The translations under genes were made by a program, and so were the position numbers. This document shows positions 1-54,133 of a stretch of DNA of 54,133 nucleotides, piece after piece. How positions within the stretch are numbered: position 1 is the stretch's first letter; the number at the start of each line of letters is the position of its first letter. Location of the stretch: the NCBI GenBank assembly GCA_903944085.1, contig CAJAQO010000279.1, positions 1 through 54,133 of the forward strand, read 5' to 3'. The notes below the pieces were generated by a model, which saw nothing but the letters and a program-made list of their open reading frames with translations, was not told where the DNA came from and ran no database searches. Source of the DNA: an uncultured Verrucomicrobia subdivision 3 bacterium. Its GTDB lineage: Bacteria > Verrucomicrobiota > Verrucomicrobiia > Limisphaerales > UBA11358.

Positions 1-147
1 GTCACGCCAACGGGCTTGGAGGTCACGCCAACGGGCTTGGAGGTCACGCCAACGGGCTTGGAGGTCACGCCAACGGGCTTGGAGGTCACGCCAACGGGCT
101 TGGAAGTCACGCCAACGGGCTTGGAAGTCGCACCAACGCCGTTGCTA
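1..147. repeat. 21-bp tandem repeat array 1 (7 units, cut by window start)
   Basis: Seven head-to-tail units of exactly 21 bp start at 1, 22, 43, 64, 85, 106 and 127. The first four are identical, units 5 and 6 change only their last base, and unit 7 is diverged. Each carries the core CCAACGGGCTTGG, whose outer CCAA and TTGG can pair. One forward frame stays open through the array as a seven-residue repeat (V-T-P-T-G-L-E) and ends at TGA 148-150, so it could be the tail of a gene entering from the left. I favour a non-coding array, because three other 21-bp-phased arrays in the window precede or lack genes in the same way. The left end lies outside the window. Confidence 0.95.
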
Positions 148-167
148 TGACTTCCAAGCCCGTTGGC
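111..167. repeat. Perfect 19-bp hairpin at the end of array 1
   Basis: Bases 111-129 and 149-167 are perfect reverse complements of each other, with a 19-base loop. The left arm is made of array units 6 and 7, and the right arm is an inverted copy of the same unit, so the array ends by folding back on itself. No T-run follows, so a simple intrinsic terminator is unlikely. Confidence 0.9.
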
Positions 168-461
168 TTCGATAATCACCCCGTCGTAGGGCATGCCACG
201 CCATGCGCGCCAGACACCAATCCCGATGCGCCGGCTACCAAGGGCATTGCCTCCCCTGCCCGGCCTGAAATCACCCTTTTTTGTCTCGTCAATGACAATA
301 TATGTATTAGCTGTGAAAGATATTTTTCTTGCAGCGTGAGACTGGATTATGTAGTATCGAAGTCGAAGGCTGGGTCCAGCCATTCGGGGCAAACCGCAGG
401 CTTGCGCGAGCGGAGGATCGGACAGCCTCTAATCATACTATCGAAATACAAAACGAACGTT
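168..461. other. Spacer between array 1 and the FN3-like gene
   Basis: This stretch holds no convincing gene. Up to about 260 the sequence can be cut into 21-22 base pieces that vaguely resemble the array (CC-rich starts, GGC ends), suggesting worn-out units. From about 275 to 355 it turns AT-rich, a plausible promoter region, though no clear -35/-10 pair stands out. A small hairpin (GGCTGG-GT-CCAGCC) lies at 368-381. Confidence 0.5.
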
Positions 462-1358
462 ATGAAAGCAGAAGTCCAATTCATCATTGACCGGGCCAAG
501 GCGACCGATGCCGTCGCCGCCGCCATTCTGGCGGACTGGGAATGGCCCGAAGAAACCACCACCCAAATGCAGACCGAGACCAAGGCGCTGGAGGACCAGG
601 CCGATGTCTCCGACATCAAGGACACCGCCCTGACCAACGCCATCGCTCAGAAAAACCTGGCCTTCGACAACTATCATCAGACCACCGTCGCCCTGCTGGG
701 CATGACCCGGACGCATTACCGCAAGAACCCCGCCGCGACGGCGACGCTGAAAAACCTCCATGCCAAGGGCCAAAGCGACCAGGATATTCTGGATGAAGGC
801 GCCAAATTGGCCAAGGTCTGGGCGGAACTGGACACGACCTATGTGCCGGATGAAGGCTGGACGTTGACCGCGTTTGAAGCCGCCGGCACCGACTGCGGCA
901 CCAAAGCTGAAGCGGTGACCACGGCCGATGTGGCCTGGAGCACTGAATCCGCCAAGACCGATGCGATGGCCGCGCAGGTCAATGATGCCCGGATTGCCTG
1001 GTATGCCGATGCCACCAAGAAGTTCGGCCCGGACACGGAGCATGGCAAAACGATCCGCCAGGAAGTGCCCACCACCAGCCAGACCGTGCAACCGCCGGAC
1101 CCGCCGGTGGTCAAGGAGGCCCAGGCTTTGGGCGGCGGCAAGGTGCATATTGATTTTGCGCCGCCGGCTTCCGGCTACATTCAAATCTGGCATCAGGGGC
1201 CGGGCGACCCGGCGTTCACCGTGCTGGTGGACAAACTGACGACGGTGTATTTCGAGCAAAGCGGTTTCACGCCCGGCGCGCACAGTTTCAAGTTCGTCGG
1301 CATCAATACCGGCGGCTCCAGCGACGCCACCGCGCCCATCGTGGTCCAGGTGACGTGA
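462..1358 (+). CDS. Array-associated helical protein with FN3-like C-terminus
   Basis: A 298-residue protein of unknown function. Residues 1-205 are rich in Ala, Lys, Glu and Asp with few hydrophobic runs and read as mostly alpha-helical. After a proline-rich linker (QPPDPPVV, about 210) comes an FN3-like beta domain ending G-x-HSFKFVGIN, then a DATAPIVVQVT tail. There is no signal peptide or membrane segment, which is unusual for FN3 proteins. ATG 462 is chosen because the upstream open frame runs through array-like and AT-rich DNA with implausible composition. There is no clear Shine-Dalgarno, as with the other two array-associated genes. It sits downstream of array 1 on the same strand. 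A decayed copy of its 3' end lies at 4722-4802. The FN3 assignment is by pattern only. Confidence 0.75.
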   Translation: MKAEVQFIIDRAKATDAVAAAILADWEWPEETTTQMQTETKALEDQADVSDIKDTALTNAIAQKNLAFDNYHQTTVALLGMTRTHYRKNPAATATLKNLHAKGQSDQDILDEGAKLAKVWAELDTTYVPDEGWTLTAFEAAGTDCGTKAEAVTTADVAWSTESAKTDAMAAQVNDARIAWYADATKKFGPDTEHGKTIRQEVPTTSQTVQPPDPPVVKEAQALGGGKVHIDFAPPASGYIQIWHQGPGDPAFTVLVDKLTTVYFEQSGFTPGAHSFKFVGINTGGSSDATAPIVVQVT

Positions 1359-1428
1359 GCGGCGGGCCGGATGGAAAGGGCCAATAGACAACTGGGCGAA
1401 GGGGGAAGACCCAAGCCCTTGATAATAG

Positions 1429-1448
1429 CCCAGCCATTCATGGCTGGG
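1429..1448. repeat. REP-like palindrome, inverted orientation
   Basis: CCCAGCCAT-TC-ATGGCTGGG is a 9-bp stem with a 2-base loop. It is preceded by GATAATAG, the reverse complement of the CTATTATC that follows the palindrome in the repeats at 1473 and 3194. It is therefore an inverted, diverged relative of that element. It lies between the FN3-like gene and the RCC1 gene. Confidence 0.7.
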
Positions 1449-1472
1449 TGGTTGCAGCCGGCTGAAATAAAA

Positions 1473-1639
1473 GTCCCGGCGGGACGAAAGAAAGCATCTG
1501 CCGTCCCTGCCGGGACTTGAATGTTTGTGGCGACGAATCCCAGCGCTAAAGCGCTGGGCTATTATCGCCAGACACCAACGCGCGAGGGCGTGAACCAAAA
1601 TAAATTTGACGGTGACGGGAAAAAATGAACCAATGGAAG
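1473..1639 (+). repeat. 168-bp direct repeat, copy 1, with REP-like palindromes
   Basis: Nearly identical to 3194-3361, with only a handful of differences. It contains three dyads: GTCCCGGCGGGAC at its start, GTCCC-TGCC-GGGAC near 1503-1516, and CCCAGCGCTAAAGCGCTGGG at 1539-1558. It ends in CCAATGGAAG, five bases before the GTG start of the RCC1 gene, so it supplies the leader and probably the ribosome-binding site (GGAAG). Copy 2 sits upstream of the FG-GAP gene in the same way. Confidence 0.92.
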
Positions 1640-1643
1640 CAAT

Positions 1644-3101
1644 GTGAAGATCAAAATAAAATGGAACCCGAAGGGGATTTGGCTGCTCGGGATCGTGCTG
1701 TTACTGCTGGCGTTTAACAGCAACGCGCAACCCGTGACCCAGATTGCCGCCGGTTATCAACATACGCTCTTCTTGAAGGGCGATGGCAGTTTGTGGGCCA
1801 TGGGAAACAACAATCATGGCCAGTTGGGGGACGGCACTGCTAACTTAGTGAGCAGTTGGCCTGAAATGATCCTGGCCAGCAACGTCACCGCCATCGCCGC
1901 AGGGATTGATCACAGCTTGTTTTTGAAAAGGGACGGCAGCTTGTGGGGCATGGGTGGCAACTACTATGGCCAACTGGGGGACGGGACGACTGATGACATT
2001 AACCATCCCGAAATGATTGTCCCCAGTAATGTCAAAGCCATTGCCGTTGGCAAAGGTGCTAACGACTATCCTTTCAGCCTGTTTCTGAAGACCGATGGCA
2101 GCCTTTGGGCGATGGGCAATCAAGCCTATGGCCAATTGGGGGACGGAGTTGACCTCACCAACTTCTCCGACCAATACGTCAATGTCCCCGAACAGATCGT
2201 GCCGAGTGGTGTGGCTGCGATTGCTGTCGGAAACGATCACGCTTTGTTTCTCAAGAGCGACGGCAGTTTGTGGGCGATGGGTGATAACAGCTACGGTCAG
2301 TTGGGTGATGGTTCCACTGATGGCGACAACTATTGGACCAACCAGCCCGAGCAGATCGTGGCGAGTGGTGTCGCCGCCATTGCCGCCGGCCCGCATTGCA
2401 GTTTGTTCCTTAAAAGCGACGGCAGCCTATGGGCCATGGGCGACAATGCCAATGGGCAATTGGGCAACGGGGTTGTGGTGACCAATGGACTCGACCGATA
2501 CATCAATGTTCCCGAACAGATTTTAACCAATGGCGTCAAGGCTATTGCCGCGGATATTGTGGACACCCTGTTACTCAAAAGTGACGGTAATTTGTGGGCC
2601 TTGGGCGAAAATTCTATTGGCCAGTTGGGTTCCTATCCGTTCCATATCGGCAACGGCGGTCCATCCGCAACCAACGTCCCCCAGCAGATCGTTTCTGGCG
2701 TCATCACGACGATTGCAGCGGGATACCAGACGACCTTTTTCATCAAAAGCGATGGCAGTTTGTGGGGTGTTGGCGACTGCACTTATGGCCAATTGGGATT
2801 GGGCCTAATTCCGTATCGTCAAGGCTGGGGGCTCGAATTTTATTATCCTGTCAGGATTGTGACAGGGCCTCCGGGTTTCAATCTGATCTCCGGCCAACTT
2901 ATGATGGATGGTGAAATTATACAATTGTCCTTTGTCGGCATCGCTGGGGAGAATTATGTGTTGGATCGTTCGTTTAGCTTGTCACCGCCCAACTGGATCG
3001 CACAGGCCACCAATGCCGCTGATTCCTTCGGGGCTCTGGTCTTCACGAATAAGCCCAACCCGGCCACGAATAATTTTTGGCGCGTTCGCTCCATGCCATA
3101 A
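1644..3101 (+). CDS. Secreted RCC1-repeat (seven-bladed propeller) protein
   Basis: A 485-residue protein with an N-terminal signal peptide (hydrophobic run at residues 12-24, cleavage likely after SNAQ). Seven RCC1-type blades follow, each with the signature S-L-W-A-M-G-x-N-x-x-G-Q-L-G-D-G and an IAAG...LFLK strand. Seven copies match the canonical RCC1 propeller. The last 80 residues form a small beta domain (YVLDRSFSLSPPNW...FWRVRSMP), the C-terminal module typical of secreted proteins in this bacterial group. The start is GTG 1644; in-frame ATGs are absent nearby and GGAAG lies four bases upstream. The product probably acts outside the cytoplasm in protein or carbohydrate binding; the ligand is unknown. 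Confidence 0.88.
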   Translation: MKIKIKWNPKGIWLLGIVLLLLAFNSNAQPVTQIAAGYQHTLFLKGDGSLWAMGNNNHGQLGDGTANLVSSWPEMILASNVTAIAAGIDHSLFLKRDGSLWGMGGNYYGQLGDGTTDDINHPEMIVPSNVKAIAVGKGANDYPFSLFLKTDGSLWAMGNQAYGQLGDGVDLTNFSDQYVNVPEQIVPSGVAAIAVGNDHALFLKSDGSLWAMGDNSYGQLGDGSTDGDNYWTNQPEQIVASGVAAIAAGPHCSLFLKSDGSLWAMGDNANGQLGNGVVVTNGLDRYINVPEQILTNGVKAIAADIVDTLLLKSDGNLWALGENSIGQLGSYPFHIGNGGPSATNVPQQIVSGVITTIAAGYQTTFFIKSDGSLWGVGDCTYGQLGLGLIPYRQGWGLEFYYPVRIVTGPPGFNLISGQLMMDGEIIQLSFVGIAGENYVLDRSFSLSPPNWIAQATNAADSFGALVFTNKPNPATNNFWRVRSMP

Positions 3102-3193
3102 GGCAGGACGGTCGGCGAAATCGGCATGGCCATTTCTGATGGGGCACCTCTCGGGCTGCGGACTGGGACTAAGCGTTTTCCGGCAGATTAGGC

Positions 3194-3361
3194 TGTCCCG
3201 GCGGGACGAAAGAAAGCGTCTGCCGTCCCTGCCGGGACTTGAATGTTTGTGGCGACGAATCCCAGCGCTAAAGCGCTGGGCTATTATCGCCAGACACCAG
3301 CGCGCGAGGGCGTGAACCAAAATAAATTTGACGGTGACGGGGAAAATTGAACCAATGGAAG
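3194..3361 (+). repeat. 168-bp direct repeat, copy 2
   Basis: Second copy of the element at 1473-1639, with the palindrome CCCAGCGCTAAAGCGCTGGG at 3261-3280 and the same ending CCAATGGAAG. It lies ten bases upstream of the ATG of the FG-GAP gene, so both neighbouring secreted repeat proteins carry the same leader DNA. This points to a recent duplication or to recombination between the two loci. Confidence 0.92.
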
Positions 3362-3371
3362 AAATCGGAAT

Positions 3372-4709
3372 ATGAAAACATACCTTATGAACTATCTGGT
3401 CGCGGGATTGGGACTGTTGGCTTTGAACTTATCGCTGCGCGCCCAAAACTTCGCGCTCTCCTCCACGCCAGGGGTGGGCAAGAATCCGGTTTCGGTTGTG
3501 GCGGCGGACGTCAACGGCGACGGCAAGCTGGATTTGATCTGTGCCAACTATAATGGCAGCACGATCACGGTGCTCACCAATGACGGCACTGGCGTGATGG
3601 TTTCGAATGTTTCCTATGTCACGCCGGGAAATCCTTCCCTGGTTGTGGCGGCGGATTTAAACGGCGATGGCAAGGTGGATTTGATTGGCTACTCCCCGCC
3701 GAATTTGATGGTGTGGACCAATAATGGCAGTGGCGGATTTACCGTCACCTCGGTCGCGGCAATAACCGTCGGAAGTTTTGCGGGAGTGACGGTGGCGGAT
3801 ATCAATGGCGATGGCCGGCCCGATCTGATCTGTCTCAACACTGCCGGCCGGATTATGATTTTAACCAACGCGGGGAACGGCAGCTTCGCCTTGGCGCCCG
3901 CGCCTCCCAGCACCGTTAACTCCCGGTTCGTCGTGCCGGCCGATGTTAACGGCGACGGACTGCCAGACTTGATTGATATGCCATTGAACGCTTCTTATTT
4001 TAGAGTCCTGACCAATGCCGGGAACGGAACCTTCGCTCTGGCTTACACCAACTCCGCCAACACGAGCTGGCCGGGAGTTATCTCGGCCGCCGATGTGAAT
4101 GGGGATGGCTGGGTGGATTTGATCATCCCCAGTTACAATTCTGGCGCGGGCAAAACGGTGTTGGTGCTGACCAATGATGGGCATGGGTTTTTGAGTTCCA
4201 ACGCGGTTTATGCCGTGGGCACCGGCCCGGTGTCCGTGGTGACGGCGGATGTGACGGGTGACGGCCTGGGGGATTTGCTGATGAAGAACCTCGACGGCAG
4301 TGTCACGGTTTTCACGAACAACGGCAGCGGTTTTGGATCCAATAGCACCTTCAGCGCAGGCTCTTTTGATCCGGGAGCTTTCAACTCGGTCGTGGCAGCG
4401 GATGTCAACGGCGATGGCCGGCTTGATTTGATCACGGCCAACTACAATTCTCCCGGCACGCTGACCATTTGGACCAACACGTCCACGTTCCTGCCGAAAC
4501 TGACGGTCAGGCGTGCAGGCAACAAGGTTGTCACTTCGTGGCCATCGCAATGGACCGGCTGGGCGGGCTGGAGCTTGGCGCAGAACACCGACTTGCACAC
4601 CGCCAATTGGACTGCATTCAACGGAACGATTGGCGATGACGGCAGCACCAAGAGCGTTACCAACTCACTGGCATCGGGGAATTTGTTTTACCGCCTAGCG
4701 CATCCATAG
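3372..4709 (+). CDS. Secreted FG-GAP/VCBS repeat protein
   Basis: A 445-residue protein with a signal peptide (residues 1-25, ending LSLRAQ). Seven repeats each carry a calcium-loop motif of the form A-D-V-N-G-D-G-x-x-D-L-I, spaced 45-55 residues apart, as in FG-GAP/VCBS beta-propellers. The sixth has D-V-T-G-D-G instead. The last 70 residues are the small C-terminal beta domain seen in neighbours (WSLAQNTDL...LFYRLAHP). It is probably an extracellular calcium-binding adhesion or recognition protein. ATG 3372 follows GGAAG at 3357-3361. Its upstream DNA is duplicated from the RCC1 gene, suggesting shared expression control. No partner enzyme is adjacent. Confidence 0.88.
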   Translation: MKTYLMNYLVAGLGLLALNLSLRAQNFALSSTPGVGKNPVSVVAADVNGDGKLDLICANYNGSTITVLTNDGTGVMVSNVSYVTPGNPSLVVAADLNGDGKVDLIGYSPPNLMVWTNNGSGGFTVTSVAAITVGSFAGVTVADINGDGRPDLICLNTAGRIMILTNAGNGSFALAPAPPSTVNSRFVVPADVNGDGLPDLIDMPLNASYFRVLTNAGNGTFALAYTNSANTSWPGVISAADVNGDGWVDLIIPSYNSGAGKTVLVLTNDGHGFLSSNAVYAVGTGPVSVVTADVTGDGLGDLLMKNLDGSVTVFTNNGSGFGSNSTFSAGSFDPGAFNSVVAADVNGDGRLDLITANYNSPGTLTIWTNTSTFLPKLTVRRAGNKVVTSWPSQWTGWAGWSLAQNTDLHTANWTAFNGTIGDDGSTKSVTNSLASGNLFYRLAHP

Positions 4710-4721
4710 TGCCAGCGCGGC

Positions 4722-4802
4722 GGCCAACATTCAAAGATCGTCGGCATCAATTCCAGAGGTGCCGGCGATGCCAGCGCGCCCATTATGATTCGGGTGACGT
4801 GA
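4722..4802 (+). pseudogene. Relic of an FN3-like array-associated gene (3' end only)
   Basis: Twenty-six codons and a TGA stop read G-Q-H-S-K-I-V-G-I-N-S-R-G-A-G-D-A-S-A-P-I-M-I-R-V-T. The C-terminus of the protein at 462-1358 is G-A-H-S-F-K-F-V-G-I-N-T-G-G-S-S-D-A-T-A-P-I-V-V-Q-V-T, so the two match at most positions, including the GTGACGTGA ending. Nothing upstream continues the similarity because the FG-GAP gene ends at 4709. It is therefore the stump of a second copy, with the RCC1 and FG-GAP genes lying between the two ends. Confidence 0.8.
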
Positions 4803-4845
4803 AATCCCAAGCCGTAGCCGCCGCCGGGAAGAGGTGCTTGGCGGC

Positions 4846-4925
4846 ATTTACAATTTGCGATTAACGATTTACGAGTCGCCAGTCCTGTCAATGGGTGCGT
4901 AAATCGTATATCGCAAATCGTAAAT
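4846..4925. repeat. 28-bp inverted repeat between convergent genes
   Basis: Arms 4846-4873 and 4898-4925 pair over 28 bases with two or three mismatches (ATTTAC-AATTTGCGATT... against its complement), with a 24-base loop. It sits between the FG-GAP gene and relic (plus) and the oxidoreductase gene (minus), where a bidirectional terminator or a mobile palindromic element would fit. No flanking T-run decides between these. Confidence 0.75.
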
Positions 4926-4933
4926 ACCGAGCG

Positions 4934-7093
4934 TCAGGCCGCCAGCCGGACGGGCAGCGCGCGGATACTCTTGCCCGTCGCGTGAAACACCGCGTTGGCG
5001 ATGGCGGGCGCGATGACGATGATGGGCGTTTCGCCGGCACCGGCGGAGGGCTGGTCGGGCCGGTCCAGCAGATGGATGTCCAGCTCCGGCACGTCGTCGA
5101 AGCGCGGCACGGGATATTTGCGGAAGGACGTGGTGGTGATCCGGCCGTTCTCGAATTTGACTTCCTCGCGCAAGGCCGCGCCAAGGCCCATGACGATGGC
5201 GCCTTGAACCTGTGACAGCAGGTTCGCCGGATTCAAAATCTTGCCGCACTCAAACGCCTGGCAGACGCGGCTGACTTTGAATTTGTTTTCCTTCCGGTCA
5301 ATTTGAATTTCCACGCACGCGGCGACGAATGAACCTTTTTCCATTCCGCACGCGAGGCCGATGCCGGTGTCCGCCTGCTTGTCCTTGATGCGCGTGGTCC
5401 AGTCGAACTCGTGCGCGGCCTTTTCCAGCACGGCGCGCAGGCGGTCGTTTTCCAAGTGCGCGAGCCGGAACGCCAATGGGTCGGCACCCGCGACGGCGGC
5501 GACTTCATCCATGAAAACTTCGCGCGCAAAATTGTTCGCCGTGGACGCCAGCGCACGATAGGAGCCGTGCCGCAGCGGCGGTTTGGACGCGACGGAGTGG
5601 CAGTTCTTTTTGCCGACGGCGTAAGGCGTTTCCACACCTTGCGCGCCAGAATTAATGTTGATGAAATGCCAAGTTGCAATTCTCCCCGCCGCGTCGAGAC
5701 TGGCCTCGGCCTGGATGACCGCCGCCGGGCGAAAATAAGCCCAAGTGAATTCCTCCGCGCGCGACCAGCGCAACGAGACCGGTTTGCCGGCGGCCTGGGC
5801 CAGCCGCGCGGCTTCCACCGCACATTCGCCGGTATGTTTGCCGCCAAAGCCGCCGCCGAAATCGGGAATGACGACGCGCACATTTTCCGGGGCGAGATGA
5901 AACGCGCGCACCAGTTCGCCGCGCACGGCAAAGGGGTTTTGCGAGCCGGTCCAGACGGTTAATTTACCGTCAGTCCATTCGGCCACCGCCGCGCGCGGTT
6001 CGAGCGGCGCGTGTTGAATGTATGGCACATGATAAGTCTGGCGCACGGTTTTCGCGCCGGTCAGTTCGCGCGCAAAGGGATTCACCGGCGCGCCGCCGTC
6101 CGCATTTTTTTCGAGATAGTCAAAAAGTTCGGCGCTCGAGGGCTGCGGCAAGGTCGCCCATTTTGCGGTCTCGGAAATTTTATCCAACGCGGCTTCCGCC
6201 AAGGCGGAATTCGGCGCGGCCACGCCGACAAACTGATCATCCTGGACCACGACGACGTTGTTCAAGGCTTTCGCCGGAGCCAGTTCAATGGAAATCAGTT
6301 TTGCGCCGAACGAAGGCGCGCGCAGGATTTTTCCGTAAAGCATTCCCGGCCGCGCAATGTCCGACGGATATTTGTGTGCGCCGGTCACAATGTCGCGGGC
6401 GTTGGGCCGCAGCACCGGCGTGCCGAGCAGTTTCCATTCTTTCACCGGCGTGAGTTCGACGTCTGCCGGAATGGCCTGCGCCAGCAGTTTCGCAACCTCC
6501 TCGCTCTTGGCGAGATCGGTGTAGGTGAGCGATTGCTTGCCCGTCGCGTCAAAAACTTTGCCATCGCGCATGACCACGGTTTGGCGTTCGACTTTCCATT
6601 GTTGTGCGGCGAATTCAGCCAGCAAATTCCGCGCGGCGGCAGCGCCCTGGCGCACGGCCGGAACCGTGCGCGGCGTGGTCATGCTGCCGAAAGTGCCGCC
6701 GTCGTCCGGCACGGTTCCGGTGTCGGCCATCAGCATTTGCACCGCGGCCAGCGGCACGCCGAGTTCTTCCGCCGCCGCCTGCGACAATTCCGCGCGGGCG
6801 CCCTGCCCGCCTTCAACTTTGCCCGTCAACACGGTGATCGTGCCGTCCTGGCCAAGATGGATGCGCGCGCCGAGCATTCGCGCGCCACCACCACCGAAAC
6901 CACCGCCGCGACGGCGTCCACCTTCTTCTTGCGAGATTGCGGGCAGCGTGACCGCGATGAGCAGCCCCGCGCCGAGCACTTTCACAAACGACCGGCGGCT
7001 GACGCCGAAATCATAATCCACGCGCGCAACCACTTCGTCGTAATTGTCAGCGGCCAAATCTGCCGGCAAACTGTCTGGCGAATTTGTTTTCAC
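4934..7093 (-). CDS. Molybdenum hydroxylase large subunit (IorB-like)
   Basis: A 719-residue xanthine-oxidase-family molybdopterin subunit, closest in layout to the isoquinoline 1-oxidoreductase beta type. It starts with a Tat-type signal, SRRSFVKVLGAG at about 33-44 followed by a hydrophobic run, so it is likely exported folded to the periplasm. Recognisable cofactor motifs are GGTFGSMTTPRT, FGGGFGGK and the late GAGETP loop holding the catalytic glutamate. A Gly-Arg-rich stretch (GGRRRGGGFGGGG) follows the signal. The 4-base overlap with the upstream [2Fe-2S] gene shows they are co-translated and form one enzyme that hydroxylates an aldehyde or N-heterocycle. The substrate cannot be told, and no cytochrome partner gene is adjacent. 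Confidence 0.9.
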   Translation of the reverse strand: MKTNSPDSLPADLAADNYDEVVARVDYDFGVSRRSFVKVLGAGLLIAVTLPAISQEEGGRRRGGGFGGGGARMLGARIHLGQDGTITVLTGKVEGGQGARAELSQAAAEELGVPLAAVQMLMADTGTVPDDGGTFGSMTTPRTVPAVRQGAAAARNLLAEFAAQQWKVERQTVVMRDGKVFDATGKQSLTYTDLAKSEEVAKLLAQAIPADVELTPVKEWKLLGTPVLRPNARDIVTGAHKYPSDIARPGMLYGKILRAPSFGAKLISIELAPAKALNNVVVVQDDQFVGVAAPNSALAEAALDKISETAKWATLPQPSSAELFDYLEKNADGGAPVNPFARELTGAKTVRQTYHVPYIQHAPLEPRAAVAEWTDGKLTVWTGSQNPFAVRGELVRAFHLAPENVRVVIPDFGGGFGGKHTGECAVEAARLAQAAGKPVSLRWSRAEEFTWAYFRPAAVIQAEASLDAAGRIATWHFININSGAQGVETPYAVGKKNCHSVASKPPLRHGSYRALASTANNFAREVFMDEVAAVAGADPLAFRLAHLENDRLRAVLEKAAHEFDWTTRIKDKQADTGIGLACGMEKGSFVAACVEIQIDRKENKFKVSRVCQAFECGKILNPANLLSQVQGAIVMGLGAALREEVKFENGRITTTSFRKYPVPRFDDVPELDIHLLDRPDQPSAGAGETPIIVIAPAIANAVFHATGKSIRALPVRLAA

Positions 7094-7569
7094 GCGTGTG
7101 CCTTTCCATTTTGCGCCACGGCGCGGTGGATGCCTTTTTCATACTTGGCATAGCTGCCGCAGCGGCAAAGATGCTTTTGCAGCTGCGAAATGATTTCCGC
7201 ACCGGAGACATGCGGATTCTTTTTTAAAATCCCCGCCACGCCCATGATCATGCCGGCCGTGCAGTAGCCGCATTGGAACGCGCCCTCCGCCAGAAACGCC
7301 GCCTGCACCGGATGCAGCTTGTCGCCCTCAGCCAGGCCTTCGATGGTCACGACCGCCTGCTGGTCCACGTCGCCAATGGCGGTGAGACACGAAGCCACGC
7401 TCTCGCCGTTGAGCAGCACCGTGCAGGCCCGGCATTGGCCCTCGCCGCAGCCGAATTTGGTTCCCGTCAACTGCAAATCCTCGCGCAGCACTTCGAGCAA
7501 GGAGCGGCTGGGGTCGGTGGTGACCGTGCGGATTTTCCCGTTCACGGTGAAATTAATCGGTGTGTCCAT
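7090..7569 (-). CDS. [2Fe-2S] subunit of the molybdenum hydroxylase (IorA-like)
   Basis: A 159-residue small subunit carrying two iron-sulfur clusters. The N-terminal plant-ferredoxin-like part has the cysteine motif CGEGQCRACTVLLNG. The C-terminal part has CGYCTAGMIMG and HLCRCGSY for the second cluster. Length and motif order match IorA/CoxS-type proteins. It passes electrons from the molybdenum subunit encoded immediately downstream, whose start overlaps this stop by 4 bases. ATG 7569 starts directly with MDTPINFTVNGK, the usual family beginning. It has no signal of its own and would be exported with the Tat-targeted large subunit. Confidence 0.93.
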   Translation of the reverse strand: MDTPINFTVNGKIRTVTTDPSRSLLEVLREDLQLTGTKFGCGEGQCRACTVLLNGESVASCLTAIGDVDQQAVVTIEGLAEGDKLHPVQAAFLAEGAFQCGYCTAGMIMGVAGILKKNPHVSGAEIISQLQKHLCRCGSYAKYEKGIHRAVAQNGKAHA

Positions 7570-7732
7570 AAACCATGCGATAACATTGTTGGTCTGGCTT
7601 GATCAAAATGGACCCGAATGCGGCCGGGTCAACAAAAATTCAATGTCGGTTGCCGCAAGGCGACTTGAATCGAGACGTGGTCAGGCGCGTGGTCCCGGCG
7701 CATCCGCAAAATTTATTGAAACGAAACCATGC

Positions 7733-9160
7733 TCACGGTTCCACCGCAATCTGCCGCACAAAATCATTCGCCTTGATGTCGTTGGCAGCCAGCGGGCGGC
7801 CGTTGATGCTGACGTGTTCAAAGGTCACATTGGCGATGCCATGAGCAGCATCGAAGCCCAGTAATTCAACCCGCGGCGGCTGGGCGGTGACGGCTTGGAT
7901 GTTGCGGAAAGTAACGTCGCGAATATGTCCGCGCTCGGCTTCGCGGGACCATATTGCCTTGTTGATCCAGAGCGAAATGAGTTTGCGCGACTCCTCCACG
8001 CGGATGTTTTCAAAGCGGACGTTGCTGATGGTGGCGGAGTCGCAGTGGTAAACGCGCAGCGTCCATTCCCGGCCGGTGTCGTGGATGACATCGCAGTTGG
8101 TGAACAGCACATCGTCCACGTCCTCGCGCAATTCAGCGCCGATGGACAACGCGTGCGCCACCTGATTCCAGAGCACACAATTCCGCGCCACGACGTGATG
8201 AACTTGGCCCTGGCCCTTGTCGGATTTGACCACAATCAGGTCGTCCAGCGTTCGCAAAAAACAACCGTCCACCGTCACGTCGGTGCTGTTGCAAATATCA
8301 AAGCCGTCGGAATTGGCGCGGCAGCCAAAGACTTTCACATTGGTGAGCGTCACGCGGTTAGAGCGGCGCATGGGAACATTCCAAGTGCTGGAATCGCGCA
8401 GGATCACGCCTTCCACCGTGACATCATCCGCCTGAATGCTCAACAGACTCCGCGTGTGAATCGGACATTGGCTACCATCAATGATGCCTCGCCCGCGCAA
8501 AGCAATGTGATTTCCTTTCAGCTCCACGACCGGACCGTTGCGGCCCACGCCACGCAACACGGCACCGCCGGCCAGATAGAGCGTCTGGCCGGAGCCGACG
8601 TTGATGGTGTCGGCCACCTCGTGCAAGCCCGGACCAAAATAGATCACATTGGTGTCCGAGGCGCTGGGAACATTGGTTTCCCATGGATTGGCAAATAGAT
8701 GGAGCGAGGACGTCGTATCGCCGTTGATTTCGAGCGTGAGATTGGCGGGATGAGCCAGCGCGAAGGTGACTTTCCGGCCGGCGATGCGCGGGATTATGCC
8801 GCTGGACGTGGGGAGAATTTTGGCCTGCTTAATTTCGTCGCGATAGGTAACGCGAATTTCCTGCACCGGTCCGCGCAGGTCGAAGCTGGCAAATGAAGCC
8901 AGATCAAAATAATCGCCCGAATGCGGCACGTCATCCATGGCTTTCCAGCGACGCGGCTCATCCGCCGGTGCCACATGCGTGACCGCAACGAATAGCGGCT
9001 GGCCATCCACCTCGACTTTGAAGTCACGGGAGGACGGCTCGTCCGCCGGCAGATCCCAGACGCGCACATGGGAGCGCCCACTGGGACTGAGATCATGTTG
9101 TGGAGATTGCGCCAGCATCGGCAAGGCCAGGAATAACAGCAGGCAGGGCAGTCGCTTCAT
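7733..9160 (-). CDS. Secreted GH28-like parallel beta-helix protein
   Basis: A 475-residue protein beginning MKRLPCLLLFLALPMLAQ, a signal peptide. This ATG is preferred to an upstream in-frame codon because it starts the signal and has GGAAAC seven bases upstream. Residues 20-140 form a beta-rich N-terminal domain. The rest is a right-handed beta-helix with polygalacturonase-like landmarks: N-S-D-G-F-D, L-D-D-L-I-V-V-K-S and A-H-A-L-S-I-G-A. The family usually shows NTDG-D, DD and GHG. Here the HG glycine is Ala and the RIK motif is RVY, so the enzyme may have another specificity. A pectin- or other polyuronide-directed role is plausible but not shown. Confidence 0.82.
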   Translation of the reverse strand: MKRLPCLLLFLALPMLAQSPQHDLSPSGRSHVRVWDLPADEPSSRDFKVEVDGQPLFVAVTHVAPADEPRRWKAMDDVPHSGDYFDLASFASFDLRGPVQEIRVTYRDEIKQAKILPTSSGIIPRIAGRKVTFALAHPANLTLEINGDTTSSLHLFANPWETNVPSASDTNVIYFGPGLHEVADTINVGSGQTLYLAGGAVLRGVGRNGPVVELKGNHIALRGRGIIDGSQCPIHTRSLLSIQADDVTVEGVILRDSSTWNVPMRRSNRVTLTNVKVFGCRANSDGFDICNSTDVTVDGCFLRTLDDLIVVKSDKGQGQVHHVVARNCVLWNQVAHALSIGAELREDVDDVLFTNCDVIHDTGREWTLRVYHCDSATISNVRFENIRVEESRKLISLWINKAIWSREAERGHIRDVTFRNIQAVTAQPPRVELLGFDAAHGIANVTFEHVSINGRPLAANDIKANDFVRQIAVEP

Positions 9161-9235
9161 TATTTTGTTTCCAAGATTCTTTTGATCGGCCGGTCGAGTC
9201 AAACTTAAAGACCGAGGCAGGCGATCAAAGAAATT

Positions 9236-10597
9236 TCACGGCGACATTCTTAGAAAGCGGATGCGGCGGATGAAACCGTAATCACTTTCGCAGATGATGA
9301 TGTTGCCGGGGTAGTCCATCGTCACACTGCGGCCCTCGCCAATAAAAAACTGATTGGGCGCGTAAAAAAATCCACCGTCGCCGGCCTGCACAAAAACATT
9401 GCCGCCAAGGCCGTTGACGAGCAGATGCGCGATGTTGGCAGCGTCAATATACCAAAGCTGCGCGCCATCGTGCAGCAAAAGCAAATACCCGCCGGTCGGC
9501 ACCGGCCACACGCCCCGTGCGCCGTAAAACGCGGTCGCGGTGGCCAAAGCGCCGTCAGTGCCGCTGTTGCTTGTGCCGTTGCCGGCGATGATCGTTTGCG
9601 TGCCGCTGGCGGTGACGCTGTAAACGTAATTGCCGCCGCGGTCCGCCACGATGAGGTTGCCGGAAGCCAGCACGCAAAACGTGCCGAGTTCGGTGTAGCC
9701 GCTGGACAATGTTTGCACGCCGCCGCCCGGCGTCCATTCACGCATGCGGGTCAAGTTGCCAAAATAGGCTAGCGATTCGTCGTCCTTCACCCACAGGCAG
9801 CGCCCGCCCGCGAGCGCGGAGTTGGTGTCGCTCTGCGCGAAAAACAGCGTGCTCATCACGCCGTTGGTGGTCACGCGGCGGACGCGCGCGTTGCCGGTGT
9901 CGAGCACATACACCGTGCCGTCGGCGCGCACCCACAAACCGTTGGGCGCGTTCAACTGCAAATTCGTGGCGGCTGCGGGACCTTCGCCGTTGAAGCCGCC
10001 GACGTGTGTGCCCGCAATGGTGTGTATCAGGCCGTTCGTGTCCACGCGCTCAACGGCATGGCTGTTCTTGTCCACGATGTAAATATTTCCCGCGCGGTCG
10101 GCCATCGCGTAATGCGGACGCGACAGGGCCGCGTTCGTCGCCGGGCCGCCTTCGAACGAACTTTGCCAATAGCTGGTGTTGTCAATGCGCCCAAGGCCGG
10201 TGCCCGCCACGGTTTCCAGCAGCCCGTAGGCGTAAACCAAATTCGTAAAACCCTGCGCCGTCGGCGAAACGTCCACGGCAGCGAGGCGAAAAAATTTATT
10301 CGTCGAATTCAGCGGCACCGCAAGCTGGCCGCCGGCGTTGGTGGAAAAAACATTTTGCAGCGGCGACCACTTGCCGTTCAGCGTCCTCGCGCCTTCCACC
10401 GTGCTGACGCCGGGGACGGCGGCGTTCGTCCAAGCCAGCGCGCCCGCCGGAGTGAACGCCGTAATGCGCGGCGGCAGCGCGGCGGCGCGGATGGCGGCCA
10501 AGCCAATCAACCCGGTCAACACCAGAAAAAACCGCAGGCCAAGCCCGCCGCGACGGGTGGTGCGGCCGGTTGCAAATTCAAGGCAGAGCTTGCGCAT
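9236..10597 (-). CDS. Secreted NHL-repeat protein
   Basis: A 453-residue protein from ATG 10597 (MRKLCLEF), with an Arg-rich start and a hydrophobic signal segment (LRFFLVLTGLIGLAAI) at about 20-38. The first 90 residues after it resemble the small beta domain at the ends of neighbouring secreted proteins (KFFRLAAVDVS). The remainder holds NHL-type repeats: AMADRAGNIYIVDKNSHAVERVD, split over 170-195, then VLDTGNARVRRV and VADRGGNYVYSV. Together they suggest a six-bladed propeller. An upstream in-frame extension would overlap the TPR gene and lacks a signal, so it is rejected. The ligand is unknown. Confidence 0.82.
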   Translation of the reverse strand: MRKLCLEFATGRTTRRGGLGLRFFLVLTGLIGLAAIRAAALPPRITAFTPAGALAWTNAAVPGVSTVEGARTLNGKWSPLQNVFSTNAGGQLAVPLNSTNKFFRLAAVDVSPTAQGFTNLVYAYGLLETVAGTGLGRIDNTSYWQSSFEGGPATNAALSRPHYAMADRAGNIYIVDKNSHAVERVDTNGLIHTIAGTHVGGFNGEGPAAATNLQLNAPNGLWVRADGTVYVLDTGNARVRRVTTNGVMSTLFFAQSDTNSALAGGRCLWVKDDESLAYFGNLTRMREWTPGGGVQTLSSGYTELGTFCVLASGNLIVADRGGNYVYSVTASGTQTIIAGNGTSNSGTDGALATATAFYGARGVWPVPTGGYLLLLHDGAQLWYIDAANIAHLLVNGLGGNVFVQAGDGGFFYAPNQFFIGEGRSVTMDYPGNIIICESDYGFIRRIRFLRMSP

Positions 10598-10679
10598 TTT
10601 TAACAGAATGTCGCCGCCGAAAGCACAAGTCAATTTTCCGTTCCGAATTTTGAAGAGATTCACCCGCGCGTCGGAATGA

Positions 10680-11441
10680 CTACAAACGCGCGAGCAAGTT
10701 TTTTGCGCGGCGCACCCACACGCGATCACGCTGGCGCTGGTAGGCGGGCGCGTGCGGGTCGTCGCTCAACACGTCCTTGAGTTCGGCGCGGGCCAGGTCG
10801 GGCTGTTTTTTCGTGGCGTAAAGTTCCGCGAGCTGCACCTTGGCGCGCGGATAGGAATGGTTTTGCGTGATGTGCTGCCAATAGAGCAGCGCATTATCCG
10901 TCTCGCCGAGCGCGGTGAGCGTCTCCGCCAGCGCCATCATCGTGTGGCCGTAATCGTGCTCCGGCTTTTCGTGCATCACGCCTTCCAGCAGCGGACGCGC
11001 TTCGGCGGGACGTTTCAAGCGCAGCAGACACTGGCCGAGATGCGCGCGGGCGTCCACGTCGTTCGGCTCGCGCACGAGCGCGGCGCGATAACATTTCTCC
11101 GCCTCGGGAAATTTTCCGCGCTGGAAATAAACGTCGCCCAATTGGAAATGGTGGTAGGCATTGTCCAAGTGATGAATTTTCGCCTCGAGTTGTTTGATGC
11201 GGGCGCGGCTTTGCGCGCCGGGCAGTTCAAAGCCGGTGGAAGCCGAGTCGCGATAAACTGAAAAATAATACCAGAACGCGCCCAGCCCGGAGCCGATGAA
11301 AATAAAAAACGCCCACAGCCATTCGCGGTTGCGGAGCGCGTGCACGAGCATCCACAGTTGAAACACGGTCATCGCCAGCCAGAGCGGATTGGTCAGCAAA
11401 AATCCCAGATGGGCGATGAGGTTGAACAAGGAGGCGAACAT
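10680..11441 (-). CDS. TPR protein with N-terminal membrane segments
   Basis: A 253-residue protein with three hydrophobic segments in the first 70 residues (FLLTNPLWLAMTVF, LWMLVHAL and WLWAFFIFIGSGLGAFWYYF), then a cytoplasmic or periplasmic part of about 180 residues built of TPR units. Examples are AYHHFQLGDVYFQRGKFPEA and DARAHLGQCLLRLKRPAEA. The membrane part resembles the short phospholipase-D-nuclease-type N-terminal segment found in similar tandem TPR proteins. ATG 11441 is preferred to a TTG 39 bases upstream. It is divergent from the GT2 gene at 11557 with about 115 bases between, which should hold both promoters. Confidence 0.78.
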   Translation of the reverse strand: MFASLFNLIAHLGFLLTNPLWLAMTVFQLWMLVHALRNREWLWAFFIFIGSGLGAFWYYFSVYRDSASTGFELPGAQSRARIKQLEAKIHHLDNAYHHFQLGDVYFQRGKFPEAEKCYRAALVREPNDVDARAHLGQCLLRLKRPAEARPLLEGVMHEKPEHDYGHTMMALAETLTALGETDNALLYWQHITQNHSYPRAKVQLAELYATKKQPDLARAELKDVLSDDPHAPAYQRQRDRVWVRRAKNLLARL

Positions 11442-11556
11442 TTTCGCGGCCAAGCTATGCCGGACGATTTCCGCTGGCAATGAAAGTTTTTGGGCATCGG
11501 CGAACTGCCGGCTTGTTTTTCGGGCGTTTCACGTTTATTTATTTCGGCGCTGCCGC

Positions 11557-12288
11557 ATGAACCAGACGCTTATCATCGTGCCGACTGTCAATGAACGGGA
11601 AAATCTCCCGCGCATGGCGGCCAAACTTTTGTCGCTGCCGGTCGGCGTGGACGTGCTGGTGGTGGACGGCAATTCGTCGGACGGCACGGGGAAAATCGCG
11701 GATGACCTCGCCGCGAAACATCCGCAGATTCACGTCCTGCACGAGGCGAAAAAAAACGGGCTGGGCCGCGCCTACATTTCCGGCTTCAAGTGGGCGCTGG
11801 AAAAAAACTACGATTTTATTTTTGAGATGGACTGCGATTTTTCGCATGACCCGGATGAGATTCCCAATTTTCTGAAAGCCGTGCAGCAGGCCGATCTGGT
11901 GATCGGCTCCCGCTATTCCGGCGGCGTGCGCGTGCTGAACTGGCCGCTCAAACGGCTGATGCTCAGCCGCTGCGCCGGCATTTACGTCTGGCTCATCACC
12001 GGCCTGCCGTTCACCGACCCCACCGGCGGCTACAAATGTTTCCGCCGCCGCGCGCTGCAAGCCATCCAGCTCGACGCCGTCAAATCCAACGGCTACAGCT
12101 TTCAAATCGAGATGACCCACCGGCTCTGGCGCGACGGCTTCCACATCGGCGAAGTGCCGATCACCTTCACCGAACGCGTCGAAGGCTCGTCCAAGCTCTC
12201 GCGCGGCATTGTGACGGAAGCGTTTTGGATGGTCTGGTGGCTGTGGCTGCAAAACGGGCTGCGCCGCTGGCCGCGCAAAAAAAAGTAA
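11557..12288 (+). CDS. Polyprenol-phosphate mannosyltransferase-like GT2
   Basis: A 243-residue family 2 glycosyltransferase of the DPM1 type. It transfers a sugar from a nucleotide donor to a polyprenyl phosphate at the membrane face. Landmarks are the N-terminal VPTVNERENL, VVDGNSSDGT, the metal-binding E-M-D-C-D-F-S-H-D-P, DPTGGYKCFRR, and the late VPITFTERVEGSSKLS, all typical of DPM1 orthologues. It has no C-terminal membrane domain, so it corresponds to the soluble-catalytic form. ATG 11557 gives the normal start MNQTLIIVPT; the upstream open frame is antisense to the TPR gene. The peroxiredoxin gene follows 43 bases later. Confidence 0.92.
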   Translation: MNQTLIIVPTVNERENLPRMAAKLLSLPVGVDVLVVDGNSSDGTGKIADDLAAKHPQIHVLHEAKKNGLGRAYISGFKWALEKNYDFIFEMDCDFSHDPDEIPNFLKAVQQADLVIGSRYSGGVRVLNWPLKRLMLSRCAGIYVWLITGLPFTDPTGGYKCFRRRALQAIQLDAVKSNGYSFQIEMTHRLWRDGFHIGEVPITFTERVEGSSKLSRGIVTEAFWMVWWLWLQNGLRRWPRKKK

Positions 12289-12331
12289 CCGCCGCTTGCA
12301 AATTTCCGCCGGGTGGGTGATTGCTTCTGCC

Positions 12332-12847
12332 ATGAATTTAAAACTGCTGTTCGCCACACTGCTCCTTTCCGCCACCACGGTGTTTGCCGAAATGCCGAAA
12401 GCCGGCGACCTCGCGCCCGCGTTTGCCGGCCAGGATCAGGACGGCAAAACCGTGAAGCTCGCCGATTTCGCCGGAAAGAAGCTGGTGCTGCTGTATTTTT
12501 ATCCGAAAGATTTCACCGGCGGCTGCACGAAAGAGGCCTGCGGTTTCCGCGACCGCCTGGGCGATTTGCAGACGAACAATGTGGCAGTCATCGGCGTCAG
12601 TTTTGATTCCGCCGCGAGGCACAAAAAATTCATCGAAGAATACAAGTTGAACTTCACGCTGCTGGCGGACACCGAGGGCAAGATCATCGCAGCCTACGAC
12701 ACAAAAATGCCGCTGCTGAAAATGTCCAAGCGCGTCAGCTTCCTGATCGGCACGGACGGAAAAATCATCCACGTCACCGATGCGCTCGGCGCGCAGGGGC
12801 ACTTCGACGAAATGAAGGCCGCCATTGCCGGATTGAAGAAATCCTAG
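12332..12847 (+). CDS. bcp: Secreted BCP/PrxQ-type peroxiredoxin
   Basis: A 171-residue thiol peroxidase that reduces hydrogen peroxide and organic hydroperoxides. Residues 1-20 (MNLKLLFATLLLSATTVFAE) form a signal peptide, so this is an exported form. The peroxidatic and resolving cysteines lie five residues apart in F-T-G-G-C-T-K-E-A-C-G-F-R-D, the BCP arrangement with a helix-bound disulfide. SFLIGTDGKIIHV is the usual C-terminal strand. ATG 12332 is chosen because it starts the signal peptide; a start 36 bases upstream would disrupt it. Confidence 0.92.
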   Translation: MNLKLLFATLLLSATTVFAEMPKAGDLAPAFAGQDQDGKTVKLADFAGKKLVLLYFYPKDFTGGCTKEACGFRDRLGDLQTNNVAVIGVSFDSAARHKKFIEEYKLNFTLLADTEGKIIAAYDTKMPLLKMSKRVSFLIGTDGKIIHVTDALGAQGHFDEMKAAIAGLKKS

Positions 12848-13244
12848 CCGGGTCCCGGTCGGGCACCAAACTACAGCCTGATAATTTTCCCGGCCGACCT
12901 AACCCTATTTTGGCAAAATGGTTCAAAATATTGTCATTTGACGATTTTTGATTGCCAAGCGGCATAAGCTTTGGTTTAACCGTCAGCATTGATTATGCAT
13001 TGGCTCTGGGTGACAAATTGCAGTCTGGTGGATTTGTTGGCAAACTTGGCGGACGCCTTTCAACAAAGCGCCATTTCCATATTCCTCTCCGGAGAATTTA
13101 ACCCGCGCAGCCGCAATTCATTTTCCTCCGCCCCGTCCGCGAGCCCTTTGGTGGTGATTTGCCTTGCCCAAATGGATACTGCTTTTGTTTCATTCCCGGC
13201 AGCAATTATTTCAGGCATCCCCAACCGCCATGCCCCGGCGAAAA
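12848..13244. other. Non-coding region upstream of array 2
   Basis: About 400 bases without a convincing gene. An open frame from 12989 exists only because the array downstream lacks stops; its product is a run of K-T-S-x-x-I-A-A-T-S fragments. The region holds a putative leader at 12922-12950. Between about 13198 and 13244 there may be further worn array units (for example one beginning at 13219). Confidence 0.6.
12922..12950 (+). promoter_or_regulatory. Putative conserved leader of array 2
   Basis: TTCAAA at 12922, GTCATTTGA at 12933-12941 and TTTGACGATTTTTG at 12937-12950. The region upstream of array 3 has TTCAAA at 43127, GTCATTTGA at 43140 and TTTGACATTTTTG at 43158. The shared words in the same order suggest a common promoter or leader, with TTTGAC as a possible -35. 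No convincing -10 was found. The similarity is short and in AT-rich DNA, so chance is not excluded. Confidence 0.45.
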
Positions 13245-13646
13245 CAACCCGGGCCACCGCCACCACCAGCCAGCCGGCCATCGAAATAACCCTGCTGGCC
13301 GTCAAAACAAGCCACGCAATCGCCGCCACAAGCCATGCGGCCGAAAAAACAAACCAAACAGTGGCTGCCACAAGTTGTATTTCGCCGTTCAGATCCTATC
13401 CGCCGTTAAATCAAGCCGCAAAATCAGAAAAACAAGCCAACCAAAGACTAACACAATCCAACCGGTGATTGGACGAGCGAATCCGTTCTTAAATCAACCC
13501 CAAAAGCGGTGGCAACAAGCCACGCCGCCACAAAAACAAGCCAAAGAATGTCCGCAGCAAGTCAGTGAACCATTAAAACAAGTCAAACAACGATAAAGTC
13601 CAGTGAAAACATGATAAAAACAAACTGCATAACCAACGAACAAACT
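13245..13646 (+). repeat. 21-bp phased degenerate repeat array 2 (about 20 units)
   Basis: A core word close to CAAGCC recurs at 13245, 13266, 13287, 13308, 13329, 13350, 13371, 13412, 13433, 13454, 13495, 13516, 13537, 13558, 13579, 13600, 13621 and 13641. Almost every step is exactly 21 bases (two are 20), with degenerate units at 13392 and 13474. It is usually preceded by AAAA or CCA. The other ten or so bases of each unit vary, and the G+C of the units falls towards the gene. The last unit ends about 20 bases before the ATG at 13667. The sequence is unrelated to array 1 but has the same period. There are no unique full-length spacers as in CRISPR. Confidence 0.9.
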
Positions 13647-13666
13647 CAAAAAACAACATAAAATCT

Positions 13667-14350
13667 ATGTCAAAAGCATATTTTATCCCACCTAATGTGC
13701 CCGGCAAGCGCCTGTGGCTCGGCAACTTCTCCGGCAAACTCCCCAAAGATGGCCCCAATGTCGGGGTCACGCCGGCGGAAATCGCCCAAACTACCGCCGA
13801 TAACTTATATTTCGGCTACGTCTGCGACCTGCATCACCAACACACCAAGACTACCCAGGATTGGACAGCCTATAAAAGCGCGCTCATTCGTGGCAGCAAC
13901 CTCGGTGATTTGCCGGTGACACCTGATCCCGGCACCCCGCCGCCGGCCGTGCCCGCCGGTATTTTCACTCGTGCCAGCACCTTGGCGGCACGCATCAAGA
14001 AACATCCCAATTACAACGAAGCCATCGGTCAGGACTTGGGCATCATCGGGTCCGAACAGATCATTGATTATGTCAACTTGAAACCGGTGCTGACCCTGGT
14101 GATGAAGGCCGGCCATCCGCACATCCTCTGGATCAAGCAGGGGATGGACGGAGTGGAAATTCTGGTGGACCGTGGCGATGGCAAGGGTTTTGGGTTTCTG
14201 GCCTACGCCACCTTGGGGGATTTTCTGGACACCGCACCGCTGCCGGCCGCCGGCACCAGCGTGGTTTGGAAATACAAGGCCATCTACCGCGAAGGCGACA
14301 CTCAGGTCGGCCAGTGGAGCGACGTGGCCAGCATCGCCGTGCTAGGCTGA
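13667..14350 (+). CDS. Array-associated protein with FN3-like C-terminus
   Basis: A 227-residue protein of unknown function. Residues 1-85 begin with an aromatic, proline-containing stretch (YFIPPNVPGKRLWLGNF) and then a helical part (TPAEIAQTTADNLYFGY...AYKSAL). A proline-rich linker (TPDPGTPPPAVPAG) leads to a second part with HPNYNEAIGQDLGIIG. From about 140 to the end it reads as an FN3-like beta domain (VWKYKAIYREGDTQVGQWSDVASIAV). There is no signal peptide or Shine-Dalgarno. The ATG lies immediately after array 2, and a hairpin follows the stop. N-terminal sequence is unlike the proteins at 462 and 43622, though all share the layout of a variable helical part, linker and FN3-like end. 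Confidence 0.8.
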   Translation: MSKAYFIPPNVPGKRLWLGNFSGKLPKDGPNVGVTPAEIAQTTADNLYFGYVCDLHHQHTKTTQDWTAYKSALIRGSNLGDLPVTPDPGTPPPAVPAGIFTRASTLAARIKKHPNYNEAIGQDLGIIGSEQIIDYVNLKPVLTLVMKAGHPHILWIKQGMDGVEILVDRGDGKGFGFLAYATLGDFLDTAPLPAAGTSVVWKYKAIYREGDTQVGQWSDVASIAVLG

Positions 14351-14358
14351 AACAATTC

Positions 14359-14384
14359 AAGGGGCTTGCACCGGCAAGCCCCTT
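14359..14384 (+). terminator. Hairpin after the array 2 gene
   Basis: AAGGGGCTTGC-ACCG-GCAAGCCCCTT is a perfect 11-bp stem with a 4-base loop, starting nine bases after the stop codon. Only a short GGCTTT follows rather than a full T-run, so termination strength is uncertain. It probably marks the 3' end of the array-gene transcript. Confidence 0.65.
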
Positions 14385-14540
14385 GGCTTTACCCAGCCGC
14401 CGTGATTTTACATCGCCGGGAAGTATTTTTTCCCGGCTAAAGTCCAGCGTTTGCGAGGGCTCGAGTTTTTAATCAAAATCATGCCTTGTTTTATGGATCG
14501 AAAATTCGCGTCCGGGCAAAACGACTCCAGAAGAAAGCTG

Positions 14541-16853
14541 ATGGATGAAATGAAAATCGAAAATCGGATTGGAAAATTATGGGTCACATTCGGTTTGGCT
14601 GTTCTTTTAACCGTTCACAACGGAATTGGACAGTCCGTTGCGGCAGATTCGGTTGTCCGCGTGGTGGCGGACGCCCAGGGTCTGGCCTTGGTGCCGCCGG
14701 ATCAGGTGCCGCCGTTTGGAACTTTTTGGGTGGTGAGTCCGGGATTCAGCAGCATGCCCGCGCCGCTGCCTTGCGCGCCGCTGGAGCCAAATCAAGCCAT
14801 CTATCAGATCGCCGATGGACAGTTTTTGGTGGATGCCACTGCCAGTGAACCATCGTCGTCCGGCCGGGCTGTGAATCCCAGCCGCGCCGCCGCCGCCGTG
14901 CTCGCGCAGGCGGATGCGCTCGCCGCGTTGGTGACGGACTTGCAAACTGTGACGGCCAACCGGCAGTTGCGGGGCCTGGGCATGAATGGGCTGATTCCCA
15001 TTGGCGGCGGATCGGGCGATTATGGCGACGGCGGCGCTCCGGCCGGTAAACAAATGCCAATTGACACGAACCGCCTTTGGCTGGAAATCATCACGGTCAC
15101 CAACCAGACCGCTTTGCTGGTGATTCATCCCCCGGCGGGCGTGACGAATGAAGTGTATGATCTGCTTTACGCCACGAACCTGCTGACGCCGCCGGCCGCG
15201 TGGCAGTGGGTGCTGCGCAGCTACCCCGACCAAACCAATTTGATCGTGCTCAACGCGAAAGACGCACAGGGCTTTTACCGGCTCAGTTCACCCAATGACA
15301 GTGTCGCGAAGAGTTCCCTGGGCACCAACTTCTGGCTGGCGTTTCCGTCCCTGTATAATGATGGCAGCAATCAACTATCGCTGATCATTTCCAGTCCGGC
15401 GGGTGCCACGGGAACGGTGACGCTGCCGGGATTGTGGACCAATGGCCCGACGGTGATTGTGAGCGGGGGCGGCGATGCGGCGGTGAATGGAACCAATGTA
15501 TTCAGGAAGCTCACCGCGCCGGAACAAGCGGCTTGGGCGGCCACCGGGCTTGATCCTATTTTCACCGGTTATATCCGGGACACAAACTGGGTGGTGGTTT
15601 ATGCCGGCTATTGTTATATCGTGACCTACGACAGCCGCGCGACCAATTGCACGCTGCTTTATGACAAATACGACATTAACCTCACCGGCAGCACGAATGA
15701 GTGGCAGGCTTATGACGCCGATCCCTCCTTAGCGACGCCGGCAACTTACTGTGCGCAAGTGCCGCTTGTGAGCCAGTTCTTTACGGTGGCGGCGGGCGCG
15801 GCAACCAATATCAGCGTCCCGCTGGCGGCCATGCTGGAAGATTACGATATGGTGGAAGCCAATGGCATCCAAGTTACTTCTAGCGCGCCAGTGTCGGTGT
15901 ATGGGCTGGATTATGATCCGACTGTCTCCGCGGCGTTCACCGGTTACCCGACGCCTCTGCTGGGAACCAATTATTGTGTCCTGTCTCGTGCAGGTTGGCT
16001 GGGTCTTTCCGAGCTGGCCATTGTCGCCACAATGAGCAACACGACCGTCAGAATCACACCTTCAGCAACGGCCGACCTGCCGGGGTATGCCACAACCAAT
16101 TTTTACTATGTGCCAACGATGCAGGCCGGCCAAACTTATCAAATTGCCAGTTTGACCCCCGGTGACGACGTGACGGGCACGTGGATTCAATCAGACAAAC
16201 CGATTGCCGTGTTTGCGGGCACGACAGTCGCCGATGTGCCCGATGGGGGCACCGTCACCGCCAATCCGCTAATGCAGGAACAAATGCCTGTGGAATCATG
16301 GGGCAGTCAAGTGTTAACACTCTCCTTCGCGGGACGCGGCGGCGGGGATACTTATCGAGTTCTCTCGGCTTCCAGCAACAATCTGGTGACGATAACGACC
16401 GCCGACGGGACTTTTGTTGCGAACCTGTCGGCGGGAGGATTTTGTGACACGAATCTGGATGGGCCAGTCGAATTTCTGGCCAGCCAACCTGTCCAGATAG
16501 CTCATTTTGCCGATGGAGCGACATTAGGTGGCGACCCGGGCGATCCCTGCGAGATACTCTTGCCGCCCATCAGCCATTGCTTGATGACAAATATCGTGGT
16601 CATACCTGGAGGTTTTGACCTTAATTATCTGAACCTTATTGTGCCACAATCGGCCATAACGAACACAATTCTGAATGGTTCGTTCGTGGCAGCGACCAAT
16701 TTTCTCGCAATTGGGACAAGTGGTTTTTTTGGTGCGCAAATTCCTGTTACAAATGGCGTGTGGAAAGTGACCAGTTCCCAACCTGTGGACGTTGAGGTTT
16801 ATGGTTTCAGCTTCCGAGACGCCTACGGTTGTTTTGGCGGCATCATCAAATAA
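14541..16853 (+). CDS. Secreted IgGFc-binding-domain-like protein
   Basis: A 770-residue protein. ATG 14541 follows AGAAGAAAG and begins a signal peptide (hydrophobic run LWVTFGLAVLLTV, cleavage near GIGQSVAAD). Residues 30-270 are a low-complexity N-terminal part typical of this group. Residues 280-770 resemble the IgGFc-binding N-terminal domain family: GTNFWLAFPS at the start, IQSDKPIAVFAG, QEQMPVESWGSQV, YRVLSASSNN, VEFLASQPVQIAHFADG and SSQPVDVEVYGFSFRDAYG. In other bacteria such domains are in cell-surface adhesins. The gene is followed 32 bases later by the PEP-CTERM gene. The family call rests on motif recollection, so the exact function is open. Confidence 0.75.
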   Translation: MDEMKIENRIGKLWVTFGLAVLLTVHNGIGQSVAADSVVRVVADAQGLALVPPDQVPPFGTFWVVSPGFSSMPAPLPCAPLEPNQAIYQIADGQFLVDATASEPSSSGRAVNPSRAAAAVLAQADALAALVTDLQTVTANRQLRGLGMNGLIPIGGGSGDYGDGGAPAGKQMPIDTNRLWLEIITVTNQTALLVIHPPAGVTNEVYDLLYATNLLTPPAAWQWVLRSYPDQTNLIVLNAKDAQGFYRLSSPNDSVAKSSLGTNFWLAFPSLYNDGSNQLSLIISSPAGATGTVTLPGLWTNGPTVIVSGGGDAAVNGTNVFRKLTAPEQAAWAATGLDPIFTGYIRDTNWVVVYAGYCYIVTYDSRATNCTLLYDKYDINLTGSTNEWQAYDADPSLATPATYCAQVPLVSQFFTVAAGAATNISVPLAAMLEDYDMVEANGIQVTSSAPVSVYGLDYDPTVSAAFTGYPTPLLGTNYCVLSRAGWLGLSELAIVATMSNTTVRITPSATADLPGYATTNFYYVPTMQAGQTYQIASLTPGDDVTGTWIQSDKPIAVFAGTTVADVPDGGTVTANPLMQEQMPVESWGSQVLTLSFAGRGGGDTYRVLSASSNNLVTITTADGTFVANLSAGGFCDTNLDGPVEFLASQPVQIAHFADGATLGGDPGDPCEILLPPISHCLMTNIVVIPGGFDLNYLNLIVPQSAITNTILNGSFVAATNFLAIGTSGFFGAQIPVTNGVWKVTSSQPVDVEVYGFSFRDAYGCFGGIIK

Positions 16854-16885
16854 AAATTTGTCTGATAAAACGAAACGATACCTAT

Positions 16886-17545
16886 ATGAAAAAAGTAATC
16901 ATTGCGTTTGTGACCGGACTGTTGACGCAACAAATCGCGCCGGCACAAGGAACAGTTTATCTATCTAACCTTGGCGTGGGTCTCGGCAGTGACCTTGGCG
17001 TGGGAAGTAATTCATGGCTCTCGGTGTTGTTTACCACTGGAACCAACGCCGGCGGATATGCTCTCAATTCCATTCAGCTTGAGATGGGAAATGCTTTTGG
17101 CAATCCCAGTGGCTTCACAACCATGCTTTACACAGGACCCTTCAGCGGTCCTCCACGTAGCCTTGGCACACTGAACGGTTCCGCCGACCCGTCCACCAAC
17201 GGCGTATACATTTATTCTCCCGCTGCAGATATTAGCTTATCGCCCGGCACATTTTATATGCTTGTGCTAGGCGCAGAGACACCATTTGTCAGTGGTGCCT
17301 CGGGCGTGCCCCTTGGCTATGTGTGGAATAGAGCGCTGAATACGGCCTCCCAACACAATCCAATGGGTGGCTGGACTGGAGGCGACGGCTATTCTTATTC
17401 CACGGATAATGGTTCGTCTTGGAATTTTATTTCAGGTATTGACCCTCAATATGCCATAACTGCCACCGCCATTCCTGAACCGGATGTTTTAAGTTTGTTC
17501 GCTTTGGGCGGCTTAGGCTTGCTCTGGCACCGCCGGAGAATTTAG
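16886..17545 (+). CDS. PEP-CTERM protein, choice-of-anchor R type
   Basis: A 219-residue exported protein. It has a signal peptide (MKKVIIAFVTGLLTQQIAPA). The central beta domain (SWLSVLFTTGTNAGGYALNS... MLYTGPFSG...SPGTFYMLVLG) is of the choice-of-anchor R type. The end is the sorting signal A-I-P-E-P-D followed by a hydrophobic stretch and HRRRI. Such tails are recognised by exosortase, which anchors or releases the protein together with exopolysaccharide. No exosortase gene is in the window. ATG 16886 starts the signal peptide; an upstream in-frame start overlaps the previous gene. A decayed second copy of the sorting tail lies at 17689-17780. Confidence 0.88.
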   Translation: MKKVIIAFVTGLLTQQIAPAQGTVYLSNLGVGLGSDLGVGSNSWLSVLFTTGTNAGGYALNSIQLEMGNAFGNPSGFTTMLYTGPFSGPPRSLGTLNGSADPSTNGVYIYSPAADISLSPGTFYMLVLGAETPFVSGASGVPLGYVWNRALNTASQHNPMGGWTGGDGYSYSTDNGSSWNFISGIDPQYAITATAIPEPDVLSLFALGGLGLLWHRRRI

Positions 17546-17868
17546 GTTCACGCGCCAGTGGCCTTCGGCAAAGAAGGCTGCTGACCGCAAGCGCGAAATT
17601 TTCACGCAGATCGCGTGAAGTTCACGCACAGCCAAAGTCCCGGACAAGCAAAAGGCAATTAATTCGACCGAATTAGACTGCCATTGAGGCCACGGCTATT
17701 CCTGAACCGGGCGTTTTAAGTCTGCTCGCCTTGGGTGGTTTGGCCTTTTTCTCTGGCAGCGGCGGAAGGCAAAGGCGCGTTGGGGATCATTATTATATAG
17801 TCGGCGATAAGCACCACGTTGCCGCCGAATAAACTTTTCGCCCGTGTTGTGTGTTCTAAACTGGCGGC
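17546..17868. other. Gap holding a dyad and a PEP-CTERM relic
   Basis: No intact gene. TTCACGC (17601-17607), GCGTGAA (17613-17619) and TTCACGC (17621-17627) form a small dyad plus direct repeat that could be an operator. The relic of a PEP-CTERM tail occupies 17689-17780. The remainder leads to the GTG start at 17869. Confidence 0.5.
17689..17780 (+). pseudogene. Decayed PEP-CTERM sorting tail
   Basis: Reading from 17689 gives A-T-A-I-P-E-P-G-V-L-S-L-L-A-L-G-G-L-A-F. After a one-base shift at the T-run near 17746-17750 it continues L-W-Q-R-R-K-A-K-A-R. This is a complete sorting signal (PEP, transmembrane part, basic end) closely matching the end of the intact gene at 16886-17545 (A-T-A-I-P-E-P-D-V-L-S-L-F-A-L-G-G-L). 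No gene body precedes it. It is the stump left by a tandem duplication or deletion. Confidence 0.85.
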
Positions 17869-19023
17869 GTGCCTCTCAAAATCGGCGATAAAATTAACCT
17901 GGCCATCCACGACCTCGCGTTCGGCGGCGAAGGCGTTGGGCGCATTGACGAATTCGTGGTCTTTGTGCCGTTCGTCATCACCGGCGAAACGGTAGCGGCG
18001 GAAATCACGGAGGTGAAGAAAAATTTCGCCCGGGCCAAATTGCTGCGCGTCATCACGCCGGCGCCGGAGCGCGTGGTGCCGGAATGCGAATATTTTGGCG
18101 CGTGCGGCGGGTGCCAGTATCAGCACATAGATTACGCGGCGCAGTTGCGCTTCAAGCACAAGCAGATCGCGGATTTGTTCGAGCGGGTCGGGAAAATTTC
18201 GCCGGAGAAAATTCAGTCGGTGCTCCCCTGCCCTGCGCCTTACGGCTACCGCAACCGCATCATGATCCGCAGCCAATGGAACGGCCCGGCGAAAAAGCTG
18301 GTCATCGGCTTCATTCGCGCGGACAACCAGTTTGTGGAGGACATCGAGGAATGCAAAATTGCCGAACCGGCGCTGAACGAACAAATCAAGGAAGTCCGCG
18401 CGAATCCGCCGCCGAAGGGCGGCATCAAAGTGGTGCTGCGCGTGCAGCCGGAAAATTGGGAAGTGCCGCCGGATTCATTTTTCCAGAATAATTTTTTCCT
18501 GCTGCCCAAACTCGTCGCGACGGTGCGCGAGTTTTTGCAAGCGGCCGGAGCGCAACATTTGATTGATTTGTATTGCGGCGTGGGCTTTTTCGGCATCGAG
18601 GCGGCGGACGTGGTGAAGTCGTTCGTCGGCGTGGAATACGACCAACTGGCGATCAAGGCGGCAAGACAAAACGCGGCTTTGCGAAAAATCACGAACGGCG
18701 AATTCGTCGCGGCGAAGGTGGAAGAAATTTTGCCGGCGCTGCTGCAAAAATTTTCGGTCCTGGCGGACGGCCAGCTTGAAAATAAAACCTCGGTGATTCT
18801 GGATCCGCCGCGCAAGGGCTGCTGGCCGGAAACGCTGGAATTATTGCGGCAAACGAAGCCGGCGCAGGTGATTTATGTTTCCTGCCATCCGGCGACGATG
18901 GCGCGGGATTTGAACATTTTATGCGCGGACGGTGTCTTTGAATTATCGCGCGTGCAGCCGCTGGATATGTTCCCGCAGACGCAGCATGTGGAATGCGTGG
19001 CGGATTTGCGCCGGAGAAACTGA
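17869..19023 (+). CDS. TrmA/RlmD-family RNA (uracil-C5) methyltransferase
   Basis: A 384-residue SAM-dependent enzyme that methylates C5 of a uridine in rRNA or tRNA. An N-terminal TRAM domain (residues 1-60) is followed by the iron-sulfur cysteines C-E-Y-F-G-A-C-G-G-C-Q-Y-Q-H (about 77-90), with a later cysteine in ECKIAEP. The SAM-binding motif is DLYCGVGFFGIEAA, DPPRKGC is motif IV, and the catalytic cysteine lies in Y-V-S-C-H-P. HVECVADLRR ends the protein as usual. The start is GTG 17869. The iron-sulfur motif favours the RlmD/RumA branch over TrmA, but the target base cannot be fixed from sequence alone. Confidence 0.9.
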   Translation: MPLKIGDKINLAIHDLAFGGEGVGRIDEFVVFVPFVITGETVAAEITEVKKNFARAKLLRVITPAPERVVPECEYFGACGGCQYQHIDYAAQLRFKHKQIADLFERVGKISPEKIQSVLPCPAPYGYRNRIMIRSQWNGPAKKLVIGFIRADNQFVEDIEECKIAEPALNEQIKEVRANPPPKGGIKVVLRVQPENWEVPPDSFFQNNFFLLPKLVATVREFLQAAGAQHLIDLYCGVGFFGIEAADVVKSFVGVEYDQLAIKAARQNAALRKITNGEFVAAKVEEILPALLQKFSVLADGQLENKTSVILDPPRKGCWPETLELLRQTKPAQVIYVSCHPATMARDLNILCADGVFELSRVQPLDMFPQTQHVECVADLRRRN

Positions 19024-19066
19024 ACTTGCCAACGCGCGGTGCTTGGATTCAAACTGGATAAACCGA

Positions 19067-22021
19067 ATGCCTAAAGAAAATCAGACCGACCCGCGCACCA
19101 ATTTCGTGCCGCGTTTTTTACCGTGGCTGCTGGGCGGCCTGATGCTGGTCGTGTATTGGTTCACCTTGAACCATTGGGTGACGCTGCTGAATCTCGGCCA
19201 GGTGGCGGGAGTTTCCGGCTGGATCTGGCAGCCGCAGCTTTTCACGCCGCTGACGTATCTGGTCACGCTGCCGTTCCGCTGGCTGCCGGCGGCGCACATT
19301 CCGGTAGCTTTGAATTTATTTTCCGCCGGCTGCGGCGCGGCGACGCTGGCAATCTTGGCGCGCTCGGTGGCCCTCCTGCCGCACGACCGCACGGAAATGG
19401 AACGCACGCGGGAGCGCAGCGATTTTTCCTTTCTCACCAGTTGGGTGGCCTGGTTGCCGCCGGTGGTGGCGGTCTTCTTCGCGGGTCTGCAACTGACGTT
19501 TTGGGAACATGCCACGAGTTTTACCGGCGAGAGTTTTGAACTGCTGTGGTTTGCGGTCATCCTGTGGCAATTGCTGGAATATCGGCTGGATGAACGGGAG
19601 GGCCGGCTGTTCCTGGCGGCGGTGCTCTATGGCGCGGGCATCACGGACAACTGGGCGCTGGTGGCGTTTTTTCCGGTGTTCGTGATGGCGGTCATCTGGC
19701 TGCGCAAGCTGGATTTTTTCAATGTTAATTTTCTCGTCCGCATGTCGCTGTGCGGCCTGGCGGGACTGTTGCTGTTGTTGCTGCTGCCGCTGTTGAACCA
19801 GCTTTCGGGAACTTATCCGCTGACTTTCTGGCAGGCGCTCAAGCCTAATCTGCGCATGGACTGGCTGGTGATGAAGGCGATCCGCAGCGGCGAGGTCCGG
19901 TATAATCTGGGTTTGATCTCGCTGACTTCCCTGCTGCCGGCGTTTTTGATGGCCATTCGCTGGAGCGCGAGTTTTGGCGACCACAGTCGGGTGGGCACGA
20001 CCTTGGTCAATTACATGATCCATGTCGTCAATGCGGTGATTTTCGGCATCTGTGTCTGGGTGATGTTCGACCCGCCGTTCAGTCCCCGCCAACTGGTGCC
20101 GGCTCCCGCGCTGACTGTTTATTATCTGACCGCCTTGTGCCTGGGTTATTACTGCGGCTATTTTTTGCTGATCTTCGGCAAAGAGCCGACCCCCAGCCGG
20201 CGCATGAGCAAACCCGATCCGGCTTTGCCGCCCGGTTTCATGTGGTTGTGTCCCGTGATTGTGTTTGGCACGCTGGCGGCGGTCGTGCTGGCAATGGGGC
20301 TGCTGGTTTATAAAAACAAACCCGTCATCCGGGCGCTCAATGACGATGCCTTGCTGAAATACGCCCGATTCACGACGCAAAATCTCCCGCGTGCGGGGGC
20401 CATTTTGCTGTGCGACAGTGAAAATCCAAGCCAGGATCAACCGCTGCGGGCATATCTTGTGCAAGCGATGCTGGCCCGCGAAGGACGCGAGAAAAATTTC
20501 CCCGTGGTGGACACGCAATCCCTCAACTTGGCAGCCTACCATCAATTTTTACATAAAAATTATCCGAACGTTTGGCCGCAAACCACTACGACGAATGAAA
20601 TTGCCGTCGGCGGCGTCAACTTGCTGCACATTTACACGCTGCTAAACCAGCTCTCCAAAAGCAACAATCTGTGCTATCTCAATCCCAGTTTCGGCTATTA
20701 CTTCGAACAGTTTTATGCGGAGCCGCACGGCTTGTTTTATTCGCTGAAGCCGCTGTCGGAAGACACGCTGCTGCCACCGGCTTTGGATGATAAACTGATC
20801 GCCGAGAACGAATCATTCTGGGCCCAGGTCACGGCGAGCACCCAGCCGGCCATTGAAAAAGCGCTGAATCCGCCTAATTACAAAAAACAAAAAGGTGCCA
20901 TTGGCTGGTTCATGAAGCATCTGCACGCGGCACCGGAGCCAAATCCCAACGCCATCCTGGCCGGAACTTTTTATTCCCGCAGCCTGAATTTTCTGGGCGT
21001 GCAACTGCAACGCGCTCACGAACTCGACCAGGCCGCGAGCTGTTTCAGCGAAGCTCAAGCGCTGAATCCGGACAACGTCGTCGCCAGCATCAATCTGGAC
21101 TTCAACAAAAACCTGCGCGCGCACAAGCCCGTGGCTGTGAATCCCTCGCGGGCCACGGCTGACCAGTTCGGCAAATATCACGACTGGAGCGAAGTCATGG
21201 GCGCCAACGGCCCGTTTGACGAGCCGAGCTTTTGCTTCGAATATGGCGCGGGATTGATGATAAGCCAGCCATTGCCGCTCTTCCACCAGGCGCTGGCAGC
21301 CTTTACCCGCGTGCGCGAGGTGGCCCCGGAAAATCTGGCCACGCGCCTGTTTCTGGCGCGCATTTATCTTTTTTCCGGCAAGCCTGACCGCGCGATGGAA
21401 GCGTTGCATGATCCCCAAACCAGCCCGGCGGATTTTTTGCTGAATGAATTTAATTCCACCGAACTAAACTACCTCGCCGCTGCCGCCCATTTCCAGAACA
21501 ACGAAAAAACAGCAGGTGCGGCGTTGCTGGAAACGGAAATCGCCCGCCACCCGGACGACGAAACATTACTGATGTTCTCGGTGCAAAAATTCTTCATGGT
21601 CGGCCTTTACACGAATGCCCTTCACGTGATCAACCACAAGCTCGCGCGCACGCCAAACGATCTGGAATGGCTTTACGGCAAGGGCATGGCCAGCCTCCAG
21701 ATCGGCGCCTACTCCGATGCCGTGACGGCCTTGAGCAAAATTCTCGGAATTCAAACCAACAATCCTGACGTGCGATTTAACCGCGCCATTGCCTACCTCC
21801 AAAGCGGCCACCTCGACGATGCACGCGCTGATTTCCTCCAATTGCAAACGACCTTCACCAATTCATTCCGGGTCGCCTACGGGCTGGGCGACATTGCCTC
21901 GCGCCAGCACGACACCAACGAAGCCGTTCGCAATTACAAAATCTATCTCGCCAACGCGCCGACCAATGCCGCCGAAATCAAAGCCGTCCGTGAACGCCTG
22001 ACCCAGCTCGGCGGCCAATGA
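19067..22021 (+). CDS. DUF2723 multi-pass membrane protein with C-terminal TPRs
   Basis: A 984-residue protein. Residues 15-420 contain roughly ten hydrophobic segments (for example LLGGLMLVVYWF and LAGLLLLLLLPLL) and match the DUF2723 family, thought to be GT-C-type glycosyltransferases of Bacteroidota and Verrucomicrobiota. Residues 430-640 are a soluble domain, and 640-984 carry TPR units (SCFSEAQALNPDNVVASINL, AYLQSGHLDDARADF). Start ATG 19067 (MPKENQTDP) is preferred because longer forms overlap the methyltransferase. Only four bases separate it from the GT4 gene, so the two are co-transcribed and probably act in the same surface-glycan pathway. Confidence 0.85.
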   Translation: MPKENQTDPRTNFVPRFLPWLLGGLMLVVYWFTLNHWVTLLNLGQVAGVSGWIWQPQLFTPLTYLVTLPFRWLPAAHIPVALNLFSAGCGAATLAILARSVALLPHDRTEMERTRERSDFSFLTSWVAWLPPVVAVFFAGLQLTFWEHATSFTGESFELLWFAVILWQLLEYRLDEREGRLFLAAVLYGAGITDNWALVAFFPVFVMAVIWLRKLDFFNVNFLVRMSLCGLAGLLLLLLLPLLNQLSGTYPLTFWQALKPNLRMDWLVMKAIRSGEVRYNLGLISLTSLLPAFLMAIRWSASFGDHSRVGTTLVNYMIHVVNAVIFGICVWVMFDPPFSPRQLVPAPALTVYYLTALCLGYYCGYFLLIFGKEPTPSRRMSKPDPALPPGFMWLCPVIVFGTLAAVVLAMGLLVYKNKPVIRALNDDALLKYARFTTQNLPRAGAILLCDSENPSQDQPLRAYLVQAMLAREGREKNFPVVDTQSLNLAAYHQFLHKNYPNVWPQTTTTNEIAVGGVNLLHIYTLLNQLSKSNNLCYLNPSFGYYFEQFYAEPHGLFYSLKPLSEDTLLPPALDDKLIAENESFWAQVTASTQPAIEKALNPPNYKKQKGAIGWFMKHLHAAPEPNPNAILAGTFYSRSLNFLGVQLQRAHELDQAASCFSEAQALNPDNVVASINLDFNKNLRAHKPVAVNPSRATADQFGKYHDWSEVMGANGPFDEPSFCFEYGAGLMISQPLPLFHQALAAFTRVREVAPENLATRLFLARIYLFSGKPDRAMEALHDPQTSPADFLLNEFNSTELNYLAAAAHFQNNEKTAGAALLETEIARHPDDETLLMFSVQKFFMVGLYTNALHVINHKLARTPNDLEWLYGKGMASLQIGAYSDAVTALSKILGIQTNNPDVRFNRAIAYLQSGHLDDARADFLQLQTTFTNSFRVAYGLGDIASRQHDTNEAVRNYKIYLANAPTNAAEIKAVRERLTQLGGQ

Positions 22022-22025
22022 CGCC

Positions 22026-23195
22026 ATGCGCGTCACGCACATCATCACCCGCCTGGTCATCGGCGGCGCGCAGGAAAATACCCTGGCCACCATCCACGGG
22101 CTGCGCGCAAAACCCGGCGTCGAAGTAAAATTAATTTCCGGCCCGACCACTGGCCCGGAAGGTTCGCTGGAAAATGAAGCGGCGAAAATCCCCGGCCTGC
22201 TCACGTTGGTTCCCGAACTCGTTCGCCCGGTGCATCCGCTGAAAGATTTCCTCGCGCTGCGCCGGCTGGAAAAAATATTGCGCGCGCAAAAACCCGACCT
22301 GGTTCACACGCACAGCGGCAAGGCGGGAATTCTCGGACGCCTCGCCGCGAAACGCGCCGGCGTGCCGATCATCATCCATCACATCCACGGCCCGTCGTTT
22401 GGCAATTTTCAGGGCGCGCTCGCCAATTTCGTTTTCACCGCCGCCGAAAAACACGCGGCCAAAGTCACCGATCATTTTTTCTGCTCCGCTGGCGCGATGA
22501 CGAAATTGTATTTGGCCGCCGGCATCGGCCAGCCGGAAATGTTCACGCGCATTTTCAGCGGTTTTAATTTGGCGCCATTTGTGAACGCGCCGAGTGATCT
22601 GGCGTTGCGAAAAAAACTCGGGCTCGACGAAAATCATTTCGTCATCGGCAAGATCGGCCGCATTTTCCGGCTCAAAGGCCACGCCGATTTGGTGACCGCG
22701 TTTGCGAAAATCGCTCCGCAAATCCCGCAAGCGCGGCTGCTGTTTGTCGGCGACGGACTGTTGCGCGGCGAAATTGAAAATCAAATCCGCGCGCTCGGCC
22801 TGGCCGGCAAAGTCATTTTTGCCGGCCTCCTGCCGCCCGGCGAAGTGGCGCGTTACGTCGGCATCATGGATTGCCTCGCGCATTTGTCCTATCGCGAGGC
22901 TTTGTCCCGCGCGCTGCCGCAGGCGCTGGCCGCCGGCAAGCCAGTGGTCGCTTACAATTTTGACGGCGCAGACGAAGTCTGCCTCGAAAACGAAACCGGC
23001 TTCGTCGTCCGCACTGGCGATACGGATGCCGCCGCGCAACGGTTGCGGCAACTTGCCCGCGACCCCGCGCTCCGCAAAAAGTTGGGCCACGCCGGCGCGG
23101 CCTTCGTGCGCGAAAACTTCTCCGTCGAAAAAATGGTGGACGACCAATATAATGTTTATCTGAAACTGGCCGCCGAACGCGGCCTGCGCGCGTGA
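22026..23195 (+). CDS. Family 4 glycosyltransferase
   Basis: A 389-residue retaining glycosyltransferase with GT-B fold. The N-terminal domain starts MRVTHIITRLVIGGAQENT, the usual acceptor-side glycine-rich loop. HIHGPSFG and VIGKIGRIFRLKGHADL mark the two domains. The donor-site motif is REALSRALPQALAAGKPVVA, the E-x7-E region, in which the second family Glu position here reads Gln. It probably builds a surface polysaccharide. The WecA-type gene overlaps its stop by four bases (GTGA), so the two are translationally coupled. Confidence 0.9.
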   Translation: MRVTHIITRLVIGGAQENTLATIHGLRAKPGVEVKLISGPTTGPEGSLENEAAKIPGLLTLVPELVRPVHPLKDFLALRRLEKILRAQKPDLVHTHSGKAGILGRLAAKRAGVPIIIHHIHGPSFGNFQGALANFVFTAAEKHAAKVTDHFFCSAGAMTKLYLAAGIGQPEMFTRIFSGFNLAPFVNAPSDLALRKKLGLDENHFVIGKIGRIFRLKGHADLVTAFAKIAPQIPQARLLFVGDGLLRGEIENQIRALGLAGKVIFAGLLPPGEVARYVGIMDCLAHLSYREALSRALPQALAAGKPVVAYNFDGADEVCLENETGFVVRTGDTDAAAQRLRQLARDPALRKKLGHAGAAFVRENFSVEKMVDDQYNVYLKLAAERGLRA

Positions 23196-24169
23196 CTTTT
23201 CCGTTCAATTTTTTTGCCGCCGCCTTTCTGGGCGCGTTCGCGACCTCGCTGCTGGCGCTGCCGCTGTGGCGCAAATGGTGTCTGCGCACCAATCTCGTGG
23301 ATGATCCCGGCCACCGTAAAATCCACAGCGCGCCGGTTCCGCTGGCCGGCGGCTTTGCCGTGCTGACGGGAATTCTCCTGCCGCTGGCGGTCGGCGCAAT
23401 TTTGCTCAAACTCGGCATCGTGAAATCTGCCGCCGCCGGATTGATCGTCCACGGCATTGACCGGCGCGCAATCGAACTTTCCGTCCTCGCGCTGGGCGCG
23501 GTCGCCATCACGATTCTGGGCTGGTTGGATGACAAACACGAGTTGAAGGCGCTGCCCAAATTCATCGGGCAGTTTCTCATTTCCATCGCCGTTGCCACCG
23601 CGTGCAAGCGCATCACGTTGTTTGTTCACAGCGAAATTTTCAGTTATGCCATCACAATTCTCTGGCTGCTCACCGTCATCAACGCCTTCAATTTCATGGA
23701 CAACATGAACGGCCTGTGCGCGGGCGTGGGCGCGATTGGCGCGTTTATTTTCGCACTCATCGCCGCTGCGAATGGCGAATATCTCGTCGCCATCACGGGC
23801 TTTCTCATGTGCGGTGCGCTCGTAGGCTTTCTGCCGTGGAATTTTCCGAACGCCCGCGCGTTTCTCGGCGACGCCGGCAGCCATCTGGTCGGCTACCTGC
23901 TTGCCGTGATGGCGATTCTCCCGCATTTTTACACAAAGCAAAATCCGCGCCCGCTCGCCGTGCTTGCGCCGCTGCTCGTGCTGGTGATTCCTTTGCTCGA
24001 CCTTGCACAAGTCAGCCTGTTCCGCACGCTCAATAAAAAACCGTTTTGGATTGGCGACACCAATCACCTTTCCCACCGGCTCACGCGCGCCGGCCTGAGC
24101 CGCACCCGCGCCGTGCTGGTGCTGTGGCTGATCGTCGCCTGCATCGGTGCCATCGCGTGCTGGCTGTGA
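23192..24169 (+). CDS. WecA/TagO-type polyprenyl-phosphate sugar-1-phosphate transferase
   Basis: A 325-residue multi-pass enzyme of the MraY family that loads a sugar-1-phosphate onto undecaprenyl phosphate, the first step of a glycan chain. About nine to ten membrane segments are visible. Catalytic landmarks are the DDxxE-like W-L-D-D-K-H-E, N-F-M-D-N-M-N-G-L and F-L-G-D-A-G-S. The late loop DTNHLSHRLTRAGLSR fits the WecA branch better than MraY. The GTG start at 23192 overlaps the GT4 stop. Together with GT4 and the DUF2723 protein it makes a small surface-glycan operon. Confidence 0.92.
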   Translation: MTFPFNFFAAAFLGAFATSLLALPLWRKWCLRTNLVDDPGHRKIHSAPVPLAGGFAVLTGILLPLAVGAILLKLGIVKSAAAGLIVHGIDRRAIELSVLALGAVAITILGWLDDKHELKALPKFIGQFLISIAVATACKRITLFVHSEIFSYAITILWLLTVINAFNFMDNMNGLCAGVGAIGAFIFALIAAANGEYLVAITGFLMCGALVGFLPWNFPNARAFLGDAGSHLVGYLLAVMAILPHFYTKQNPRPLAVLAPLLVLVIPLLDLAQVSLFRTLNKKPFWIGDTNHLSHRLTRAGLSRTRAVLVLWLIVACIGAIACWL

Positions 24170-24218
24170 AACGGTTTTCTTTCGTGTGTTTCGTGTGTTT
24201 CGCGGTTAAATTTTTCCG

Positions 24219-25010
24219 GTGAAAATTTTGTTCATCGGCGACATCGTCGGCAGCCCCGGTCGGCGCGCAGTCAAGGAACTCCTGCCAAATCTGCGGCACG
24301 CGCACAGCCTCGAGGTGGTCATCGCCAACGGCGAAAATTCCGCCGGCGGCAACGGCATCACGCCGGACATCGCCACGGAACTATTCGGCTACGGCGTGGA
24401 CGCCATCACCACCGGCGACCATTTGTGGGATCAAAAAGAAGTCATGGAGCTGCTGCAAAACGAAAAGCGTTTTCTCCGCCCGCTGAATTATCCAGCCGGC
24501 ACGCCCGGCCAGGGCAGCACGATTTTGAAAATCCGCGATCTGCCACCCGTCGCCGTGATGAATGTGCAGGGCCGCACTTTCATGCAGCCGCCGCTGGACA
24601 ATCCGTTCACGCTCGCGCTGGACGAGGCGAAATGGCTGCGCCAACACACGCCAATTATCTTTGTGGATTTTCACGCCGAAGCGACCTCGGAAAAAATCGC
24701 GTTCGCGCGGATGCTGGACGGCCAGGTCAGCGCCGTGGTGGGCACGCACACGCACGTGCAGACGGCGGACGAGCAAATTTTTCCCGGCGGCACCGCGTAT
24801 CTGACGGACGCCGGTTTCACCGGCCCGCACGAAAGCGTGTTGGGCCGCGAGATACAGCCCGTGCTCCAGCGTTTCCGCACCGCCATGCCACAGCGGTTTG
24901 AAGTGGCGCGCAACGACGTGAAGCTGCACGGCGTGGTGGTTGAAATTGACCACGCCAGCGGCAAAGCAGTGAAGATACAGCGGGTGTCGGAAAATCTGAT
25001 TCAGCCATGA
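24219..25010 (+). CDS. ymdB: YmdB-type metallophosphodiesterase (TIGR00282)
   Basis: A 263-residue enzyme of the YmdB family, whose members hydrolyse 2',3'-cyclic AMP and related nucleotides. Metal ligands are in FIGDIVGSPGR, ANGENSAGGNGI, TTGDHLWD, FVDFHAEATSEK and GTHTHVQTADEQI, in the family order. Full length for the family. The start is GTG 24219, 49 bases after the WecA-type gene; the intervening DNA contains TTTCGTGTG repeated. The ATG of the next gene overlaps this stop by four bases. Confidence 0.93.
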   Translation: MKILFIGDIVGSPGRRAVKELLPNLRHAHSLEVVIANGENSAGGNGITPDIATELFGYGVDAITTGDHLWDQKEVMELLQNEKRFLRPLNYPAGTPGQGSTILKIRDLPPVAVMNVQGRTFMQPPLDNPFTLALDEAKWLRQHTPIIFVDFHAEATSEKIAFARMLDGQVSAVVGTHTHVQTADEQIFPGGTAYLTDAGFTGPHESVLGREIQPVLQRFRTAMPQRFEVARNDVKLHGVVVEIDHASGKAVKIQRVSENLIQP

Positions 25011-26779
25011 ACGAATTTGTTATGAACACGAATTTTTGTCGCTTTCATATTCAGTTAATTTTGCTGGCCGCGCTCACCGCGAATGGCGTCGAGACAAATT
25101 TTGCCCCGTTGGCGCTGGCGGGCCAGACGTTCATCCACGATCCGTCCACCATCGTCAAGGATGGCAGCAATTATTTCATCTTCGGCACCGGGCCGGGCAT
25201 TCGCACCAAATCGTCGCCGGATTTGATTCATTGGCAAATGGGCGATTCTATTTTCCGCACGCCGCCTGTGTGGACAAAGACGGTGGTGCCTGGCTTCCGG
25301 GGTTCCATGTGGGCACCGGATGTCGTTCGCGTGAACGGGAAATTTTATCTTTATTACGCCGTCTCGACTTTCGGCAAACAAACTTCCGCCATCGGCCTCG
25401 CCACGAATCCGACGCTCGATCCCGACGCGACGAATTATCTGTGGACGGACAGCGGGCCGGTGATCTCGTCCAGTCCGGCCGCAGCGTTCAACACGATTGA
25501 TCCGAGCGCCCTGTTGGATGCCGACGGCAAGTTGTGGCTCGCGTTCGGCTCGTATTGGCAGGGAATTTTTCTGACCGAACTCGATCCGCAGACCGGCCTG
25601 CGTTTCAGCACCAACTCGCCGCTGTTTCAGCTCGCGTGGAATAATTCCATCGAGGCCGCGTGTCTGACGCGGCATGAAAATTTTTATTATCTCTTCGTGA
25701 ACTGGGGCCAATGCTGCCAGGGCACCAACAGCACTTACGAAGTCCGCGTTGGTCGCGCCAAAAAAATCACCGGGCCGTATCGCGACCGCGATGGCGGCGA
25801 CTTGACCACCGGCGGCGGCTCGCCGTTTCTGGCGAGCAGCGGACGTTTCATCGGCCCGGGCCACATCGGCATTGTGGATGACGGCCGCACCAACGGCCCG
25901 ACGCGCTTCAGCTATCATTATTACGATGCCGATACGCAAGGCCGTTCGCGGCTGGCAATTGGAAAGATTGATTGGTCCGATGGCTGGCCGGTGGCAGTGA
26001 ATGACGCGCCAGAAACCACGAACCATTGGAAGCTGATGTGGCACGATGAATTTGACACCAACGGCCCGCCTGATCCGGCGAACTGGAATTACGAGCGCGG
26101 TTTTGTGCGCAACCACGAGCTGCAATGGTATCAGCCGGAAAACGCTTATTGCACCAACGGCCTGCTGATCATCGAAGCAAGGCCGAAGCACAAAGCGAAT
26201 CCAAATTATACCACCAACCGGACTGATTGGCGCGCGAGCCGCAAGTGGATTGAATGCACCTCCGCGAGCCTCACTACGCGCCGATTGCAAGAGTTCAAAT
26301 ACGGCAGGTTCGAGATGCGGGCGCGCATTGACACGCGGCTCGGAAGCTGGCCCGCCTTCTGGACGCTGGGCACCACGCCGCGCATTGGCTGGCCCGCGTG
26401 CGGCGAGGTGGACATCATGGAATATTACACCGGCACCGTGCTGGCCAATATTGATTACGGAATTAATGGCAAAAGCAAATGGTCCACCGTCAAGCAGCCC
26501 ATCGTTGACCTTGGCGGCGACGCGTGGTCCAAGGAATTTCATCTCTGGACGATGGAGTGGGACGAGCAAAAGATTGACCTGCGGCTCGACGGCAAGCTGA
26601 TGAACCACCTCGACCTCGCGGCCGCCGACAATGCGGATCGCGGCAATCCCTTTCATCGTCCGGTTTATTTCATCTTGAACCAGGCCATCGGCGGCGACAG
26701 CGGCGGCGATCCTTCGCACCTCGCCTATCCTGTCCGTTTCGAGGTGGACTGGGTGCGCGTTTATCAGCGCGCCGAGTAG
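25007..26779 (+). CDS. Secreted GH43-GH16 two-domain glycoside hydrolase
   Basis: A 590-residue secreted enzyme with two catalytic domains. After a signal peptide (hydrophobic run IQLILLAALTANG), residues 30-335 match GH43 endo-arabinanases: HDPSTIVKDG with the base Asp, MWAPDVVRVNGKFYLYYA, IDPSALLDADGKLWLAFGSY, the acid Glu in SIEAACL, and the CCQGTNSTYEVRVGRA stretch typical of arabinan endo-1,5-alpha-arabinosidases. Residues 345-590 form a GH16 domain with the E-x-D-x-x-E catalytic set at E467, D469 and E472 (GEVDIMEYY), as in laminarinases. A second ATG at 25022 is an alternative start. Its ATG overlaps the YmdB stop. Substrates of arabinan and beta-glucan type are inferred from the families. 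Confidence 0.9.
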   Translation: MNEFVMNTNFCRFHIQLILLAALTANGVETNFAPLALAGQTFIHDPSTIVKDGSNYFIFGTGPGIRTKSSPDLIHWQMGDSIFRTPPVWTKTVVPGFRGSMWAPDVVRVNGKFYLYYAVSTFGKQTSAIGLATNPTLDPDATNYLWTDSGPVISSSPAAAFNTIDPSALLDADGKLWLAFGSYWQGIFLTELDPQTGLRFSTNSPLFQLAWNNSIEAACLTRHENFYYLFVNWGQCCQGTNSTYEVRVGRAKKITGPYRDRDGGDLTTGGGSPFLASSGRFIGPGHIGIVDDGRTNGPTRFSYHYYDADTQGRSRLAIGKIDWSDGWPVAVNDAPETTNHWKLMWHDEFDTNGPPDPANWNYERGFVRNHELQWYQPENAYCTNGLLIIEARPKHKANPNYTTNRTDWRASRKWIECTSASLTTRRLQEFKYGRFEMRARIDTRLGSWPAFWTLGTTPRIGWPACGEVDIMEYYTGTVLANIDYGINGKSKWSTVKQPIVDLGGDAWSKEFHLWTMEWDEQKIDLRLDGKLMNHLDLAAADNADRGNPFHRPVYFILNQAIGGDSGGDPSHLAYPVRFEVDWVRVYQRAE

Positions 26780-26954
26780 CCCCGCCAGCGGCTTTGGATT
26801 GCAGTTCCGCCTGGCTTCCAAGCCCGCGCTTTGCCTCGGCTCACCGTTAAAACGTAACCTTTCATCCGCTGCCTCAGTCTGATCTGAAGAGTTTCTCGCC
26901 AGCGCGCAGTTCAAAGGCGTCTGGGGGCGACTTTCAAACAAACAACTCATACAA

Positions 26955-27374
26955 ATGAAATTGATCAAACTCACAAAAATCATGCTGGGCGGCTTGTTGC
27001 TGCTCGGTGCCATCACCCAAGCCCAGGCGGACGACAAAAAAGTAGATCCCTCCGGCACTTACATCTGGACCATGCCCGGCCGCAATGGCGGAGCCGACCG
27101 CACGAACACCCTCGTGCTGAAGTTCGAAGGCGACAAGCTGACCGGCAAAATTTCCGCCCCCGGACGCGCCGGTGCGGTGACTGAAACCGAAATCGCCGAT
27201 GGCAAGCTCGCCGGCGCGGAAGTTTCCTTTACCGTGGTGCGCACCTTCAATGGCAACTCCATGACAAACAAATACTCCGGCACGCTGGCGGACGGTGCCA
27301 TCAAGGGCAAAGTTGAATTTACCCGGAACGGCGACACCCAGTCCCGCGATTGGGAAGCCAAGCAGCAGAAATAG
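26955..27374 (+). CDS. Small secreted beta-rich protein
   Basis: A 139-residue protein with a signal peptide (IMLGGLLLLGAITQAQA, residues 9-25). The mature part has alternating strands (LVLKFEGDKLTGKIS, KYSGTLADGAIKGKVEF) that resemble a small lipocalin-like or beta-barrel fold common in planctomycete and verrucomicrobial hypothetical proteins. I do not recognise a named family. It stands alone between the GH43-GH16 gene and a strong terminator, so it is likely expressed by itself. Confidence 0.8.
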   Translation: MKLIKLTKIMLGGLLLLGAITQAQADDKKVDPSGTYIWTMPGRNGGADRTNTLVLKFEGDKLTGKISAPGRAGAVTETEIADGKLAGAEVSFTVVRTFNGNSMTNKYSGTLADGAIKGKVEFTRNGDTQSRDWEAKQQK

Positions 27375-27401
27375 TCCCCTGTTTTCATACAAACAATCTC
27401 T

Positions 27402-27434
27402 GCGCGCAACCGAAAGGTTGCGCGCTTTTGTTTT
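27402..27434 (+). terminator. Strong intrinsic terminator
   Basis: GCGCGCAACC-GAAA-GGTTGCGCGC is a perfect 10-bp stem closed by a GAAA tetraloop, followed by TTTTGTTTT. It lies 27 bases after the stop of the small secreted protein and isolates it from array 4. Confidence 0.95.
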
Positions 27435-27458
27435 GGAATGTGCGGACATGTCCACGCT

Positions 27459-27790
27459 TTCCCACTGGGAGAAATGTCTTCCACTGGGAAAGCGGCGACC
27501 TGTCACCGCACTTCAGGTGAGAACGGCGCTCCGCCTTTCAAAACGGCCAGTTTTCCCTTGTATTTGTCAGAAAGTGCGAAGAATTTGTCTCGCAGCGGAT
27601 GCGATTTCCCTCGAAGCACGCACGCTTTTTGGAAAAGCACGCTTGATTTTAGGAAAATCGAGCTTGATTTGTCACAACTCAACTGTGCTTTTCCTAAAAT
27701 CGCTTGCGCTTTGCCTCATGTCATGCGCGATTTCAGAGAAATTGCGGGTGTTCAGAGCAAAATCGCCGGCACCGCAACCTCAAGCGACGG
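27459..27790. repeat. 21-bp phased palindromic array 4 (orphan)
   Basis: Units with the pattern G-(A/C)-T-T-T recur at exactly 21-base steps: 27561, 27582, 27603, 27624, 27645, 27666, 27687, 27708, 27729 and 27750. Looser units extend back to about 27459, including two CCACTGGG copies, and on to about 27790. Several units hold a dyad around three central bases: GCTTTT-TGG-AAAAGC at 27624, GATTTT-AGG-AAAATC at 27645, and ATTTC-AGA-GAAAT at 27730. The sequence is unlike the other arrays. No FN3-like gene follows on either strand; the M48 gene is convergent. Direction is unknown. Confidence 0.85.
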
Positions 27791-27927
27791 GAGTCAGGCT
27801 TGCATTCCGACATTAATGATGCCTGTCGGGCTGGTATTGAATGGTCACTAAACTGTTTGGGCGAAGAGATTTCAGGATAAGTCGCAAGGCTGACAGGAAG
27901 TGACAAAACCGGACGGCACGAAGCGGC

Positions 27928-29901
27928 TTATACTTCAACCCCCAGCGGCGGGATGGGACAGTCCAGCGTATCGGCGATGGCCCGGAGCAGTTCGGCCTCC
28001 GCCTCCACGATCACGCCATCGGCTCCGACGACGTAGATGCTCGCTTCCAGCAGGTTTTTCTTGATGATGGACACGGCTTGCACCAGCCGGTTCAACGCGG
28101 CGTCAAGCTGTTCGACACCGCAGGCGTCACGCGGCAGCAACTCCACGGGCGCATTGGCGGGGGCGTGCAGATATGGCGCGCCGGTCGCGAACGCCTGCGC
28201 GATGGCCGCGTCATCGCTGCTGCCGGCATATGCCAGCGAGGACAACACCACGGCGCAATCCGGCACGAGCGGCTTCAACGTGTAAAATTGGACGGTCGGC
28301 TGGCGCGCGTGGCCAAAATTTGATTCCAAGTGCCGCAGCACAATCTTCTGCACGACGAACTCGAAGAGTTCCACTTTGCCATCGCTGCCGATGAGCCATT
28401 GCAAGGTCTGTGAAAACTGCGTGAACTTGCTGGCGTCGAGTTGCCGCAACGCGGGCAGCGCGAGATTGACCAGCGGGAGCCGCGCCTGAGCGGCGGTTTT
28501 GGTGACATCCGGAAACAACGCCAGCGTCTTTTGGGAAACGGCTGGCGACATCTGGCCCGCGAGTCTGGCAATTTGCGTGGCGCGCAGTGAATCGTCGTGG
28601 CTCAACAGCAACGCGTAAATCAAGGCCATGGCGTCGAGCGGTTCGCGGGCGGCGGCCTGCAGATTTTCCGGCAGCGCGTTGCGCAATTGCACGGCGTATT
28701 GCAAATGGAGCGGAGTCGGGTTGCCCAAGTTGGGCAGCACGGAACGGGTTTTAATGACCGGCGGCGCTTCATCCTCGGACGCGAGAATGGTGCTGCCGAG
28801 GACGGTGCCAAAAATGGGCTGCATGGCCGGCGGCGGCGCATGTCGCGGCGGCGGGTTGCGCGAAAGATGCAAGTTTTCGGTAGCGTCATCCTCCAGCCGG
28901 TGAAATTTCCCGTCCCAGTTGGGATCAATTGCCTGAATGCGCGTTTCCAGCGGCGGGTGCGTGGCCAGCGCGCCAAAAAACGCCTCGCGCAATCCGCTGG
29001 CAAAAAACAAATGGCTGGCATCCGAAGCGTGCGGCGATTCCATGGTCGAGCCATAGCCGCCGATTTTCTGGAGCGCTCCGGATAGGCCGGCGGGATTGCG
29101 CGTGAACTGCACCGAAGACGCATCGGCGAGAAATTCGCGCTGGCGGCTGATCGCCGCCTGAATCAGCCGTCCGAAAAAAACACCGAGCGAACCGATGACC
29201 AAAAGCATGATGCCAATGACGGGCAGCAGATTTTTATCGCGGCTGCTGCTGCTGCGCGTATACAGCAAAATCCGGCCGAGGGTGGCGATGCAAAAAATCC
29301 CGAACAGCACGCCGATGAGCCGGAGGTTCAGCCGCATGTCGCCGTTCAGGATGTGGCTGAACTCGTGGCCGATGACGCCCTGCAATTCATCGCGCGACAG
29401 CTTGGTCATGCAGTTATGCGTGACCGCCACGGCGGCGTCGCTGGGCGTGTGGCCGGCGGCGAAAGCATTGATGCCGTCCTCCCCGTCCAGCACATAAACC
29501 TTCGGCATCGGCACGCCGGACGCGATGGACATTTCCTCCACGATGTTGAGCAGCTTGCGCTCGTCGGGATCGTTGGTGTTGGAAGCGATCAGCCGGCCGT
29601 CGAGCGATTCAGCCACTGCGCTGCCGCCGGCGGACAAGGCCATTGTTTTCCAGGCGCTGCCAAGAAAGATGACCGCGATGGTCCCGAACGCCACCATGGC
29701 GAAAAGCCCTGGATTCCAAATCGCGAAGGCAGGCTGCGCGCCATCATAATAATGGTGGTGTTGTTTTAACGCAACATAACCGGAAGCAAACAACGCGACG
29801 CCGTAAATCATCACGATCATGGAGATGACCGCGAGCACGAAATAAATAATCAGCCACTTGGTCTTGCGGCGGGCGTGATCCTGTTGCGCAAAAAAGTCCA
29901 T
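27928..29901 (-). CDS. M48 membrane metalloprotease (HtpX-like) with long C-terminal domain
   Basis: A 657-residue membrane protease. Two hydrophobic segments at about 18-42 and 65-83 precede the zinc site H-E-F-S-H (179-183), followed by further membrane segments (LIGVLFGIFCIATL, VIGIMLLVIGSLGVFF) and the conserved REFLADASSVQFTRNP. That part matches HtpX-like M48 proteases, which are usually near 300 residues. The remaining 300 residues are a mostly helical domain of unknown role ending in a TerB-like EAEAELLRAIADTL. ATG 29901 is preferred to a codon 21 bases upstream. The LemA gene is 66 bases upstream, the common LemA-M48 pairing, pointing to envelope quality control. Confidence 0.88.
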   Translation of the reverse strand: MDFFAQQDHARRKTKWLIIYFVLAVISMIVMIYGVALFASGYVALKQHHHYYDGAQPAFAIWNPGLFAMVAFGTIAVIFLGSAWKTMALSAGGSAVAESLDGRLIASNTNDPDERKLLNIVEEMSIASGVPMPKVYVLDGEDGINAFAAGHTPSDAAVAVTHNCMTKLSRDELQGVIGHEFSHILNGDMRLNLRLIGVLFGIFCIATLGRILLYTRSSSSRDKNLLPVIGIMLLVIGSLGVFFGRLIQAAISRQREFLADASSVQFTRNPAGLSGALQKIGGYGSTMESPHASDASHLFFASGLREAFFGALATHPPLETRIQAIDPNWDGKFHRLEDDATENLHLSRNPPPRHAPPPAMQPIFGTVLGSTILASEDEAPPVIKTRSVLPNLGNPTPLHLQYAVQLRNALPENLQAAAREPLDAMALIYALLLSHDDSLRATQIARLAGQMSPAVSQKTLALFPDVTKTAAQARLPLVNLALPALRQLDASKFTQFSQTLQWLIGSDGKVELFEFVVQKIVLRHLESNFGHARQPTVQFYTLKPLVPDCAVVLSSLAYAGSSDDAAIAQAFATGAPYLHAPANAPVELLPRDACGVEQLDAALNRLVQAVSIIKKNLLEASIYVVGADGVIVEAEAELLRAIADTLDCPIPPLGVEV

Positions 29902-29967
29902 TAAAACAATTCCGAATCTCAAATCCCGAAATGCGAAATCAATTCGTCATTCGCCATTCGCAACTCG

Positions 29968-30615
29968 TCATTGGAAAGAAACTTTCGGCGCGTCCTTTTG
30001 TTCCGGCTTGTCAATGACGAACAGCTCCGCCGCCGTAAAATTGAAAGTGTTCGCAATGAGGTTGCTCGGAAACACTTCGCGGTCGGTGTTATAGGTCATC
30101 ACGGAATCATTGTAAGCCTGGCGCGCGAAGGAAATTTTGTTTTCCGTCGAGGTCAGCTCCTCGGTGAGCTGCATCATGTTTTGATTCGCCTTCAGGTCGG
30201 GATACTGTTCGCTCACCATCATCAGGCGGCTCAATGTGCCGCCGAGGCCGGACTCCGCCGCGGTCAGATTCTTCATCGCTAAGGCTTCGCCGGGATTGGC
30301 GGCGGCGGCTTTCGAGGCGGCGTAAGCGATGTTGCGCGCGGCGGTAACGGCTTCCAGCGTGCCGCGCTCGTGCGCCATGTAGCCTTTCGCGGTCTCGACG
30401 AGATTGGGAATCAGGTCGTAGCGGCGCTTGAGCTGCACGTCAATTTGCGCGTAAGCATTTTTGTAACGGTTGCGCATGGTCACGAGCTTGTTGTAAATGC
30501 CCATGATCCAGAAACCAATGATGATCGCCACGAGGACCAGGCCGCCGAGCACGATCAGGGCAATCATGCCCAACGCGAGCGTTGCCGGTTCCGCCAATAT
30601 AATTGCAGTTGTCAT
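29968..30615 (-). CDS. lemA: LemA family protein
   Basis: A 215-residue LemA protein: an N-terminal membrane segment (LALGMIALIVLGGLVLVAIIIGFWIMGIY, given here as two parts around residues 12-40) and then a long helical bundle. NKLVTMRNRYKNAYAQIDVQ and RRYDLIPNLVETAKGYMAHE are the family signatures. It is one gene upstream of the HtpX-like protease and is usually found with it. The outward helical domain probably interacts with that protease or its substrates; the exact role of LemA is not established. Confidence 0.94.
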   Translation of the reverse strand: MTTAIILAEPATLALGMIALIVLGGLVLVAIIIGFWIMGIYNKLVTMRNRYKNAYAQIDVQLKRRYDLIPNLVETAKGYMAHERGTLEAVTAARNIAYAASKAAAANPGEALAMKNLTAAESGLGGTLSRLMMVSEQYPDLKANQNMMQLTEELTSTENKISFARQAYNDSVMTYNTDREVFPSNLIANTFNFTAAELFVIDKPEQKDAPKVSFQ

Positions 30616-30720
30616 AATGTTTTTCCTTTGTATTTAACTTTGCTTATTGCTAGGGCAAATGGTGCCGCCGGGCAATGATAATTTCCGGCAAAAATTGGAA
30701 GTCCTCGCGGCCGGCTGCCA

Positions 30721-31944
30721 TTACGGCATGACTTCCACCGGCATGCCGACCCACACCAGCTTGACCAAATATTCCGCGTCCCAGTTCGCCAGCCGAAAAC
30801 AGCCGTGCGATTCGGTGCGCCCCACCTGTTCCGGTCCCGGCGTGCCGTGCATGCCGTAGCCCGGCTTGTCGAGGCCGATCCACGCGACGCCGACGGGATT
30901 GTTGGGGCCAGGCGGCAAAATCAATTTATGACCGATGGCCTGCGCCTCCGGCGATTCGGGAAACACCGCCGGGTCGAAGGTGTAATTGGGATTCGGCGCG
31001 ATGGCCTTTACTTTCAATTCGCCGACCGGCCGCTTATCGAAGTGCGCCCCGATGCTGCACGGAAAATGCGCCAGCAAATTCGTCGCCGCGTCGAACGCCT
31101 CCAGAAATCGTTCCGACAAATGAATCATCACGAACGCCGCCTTGGCGTCCGGCTCCGGATAATCCACGTCCGTGATCTTCAAAACGGTTTCCGCCGACAC
31201 CTTCGCCCAGTTCACCTCCGGATTTAATTTTTGAATCAGCGCCGGATGCGCATGGGCCTTCTCCGCGACGAGTTCCAGAATGGTCTCGTATTCCAGCGCG
31301 GACTGCTGCGCTTTGGCGAGCCACGTTTTGCCGAGCGGTTGGAGCCGCGCGAGGTCCTCCGTGGTCACGACATAATCCGCGAGCAACGGCGCATCGAGCG
31401 TGAGCTGCGCCCGCGTGTTCGTGTCCAGCGCGCCACTGGCAAAGAGATTCTCCGAACGCTGAAACGCCGCCAGCGCCGCGCGGGTTTGCGACCCGATCGC
31501 GCCGTCAATCGACCCCGGCGAAAGCGCGCGCCGCGCCAGCGCGACCTGCGCCTCCAGCAGACTCCGCACCGGCCGGGGAAAATCCGCTGCCACGGCGGTC
31601 GGCAAGACCGGAACATTCGAGGACACAACCGGCGGCAAGGGCTTCGGAATTTCAACCGGCGGCGACGACACGCTCACCGCATTGGTGACGCGCGGCGGCG
31701 GTTCCATTGGCTTTTCCACGGGCACCGGCGGAGGAACCACCGGCGGCGGCAACTGCTTTATGGTTTGCGTCGTCGTGGCTGGCCGCAGCTTGGAAGTTTT
31801 TCCTGGATGTTTTTGGTGCCACCACAGCCAGCCCAGGCCGGCCACAATGGCGAGCAACAGCAGCACGGCAAAAAGATCGCCGAGCCGGCTGCGGCGCTTG
31901 GACGGGCCTGTTCCCAAAATTGGCACGCGACCATTTAGCCACAC
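30721..31944 (-). CDS. L,D-transpeptidase with peptidoglycan-binding-like domain
   Basis: A 407-residue envelope enzyme that cross-links or anchors peptidoglycan. One membrane segment lies at about residues 22-45 (LFAVLLLLAIVAGLGWLWW). A proline-rich linker, a PG_binding_1-like repeat (LARRALSPGSIDGAIGSQTRAALAAFQ, split around 130-156) and a LysM-like part follow. The C-terminal YkuD domain has GYGMHGTP and the catalytic S-H-G-C-F-R-L-A-N. The start is GTG 31944; no in-frame ATG is close. The gene is 23 bases downstream of the cytidylate-kinase-like gene. Confidence 0.9.
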   Translation of the reverse strand: MWLNGRVPILGTGPSKRRSRLGDLFAVLLLLAIVAGLGWLWWHQKHPGKTSKLRPATTTQTIKQLPPPVVPPPVPVEKPMEPPPRVTNAVSVSSPPVEIPKPLPPVVSSNVPVLPTAVAADFPRPVRSLLEAQVALARRALSPGSIDGAIGSQTRAALAAFQRSENLFASGALDTNTRAQLTLDAPLLADYVVTTEDLARLQPLGKTWLAKAQQSALEYETILELVAEKAHAHPALIQKLNPEVNWAKVSAETVLKITDVDYPEPDAKAAFVMIHLSERFLEAFDAATNLLAHFPCSIGAHFDKRPVGELKVKAIAPNPNYTFDPAVFPESPEAQAIGHKLILPPGPNNPVGVAWIGLDKPGYGMHGTPGPEQVGRTESHGCFRLANWDAEYLVKLVWVGMPVEVMP

Positions 31945-31967
31945 TCAAACGCCCAACCCAAGTGCAA

Positions 31968-32666
31968 TCACCGGCCCAGCCGCAACACTTCGTCGCCGAT
32001 GATCCGCGCGGCATTCTCGCAACCGACGCGACTGGTGTTGATGACGAGATGATAGAGCAGCGCGTCATTGATGTCGGCGTGAAAATAAGTTTTCACATAA
32101 CGCGCCCGCGCCTGCTCCTCTTCCAAGCAAAACCGCCGTGCCTCGGCGGGCGATTTGTGGTCATCGCGACAGATGCGCTCGATGCGGTCGTCCAGCGGCG
32201 CGACCAGGCGGACGTGCAGGACGTTCGGCAATTTGGCCGTGACGATGTTGCCCGCGCGGCCGATGAGAATGGCATTGCCCAGCTCCGCCAGTTGCAGCAG
32301 CGTCTCGGCCGTCTGCTGGACCACTTTTTGCGTCGGCGGATGCACGCCAAAAATATCCGCCAGCGTGTCCTCAATCTGCGACGCGCGATCCTCCGGCAGG
32401 AACTGGGCGAGGTATTTTGGGAGATTGTGGTCAGCCAGAACTTTGTCCATGAGTTCACGGTCGAACACCGTCCATGTCGCGCTTTCATGCGGCGAGCGCT
32501 GCTGCAAATAATGGGCAAGCTTCTCGGCGATGAGCACCGCCCCGCAGCCGGCCTGCCGGGAAATGGTGACCGCCCGCCGGACGCGCGGCTCCGTCCCGGC
32601 CTGTCCAGGCGCAACGGTATGGCTGTTAATAAAGGAGAAGCAACGGTCAAGACTGGCATTCATCAT
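31968..32666 (-). CDS. Cytidylate-kinase-like protein
   Basis: A 232-residue P-loop protein of the cytidylate-kinase-like family (AAK_6 type). The loop reads TISRQAGCGAVLIAEKLA, where related proteins have SREPGSGG. FDRELMDKVL, ILIGRAGN and CRDDHKSPAEARR follow in the usual order. The first 30 residues lie before the P-loop and are not conserved. The family's substrate is not settled; a nucleotide-phosphorylating role is inferred only from the fold. The start ATG 32666 could also be the next codon. Confidence 0.85.
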   Translation of the reverse strand: MMNASLDRCFSFINSHTVAPGQAGTEPRVRRAVTISRQAGCGAVLIAEKLAHYLQQRSPHESATWTVFDRELMDKVLADHNLPKYLAQFLPEDRASQIEDTLADIFGVHPPTQKVVQQTAETLLQLAELGNAILIGRAGNIVTAKLPNVLHVRLVAPLDDRIERICRDDHKSPAEARRFCLEEEQARARYVKTYFHADINDALLYHLVINTSRVGCENAARIIGDEVLRLGR

Positions 32667-32775
32667 AAATCACCTCGTGGTTGATGCTTGGTTGATGTTT
32701 CACCTTACTCCCCGTTGGAGGCAAAGATCAAGTGGGCAAAGACGATTTGATGTCTGCTAATGCGGACCGTTAATT

Positions 32776-33615
32776 TTACTCACGCACCAGCATCTCGCTG
32801 TAGGCGCTGGCAATTTGATCCACCAGCGGCGACGGCGCGACCGGCTGGCCGTCGAATGCCGCGACCGGAATAAGGCCGAGCGCGCTTTGCGTCACGAAAA
32901 TCCCCTCCGCATTGCGCAGCATTTCCGGCTTGATGACGCGCTTGTTCGTTTCGAGGCCGAGCGCCTGGCAGATTTCCAGCACGACCGCCCGCGTGATGCC
33001 CGGCAGCACGCCGCGACCGGTCGGCACCGTGCAGATTTTGTCGCGATAAATCCAAAAAATATTTCCGCCCGCCGTTTCCGCCACCTCGCCATTGGTGTTC
33101 ACCAACAAGGCTTCATCCGCGCCTTTTTCCTCGGCCTCGGCGCGCGCCAGCACGTTCAGAATTTTGCTGGTGGACTTGAACGACGACAGCGCATCGCTGG
33201 CCGGAATGCGAAACGACGAAGTAACGAGGCTCCACAGCAACGGCTCATCGCCGTTTTCCGGCGGCAGCGGCTGCAGCGTCAGCGCCAGCGTCGGCTGATC
33301 TGCGCCTTTGGTCGAATAACCGCGCGCGCCCGGGCCGCGCGTCAGCGTCACACGCAACACCGCGTCGGGCAGATTATTTTTCCCGATGAGTTCGCCGGCG
33401 AATTTCTGGATTTCCTTCGCGGTGAACGGCAGCTTGATTTTCAAAAAATCCGCGCCGCGGGCGAGTCGTTCCAAATGCTGCGCCAGCCGGAACGGACGCC
33501 CCTGCGCCACGCGAATGGTTTCAAACAAGCCGTCGCCCAGCAGAAAACCCCGGTCGTTCAAAGGCACGACCGCGTCCGCTTCCGGCAAAAAATTTCCGTT
33601 GAGAAAAACAATCAT
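32776..33615 (-). CDS. Class IV aminotransferase / aminodeoxychorismate lyase-like
   Basis: A 279-residue PLP enzyme of fold type IV. It begins MIVFLNGNFLPEADA, with D-R-G-F-L-L-G-D-G-L-F-E-T-I-R near residue 25, the hallmark of PabC and branched-chain aminotransferases. The PLP lysine lies in F-K-S-T-S-K-I-L-N-V-L and the cofactor glutamate in V-A-E-T-A-G-G-N-I-F-W. GRGVLPGITR and VTQSALGLIPV complete the set. Length favours the PabC/D-amino-acid branch over the longer IlvE, but specificity cannot be assigned. ATG 33615 is preferred over one 15 bases upstream. Confidence 0.88.
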   Translation of the reverse strand: MIVFLNGNFLPEADAVVPLNDRGFLLGDGLFETIRVAQGRPFRLAQHLERLARGADFLKIKLPFTAKEIQKFAGELIGKNNLPDAVLRVTLTRGPGARGYSTKGADQPTLALTLQPLPPENGDEPLLWSLVTSSFRIPASDALSSFKSTSKILNVLARAEAEEKGADEALLVNTNGEVAETAGGNIFWIYRDKICTVPTGRGVLPGITRAVVLEICQALGLETNKRVIKPEMLRNAEGIFVTQSALGLIPVAAFDGQPVAPSPLVDQIASAYSEMLVRE

Positions 33616-33986
33616 GGGAATCAGCCTCATCCTAATGGCTGATTAAATACCCGAACGGGGGGGAATTCGCGAGGAGAAAATGGTGACCACCGCGAAAATG
33701 TCCGGCCTGAATTTCCAGGCAGCCGCCCGCGAGAAAATGGGTTTTTTGCGAGTCCAATATTTTTTGATCAAATCGGCAAACCAGCAAGCCACCAGCCCCA
33801 GCACCACCGCCGATTCATGATTTGAACCACCAAGTAACCAAGTAACCAAGCCGGCAAAACTTTGTTCCTTCGTTCCTTGGCTGTTCAATAAACGAGCGCC
33901 GGCATCGCTATTTTTTCTCCCTCGCCCAAAACACCGCATCGCGCCAGTTTGATATTGCCTAGGACGCAAACTGAGAGTATCGGTTG
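33616..33986. other. Gap between divergent genes
   Basis: About 370 bases between the aminotransferase (minus) and the subtilisin (plus). A weak open frame on the minus strand has no recognisable features and I do not call it. The stretch contains the direct repeats AAGTAACCAAGTAACCAAG (33828-33846) and GTTCCTTCGTTCCTTGG (33864-33880). Their ends are roughly complementary, so they may form a small stem. Promoters of both genes should be here. Confidence 0.5.
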
Positions 33987-36900
33987 ATGGTGCATTCCCG
34001 CAGTGTTTTCCCAATCGGTTGCCGGCTTATCGCTGCGACTTTTTTACTGTTTCAATTGAGCACGCTGGCCGAGGCCAAAAGCATCCGGCTGCGCAACGAG
34101 CTTATCGAGACGGATTCGCCAACCAATCGCGCGGTATTGGCCGCCGCGCGCCACGCGGGCAACGTGGTATCCGGCCTCTTTCTCATCCAGTTTAACGGCC
34201 CGGTGGAACCGGCCCGTCGCGCGCAATTGCAAAGCGCCGGCGTCGAATTGATCCAGTATGTGCCGGACGATGCGTTCATCGCCAAATTAAAACAGGTGTC
34301 GCCGGCGACGGTCGGGGCCATGAGTTTTGTCAACTGGATTGGGCCTTATCGCACGGAACATAAAATTCATCCGCGCCTGACCGCCGCCGCTGGCAGCGCG
34401 GCAAAAACCAAAGCGCCGGTGCGCGTCAGCATTTTGTTGTCGGCATCGGCGACGGCGGCGGAGCTTGCCGAGGTGCGTTCCCATCTGGCGCAGGTTTATT
34501 CCGAAAGCCGCCTGCGCCAGGGCATCATCGTGCGCGGCGAATTATTGCCGGGGCAACTGGACGCGCTGGCGCAATCCGCCGCCGTCCTCTGGATCGAACG
34601 CGCGGCGAAAAGAAAACTGGTGGATGAATTGGCGTCAAAAATCGTCGGTGGCGATGACGGCCAAATCGCCACGCCCACGGTCACCCAGCAACTCGGTTTC
34701 AACGGTGCCGGCGTGACGGTGTGCGTGGCGGACACGGGGCTGGATTCCGGCGACACCAACACCATGCACCCGGACCTGCGCGGCCGCGTGACGGGCTTTC
34801 AGTTTTATCCGCCGCTGACGGACGGTTCGGACGGCTACGGCCACGGCACGCATTGCGCGGGCATCGTCGCGGGCAACGCGGCGACGGGCGAGACGGACCC
34901 GGACAGCGGCGCGCTTTACGGACTCGGCGTGGCGTCCGGCGCGAATCTGTTTGTCGAACGCATTTTTGATGCGAACGCGAACGAAGTTGATTTTACCAGC
35001 GACGAAACATTGACGCATGATGCGGTCCGGCACGGCGCGAAAATCGGTTCCAACAGTTGGGGCAATGACGTGCAGGGCGAGTATGACACCGACTGCGCGC
35101 AATTCGACGAACTGGTGCGCGACGCGGATGCCGGCACGCCCGGCGACCAGCCTTTCATTTTGGAATTTTCCGCCGGCAATGCCGGGCCGGATACGTCAAC
35201 CATTGGCAGTCCGGCTTGCGCCAAAAATGTGATCGCCACCGGCGCGTCCGAAAATGTGCCGGGCACGCTGGCGATGACTTACGGGCTGTATGCCGACGGG
35301 CCGGATACGATGTGTGATTTTTCCAGCCGCGGGCCGTGCGCGGACGGCCGCATCAAACCGGATTTGGTCGCGCCGGGAAGCTGGATCGCTTCCGCCGCGT
35401 CGCAGGCGGCGCCGGATGAAGCCTCGATCGCGTGGACGGCGATTGATAATTATTACGTGTTCATGGGCGGCACTAGCATGTCCGGTCCGCACGCGGCGGG
35501 CGCGGCGGCGGTGTTCGTGCAATTCTACAAAAGCACCCACACGAACGCGCTGCCCTCGCCAGCGCTGGTCAAGGCGGCGCTGATCAATTCGGCGGATGAA
35601 CTGGACGAAGCCAACGGCGGCCCCGGCCCCATCCCGAACAATGATGAAGGCTGGGGGCGAATCAATCTCGTCAATATCATCACGACCAACGCCAGCGCCG
35701 CGCCGCGCTATTACCAGTATCTCGACCAGACCGTTTTGCTGACGAACAGCCAGGTTTATGCGCAGCACATTTTTGTTCAAGGCGCGGATCAGCCGTTGAA
35801 GGTCACGCTGGCCTACACCGATGTGCCGGGTTTTCCGGGCGCGCTGCCGGCGCTGGTGAATGATCTGGATTTGGAGATGGTCGGACCGGATGGGACGCTG
35901 TATCGCGGCAATCAATTCGGCGGGGGCGAGTCGGTGCCGAACGCGCCCACGCCGGACAAACTCAACAACGTGGAGGGCGTGTATCTCGCGCAGCCGACGC
36001 CGGGCGATTATTTGATTCGCGTGCGCGGCAGCAAAATTGTGCAGGACGCGGTTTCCAACACGCCGGCAATTGACCAGGATTTTGCGCTGGTGACGTCGGG
36101 CGATCTCACGCGGCCGGGCGTGGGCATTATTCTCCTCGACCGGCCCCGCTACACCGCGCCAAGCCTCATTCAATTCGAAGTGCTGGACGTCGCCCGCGCC
36201 GCCAGCAATAGCGTGAGCGTGCTGGTGACGAACCTCACGGCGCACAAGGGACTGACGAACTTGCTGCACGCGCTGGGAAATTACGGCGCGTTCACCGGCT
36301 CAGTGGCCACCGTGACCGGCGTGGCCGGCGCGGGGCAAATCCAGATTGCCAATGGCGATGCGCTGGAGGCGGATTATTTTGATTCGACCGGAACAAAGCG
36401 ATTTGCCACCGCCGTTGCCGACCTCGTGCCGCCCGTGATCAGCGCCGTGACCGCCACCACCGATGTCGGCGTGCTCACGATCACCTGGCAAACCAGCGAG
36501 CCGGCCAACTCGATCGTCCGCTATGGCACGAACAACTCCAATTTGAATTTGTCAGTCACCAATGCCGCGCTCGTAACCAACCACGTGGTCAAACTTACCC
36601 GGCTCATTCCGGGCAAGACGTATTATTTTCTCGTCAGTTCCACGGACGCCGCCGGCAACGCGGCCAACAACAACAACTCCGGCGCGGATTTTACGTTCAT
36701 CGGTCTGGCCACGCCGACGGTGCTGCTGGTGGATGCTTATGACAGCGTGGCGGAAGCGGCGGTTGGCTCGACGGTCATTCCCGACAGCAGCTACACCAAT
36801 GTGCTAACGGCGGCAGGCATCAGTTACGGATTCTGGAAGGTGAATGCGCGCGGCTATCCGCAACTCGCCGACTTGCAGCCGTTCCCGGTGGTCATCTGGC

Positions 36901-39233
36901 GGCTGACGGACGATCAGGTGAATTACGGCGTGGACGCGGACGGCCTGCCGGATCCCACCGCCACGAACAACACGCTGAACGCCCAGCAGCAATTCATGCT
37001 TCAAACCTACTTGAACGGCGGCGGCTCGCTGTTCCTGGCTTCGATGGGAATTCTTTCGCAATTGGGCGACGTGCCGTTCCGGAGGAACATTCTGCAAGTG
37101 GCCGGCTTCATCCAGAATCCCGATCCGCCGGCACCCAATCCCAGCGGCGACGAGGATTTTGGCGTGCCGGCGATTCTGGGTGCGCCCGCCTCGGTTGCCA
37201 ACGGCGTCAACCTGACGCTGAATTACAATAACTATCCCAGCTTCGACGATGGCTTTGGCGATGTCTATGGGCCGGATTTTTCGGACACGTTCACGCCGTC
37301 AGCGGATGCCACGGCAATCACTTTGGAATCAGTGTCGGGCAAGCCATGCGGGATGAGTTACCCCGACACCGGCGTGGACAGTCCCGGCCGCGTCGTGTTT
37401 ATGGCTTTCCCGTTCGACAGCATTCCAACCAATGGCCCGTCGCCGAACAATGCGGTGGCGTTGCTGCGAAGCGTCGTCCAGTTTCTCGCGCCAGGCGCGA
37501 ACGGCGCCGGTGTGGTGTTGCTCGACAACACCATTTACACAACCAACGAAGTGGTCACCGTGGAAATCGGCGATTCCGACCTCGCCGGCACGGGCCAGGC
37601 CACGGCCAGCTTCGTCGCCAGCTCCCGCACCAACCGGACCATAGTGACGCTTTACGAAACCACGCATCCGGGATTGTTCAAAGGTTTCGTCACGCTGGTG
37701 GGCGCGAATGCGGCGACCAATCAACTGCTGGTCCGCAACGGCGACACCATCACGGCGGCGTATTTCGATGCGTCGAACAATAGCAATGTGACCGCCGCGG
37801 CGAGCATTGACACCGTGCCGCCGGTCATTTCGCAGGTGGCCGCGACCACCGATTATTCCAACGCCAAAGTGACTTGGCTCACCTCGAAGTCGGCGGACTC
37901 CTCGGTGCAATACAGCGAGTCGCCGCTGCCCGACCGCGCGTCCTATGTCAGCGCGCTCGTGACCAATCACACCGTTACCGTCAGCGGACTGTCGGCGAAC
38001 CGGACTTATTATTACCAGGTGGTCAGCACCGACCAGGCCGGCAACACCACGGTGGATGACAACAGCGGCAACCTTTTTATTTTCCAAACTCTCAAAGCTC
38101 CGGTGCCGCCGTGGTTCGACAATCTGGAAAGCGGCGCGCCCGGCTGGTCGGTGGTTCCCGATCCGGCAATGGGTTCCGACATCAATTGGACGCTTGGCAC
38201 GCCAAGCAATCCGATGGTGACCAGCGCGCATTCCGGAGCCAACGCCTGGGGCAGCGACCTCAATGGCGACCAGAATTTTTTTCTCGCCAGCAGTTATCTT
38301 TACAGCCCGGTCATTGATTTGTCGGGGCTGACTTCGGCGACGCTCAATTTCTGGCACGCCTGCGATTTCAGTCAGATTTATGAAGATGGGATTGTTTATG
38401 TCAGCACCAACAGCAGCGCGTCGCCCGCCAGTCTGCCGATGGCGGCCGATTTTACCGGCGCGGCGACGACCGGCTGGGAACCGGCGGATGCCGTGGACCT
38501 GACACCGTGGGTCGGCCAGACCATTCAAGTCGTTTTTTATTACGAAGGCGTGGCGTTTGGCTCGACGGTTTATGGCTGGACGATTGACGACATCAGCATC
38601 ACCGGCGGCGCGGCGGGCGGAACGATTAACATCACGAAAAGTCTGGGCCAAGGCAGTTGGTCGCTGTTCTCGCTTTCGCCCATCGGCCTGGTCCCCGTCC
38701 AATCCGACATCACCCCGGCGGTTACCATCAGCAATCTGCCCGCCGGAAAATACGTCGTCCAATTTGATGACGTGCCATATTACATCACGCCGCCTGACCA
38801 AACGAACACGCTGGCCGCCGGCGGCACGCTCAATTTCACCGGCAACTACACGTTTCTTGACGTGAACCACAACGGCATTTCCGACGCTTGGGAGATGGAT
38901 AATTTCGGCGCCGTCGCCACCAACCGCACGCAATTGACGGATACTGATCACGACGGCATGAGCGACTATGCGGAATTCATCGCCGGCACCAATCCCACCA
39001 ACGCCGCCTCGCGGTTTTATTTCACGGGCGAAACCAGCGCGGGCAACCGCCTGGTGCAAATGCAATGGACGGTCGTCACCAACCGGCTGTATCAAGTCAA
39101 TGCCTCCAGCAATCTGCTAAGCTGGCTGCCGGTCACCGGCTGGCTGCAAGCCTCCAATAATCCGGCGATGAATTACACCGTAACCAATGCCGGCGGCAAC
39201 GCGCATTTCTACCGCGTGCAGGTGCGGCCTTGA
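33987..39233 (+). CDS. Large secreted subtilisin-family (S8) serine protease
   Basis: A 1748-residue exported protease. A signal peptide (LIAATFLLFQLSTLAEA, to about residue 30) is followed by a propeptide-like region of about 200 residues. The S8 domain has catalytic D249 (VCVADTGLDS), H286 (GYGHGTHCAG) and S497 (GGTSMSGPHAAG). Next come a jelly-roll P-domain-like part and two FN3-like domains (ITWQTSEPANSIVRYG and VTWLTSKSADSSVQYS). A MAM/laminin-like stretch around 1375-1540 holds DNLESGAPGWSVV. The end has calcium-type D-x-N-H-N-G-I-S-D-A-W-E and DTDHDGMSDYAEF motifs, and the group's typical FYRV tail. ATG 33987 is preceded by TTG 33984. Likely a cell-surface or released protein-degrading enzyme. 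Confidence 0.92.
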   Translation: MVHSRSVFPIGCRLIAATFLLFQLSTLAEAKSIRLRNELIETDSPTNRAVLAAARHAGNVVSGLFLIQFNGPVEPARRAQLQSAGVELIQYVPDDAFIAKLKQVSPATVGAMSFVNWIGPYRTEHKIHPRLTAAAGSAAKTKAPVRVSILLSASATAAELAEVRSHLAQVYSESRLRQGIIVRGELLPGQLDALAQSAAVLWIERAAKRKLVDELASKIVGGDDGQIATPTVTQQLGFNGAGVTVCVADTGLDSGDTNTMHPDLRGRVTGFQFYPPLTDGSDGYGHGTHCAGIVAGNAATGETDPDSGALYGLGVASGANLFVERIFDANANEVDFTSDETLTHDAVRHGAKIGSNSWGNDVQGEYDTDCAQFDELVRDADAGTPGDQPFILEFSAGNAGPDTSTIGSPACAKNVIATGASENVPGTLAMTYGLYADGPDTMCDFSSRGPCADGRIKPDLVAPGSWIASAASQAAPDEASIAWTAIDNYYVFMGGTSMSGPHAAGAAAVFVQFYKSTHTNALPSPALVKAALINSADELDEANGGPGPIPNNDEGWGRINLVNIITTNASAAPRYYQYLDQTVLLTNSQVYAQHIFVQGADQPLKVTLAYTDVPGFPGALPALVNDLDLEMVGPDGTLYRGNQFGGGESVPNAPTPDKLNNVEGVYLAQPTPGDYLIRVRGSKIVQDAVSNTPAIDQDFALVTSGDLTRPGVGIILLDRPRYTAPSLIQFEVLDVARAASNSVSVLVTNLTAHKGLTNLLHALGNYGAFTGSVATVTGVAGAGQIQIANGDALEADYFDSTGTKRFATAVADLVPPVISAVTATTDVGVLTITWQTSEPANSIVRYGTNNSNLNLSVTNAALVTNHVVKLTRLIPGKTYYFLVSSTDAAGNAANNNNSGADFTFIGLATPTVLLVDAYDSVAEAAVGSTVIPDSSYTNVLTAAGISYGFWKVNARGYPQLADLQPFPVVIWRLTDDQVNYGVDADGLPDPTATNNTLNAQQQFMLQTYLNGGGSLFLASMGILSQLGDVPFRRNILQVAGFIQNPDPPAPNPSGDEDFGVPAILGAPASVANGVNLTLNYNNYPSFDDGFGDVYGPDFSDTFTPSADATAITLESVSGKPCGMSYPDTGVDSPGRVVFMAFPFDSIPTNGPSPNNAVALLRSVVQFLAPGANGAGVVLLDNTIYTTNEVVTVEIGDSDLAGTGQATASFVASSRTNRTIVTLYETTHPGLFKGFVTLVGANAATNQLLVRNGDTITAAYFDASNNSNVTAAASIDTVPPVISQVAATTDYSNAKVTWLTSKSADSSVQYSESPLPDRASYVSALVTNHTVTVSGLSANRTYYYQVVSTDQAGNTTVDDNSGNLFIFQTLKAPVPPWFDNLESGAPGWSVVPDPAMGSDINWTLGTPSNPMVTSAHSGANAWGSDLNGDQNFFLASSYLYSPVIDLSGLTSATLNFWHACDFSQIYEDGIVYVSTNSSASPASLPMAADFTGAATTGWEPADAVDLTPWVGQTIQVVFYYEGVAFGSTVYGWTIDDISITGGAAGGTINITKSLGQGSWSLFSLSPIGLVPVQSDITPAVTISNLPAGKYVVQFDDVPYYITPPDQTNTLAAGGTLNFTGNYTFLDVNHNGISDAWEMDNFGAVATNRTQLTDTDHDGMSDYAEFIAGTNPTNAASRFYFTGETSAGNRLVQMQWTVVTNRLYQVNASSNLLSWLPVTGWLQASNNPAMNYTVTNAGGNAHFYRVQVRP

Positions 39234-39434
39234 CGGCTTGGCGAACGGTCGCACGGTCAGCGGAGATTTTTTCGCGTGATTTTTTTCGGTGTGCCGACGC
39301 CGACGGCACGTGGCCAACGACGGGAATTTCAGGGAACGATTAACTGTTGCCCTTGAAGCCGCCCGCTGCCGTTGCGCAAATGTCTTCGGAAAATTATTTG
39401 CCCCGGGCGAAGGAAACAGAAGCTCGTCGTCGGT

Positions 39435-39821
39435 TTAATCCAGCTTTTCACGACCGCCGTAGCCGGTTTCGAGGTCGTGCCAAAATTCAATATCCTCCTC
39501 ATCCGATTCCCAGCAGAGAAACACTTCCTTGCCGCCGATGAGGGTGGGAAAATCAATCAGCCCGCGCGACAAATCTTTGATAAAAATCTGCCGTTCCTGA
39601 AAATCGGCCAGGATCTGCTGCATCGCGGCGAGCGCGCGAATCCATTTATTGACCGTCTCGCCACCGGTGTCCTGCCCTTCGGTGTTCAGACCGCTCAGCC
39701 GCTGTTCGTAGCGGTCCACCTCGACGCGCAGGCGGTTCAATTCCGCCAGCCATTCCCGGATTTCCGGGAGCAGCCGCCGCGCCTCGTCGCGCGTATAATG
39801 TCTGCTGAAGCGGTGTTTCAT
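39435..39821 (-). CDS. DUF2203 family protein
   Basis: A 128-residue protein matching DUF2203. It starts RHYTRDEARRLLPEIREWL, has a coiled helical middle (LRVEVDRYEQRL) and ends with I-D-F-P-T-L-I-G-G-K-E-V-F-L-C-W and D-E-E-D-I-E-F-W-H, the conserved C-terminal strand motif. ATG 39821 is chosen because similarity starts there; a longer in-frame form has unrelated residues. The function of the family is unknown. It lies 75 bases downstream of the COX24-like gene. Confidence 0.9.
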   Translation of the reverse strand: MKHRFSRHYTRDEARRLLPEIREWLAELNRLRVEVDRYEQRLSGLNTEGQDTGGETVNKWIRALAAMQQILADFQERQIFIKDLSRGLIDFPTLIGGKEVFLCWESDEEDIEFWHDLETGYGGREKLD

Positions 39822-39896
39822 GGCAAAAAAAAGACCGTTCGCGGAATTGCACTGGCCAACGACGCGAACGGTTGAAATCACATGGCGTGACAGAAA

Positions 39897-39998
39897 TTAC
39901 TTCTGCCAAGTGCGCTTCTTGTGACGGTTCAAGCGCAGCTTCTTGCGCCGTTTGTGTTTATTTATCTTTGCCTTGCGGCGTTTTTTAAGTGATCCCAT
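39897..39998 (-). CDS. 33-residue COX24/AURKAIP1 (mS38-like) ribosome-associated protein
   Basis: A tiny, very basic protein: [20 protein letters not shown] followed by [13 protein letters not shown]. The K-H-K-R-R-K-K-L-R-x-N-R-H-K-K core is the AURKAIP1/COX24 domain, known in mitochondria as small-subunit ribosomal protein mS38 and present as a short standalone gene in Bacteroidota and Verrucomicrobiota. It probably binds the small ribosomal subunit. The gene ends 75 bases before the DUF2203 start and is too short for usual gene finders. Confidence 0.9.
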
Positions 39999-40056
39999 AT
40001 TTGGATGTCCGAATTATTTAGCAAAATTTCCGGCCGAGGCCAATAAAAATCTGCAT

Positions 40057-40932
40057 TCAATAAACCACCTTGTTCAGCGGGTATTCGATGATGCCTTCCG
40101 CGCCGGCGGCTTTCAGTTGCGGAATCAGCTCGCGCACGACCTTTTCGTCAATGATGGTTTCCACCGCGACCCAGCCTTTGAGGCTCAAGTTGGAAATCGT
40201 CGGGTTGCGCAGGGCGGGCAGATCGGCCAGCAGTTTGGCCAGATCTTTTTCGGCGATGTTCATCTTCAAACCGACTTTGGTCTCGGCGTCCAAAGCGCCT
40301 TTGAGCAGCAGCGCCAGCGTCTCGATTTTTTTCCGCTTCCATGCATCTTTCCAGGCCGTGTGGTTGGCGATCAGGCGCGGCGTGGAACTCAAAAGCTCGT
40401 CCACGATGCGCAGTTTGTTCGCTTTGAGCGACGAGCCGGTTTCGGTGACTTCGACGATGGCATCCACGAGTTCGTGCGCCTTCACTTCGGTCGCGCCCCA
40501 GGAAAATTCCACTTCGGCCTTCACGCCGTTTTTCTTGAGATACTTTTTGGTGAGATTGACAACTTCGGTGGCGATGCGTTTACCCTCCAAATCCTTCACG
40601 GATTTCACCGGCGAATTTTCCGGCACGCACAGCACCCAGCGCGCGGGGCGGCGGGAAACTTTGCTGAACATGAATTCGCCGACCTCGTGGATTTTCGATC
40701 CGTTCTCGATAATCCAATCATAGCCGGTAATGCCGCAGTCGAGATAGCCGTGCTCGACGTAGCGGCTGATTTCCTGCGCGCGGATGAGACGGATTTCCAT
40801 CTCGTCGTCGTCCACATACGGCACATACGAACGGCTGCTGACCTGGATGTTGTAGCCGGCCTTGGCCAGCTTTTCGATGGTGGCGTCCTGCAAGCTTCCT
40901 TTGGGCAGGCCAAACCTTAATTTATTGCTCAT
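40057..40932 (-). CDS. hisG: ATP phosphoribosyltransferase (long form)
   Basis: A 291-residue HisG, which joins ATP and PRPP in the first step of histidine synthesis. The start [18 protein letters not shown] and the stretch [11 protein letters not shown] are typical. The PRPP region is around [12 protein letters not shown] and [16 protein letters not shown]. Residues 215-291 form the C-terminal ACT-like regulatory domain ([21 protein letters not shown], split around 240-260), so this is the HisZ-independent long form that is inhibited by histidine. No other his gene is adjacent. Confidence 0.95.
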
Positions 40933-41025
40933 GTGAAATATGATTTCGTCAGAATAAGCTTTAGTTTAAGCAATGTTGACGCGGCAAGGCGACTGTTATT
41001 TTTGCTTTCACCACACAAATCTTGC

Positions 41026-41556
41026 CTATTTTACATTCGCGATCTGCCAGTCGCCAGCCACTTTTTTCAAGTTGAACGCGCGAAAGCCCGCCACGGCGTC
41101 GCCGGCATACCAGCGGCCCAGCGCATCCACCGAATCATCCGCGTTCGGCTCGCCGACCTCCGCGCTCAAAATCATCGCCGGCTTGTTGGTATCCTTGTCC
41201 ACGGGCGTTTGGTGGCTCACCAAGGAGGCGTGATAACTCTGCTTGATGGGCGGGTTGTGCGCGGGAAATTTCGCCATCAGCGTCGCCACCTGGGCGTCGT
41301 CGGCCGCCAAAAAAACCGCCGAGTAATCCGCCAAATCCCAGAAATGCCGCTCCAGCAAATAGCTGAAAATCACCTGCTCGATCTTCAACTCGTCGGCACG
41401 CTCCAGCTTTTTTTGCGCCGACGGCACCACCGCGCTGGTCGCCGCCGCCGCCGCGCGGATTTCCGCATCGTCGCTGAAAGCAATGTTTTCGTTGTGCGTG
41501 GCGCAGCCGGTCACCAACGCCAGCAGGCCGAGACAGCATGTAATTTTCAAGTTCAT
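41026..41556 (-). CDS. Putative lipoprotein
   Basis: A 176-residue protein with a lipoprotein signal: MNLKITCCLGLLALVTGC, the lipobox L-V-T-G-C placing the lipidated cysteine at residue 18. The mature part is helical at first (AQKKLERADELKIEQ) and then beta-rich. DALGRWYAGDAVAGFRAFNLKKV near the end resembles conserved hypothetical proteins without a name. It sits between HisG and PurN on the same strand; co-transcription with purN is possible given 33 bases between them. Confidence 0.78.
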   Translation of the reverse strand: MNLKITCCLGLLALVTGCATHNENIAFSDDAEIRAAAAATSAVVPSAQKKLERADELKIEQVIFSYLLERHFWDLADYSAVFLAADDAQVATLMAKFPAHNPPIKQSYHASLVSHQTPVDKDTNKPAMILSAEVGEPNADDSVDALGRWYAGDAVAGFRAFNLKKVAGDWQIANVK

Positions 41557-41589
41557 AATTTTCCGCGAAGCCAGGCGCACTGGCGGGGT

Positions 41590-42213
41590 TTAAGGATTTT
41601 TCCAGATCACGCGCCGGCCGGCCACGGCAATTTCCCCGCGCGCCAGCGCGGCGAGGCACTTCGGATACAGCTCATGTTCCGCCGCGTGGATGCGCGCGTG
41701 CAGGGTTTCCGCCGTGTCGTGGTCGCGCACCGGCACGGTTTGCTGGCCGATGATGGCACCGGAATCCACGCCCGCGTCCACGAAATGCACCGTGCAGCCG
41801 GCCACTTTCACGCCGTAATCCAGCGCCTGCTTCCAGCCTTCAAGACCGGGAAACGACGGCAGCAGCGACGGATGAATGTTGACGATGCGGCCGGCGAACG
41901 CGCGCAGAAAATCGCCTTTCAGCACGCGCATAAAACCGGCGAGCACGATCAAATCCACCTGCGCGTTTTGCAGCGCGGCGACAAACGCGTGCTCGGCGGC
42001 TTCCTCGAGCTTCGTGCGGAATTTTCCCGGCGGCACAAACTGCGCGGGAATCTGCCGGTCGCGCGCGTGCGCCAAAATGCCGGCGGACTCGACATCGCTC
42101 AAGACGACGGCGATTTCCGCCGGAATTTTGCCGGCGGCAATCGCGTCGGCAATCGCGACAAAATTGGAGCCTTTGCCGGAACCGAGGACGCCCATGCGAA
42201 ATGGTGTGTTCAC
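41590..42213 (-). CDS. purN: Phosphoribosylglycinamide formyltransferase
   Basis: A 207-residue PurN that transfers a formyl group from 10-formyl-tetrahydrofolate to GAR in purine synthesis. The PRPP-like loop is V-L-G-S-G-K-G-S-N-F, where the family usually has SGxGSN, so one residue is inserted. LAGFMRVL, the N-I-H-P-S-L-L-P-S-F-P-G-L motif with catalytic Asn and His, and V-H-F-V-D-A-G-V-D-S-G-A-I-I with catalytic Asp are all present. GTG 42213 gives a normal lead-in; the next Met lies six residues on. It is divergent from rex. Confidence 0.93.
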   Translation of the reverse strand: MNTPFRMGVLGSGKGSNFVAIADAIAAGKIPAEIAVVLSDVESAGILAHARDRQIPAQFVPPGKFRTKLEEAAEHAFVAALQNAQVDLIVLAGFMRVLKGDFLRAFAGRIVNIHPSLLPSFPGLEGWKQALDYGVKVAGCTVHFVDAGVDSGAIIGQQTVPVRDHDTAETLHARIHAAEHELYPKCLAALARGEIAVAGRRVIWKNP

Positions 42214-42286
42214 CGCGACTTGAATAGCAGAGCGCGCCGCCAAAACAAGTTGAAAGCAGCCTGGCGATGCGTCCCAAGCGTAATCA

Positions 42287-42333
42287 TCATCGTAATCGTA
42301 ATCTGTTGCCGAACCGGATTACGATTGCGATTA
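42287..42333. repeat. Imperfect hairpin between purN and rex
   Basis: ATCGTAATCGTAATC-type arm (42287-42303) pairs with GATTACGATTGCGATTA (42317-42333) around a 13-base loop, with about three mismatches. The left side carries tandem CGTAAT repeats. GATCTCCGAGATC follows as a second dyad near 42336-42348. One of these may be an operator for the divergent promoters, but neither matches the usual TTGTGAA-n4-TTCACAA Rex site. Confidence 0.6.
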
Positions 42334-42426
42334 AGATCTCCGAGATCTCCGGCTGTATCGTGTCGGACTTGATATACCAGCTTGAAACTTGCCGTGACCG
42401 ATCCCCTGCCCTATTTTTCCGCGGTG

Positions 42427-43056
42427 ATGAAAACCCCCCGGCCCGACATCCCGCGCAAAACGATTTACCGGCTTTCGATTTATCTCCGCTGTCTGGCGCG
42501 GCTGCGCGAGAACAGCCTCGGCACCGTGTCCAGCGAGGCGCTGGCCAAAGCCGCCGGCGTCAAGCCCACGCAACTGCGCAAAGACCTCGCCTATTTCGGC
42601 ACCTTCGGCACGCGCGGCCTCGGCTACGACGTGGCGGATCTTTCCCAGAAAATTTCCAACGAACTCGGCACGTCCAGCCTGCAGCCCGTCATCCTCGTGG
42701 GCGTCGGCAACCTCGGCCTCGCCCTGCTCTCCTATCGCGGCTTTGAAAAGGAAGGTTTTGAAATCATCGCCGCCTTCGATGCCGCGCCGCAGCGGAAGCG
42801 GGACAAGGAAATCAAGCAGCCCATTCTCGGCATGGATGAGCTGGCCAGCTTCATCCGCGAGCATGGCGTGAAAATGGCGATTCTCTCCGTGCCGGTCGCC
42901 GTCGCGCAATCCGTCGCCAACCAGCTCATCGAATGTGGCGTGGCGGGCATTTTAAATTTTGCGCCCATCATGATCGCCGTCCCGGAAGAGGTGATGGTCA
43001 ACAACGTCAACCTCGCCATCGAACTGGAGAACTTGAGCTACTTCATCCAGAGCTGA
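42427..43056 (+). CDS. rex: Redox-sensing transcriptional repressor Rex
   Basis: A 209-residue Rex. The N-terminal winged helix (RLSIYLRCLARLRENSLGTVSSEALAKAAGV, spanning about 14-45) is followed by the family signature QLRKDLAYFGTFGTRGLGYDV. The Rossmann NADH-binding loop is GVGNLGLALLSY, and the domain-swapped C-terminal helix ends NLSYFIQS. It binds NADH and represses fermentation and respiration genes when NAD+ is high. ATG 42427 gives the normal length; a longer form from TTG 42382 adds 15 unconserved residues. Array 3 and its leader begin just downstream. Confidence 0.95.
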   Translation: MKTPRPDIPRKTIYRLSIYLRCLARLRENSLGTVSSEALAKAAGVKPTQLRKDLAYFGTFGTRGLGYDVADLSQKISNELGTSSLQPVILVGVGNLGLALLSYRGFEKEGFEIIAAFDAAPQRKRDKEIKQPILGMDELASFIREHGVKMAILSVPVAVAQSVANQLIECGVAGILNFAPIMIAVPEEVMVNNVNLAIELENLSYFIQS

Positions 43057-43126
43057 CGCGCCGGAGCTGCTGCGTGCTTCGTGCAGGGCTGAACCGTGGC
43101 CGGGGTTCACCCTTTTTTGCCATTGT

Positions 43127-43170
43127 TTCAAACGAATTAGTCATTTGATTGAAATCGTTTGACATTTTTG
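43127..43170 (+). promoter_or_regulatory. Putative conserved leader of array 3
   Basis: TTCAAA (43127-43132), GTCATTTGA (43140-43148) and TTTGACATTTTTG (43158-43170), the same words in the same order as upstream of array 2. TTGACA at 43159 is a perfect -35 consensus; 17 bases later TCAAGT is only a weak -10. It begins about 70 bases after the rex stop and 100-130 bases before array 3. Confidence 0.5.
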
Positions 43171-43255
43171 CGCTGATTGGGTCAAGTCTTTCGCAGTTCA
43201 TGAGAATTTTCGAGACATGTGGTAGTGTCCGAAGCGCAACCGGGCAATCGTCTAA

Positions 43256-43575
43256 AGCGGCCAGGGATCGCCGCTGTTTCCACCCCATCACGTTGGTCGT
43301 TTCACCCCGCCACCGCCGTGGCTGCCCGCCCTGCCTGCTCGTTTTGCCCCGGCACCGCCGTGGCGTGCCCAAACGACCGTCGTTTTGCCCGCCCACGGCC
43401 GTGCCGCCCCAAACGGCCAGCCCGCTCACCCGCACACCGCCGTGGCTGGCCGCCGCGACCAGCCGTTTCACTCCGCCACGGCCATGGCAGCCGGAAACGA
43501 GCGTCGTTTTGGCCGGACACGGCCGTGGCCGGCCGAAAAGATCGTCGTTTTCATCAGCCACGCCCGTTTTGAGCA
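43256..43575 (+). repeat. Array 3: about seven 41-bp palindromic repeat units
   Basis: CGTTT(T/C) recurs at 43298, 43340, 43381, 43423 (as CGCTCA), 43464, 43505 and 43546, steps of 41-42 bases. Midway in each unit lies a dyad near CCACGGCCGTGG: 43309, 43351, 43392, 43433, 43475, 43516 and 43557. The junctions are also dyads, for example AAACGACCGTCGTTT at 43371-43385. The array is thus a chain of about 21-base half-units in alternating orientation. A weaker unit may start near 43256. The non-integral codon period argues against a coding repeat. Forty-six bases separate it from the next ATG, with TAACTCCTA twice. Confidence 0.9.
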
Positions 43576-43621
43576 TTTTCCCGTCTAACTCCTATCTATT
43601 AACTCCTAACTACTAATATAT

Positions 43622-44548
43622 ATGGCTTCAAACCGCCTCCCCGATCCGCTGGACGACCTCTTCACCCTGGGCGAAGACATGGCCGACGGCTGCCACAACC
43701 ACCAAGCCGCCATCGGTCTCAAGCAAAACCTCGAAGTGGATGTGCGCGCCGACTTGGACGGTGCCGTCACCGCGCAGGGGATTTACAAGAACGCCTTGAG
43801 CGACAAGACTGATTTCAGCACCGCCGTGACCGTGGCCGATTCCAATGGCAAGGCCTTCATCAGTTCCGCCCGCCGCGTGCTGGCCAATAACCTCGGCGAA
43901 AACTGGAATCAATCGTGGGTCGCCACCGGCTTTCCCGACAATTCCACCGCCGTGCCCGGCACCCAGGCCAAACGCCAGGCGTTGCTGCTGTCGCTCAAAA
44001 ACTTTTTCGCCGGCAATCCCGCTTACGAAGTCAACACGCCCAAGCTGGTGGTCACTTCCGCGCGGGCGGGCGTGCTGTTCACCGCGCTTTCCACCGCCCG
44101 CGTCGCCGCCTCCGACGGCAACACGGATGCCGGCACCAAAAAGAATCTCCGCGATGCCGCCGAACAAGCGTTGCGCGACCGCTTGAGCGGTCTCATCGGC
44201 GAGCTTGGCCAGAAACTGGACGACAATGATCCGCTCTGGCTGGCCTTTGGCCTGAACGAACCGGGCGCGACCAACCTGCCGGATTCCGTGGACGGCCTGG
44301 TGCTCACCGCCGGCCCGGCGGGCATCGTGGTGTTGCACTGGAGCACGCCGCCGCGCGCCACGCGCTACCGCGTGTTCAAGCAAATTGATGGCGTGGACGC
44401 CATCCCCGTCAATATCAACACCGTCACCGACAGCGACGCCACGCTGACCGACCAGCCCAGCGGCAAGACGTTGAAAATTTTCATCATCGCCGCCAACGAC
44501 GCGGGACAGGCCGCGCCGAGTGATACCGCGACCATCGTGGTGCCGTGA
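43622..44548 (+). CDS. Array-associated helical protein with FN3-like C-terminus
   Basis: A 308-residue protein of unknown function. Residues 1-205 are largely helical and polar (FISSARRVLANNLGENWNQSW, ALLLSLKNFFAGNP, LRDAAEQALRDRLSGLIGELGQKL). From about 215 an FN3-like domain follows: V-V-L-H-W-S-T-P-P, then RYRVFKQIDG, a loop, and FIIAANDAGQAAPSDTATIVV. There is no signal peptide, membrane segment or Shine-Dalgarno. It directly follows array 3, and a structured palindromic element follows its stop. Its layout equals that of the genes at 462 and 13667, but N-terminal sequence identity to either is not obvious. Confidence 0.8.
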   Translation: MASNRLPDPLDDLFTLGEDMADGCHNHQAAIGLKQNLEVDVRADLDGAVTAQGIYKNALSDKTDFSTAVTVADSNGKAFISSARRVLANNLGENWNQSWVATGFPDNSTAVPGTQAKRQALLLSLKNFFAGNPAYEVNTPKLVVTSARAGVLFTALSTARVAASDGNTDAGTKKNLRDAAEQALRDRLSGLIGELGQKLDDNDPLWLAFGLNEPGATNLPDSVDGLVLTAGPAGIVVLHWSTPPRATRYRVFKQIDGVDAIPVNINTVTDSDATLTDQPSGKTLKIFIIAANDAGQAAPSDTATIVVP

Positions 44549-44554
44549 AATTTG

Positions 44555-44609
44555 TTGTAGCGTGCGGCCTATGGCCGAATGGAATCGAGCCACAGGCTCG
44601 ACGCTACAA
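44555..44609. repeat. Cloverleaf-like palindromic element
   Basis: Outer arms TTGTAGCGT (44555-44563) and ACGCTACAA (44601-44609) enclose two perfect hairpins, CGGCC-TAT-GGCCG (44565-44577) and TCGAGCC-ACA-GGCTCGA (44585-44601). This three-stem shape is typical of intergenic REP/MITE-like elements. It starts seven bases after the FN3-like gene and may also help end its transcript. A partial REP-like CATGGCTGGGCTGATAG follows at 44641. Confidence 0.8.
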
Positions 44610-44695
44610 ACCAGTGCCGATGAAAAAAGCTGGTTCAATTCATGGCTGGGCTGATAGTTTGGAAACAATGACGGAGCTAAGGAAACAGTTGTTTT

Positions 44696-47209
44696 ATGAA
44701 ATTGCAGGTTCAACAAAAAATCCAGGCGGGGTTCGCCGTGGCCCTGGCCTTCCTGCTCGTCATCGGCGTGAGTGCGTTATGGAGCGAGCAACGGAATGCA
44801 GAAATCTTTCGCGCGGTCGAACACACCTACCAAGTCCTGGATCAGCTTGAATCCATGCTGGTGGGAATGCTCAACACGGAAACAGGGTATCGCGGGTTTG
44901 TCATCACCGGCGATGAAACCTTTTTGCAACCACAGCAGGCCGGAATCGCTGCGATTCAGGAATCGTTAACGGCGGCGAAACGCTTGACGCAGGACAATCC
45001 CGACCAGCAACGCCGGCTGGCCGCCCTGGAGCCGTTGATCCAGGAGAAAATCAGCCGGGCGAACACGGTGGTCAAACTGCGCCGCAGCGGTGACACCGCC
45101 GGAGCGGTCCAATTTATCGCCACGGGACAGGGGAAGGCAGTGATGGATGAAATCCGCCGGCGGGTTGCCGAAATGGAAGCCGCCGAGGAACACCTCCTGC
45201 AGCAGCGCTCGGACCGGGCGCGGGCGGCGACCCGCACGACCGAGGCGATTGTGGCCCTTGGCGGTCTGCTTTCCCTTGGGCTGGTCGGCCTCGCCAGCGT
45301 CATCGTGCGGCGCGATTTTGAAAAGCGGCAGCAGGCGGAGGCGGAGCGCGACCGGTTTTTCACGCTCTCGCTGGACCTGCTGTGCATTGCCAAGACGGAC
45401 GGTTATTTCAAACGCGTCAATCCCGCCTTTGTGACGACGCTGGGCTGGAGCGCGGAAGAGATTCTGGCGCGGCCGTTCCTTGAATTGATCCATCCTGACG
45501 ACCGGGCCGCGACGGTGCGCGAGATGGAGAAGCTCGCCGCCGGCCAGCCAGTGCTGCTTTTCGAGCACCGCTTCCAGTGCAAGGACGGTGCCTGGAAGAC
45601 GCTGGCGTGGCGGGCCATGCCGCAGCCCGACGGGACGTTCTACTGCACCGGGCGCGACATGACGGAATCCAAACTGGCAGCGGATAACCTGCGCCGCAGC
45701 GAAGAAAACCTCACGGTCACGCTCGACTCCATCGGCGACGCCGTGCTGGCGACCGATACCGGGGGGCGGGTCATGCGGCTGAACCCCGTCGCGGAAAAAT
45801 TAATGGGCTGGACGCAGGCCGAGGCGCTGGGGCGGCCAGTCAAGGAGGTCTTCCGCATCATCAACGAGGACACCCGCGAGCCGGCGGTCATTCCGGTGGA
45901 TGATGTGCTGGCCACCGGGGAAATTCACGGACTGGCGAACCACACCGTCCTCATCGCGCGCGATGGCACGGAGCGGCCCGTCGCGGACAGTGCCGCGCCG
46001 ATCCGTGACAAGGATGGCCAGATCCTCGGCGTGGTGCTGGTCTTCCGCGATGTGACGGAAGAACACGCCGCCCAGCGGGCGTTGCGCGAGAGCGAGGAAC
46101 GTGTGCGGCTGGCCACCGAAGCGGCTGGCATCGCGGTGTGGGCTTGGGACATCCGCAGCGGGGCGATCCACTGGGATGACCGGATGTTTTCGTTTTACGG
46201 CTTGCCGCCCAAACCGGACGGGTGGGTGAATTACGAGGACTGGCGGGCGCGGGTGCTGCCAGCCGATCTGGCCGAGCAGGAGGCGCAGTTGCAGCGCACC
46301 GTCGCCACGTGTGGTCACAGTCAGCGCGAGTTCCGGATCGTGCGGGCGTCCGACCAGGCGGTGCGCGTGATCCATGCCGCCGAGATGGCGGTCGCGGGAG
46401 TTGCCGGACTGGCGGACCGGGTGGTGGGCATCAATATTGACATCACCGAGCGCAAGCAGATGGAGAAGGGCATCGTCCAGCTCAACACCGAGTTGCAGGA
46501 ACGCGCCGCCCAACTCAAAGCGGCCAACAAGGAACTGGAGGCGTTTTCCTACACCGTCTCGCACGACCTGCGGGCGCCGCTGCGGCATATTCAGGGCTAT
46601 ATCCAGATGCTGACGACGCTCATCGAAGGCCAGCTTACCGACAAGGCCCGGCGTTATTTGAAGACCATCACGGACGCGAGCATGGAGATGGGCCAGCTCA
46701 TTGATGACCTGCTGGCGTTTTCCCGCATGGGCCGCGTGGAAATGATCGAAGATTCGGTCGCGCTGGACGGGTTGCTGCGGAAAGTCCTGCACGATCTGGA
46801 AATGGCGGTGCAGGGGCGGAACATCGAGTGGCAGATTGCGCCGCTGCCGCCGGTCGTGGGGGATGCCTCGCTGCTCCGGCAGGTGCTGGCCAACCTCGTG
46901 GGCAACGCGGTGAAATACACCCGCCCGCGCGATCCGGCGCGGATCGAGATCGGCTGCGCGGGCGAGGAAGACGGGCGGATCATCTTTTTCGTGCGTGACA
47001 ACGGCGCGGGATTCGATATGCAATATGCCGACAAGCTCTTTGGCGTGTTCCAGCGGCTGCACCGGGCCGAAGATTTTGAAGGCACGGGCATCGGTCTGGC
47101 TACCGTGCGGCGGATCATTTCCCGGCACGGCGGCCGCACTTGGGCGGAGGGGGTATTGAACCAAGGCGCAACTTTTTATTTCACTTTGAAACCGGCAGCC
47201 ACCGTTTAA
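44696..47209 (+). CDS. Membrane sensor histidine kinase: CHASE3, three PAS, HisKA, HATPase
   Basis: An 837-residue kinase. A membrane segment (FAVALAFLLVIGVSALW, about 13-30) and a periplasmic CHASE3-like domain (LNTETGYRGFVITGDETFL) precede a second segment near 187-205. Three PAS domains follow at roughly 215-330, 345-460 and 470-590. The phosphorylated histidine is H623 in FSYTVSHDLRAPLRHI, as in phytochrome-type kinases. The ATP-binding domain has NLVGNAVKYT, DNGAGFD and GTGIGLATV. The two single-domain receivers downstream are of the kind that pair with such kinases. ATG 44696 is chosen because the hydrophobic segment follows at once. Confidence 0.92.
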   Translation: MKLQVQQKIQAGFAVALAFLLVIGVSALWSEQRNAEIFRAVEHTYQVLDQLESMLVGMLNTETGYRGFVITGDETFLQPQQAGIAAIQESLTAAKRLTQDNPDQQRRLAALEPLIQEKISRANTVVKLRRSGDTAGAVQFIATGQGKAVMDEIRRRVAEMEAAEEHLLQQRSDRARAATRTTEAIVALGGLLSLGLVGLASVIVRRDFEKRQQAEAERDRFFTLSLDLLCIAKTDGYFKRVNPAFVTTLGWSAEEILARPFLELIHPDDRAATVREMEKLAAGQPVLLFEHRFQCKDGAWKTLAWRAMPQPDGTFYCTGRDMTESKLAADNLRRSEENLTVTLDSIGDAVLATDTGGRVMRLNPVAEKLMGWTQAEALGRPVKEVFRIINEDTREPAVIPVDDVLATGEIHGLANHTVLIARDGTERPVADSAAPIRDKDGQILGVVLVFRDVTEEHAAQRALRESEERVRLATEAAGIAVWAWDIRSGAIHWDDRMFSFYGLPPKPDGWVNYEDWRARVLPADLAEQEAQLQRTVATCGHSQREFRIVRASDQAVRVIHAAEMAVAGVAGLADRVVGINIDITERKQMEKGIVQLNTELQERAAQLKAANKELEAFSYTVSHDLRAPLRHIQGYIQMLTTLIEGQLTDKARRYLKTITDASMEMGQLIDDLLAFSRMGRVEMIEDSVALDGLLRKVLHDLEMAVQGRNIEWQIAPLPPVVGDASLLRQVLANLVGNAVKYTRPRDPARIEIGCAGEEDGRIIFFVRDNGAGFDMQYADKLFGVFQRLHRAEDFEGTGIGLATVRRIISRHGGRTWAEGVLNQGATFYFTLKPAATV

Positions 47210-47232
47210 CCAAAACGACGCAACCAAGAGCC

Positions 47233-47700
47233 ATGCCTCCCCTCACACGCATCCTGCTGGTGGACGACAGTTCTCGCGACGCCGAAATGGTGCTCAATGT
47301 GTTCGAAGCGTGCGGGCTGGCCCACAAAGTTGTCCACGTCCGCGACGGGGCTGACGCGCTGGACTACCTGTATCGCCGCAATCAGTTTGCCGAGCGGCCC
47401 GAAGGCAACCCCAGCGTCGTGCTGCTGGATATTAAGATGCCCAGAGTTGACGGTCTGGAAGTCCTGCGCCAGATGAAGGCTGATCCCCTGCTCCAAATGA
47501 TTCCCGTGATGCTCATGACCTCCTCGCGCGAAGAGCGGGATCTGGTCGAGGGTTACAAGCTGGGCGCGAACGGCTATATGGTCAAATCGGTGAACTTCCA
47601 GGAATTCGTCGAGGCGGTGAAACGCCTGGGCGAGTTCTGGGCCTTTGTCAACGAGCCGCCGCCCGGCGGCCAGCGCTATTTTGATGATCCCACAACATAA
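47233..47700 (+). CDS. Single-domain response regulator (Rcp1-like), first copy
   Basis: A 155-residue receiver domain. ILLVDDSSRDAEMVL supplies the acidic pocket, D66 in VVLLDIKMPRVDGL is the phosphorylation site, and MTSSREERDL and the lysine in YMVKSVNF complete the active site. There is no output domain. It starts 24 bases after the kinase, so it is probably its direct phosphate acceptor, as Rcp1 is for Cph1. It is closely related to the next gene. Confidence 0.94.
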   Translation: MPPLTRILLVDDSSRDAEMVLNVFEACGLAHKVVHVRDGADALDYLYRRNQFAERPEGNPSVVLLDIKMPRVDGLEVLRQMKADPLLQMIPVMLMTSSREERDLVEGYKLGANGYMVKSVNFQEFVEAVKRLGEFWAFVNEPPPGGQRYFDDPTT

Positions 47701-47773
47701 GCCAGGCAGCATTTATTATTTCACAATGGACCCACCGTCCTCGGTGTCATCAGACTAACAAACGAAAAAATTC

Positions 47774-48241
47774 ATGAAATCACTCAAACCCATCCTGCTG
47801 GTGGACGACAGTCTGCGCGACGCGGAAATGGCAATCGAGGCGCTCGCCGCCTACCACCTCGCCAACGCAGTCATTCATTTGCGCGACGGCGCGGAAGCGC
47901 TGGACTACCTGTTTTATCGTGGCGAATTTGCCGGGCGGCCCAAAGGCCTGCCCGGCTTCATCCTGCTGGACTTGAAAATGCCCCGGGTGGACGGGCTGGA
48001 AGTCCTGCGCCAGATCAAGGGCGACCCCGCGCTCAAAGTCATTCCCGTGGTCGTGATGACCTCCTCGCGTGAAGACCAGGATTTGGTCAACAGCTACCAA
48101 CTCGGCGTCAACGCCTATGTGGTCAAGCCGGTGAAATTCCACGAGTTCGTCGAGGCGGTGAAGCAACTCGGCGCATTCTGGGCCGTCCTCAACGAACCGG
48201 CCCCGGACAGCGAACGCCGGCTGGGCGGAGCGGGCGCGTGA
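47774..48241 (+). CDS. Single-domain response regulator (Rcp1-like), second copy
   Basis: A 155-residue receiver of the same length and layout as its upstream neighbour, with D66 in FILLDLKMPRVDGL and the lysine in YVVKPVKF, the latter with the usual proline that the first copy lacks. Shared runs (RDAEM, KMPRVDGLEVLRQ, MTSSRE, FVEAVK-LG-FWA) show a tandem duplication. It lies between the two kinases and 22 bases before the hybrid kinase, and may shuttle phosphate between them. Confidence 0.94.
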   Translation: MKSLKPILLVDDSLRDAEMAIEALAAYHLANAVIHLRDGAEALDYLFYRGEFAGRPKGLPGFILLDLKMPRVDGLEVLRQIKGDPALKVIPVVVMTSSREDQDLVNSYQLGVNAYVVKPVKFHEFVEAVKQLGAFWAVLNEPAPDSERRLGGAGA

Positions 48242-48263
48242 CACGGCAAAGGCGAACAACGAT

Positions 48264-50195
48264 ATGTCCGACATAACAAACACCGTCCGAATCCTGCATC
48301 TGGAAGACAGCGCCCGCGATGCCGCGCTGATACACGACCTGCTCGATGCGGGGGGCGGGCACTACGAGATGATCCGGGCGGAGAACCGGGAACAGTTTGC
48401 AGCGGCGCTGGAGCAACCTGGATTCGACCTTGTCCTGTGTGACTTCAACCTCTTGGACTTCGACGGCCTTTCCGCGTTGAAGCTGGTGAAACAAAGACTC
48501 CCCAAAATCCCGGTCATCATCGTGTCCGGGACGATTGACGCCGAGGAAGCCGTGGAATGCTTGAAAAATGGCGCGACCGATTACCTGCTCAAGCAGCGAC
48601 TGGAGCGGCTGCCGTCCGCAATCGAGCGCACGCTGAATGAGGCTGCGGCAAAGAGACAGCGCCAGCAGACCCAAGACCGGCTGAACCAGAGCGAAGAGCG
48701 CTTCCGACAACTAGCCGAGCACATTGAGGAGGTCTTTTGGATGAAGGATCTGGCGCAAAACCGGATCATCTACATCTCCCCGGCCTACGAGACGGTTTGG
48801 GGCCGGACTTGTGCCTCGCTGTATGCATCGCCACAGAACTGGCTGGAGGCCATCCACCCGGAAGACCGCGAGCGCATTGTCCATTCCACTCTCACCAATC
48901 AACCAACCGGAACTTACGACGAGGAGTATCGCATCATCCGGCCGGACGGGAAGATCCACTGGATTCATGACCGAGCTTTTCCGGTGAGAAATCAAACCGG
49001 GGAAGTCTATCGCATTGCCGGTGTGGCCACCGATATGACCGAGCGCAAACAGGCCGAACGCGTGGCCCGGCGCTCGCAACGGCTGGAGTCCATCGGCACC
49101 TTGGCGGGCGGCGTGGCGCACGATTTGAACAATGCCCTGGCGCCGATCCTGATGAGCGTGGAATTGCTAAAACTGGATTATCCCAAAGAGGCGGAAACCA
49201 TTGAAACGATTGAAACCAGCGCCAAGCGGGGCGCGGACATGGTGCGGCAATTGTTGACCTTTGCCAAAGGTGCGGAGGGCGAACGCGTCCTCATCCAATC
49301 CGCCCATCTGCTCAAGGAGTTGGAGAAAATAATGAAGGGCAGCTTTCCCAAGAACCTTCAGTTGGTGGTCAAACATGACTCGAAACTCCCGATGGTGATG
49401 GGCGATGCCACGCAGTTGCACCAGGTGCTCCTGAACTTGTGCGTGAATGCCCGCGACGCCATGCCCCATGGCGGCACGCTCACGCTGGAGGCGCAAAGCA
49501 TGGAAGTGGATGCCGTGTATGCCAGCGCCGTGCCCGACGCCAAGCCGGGCAAATATCTCGCGCTGCGGGTGCGCGACACCGGCACGGGCATTCCGCCGGA
49601 AATTCTCGACCGGATCTTTGACCCGTTCTTCACGACCAAAGGCCCGGACAAAGGCACTGGCCTGGGTCTCTCCACTGTGTTGGGCATTGTGAAAGGCTAC
49701 GGCGGATTTCTGGAGGTTCATTCACAACCCGGACAAGGCTCGACGTTCACCGTGTATCTGCCTGCCGACGCTGCGGGCAGTGACACTCAACACCTAACCA
49801 AGGCGGCGGTGGAATTCCGTGGGCAGGGGGAAACCATCCTGCTCGTGGACGATGAACCCGCCGTGCGGGAAGTAGGCCGCGCGGTTTTGCGGCGGCTGAA
49901 CTTCAAGCCGTTGACCGCCACTGATGGCGCGGATGGCTTGATGCAGGCGGCGGAGCACCGCACCGAATTGCGTGCCATTATCACCGACCAGCACATGCCT
50001 CATATGGATGGCCTGACGTTTGTCCGCGCGCTCCGGCGGATGCTGCCGGACATCCCGGTCATGGTGGCCAGCGGGCGATTGGACGACGCGGTGGCCGAAG
50101 AGTTCAAAACCCTGGGCGTGACCAGCCGCCTGGATAAACCGTTCACCGCACCGCAACTGGCGGAGATGTTGAAAAATCTCCTCGCGCCGAATTGA
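48264..50195 (+). CDS. Hybrid kinase: receiver, PAS, HisKA, HATPase, receiver
   Basis: A 643-residue cytoplasmic protein with no membrane segment. The N-terminal receiver (residues 1-130) has D60 in [18 protein letters not shown] domain follows at about 140-260. The phosphorylated histidine is H286 in [15 protein letters not shown], an NtrB-like form. The ATP-binding domain has [18 protein letters not shown] and GTGLGLSTV. The C-terminal receiver (about 525-643) has D575 in [14 protein letters not shown]. The two receivers suggest it takes phosphate from the upstream pair and passes it inside the protein. It closes the four-gene signalling cluster. Confidence 0.93.
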
Positions 50196-50310
50196 GCCGC
50201 CGATTCAGCCGGGCGGCGACCCGCAAAGTGTCAGTCCACCGCCGGGACATCAACCCGTCCGACCCGGCCGCCAACAATTTCCGCCGCATCCGCTCCGCGC
50301 CATCATTTTA

Positions 50311-50400
50311 TGCGCCAGGGTTGAAAGTCCCAGGTAGGGAAGCCCGGCCCGAAGTGAGCCGGCAGGCAACGTCCGGCAAGCCATCCCCAAAAGCTAACCC
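50311..50400 (+). ncRNA. Possible group II intron 5'-end remnant
   Basis: GCGCC at 50312, GTTGAAAGTCCC near 50320-50331, GAAGTGAGCC (50351-50360) and GGCAACGT (50365-50372) occur in the order seen at the start of domain I of bacterial group II introns. No reverse transcriptase gene or domain V hairpin is visible in the 80 bases before the next gene. At most this is a truncated relic. The call is by memory of the motif. Confidence 0.35.
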
Positions 50401-50481
50401 GATTAAACGGACTGAATCATGGATATGATTAAAACCACGATATGAAACCGCCACACAATTCCCGCGCTGGACATTTTCAGC

Positions 50482-51903
50482 GTGGTCAGGCAGGCTCGCC
50501 CGGTGGAAACTCCTCCGATTTTGCCGCCGCAGGCGGATGCGCCCAAACCCAAGCGCAAAGGCCGCCAGAAACTCATTGTCTTCATCGTCATCGGCGTGGC
50601 CATGCTGGGCGCGGCGATGTTCTGGGCGCTGCGTAAAAAAGATCCCGCCATCAATGTGCAAGCGGAAAAGATCGCGCGCCACACCATCACGGAAACGGTC
50701 ATCGCCAACGGGAAAATTTATCCGGTGCTGCAGGTTCACATCAGCCCGGAAGTCAGCGGCGAAATCACCGAACTGGCCGTCAAGGAAGGCCAGTTCGTTC
50801 ATAAAGGCGATCTGCTGTTGAAAATCAATCCGGACGTTTATATCGCCGGCTTGAACCAGGCCAAGGCCGGTTATGAATCGTCGCTCGCGGCAAAAACCAC
50901 CGCCGCCGCGAATCTTGAAAAGGCCGACGCGGATTACATCCGCAACAAAACTTTGTTCGACTCAAAATTGCTTTCGGAGTCGGATTTCATCGGGTTCAAG
51001 GCCGCGCGCGACGTCTGCCGCGCGCAGGTTGAAAGCGCCGACGACCAGGTCAACGTCGCCAAGGCCGCCGTGGACAACGCGCAGGATTTGCTCAACAAAA
51101 CCACCATCGTCGCGCCGCTCGACGGCACGATCACCACGCTAAATTCGCAGCTCGGCGAGCGCGTGCTCGGCACGGTGCAAAACGCCGGCACGGACATCAT
51201 GATCATTTCCGATTTGAGCGCGATGGAGGCGCGCGTGGACATCGGCGAAATGGACATCGTGCTTGTCCAGCCCGGCCAAAAAGCGAAGCTCGAAGTGGAT
51301 TCGTTCAAGGATAAAAAATTCGCCGGCGTCGTCACGCAGGTCGCGAATTCGTCGGAAGGTTTGAACGCCAGCTCGGTTTTGGGCGGCTCGTCTTCTTCCG
51401 GACAATCCGCGACGCAATTCCAGGTGCGCATCCGTTTTTCCGAAGGGGAATTGTTTCGTCCCGGCATGTCCGTCAACGCCACGATTGAAACCCGCACGCG
51501 CACCAACGCCATCGCCGCGCCCATCGCGAGCGTAACGACGCGCACACTCAAGCCGAAAAAGGAAACTGGTTCATCGAAAACAAATTCGCCGCCGACCAAT
51601 GCCATCGCTTCGGCGGCAGCAACCAATGCCACGACCGGCAGCGAAACCAATTCCGCGAAAGGTGATAAAAAGAACGATGATAAAATCAAGCCGGGGGACG
51701 TGGTGTTTGTCATCGAAGGCGACCACGTCAAAACCGTGCCGGTGAAAATCGGCATCAGCGACGACAATTACTGGGAGATCACCGACGGCTTGAAGGAGGG
51801 CGATGAAATTGTCACCGGCGGTTATAAAGCCATCAGCCACGACCTGGATGACGGAAAGAAAATCGTGAAAGGAGCCGCCGAAACGGAGAAAAATTCAAAA
51901 TGA
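50482..51903 (+). CDS. MacA/HlyD-type periplasmic adaptor of an ABC efflux system
   Basis: A 473-residue membrane-fusion protein. A single N-terminal membrane segment ([20 protein letters not shown], residues 31-50) anchors it. The biotinyl-lipoyl-like halves are [20 protein letters not shown] and [12 protein letters not shown], with a helical hairpin of about 85 residues between them, then beta-barrel and membrane-proximal parts. An Ala/Thr/Asn-rich low-complexity insert (about 365-410) interrupts the last domain. The start is GTG 50482. It is followed by ATP-binding and permease genes, giving a complete MacAB-like set that links inner-membrane transport to the outer membrane. Confidence 0.9.
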
Positions 51904-51941
51904 AAAATGCAAAATTAAAAACGGGGCTTCCAGCGCGAAGT

Positions 51942-51976
51942 CATTTTGCATTTTGCATTTTGCATTTTGCATTTTT
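51942..51976 (+). repeat. 7-bp tandem repeat before the ATPase gene
   Basis: Five copies of CATTTTG (the last CATTTTT) run from 51942 to 51976 and end four bases before the ATG at 51980. AAAAATGCAAAAT at 51904 is complementary to it, so a hairpin over the ribosome-binding region is possible. Such a repeat can change length by slippage, altering spacing to the start codon. Confidence 0.85.
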
Positions 51977-51979
51977 TGC

Positions 51980-52666
51980 ATGAGCCTGATCCGCCTCCAG
52001 AAAATTTCGCGGCGCTACCAGATGGGCACTGAGACCGTCCACGCCCTGCGCGAAGTGACGCTCGACATTCGGCGCGGCGAATACGTCGCCATCATGGGTC
52101 CGTCCGGCTCCGGCAAATCCACGCTGATGAATTTGCTCGGCTGCCTCGACACGCCGACCGGCGGGACTTACGAATTGAACGGTAGCCACGTCAGCGACAT
52201 GGACGACAATCAGCTCGCCGAAATCCGCAACCAGGAAATTGGATTTATTTTTCAAACCTTCAATTTGCTGCCGCGCTCCGATGCGTTGCGCAACGTGGAA
52301 CTGCCTTTGGTTTATGCGGGCATTCCCGCCAAGGAGCGCCGCCAGCTCGCGCACGCGGCGTTGGCGAGCGTTGGCCTGGCCGACCGCGTGCATCACAAGC
52401 CAAACGAGCTTTCCGGCGGCCAGCGTCAGCGCGTCGCCGTGGCCCGCGCGCTGGTGAACAAGCCGTCCATCCTGCTCGCCGATGAGCCGACGGGAAATCT
52501 GGATTCGAAAACCGGCACGGAAATCATGGCCCTGTTCCAACTGCTCGCCGACAAGGGCAACACCATCATCGTGGTCACGCACGAAGAGGAAGTGGCTTTG
52601 CATTCGCAGCGCATCATCCGCATCCGCGACGGCCTCATCGCCAGCGATGAAAAAGTGAAAAAATAA
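51980..52666 (+). CDS. MacB/LolD-type ABC transporter ATP-binding protein
   Basis: A 228-residue ATPase. Walker A is [12 protein letters not shown], the Q-loop is [10 protein letters not shown], the signature is [15 protein letters not shown], Walker B is [12 protein letters not shown], and the switch histidine is in VVTHEEEVA. The F-Q-T-F-N-L-L-P and E-P-T-G-N-L-D forms are typical of the MacB/LolD/FtsE group. ATG 51980 gives the standard start [13 protein letters not shown]; an upstream in-frame ATG would translate the 7-bp repeat. It powers the permease(s) downstream. Confidence 0.95.
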
Positions 52667-52678
52667 TTTTCCGACCGG

Positions 52679-53971
52679 ATGAATTTTCTCACCGAACTGC
52701 GCGAAGGCCTGCTGATCTCGTGGAGCGCCATCCTCGCAAACAAGCTGCGTTCGGTGCTGACCACGCTGGGCATCGTCATCGGCATCGTCACGGTGACGCT
52801 GATGGGCACCGCGATTCAAGGCTTGAACAATTCGTTCATGAACAGCGTTTCTTCGATCGGCGCGGACGTGCTTTACGTGGACCGCTTCGGCTGGTTCATT
52901 GATTCCGTCCAAGAATGGATGAAGGCGATGAAAAATCCCAAGATCACCCTCGACGAAGCCGACTCGGTGGAACGCCAGATGAAATCGGGTGACGACGCGG
53001 GCGGCGGCGTCATGGGCGAAGTCGCCGCCTTGCAGCAGCAAATGAAACTTGCCGTGGCCGTCGCGCCGGTCGCCCAGAACGATGCACCCGTGAAATATAA
53101 AAAGCGCGGCACTTCAGAGGCTCCGGTGCTGGGCACGACGGAACAGTTTCAATTTACCAGCGGGGTGACGCTCGCGGACGGACGTTTTCTCTCGGCGGCG
53201 GAATGCGAAGGCGGCCGGCCAGTGTGCGTGCTTGGCTCTGACCTCGCCACGAATTTGTTTCTCGGCGAATCGCCGGTCGGCGCGGTCATTTCCGCCAATC
53301 ACCGTGATTTCCGCGTGGTCGGGGTGCTCGCCAAGCAAGGCGGCTTCGCCGAAAGCGGCGGGGCGGACAATGAAATCATCGTGCCGATCACGCAGTTCAC
53401 CCGCTCGTTCTGGGCCAATCCGGATTACGAAATCCAGGTGAAGGCGCGCAGCGTGGCGGAATTGGACGACGCGCAGGAAGAATTGCGCACCGTGCTGCGA
53501 CGGCACCGGCACATTGCGCCCGGCGGGGATGACAATTTTTCCATCAACCGGCAGGATCAGTTTCTGGATTTGTTCCACAAAGTCGCCGGCACCATCGAGG
53601 CCGTCGGCTTGTTCATCACCGGCTTGTCGCTGTTCGTCGGCGGCATCGGCATCATGAACATCATGTTCGTCTCCGTCGCAGAACGAACGCGCGAAATCGG
53701 CGTGCGCAAAGCCATCGGCGCGAAAAACCGCACCATCCTGCTGCAATTTTTAATTGAAGCCGCGTGCATCTGTCTCATCGGCGGCCTCATCGCCTTGATG
53801 ATCGCGTGGCCAACAACGCTCATGCTGAAAAAAGTAATGCCGGTCGTGCTTTCCCCCGGCATCGTGAGCCTTTCGTTGCTGGTTTCGGCCGTGACCGGCG
53901 TCTTGTCCGGCTTTTTCCCCGCGTGGCGCGCAGCACGCATGAACCCGGTGGACGCGTTACGCAATGAATAG
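52679..53971 (+). CDS. MacB-like ABC transporter permease
   Basis: A 430-residue permease with the MacB/FtsX topology. One membrane helix lies near the N-terminus (LTTLGIVIGIVTVTLMGTAI, about 38-57), then a periplasmic MacB-type domain of about 220 residues, then three helices in the last 130 residues. The signature N-I-M-F-V-S-V-A-E-R-T-R-E-I-G-V-R-K-A-I-G precedes the last two helices, and the protein ends AARMNPVDALRNE. Its stop overlaps the start of a second permease gene by eight bases. Confidence 0.94.
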   Translation: MNFLTELREGLLISWSAILANKLRSVLTTLGIVIGIVTVTLMGTAIQGLNNSFMNSVSSIGADVLYVDRFGWFIDSVQEWMKAMKNPKITLDEADSVERQMKSGDDAGGGVMGEVAALQQQMKLAVAVAPVAQNDAPVKYKKRGTSEAPVLGTTEQFQFTSGVTLADGRFLSAAECEGGRPVCVLGSDLATNLFLGESPVGAVISANHRDFRVVGVLAKQGGFAESGGADNEIIVPITQFTRSFWANPDYEIQVKARSVAELDDAQEELRTVLRRHRHIAPGGDDNFSINRQDQFLDLFHKVAGTIEAVGLFITGLSLFVGGIGIMNIMFVSVAERTREIGVRKAIGAKNRTILLQFLIEAACICLIGGLIALMIAWPTTLMLKKVMPVVLSPGIVSLSLLVSAVTGVLSGFFPAWRAARMNPVDALRNE

Positions 53972-54133
53972 AAAATTCCTCGCCATTTTCACCGAGGCGC
54001 GCGAAAGCTGCACGATGGCGTTCGGCGCGATTGCGGCGCACAAATTGCGCTCGGCGCTCACACTGCTCGGCGTGCTGGTCGGCGTTTTTTCCATCATCGT
54101 CGTGATGACCGCGATGCGCGTGATGCAGAGCAA
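53964..54133 (+). CDS. Second MacB-like permease, 5' part only
   Basis: The first 56 codons of a second permease, cut by the window end. It begins MNRKFLAIFTEARESC, followed by H-K-L-R-S-A-L-T-L-L-G-V-L-V-G-V-F-S-I-I-V-V-M-T-A, the N-terminal helix of the MacB family. This mirrors the start of the upstream permease (NKLRSVLTTLGIVIGIVTV). It overlaps the previous gene by eight bases. Two different permease genes would give a heterodimeric transporter. Confidence 0.88.
   Translation, partial: MNRKFLAIFTEARESCTMAFGAIAAHKLRSALTLLGVLVGVFSIIVVMTAMRVMQS

Follow-up and report, generated by a model that had tools for sequence, protein, structure and literature searches.

Phased 21-bp arrays of free unit sequence upstream of small gene families, at least two of them fibronectin-like, in some Verrucomicrobiota

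What is a run of degenerate 21-bp units doing directly ahead of a small gene with an FN3-like fold? The question arose from a contig of 54,133 nucleotides (the window, by which the whole stretch is meant) from an uncultured Verrucomicrobia subdivision 3 bacterium, whose genome is assigned to the same genus as genome G021. The initial annotation had proposed an array phased at 21 bp, and the autocorrelation that it called for bears this out. Between 13200 and 13666, identity reaches 0.464, 0.446 and 0.421 at lags of 42, 21 and 63, respectively, while 500 dinucleotide shuffles of the same segment give 0.293 at lag 21 (sd 0.022, maximum 0.350) and no more than 0.386 at any lag from 2 to 89. A strict search for CAA[GA][CT] finds 14 sites, 12 of which are in phase. 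The two 20-base steps described at the outset equal in number the two register slips counted by the decoder; read by eye, the array has three slips of −1 (13371–13412, 13454–13495 and 13621 to 13641). The right-hand boundary, first placed at 14384, lies beyond the gene, and the units stop near 13661, just short of the ATG at 13667. The stretch 12850–13666 has no sibling elsewhere in the window's own genome. The features of the window that bear on the question are listed in Table 1.

Table 1. Period-21 tracts of the window and the genes and spacer that adjoin them.
Feature	Position	Strand	Description
Second 21-bp array, near-perfect	1..147		Unit GTCACGCCAACGGGCTTGGAG; TRF 97% matches over 1-138
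298-aa gene following array 1-147	462..1358	+	No convincing Pfam or NCBIfam family
Intergenic stretch	12848..13244		Between AhpC/TSA-type gene and array
Degenerate 21-bp array	13245..13661		About 20 units, CAAGCC-like core; from autocorrelation, row alignment and decoder
FN3-like gene	13667..14350	+	227-aa protein, N-terminal helices, C-terminal FN3-like sandwich
Third period-21 tract, degenerate, orphan	27470..27760 (approx.)		No type-A gene close by

The FN3-like character of the linked gene, also part of the first description, is supported by an AlphaFold model of its product (mean pLDDT 89.8), for which Foldseek places FN3-type domains among the best PDB matches (best E 9.6e-5); searches of Pfam, NCBIfam and PHROGs with E values allowed up to 1 assigned this protein to no family. 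Neither a sigma-70-like site on the plus strand nor a terminator-like site was detected in the spacer before the array. Downstream of the gene, 14451–17545 encodes a protein with an IgGFc-binding domain, followed by a PEP-CTERM protein. Elsewhere in the window, a tandem repeat of period 41 lies at 43339–43551 (about 5 copies, 69% matches), and a REP-like palindromic element at 27430–27515 gives 56 match rows in the genome, its own among them, at roughly 40 distinct places, sometimes near 21-bp arrays or array genes (C306, C33 and C39). Contig C306 terminates within the unit of array 1–147; it was considered as a separate partner array and set aside, since the match lies at a contig end and is probably the same array split by assembly. 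At C33:61306 and C220:168 of G000, lone copies of the core of this unit each adjoin a degenerate array of another unit, and these two degenerate arrays look near-identical to each other.

The window array proved to be one member of a class of arrays in some Verrucomicrobiota. Arrays of this class precede small genes that belong to several families, of which at least two are fibronectin-like, and also occupy other genomic sites. Relatives of the FN3-like gene (the type A family) are patchy and multi-copy, with up to 13 matches per genome; they occur in 16 of 40 near-relative genomes, counting the window's own and some with fragments only, and in 6 of 387 genomes sampled across the phylum, again counting its own. 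From 55 match rows, eight short fragments were removed and three rows covering a single broken gene merged, leaving 45 loci including the window gene, to which the first gene of the window, of another type, was added. In two of these 46 loci, the sequence upstream was too short for the scan. Relatives with the gene and without periodic DNA upstream had been named beforehand as evidence against the array, and the 44 testable loci turned out otherwise: the best upstream period is exactly 21 in 43 of them, 41 of which score 0.42 or higher, and the sole exception is a broken gene. Downstream scores at these loci are all 0.39 or lower. Among 18 distant loci, 12 of the 17 testable have period 21 upstream, 11 of them at 0.42 or more; of the five that do not, one is a fragment, and another two have their start at the edge of a contig.

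The same arrangement recurs ahead of other genes. For the L148-like family, whose fn3 match falls slightly under the Pfam cut-off, an upstream array scoring at least 0.42 is present in 24 of 30 scanned loci (out of 61 match rows) and a downstream one in none of the 30. For the family of the 298-aa gene, nine match rows gave eight scanned loci (the window being omitted), one with too little upstream sequence, and the corresponding counts are 6/7 upstream and 0/8 downstream. With one distant type-A protein as query, no relatives were found on plasmids, in phages or in IMG/VR, and one L148-like protein gave none on plasmids. Between array and gene at eight loci (L072, L066, L063, L070, L076, L056, L011 and L040) are short, similar-looking open reading frames (MKPLHWDAGYRWDDPNLRWG, MNWDNGQWD, MALWSNGTLW) that end just 5' of the FN3-type gene.

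What the members share is hardly their sequence. The initial annotation described a single array and missed its membership in a class whose units vary freely in sequence. Most consensus units bear no relation to one another (mean similarity 0.31 against a null of 0.29), and just 22 of 2556 array pairs lie above 99.9% of the null, among them L009/L025 and L007/L008, each split between two genomes, and two pairs within G019. No palindrome is common to the dispersed arrays, as it would be in REP or BIME elements, and only small sets share cores. Among paralogues, related loci with genes 82–92% alike in nucleotides and a common 5' flank of 133–432 bp nevertheless carry different units (L046/L048, L009/L024, L070 or L076/L078, L010/L032), all of these pairs lying outside the 30 most similar array pairs. 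The units of L050/L051 are partly alike (0.64) and those of L070/L076 nearly identical (0.99). The register is well but imperfectly kept. At a strict setting, 58 gene-linked arrays with 853 units between them contain 9 internal indels. An early impression that indels were nearly absent (6 in 816 units) was weakened by a permissive decoder, which infers 59 among the 1040 units of 72 arrays.

In the genome of one relative, G019, arrays are copied in the form of short non-coding elements. A scan of periods 13–39 over 399 kb found 18 periodic tracts, 17 of them with period 21. Three precede a gene of the FN3 kind (L168, by eye only, L174 and L181a), and 14 are orphans with no recognised gene of that kind beside them, a status judged from open reading frames by eye, with one side of two of the 14 beyond the sequence examined. 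At least four of the orphans sit between convergent genes. All 19 occurrences of the 12-bp word AAGCTCCCGCTT fall within two arrays, one an orphan and one before an L148-like gene, where variable stretches of 9 bp separate the copies, and the exact pattern ACAGACGTCTNT is confined to two other arrays. Five arrays share a 5' flank at the array edge and have two core types, one of the five preceding a recognised FN3-type gene; the C28 copy matches that at C85 nearly unit by unit, spacers included, with one unit fewer. It is the common flank and the near unit-by-unit match that indicate copying. Sampling of other genomes gave 3 arrays over 229 kb for the window's own, 2 over 200 kb for G273 and 1 over 97 kb for G014, with none in 100 kb sampled elsewhere in the genome of G017, although family A is present there; the own-genome sampling took 20 stretches, of which five read as N and were excluded, as were about three of 20 other stretches. 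Four genomes without family A had no arrays in 312 kb, though one of them, G006, has one L148-like gene, and a weak array (0.43) precedes it.

Such copying gives the main rival to the explanation favoured below, namely a non-coding mobile or satellite-like element that spreads with constant flanks, is born as a near-perfect 21-bp tandem and then decays, with the FN3-type genes as its cargo or preferred neighbours and the period of 21 as a trace of the copying mechanism. The G019 copies suit it, as do the near-perfect arrays (L070, L076 and window 1–147) and the limits of homology between paralogues: of the pairs whose ends were read, three lose homology at the stop codon of the gene or close to it, and the G273 set loses it at the stop codon of a second small open reading frame; at L090/L091, some likeness persists past the stop codon. 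Placement only upstream at three gene families speaks against it, as does the fact that divergent arrays largely hold register and keep some columns conserved. On balance, we consider a mobile element somewhat unlikely as the explanation.

If not the sequence of the unit, what is constrained? Coding was the simplest candidate, as 21 nucleotides would make seven codons of a heptad-repeat peptide, and a forward frame is open in 43 of 55 arrays against 25.7 expected. The reverse strand, however, is open in 32 against 19.1 expected, and the seeming avoidance of stop codons on the sense strand (285 seen, 324 expected) is mostly a matter of dinucleotide composition. Open forward frames have a synonymous ratio of 0.98 and the remaining frames one of 1.05, conservation along the arrays has no period of 3, and of the 59 inferred indels, 16 are multiples of 3 and 43 are not. 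A heptad peptide was rejected on these grounds and is scarcely credible, in agreement with the non-coding nature first ascribed to the array.

The next candidate is a structured 5' leader RNA of tandem hairpins. Some arrays may be transcribed, given that 11 of 55 end no more than 60 bp ahead of the start codon, and they do contain inverted repeats: the fold z-score against column-permuted arrays averages −3.17 on the sense strand. It averages −3.17 on the antisense strand too (55 arrays), mismatches at the dyads have no G-U preference (584 G.T against 673 A.C), and there is no Rfam match at the gathering score (20 sources). The equality of the strands and the lack of a G-U preference point to symmetry of the DNA rather than folding of RNA, and a leader RNA, one of three roles originally envisaged, is very improbable. 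For curved DNA, the second of the three, the mean weak/strong autocorrelation over 72 arrays is −0.001 and −0.003 at lags 10 and 11, slightly higher than at most other lags (−0.02 to −0.04); A-tract curvature, judged by this measure, would seem to have little support. The third, a protein filament on one face of the DNA, is still the best of them, though as a predicted role.

The dyads themselves are widespread. Their excess is positive in 60 of 72 arrays, and dyad or direct-repeat sites at helical spacing, as in tandem operators, are found in most of the class, with the window array as a member that has no dyad signal (z −1.9; −0.5 sense and +0.8 antisense in a separate fold test). Column conservation is less even than uniform decay predicts in 43 of 72 arrays, a count that common ancestry of the units may inflate. 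In arrays with a consensus dyad match of at least 0.40, it peaks 1.5–3.5 bp from dyad centres that fall between bases and about 6 bp from those on a base, and is lowest far from the centre. The two arms covary weakly, with a mean z of 0.47 (se 0.15). The idea that older arrays would be more palindromic failed (correlation 0.04).

Dyads at the DNA level, taken together with 17 arrays in 399 kb and the orphans between convergent genes, would also fit sites that structure the chromosome by binding gyrase or a nucleoid protein, in the manner of BIMEs and with no gene-specific role. The strong link to particular genes, on their upstream side only, and the patchy presence of arrays among genomes argue against this, and we regard it as distinctly unlikely.

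The explanation that we prefer, tentatively and with less than even confidence, is that the arrays are helically phased tandem operators for a putative oligomerising DNA-binding protein. It is favoured because symmetry of the DNA and spacing seem to be what is constrained, in a position ahead of a gene, and because a DNA-binding gene sometimes adjoins. Each unit would comprise one dyad-symmetric site of about 10–14 bp plus a spacer, and sites repeated every two helical turns would all lie on the same side of the DNA. A small dimeric protein, perhaps the HTH_3 protein encoded upstream where there is one, would bind side by side and spread cooperatively across some 130–475 bp, acting as a repressor or roadblock on the co-directional gene that starts 18–532 bp past the array. 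Orphan arrays would be dispersed copies: remnants, or sites at which this protein may be titrated. Protein binding, cooperativity and regulation are what we infer here from the genes and their DNA.

The HTH genes are informative on both sides. A same-strand HTH reading frame lies upstream in 10 of 60 loci, within up to 4.5 kb searched (shorter at contig ends), and all five that were scanned exceed the Pfam HTH_3 cut-off; L046 adds a truncated relative. The HTH proteins upstream of the arrays at L048, L044, L033 and L023 have in common a C-terminal cysteine pattern, CxxxCxxxxxCxxxxC. Against operators is the presence of HTH genes at just those 10 loci, and also the pair L009 and L024, whose HTH genes are very similar and whose array units differ, although by eye both contain AACTT...AAGGT words. 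As units are mostly unrelated, no single protein could read all arrays, and a promoter operator makes little sense for orphans placed between convergent genes. The missing dyad signal of the window array, the empty 100 kb of G017 and an arm-to-arm covariation slightly above what a plain operator predicts also count against operators. Operators and a satellite-like mobile element may both hold.

A bolder proposal, which we put forward as a long shot, is that these bacteria have machinery that writes 21-bp arrays from arbitrary seeds, re-writes their units and copies finished arrays elsewhere. It would account for closely related paralogues in which gene and flank persist while the unit is entirely different, with the register unchanged. 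If it were true, the array would act as a replaceable address by which each protein, or its regulator, is matched to private genomic sites. Whatever their origin, the arrays raise the question of how one can replace all its units yet hold its register. They also tie unnamed gene families, multi-copy in some genomes, to a putative DNA-binding system that can be tested. As the class is defined by a fixed beat and a position rather than by sequence, similarity searches would hardly detect it. No description of such arrays was found in the open-access literature, most subscription papers being outside that coverage.

Several known systems nonetheless invite comparison. A CRISPR has one conserved repeat, longer unique spacers and cas genes. 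Some of the arrays (L178b, L181a) resemble it in combining a constant core with a variable spacer; compared on repeat architecture, they differ in that the core changes from array to array and the spacers are about 9 bp. The units are 21 bp throughout, a size unlike that of CRISPR repeats, and differ in sequence per array; on this architecture, the early verdict that this is not a CRISPR is supported. Plasmid iterons and centromere repeats of the ParR/TubR type are spaced by whole helical turns and bound by oligomers. The arrays are alike in their spacing, while they lie on chromosomal contigs in many copies per genome, and no gene for replication or partition was noticed in passing among their neighbours. 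Closer to the proposed protein is BldC, which in the part of its report consulted binds direct repeats of varying number as cooperative head-to-tail multimers and forms filaments (PMC5859096). The likeness lies in repeated sites of varying number and putative stacking of protein; the BldC sites in that same part comprise two or four repeats, whereas the arrays have 6–22 units, mostly dyad-like, of locus-specific sequence and a fixed 21 bp (PMC5859096). REP and BIME elements, in the consulted section of their source, are dispersed extragenic palindromes (PMC3733652), and REPs as given there share sequence, while the 21-bp arrays mostly share just their period. Finally, the Beggiatoaceae carry intergenic TAACTGA heptamer repeats genome-wide and close upstream of genes, going by the excerpt consulted (PMC4679880); those repeats are one fixed heptamer, and the present arrays are of free sequence in a 21-bp register.
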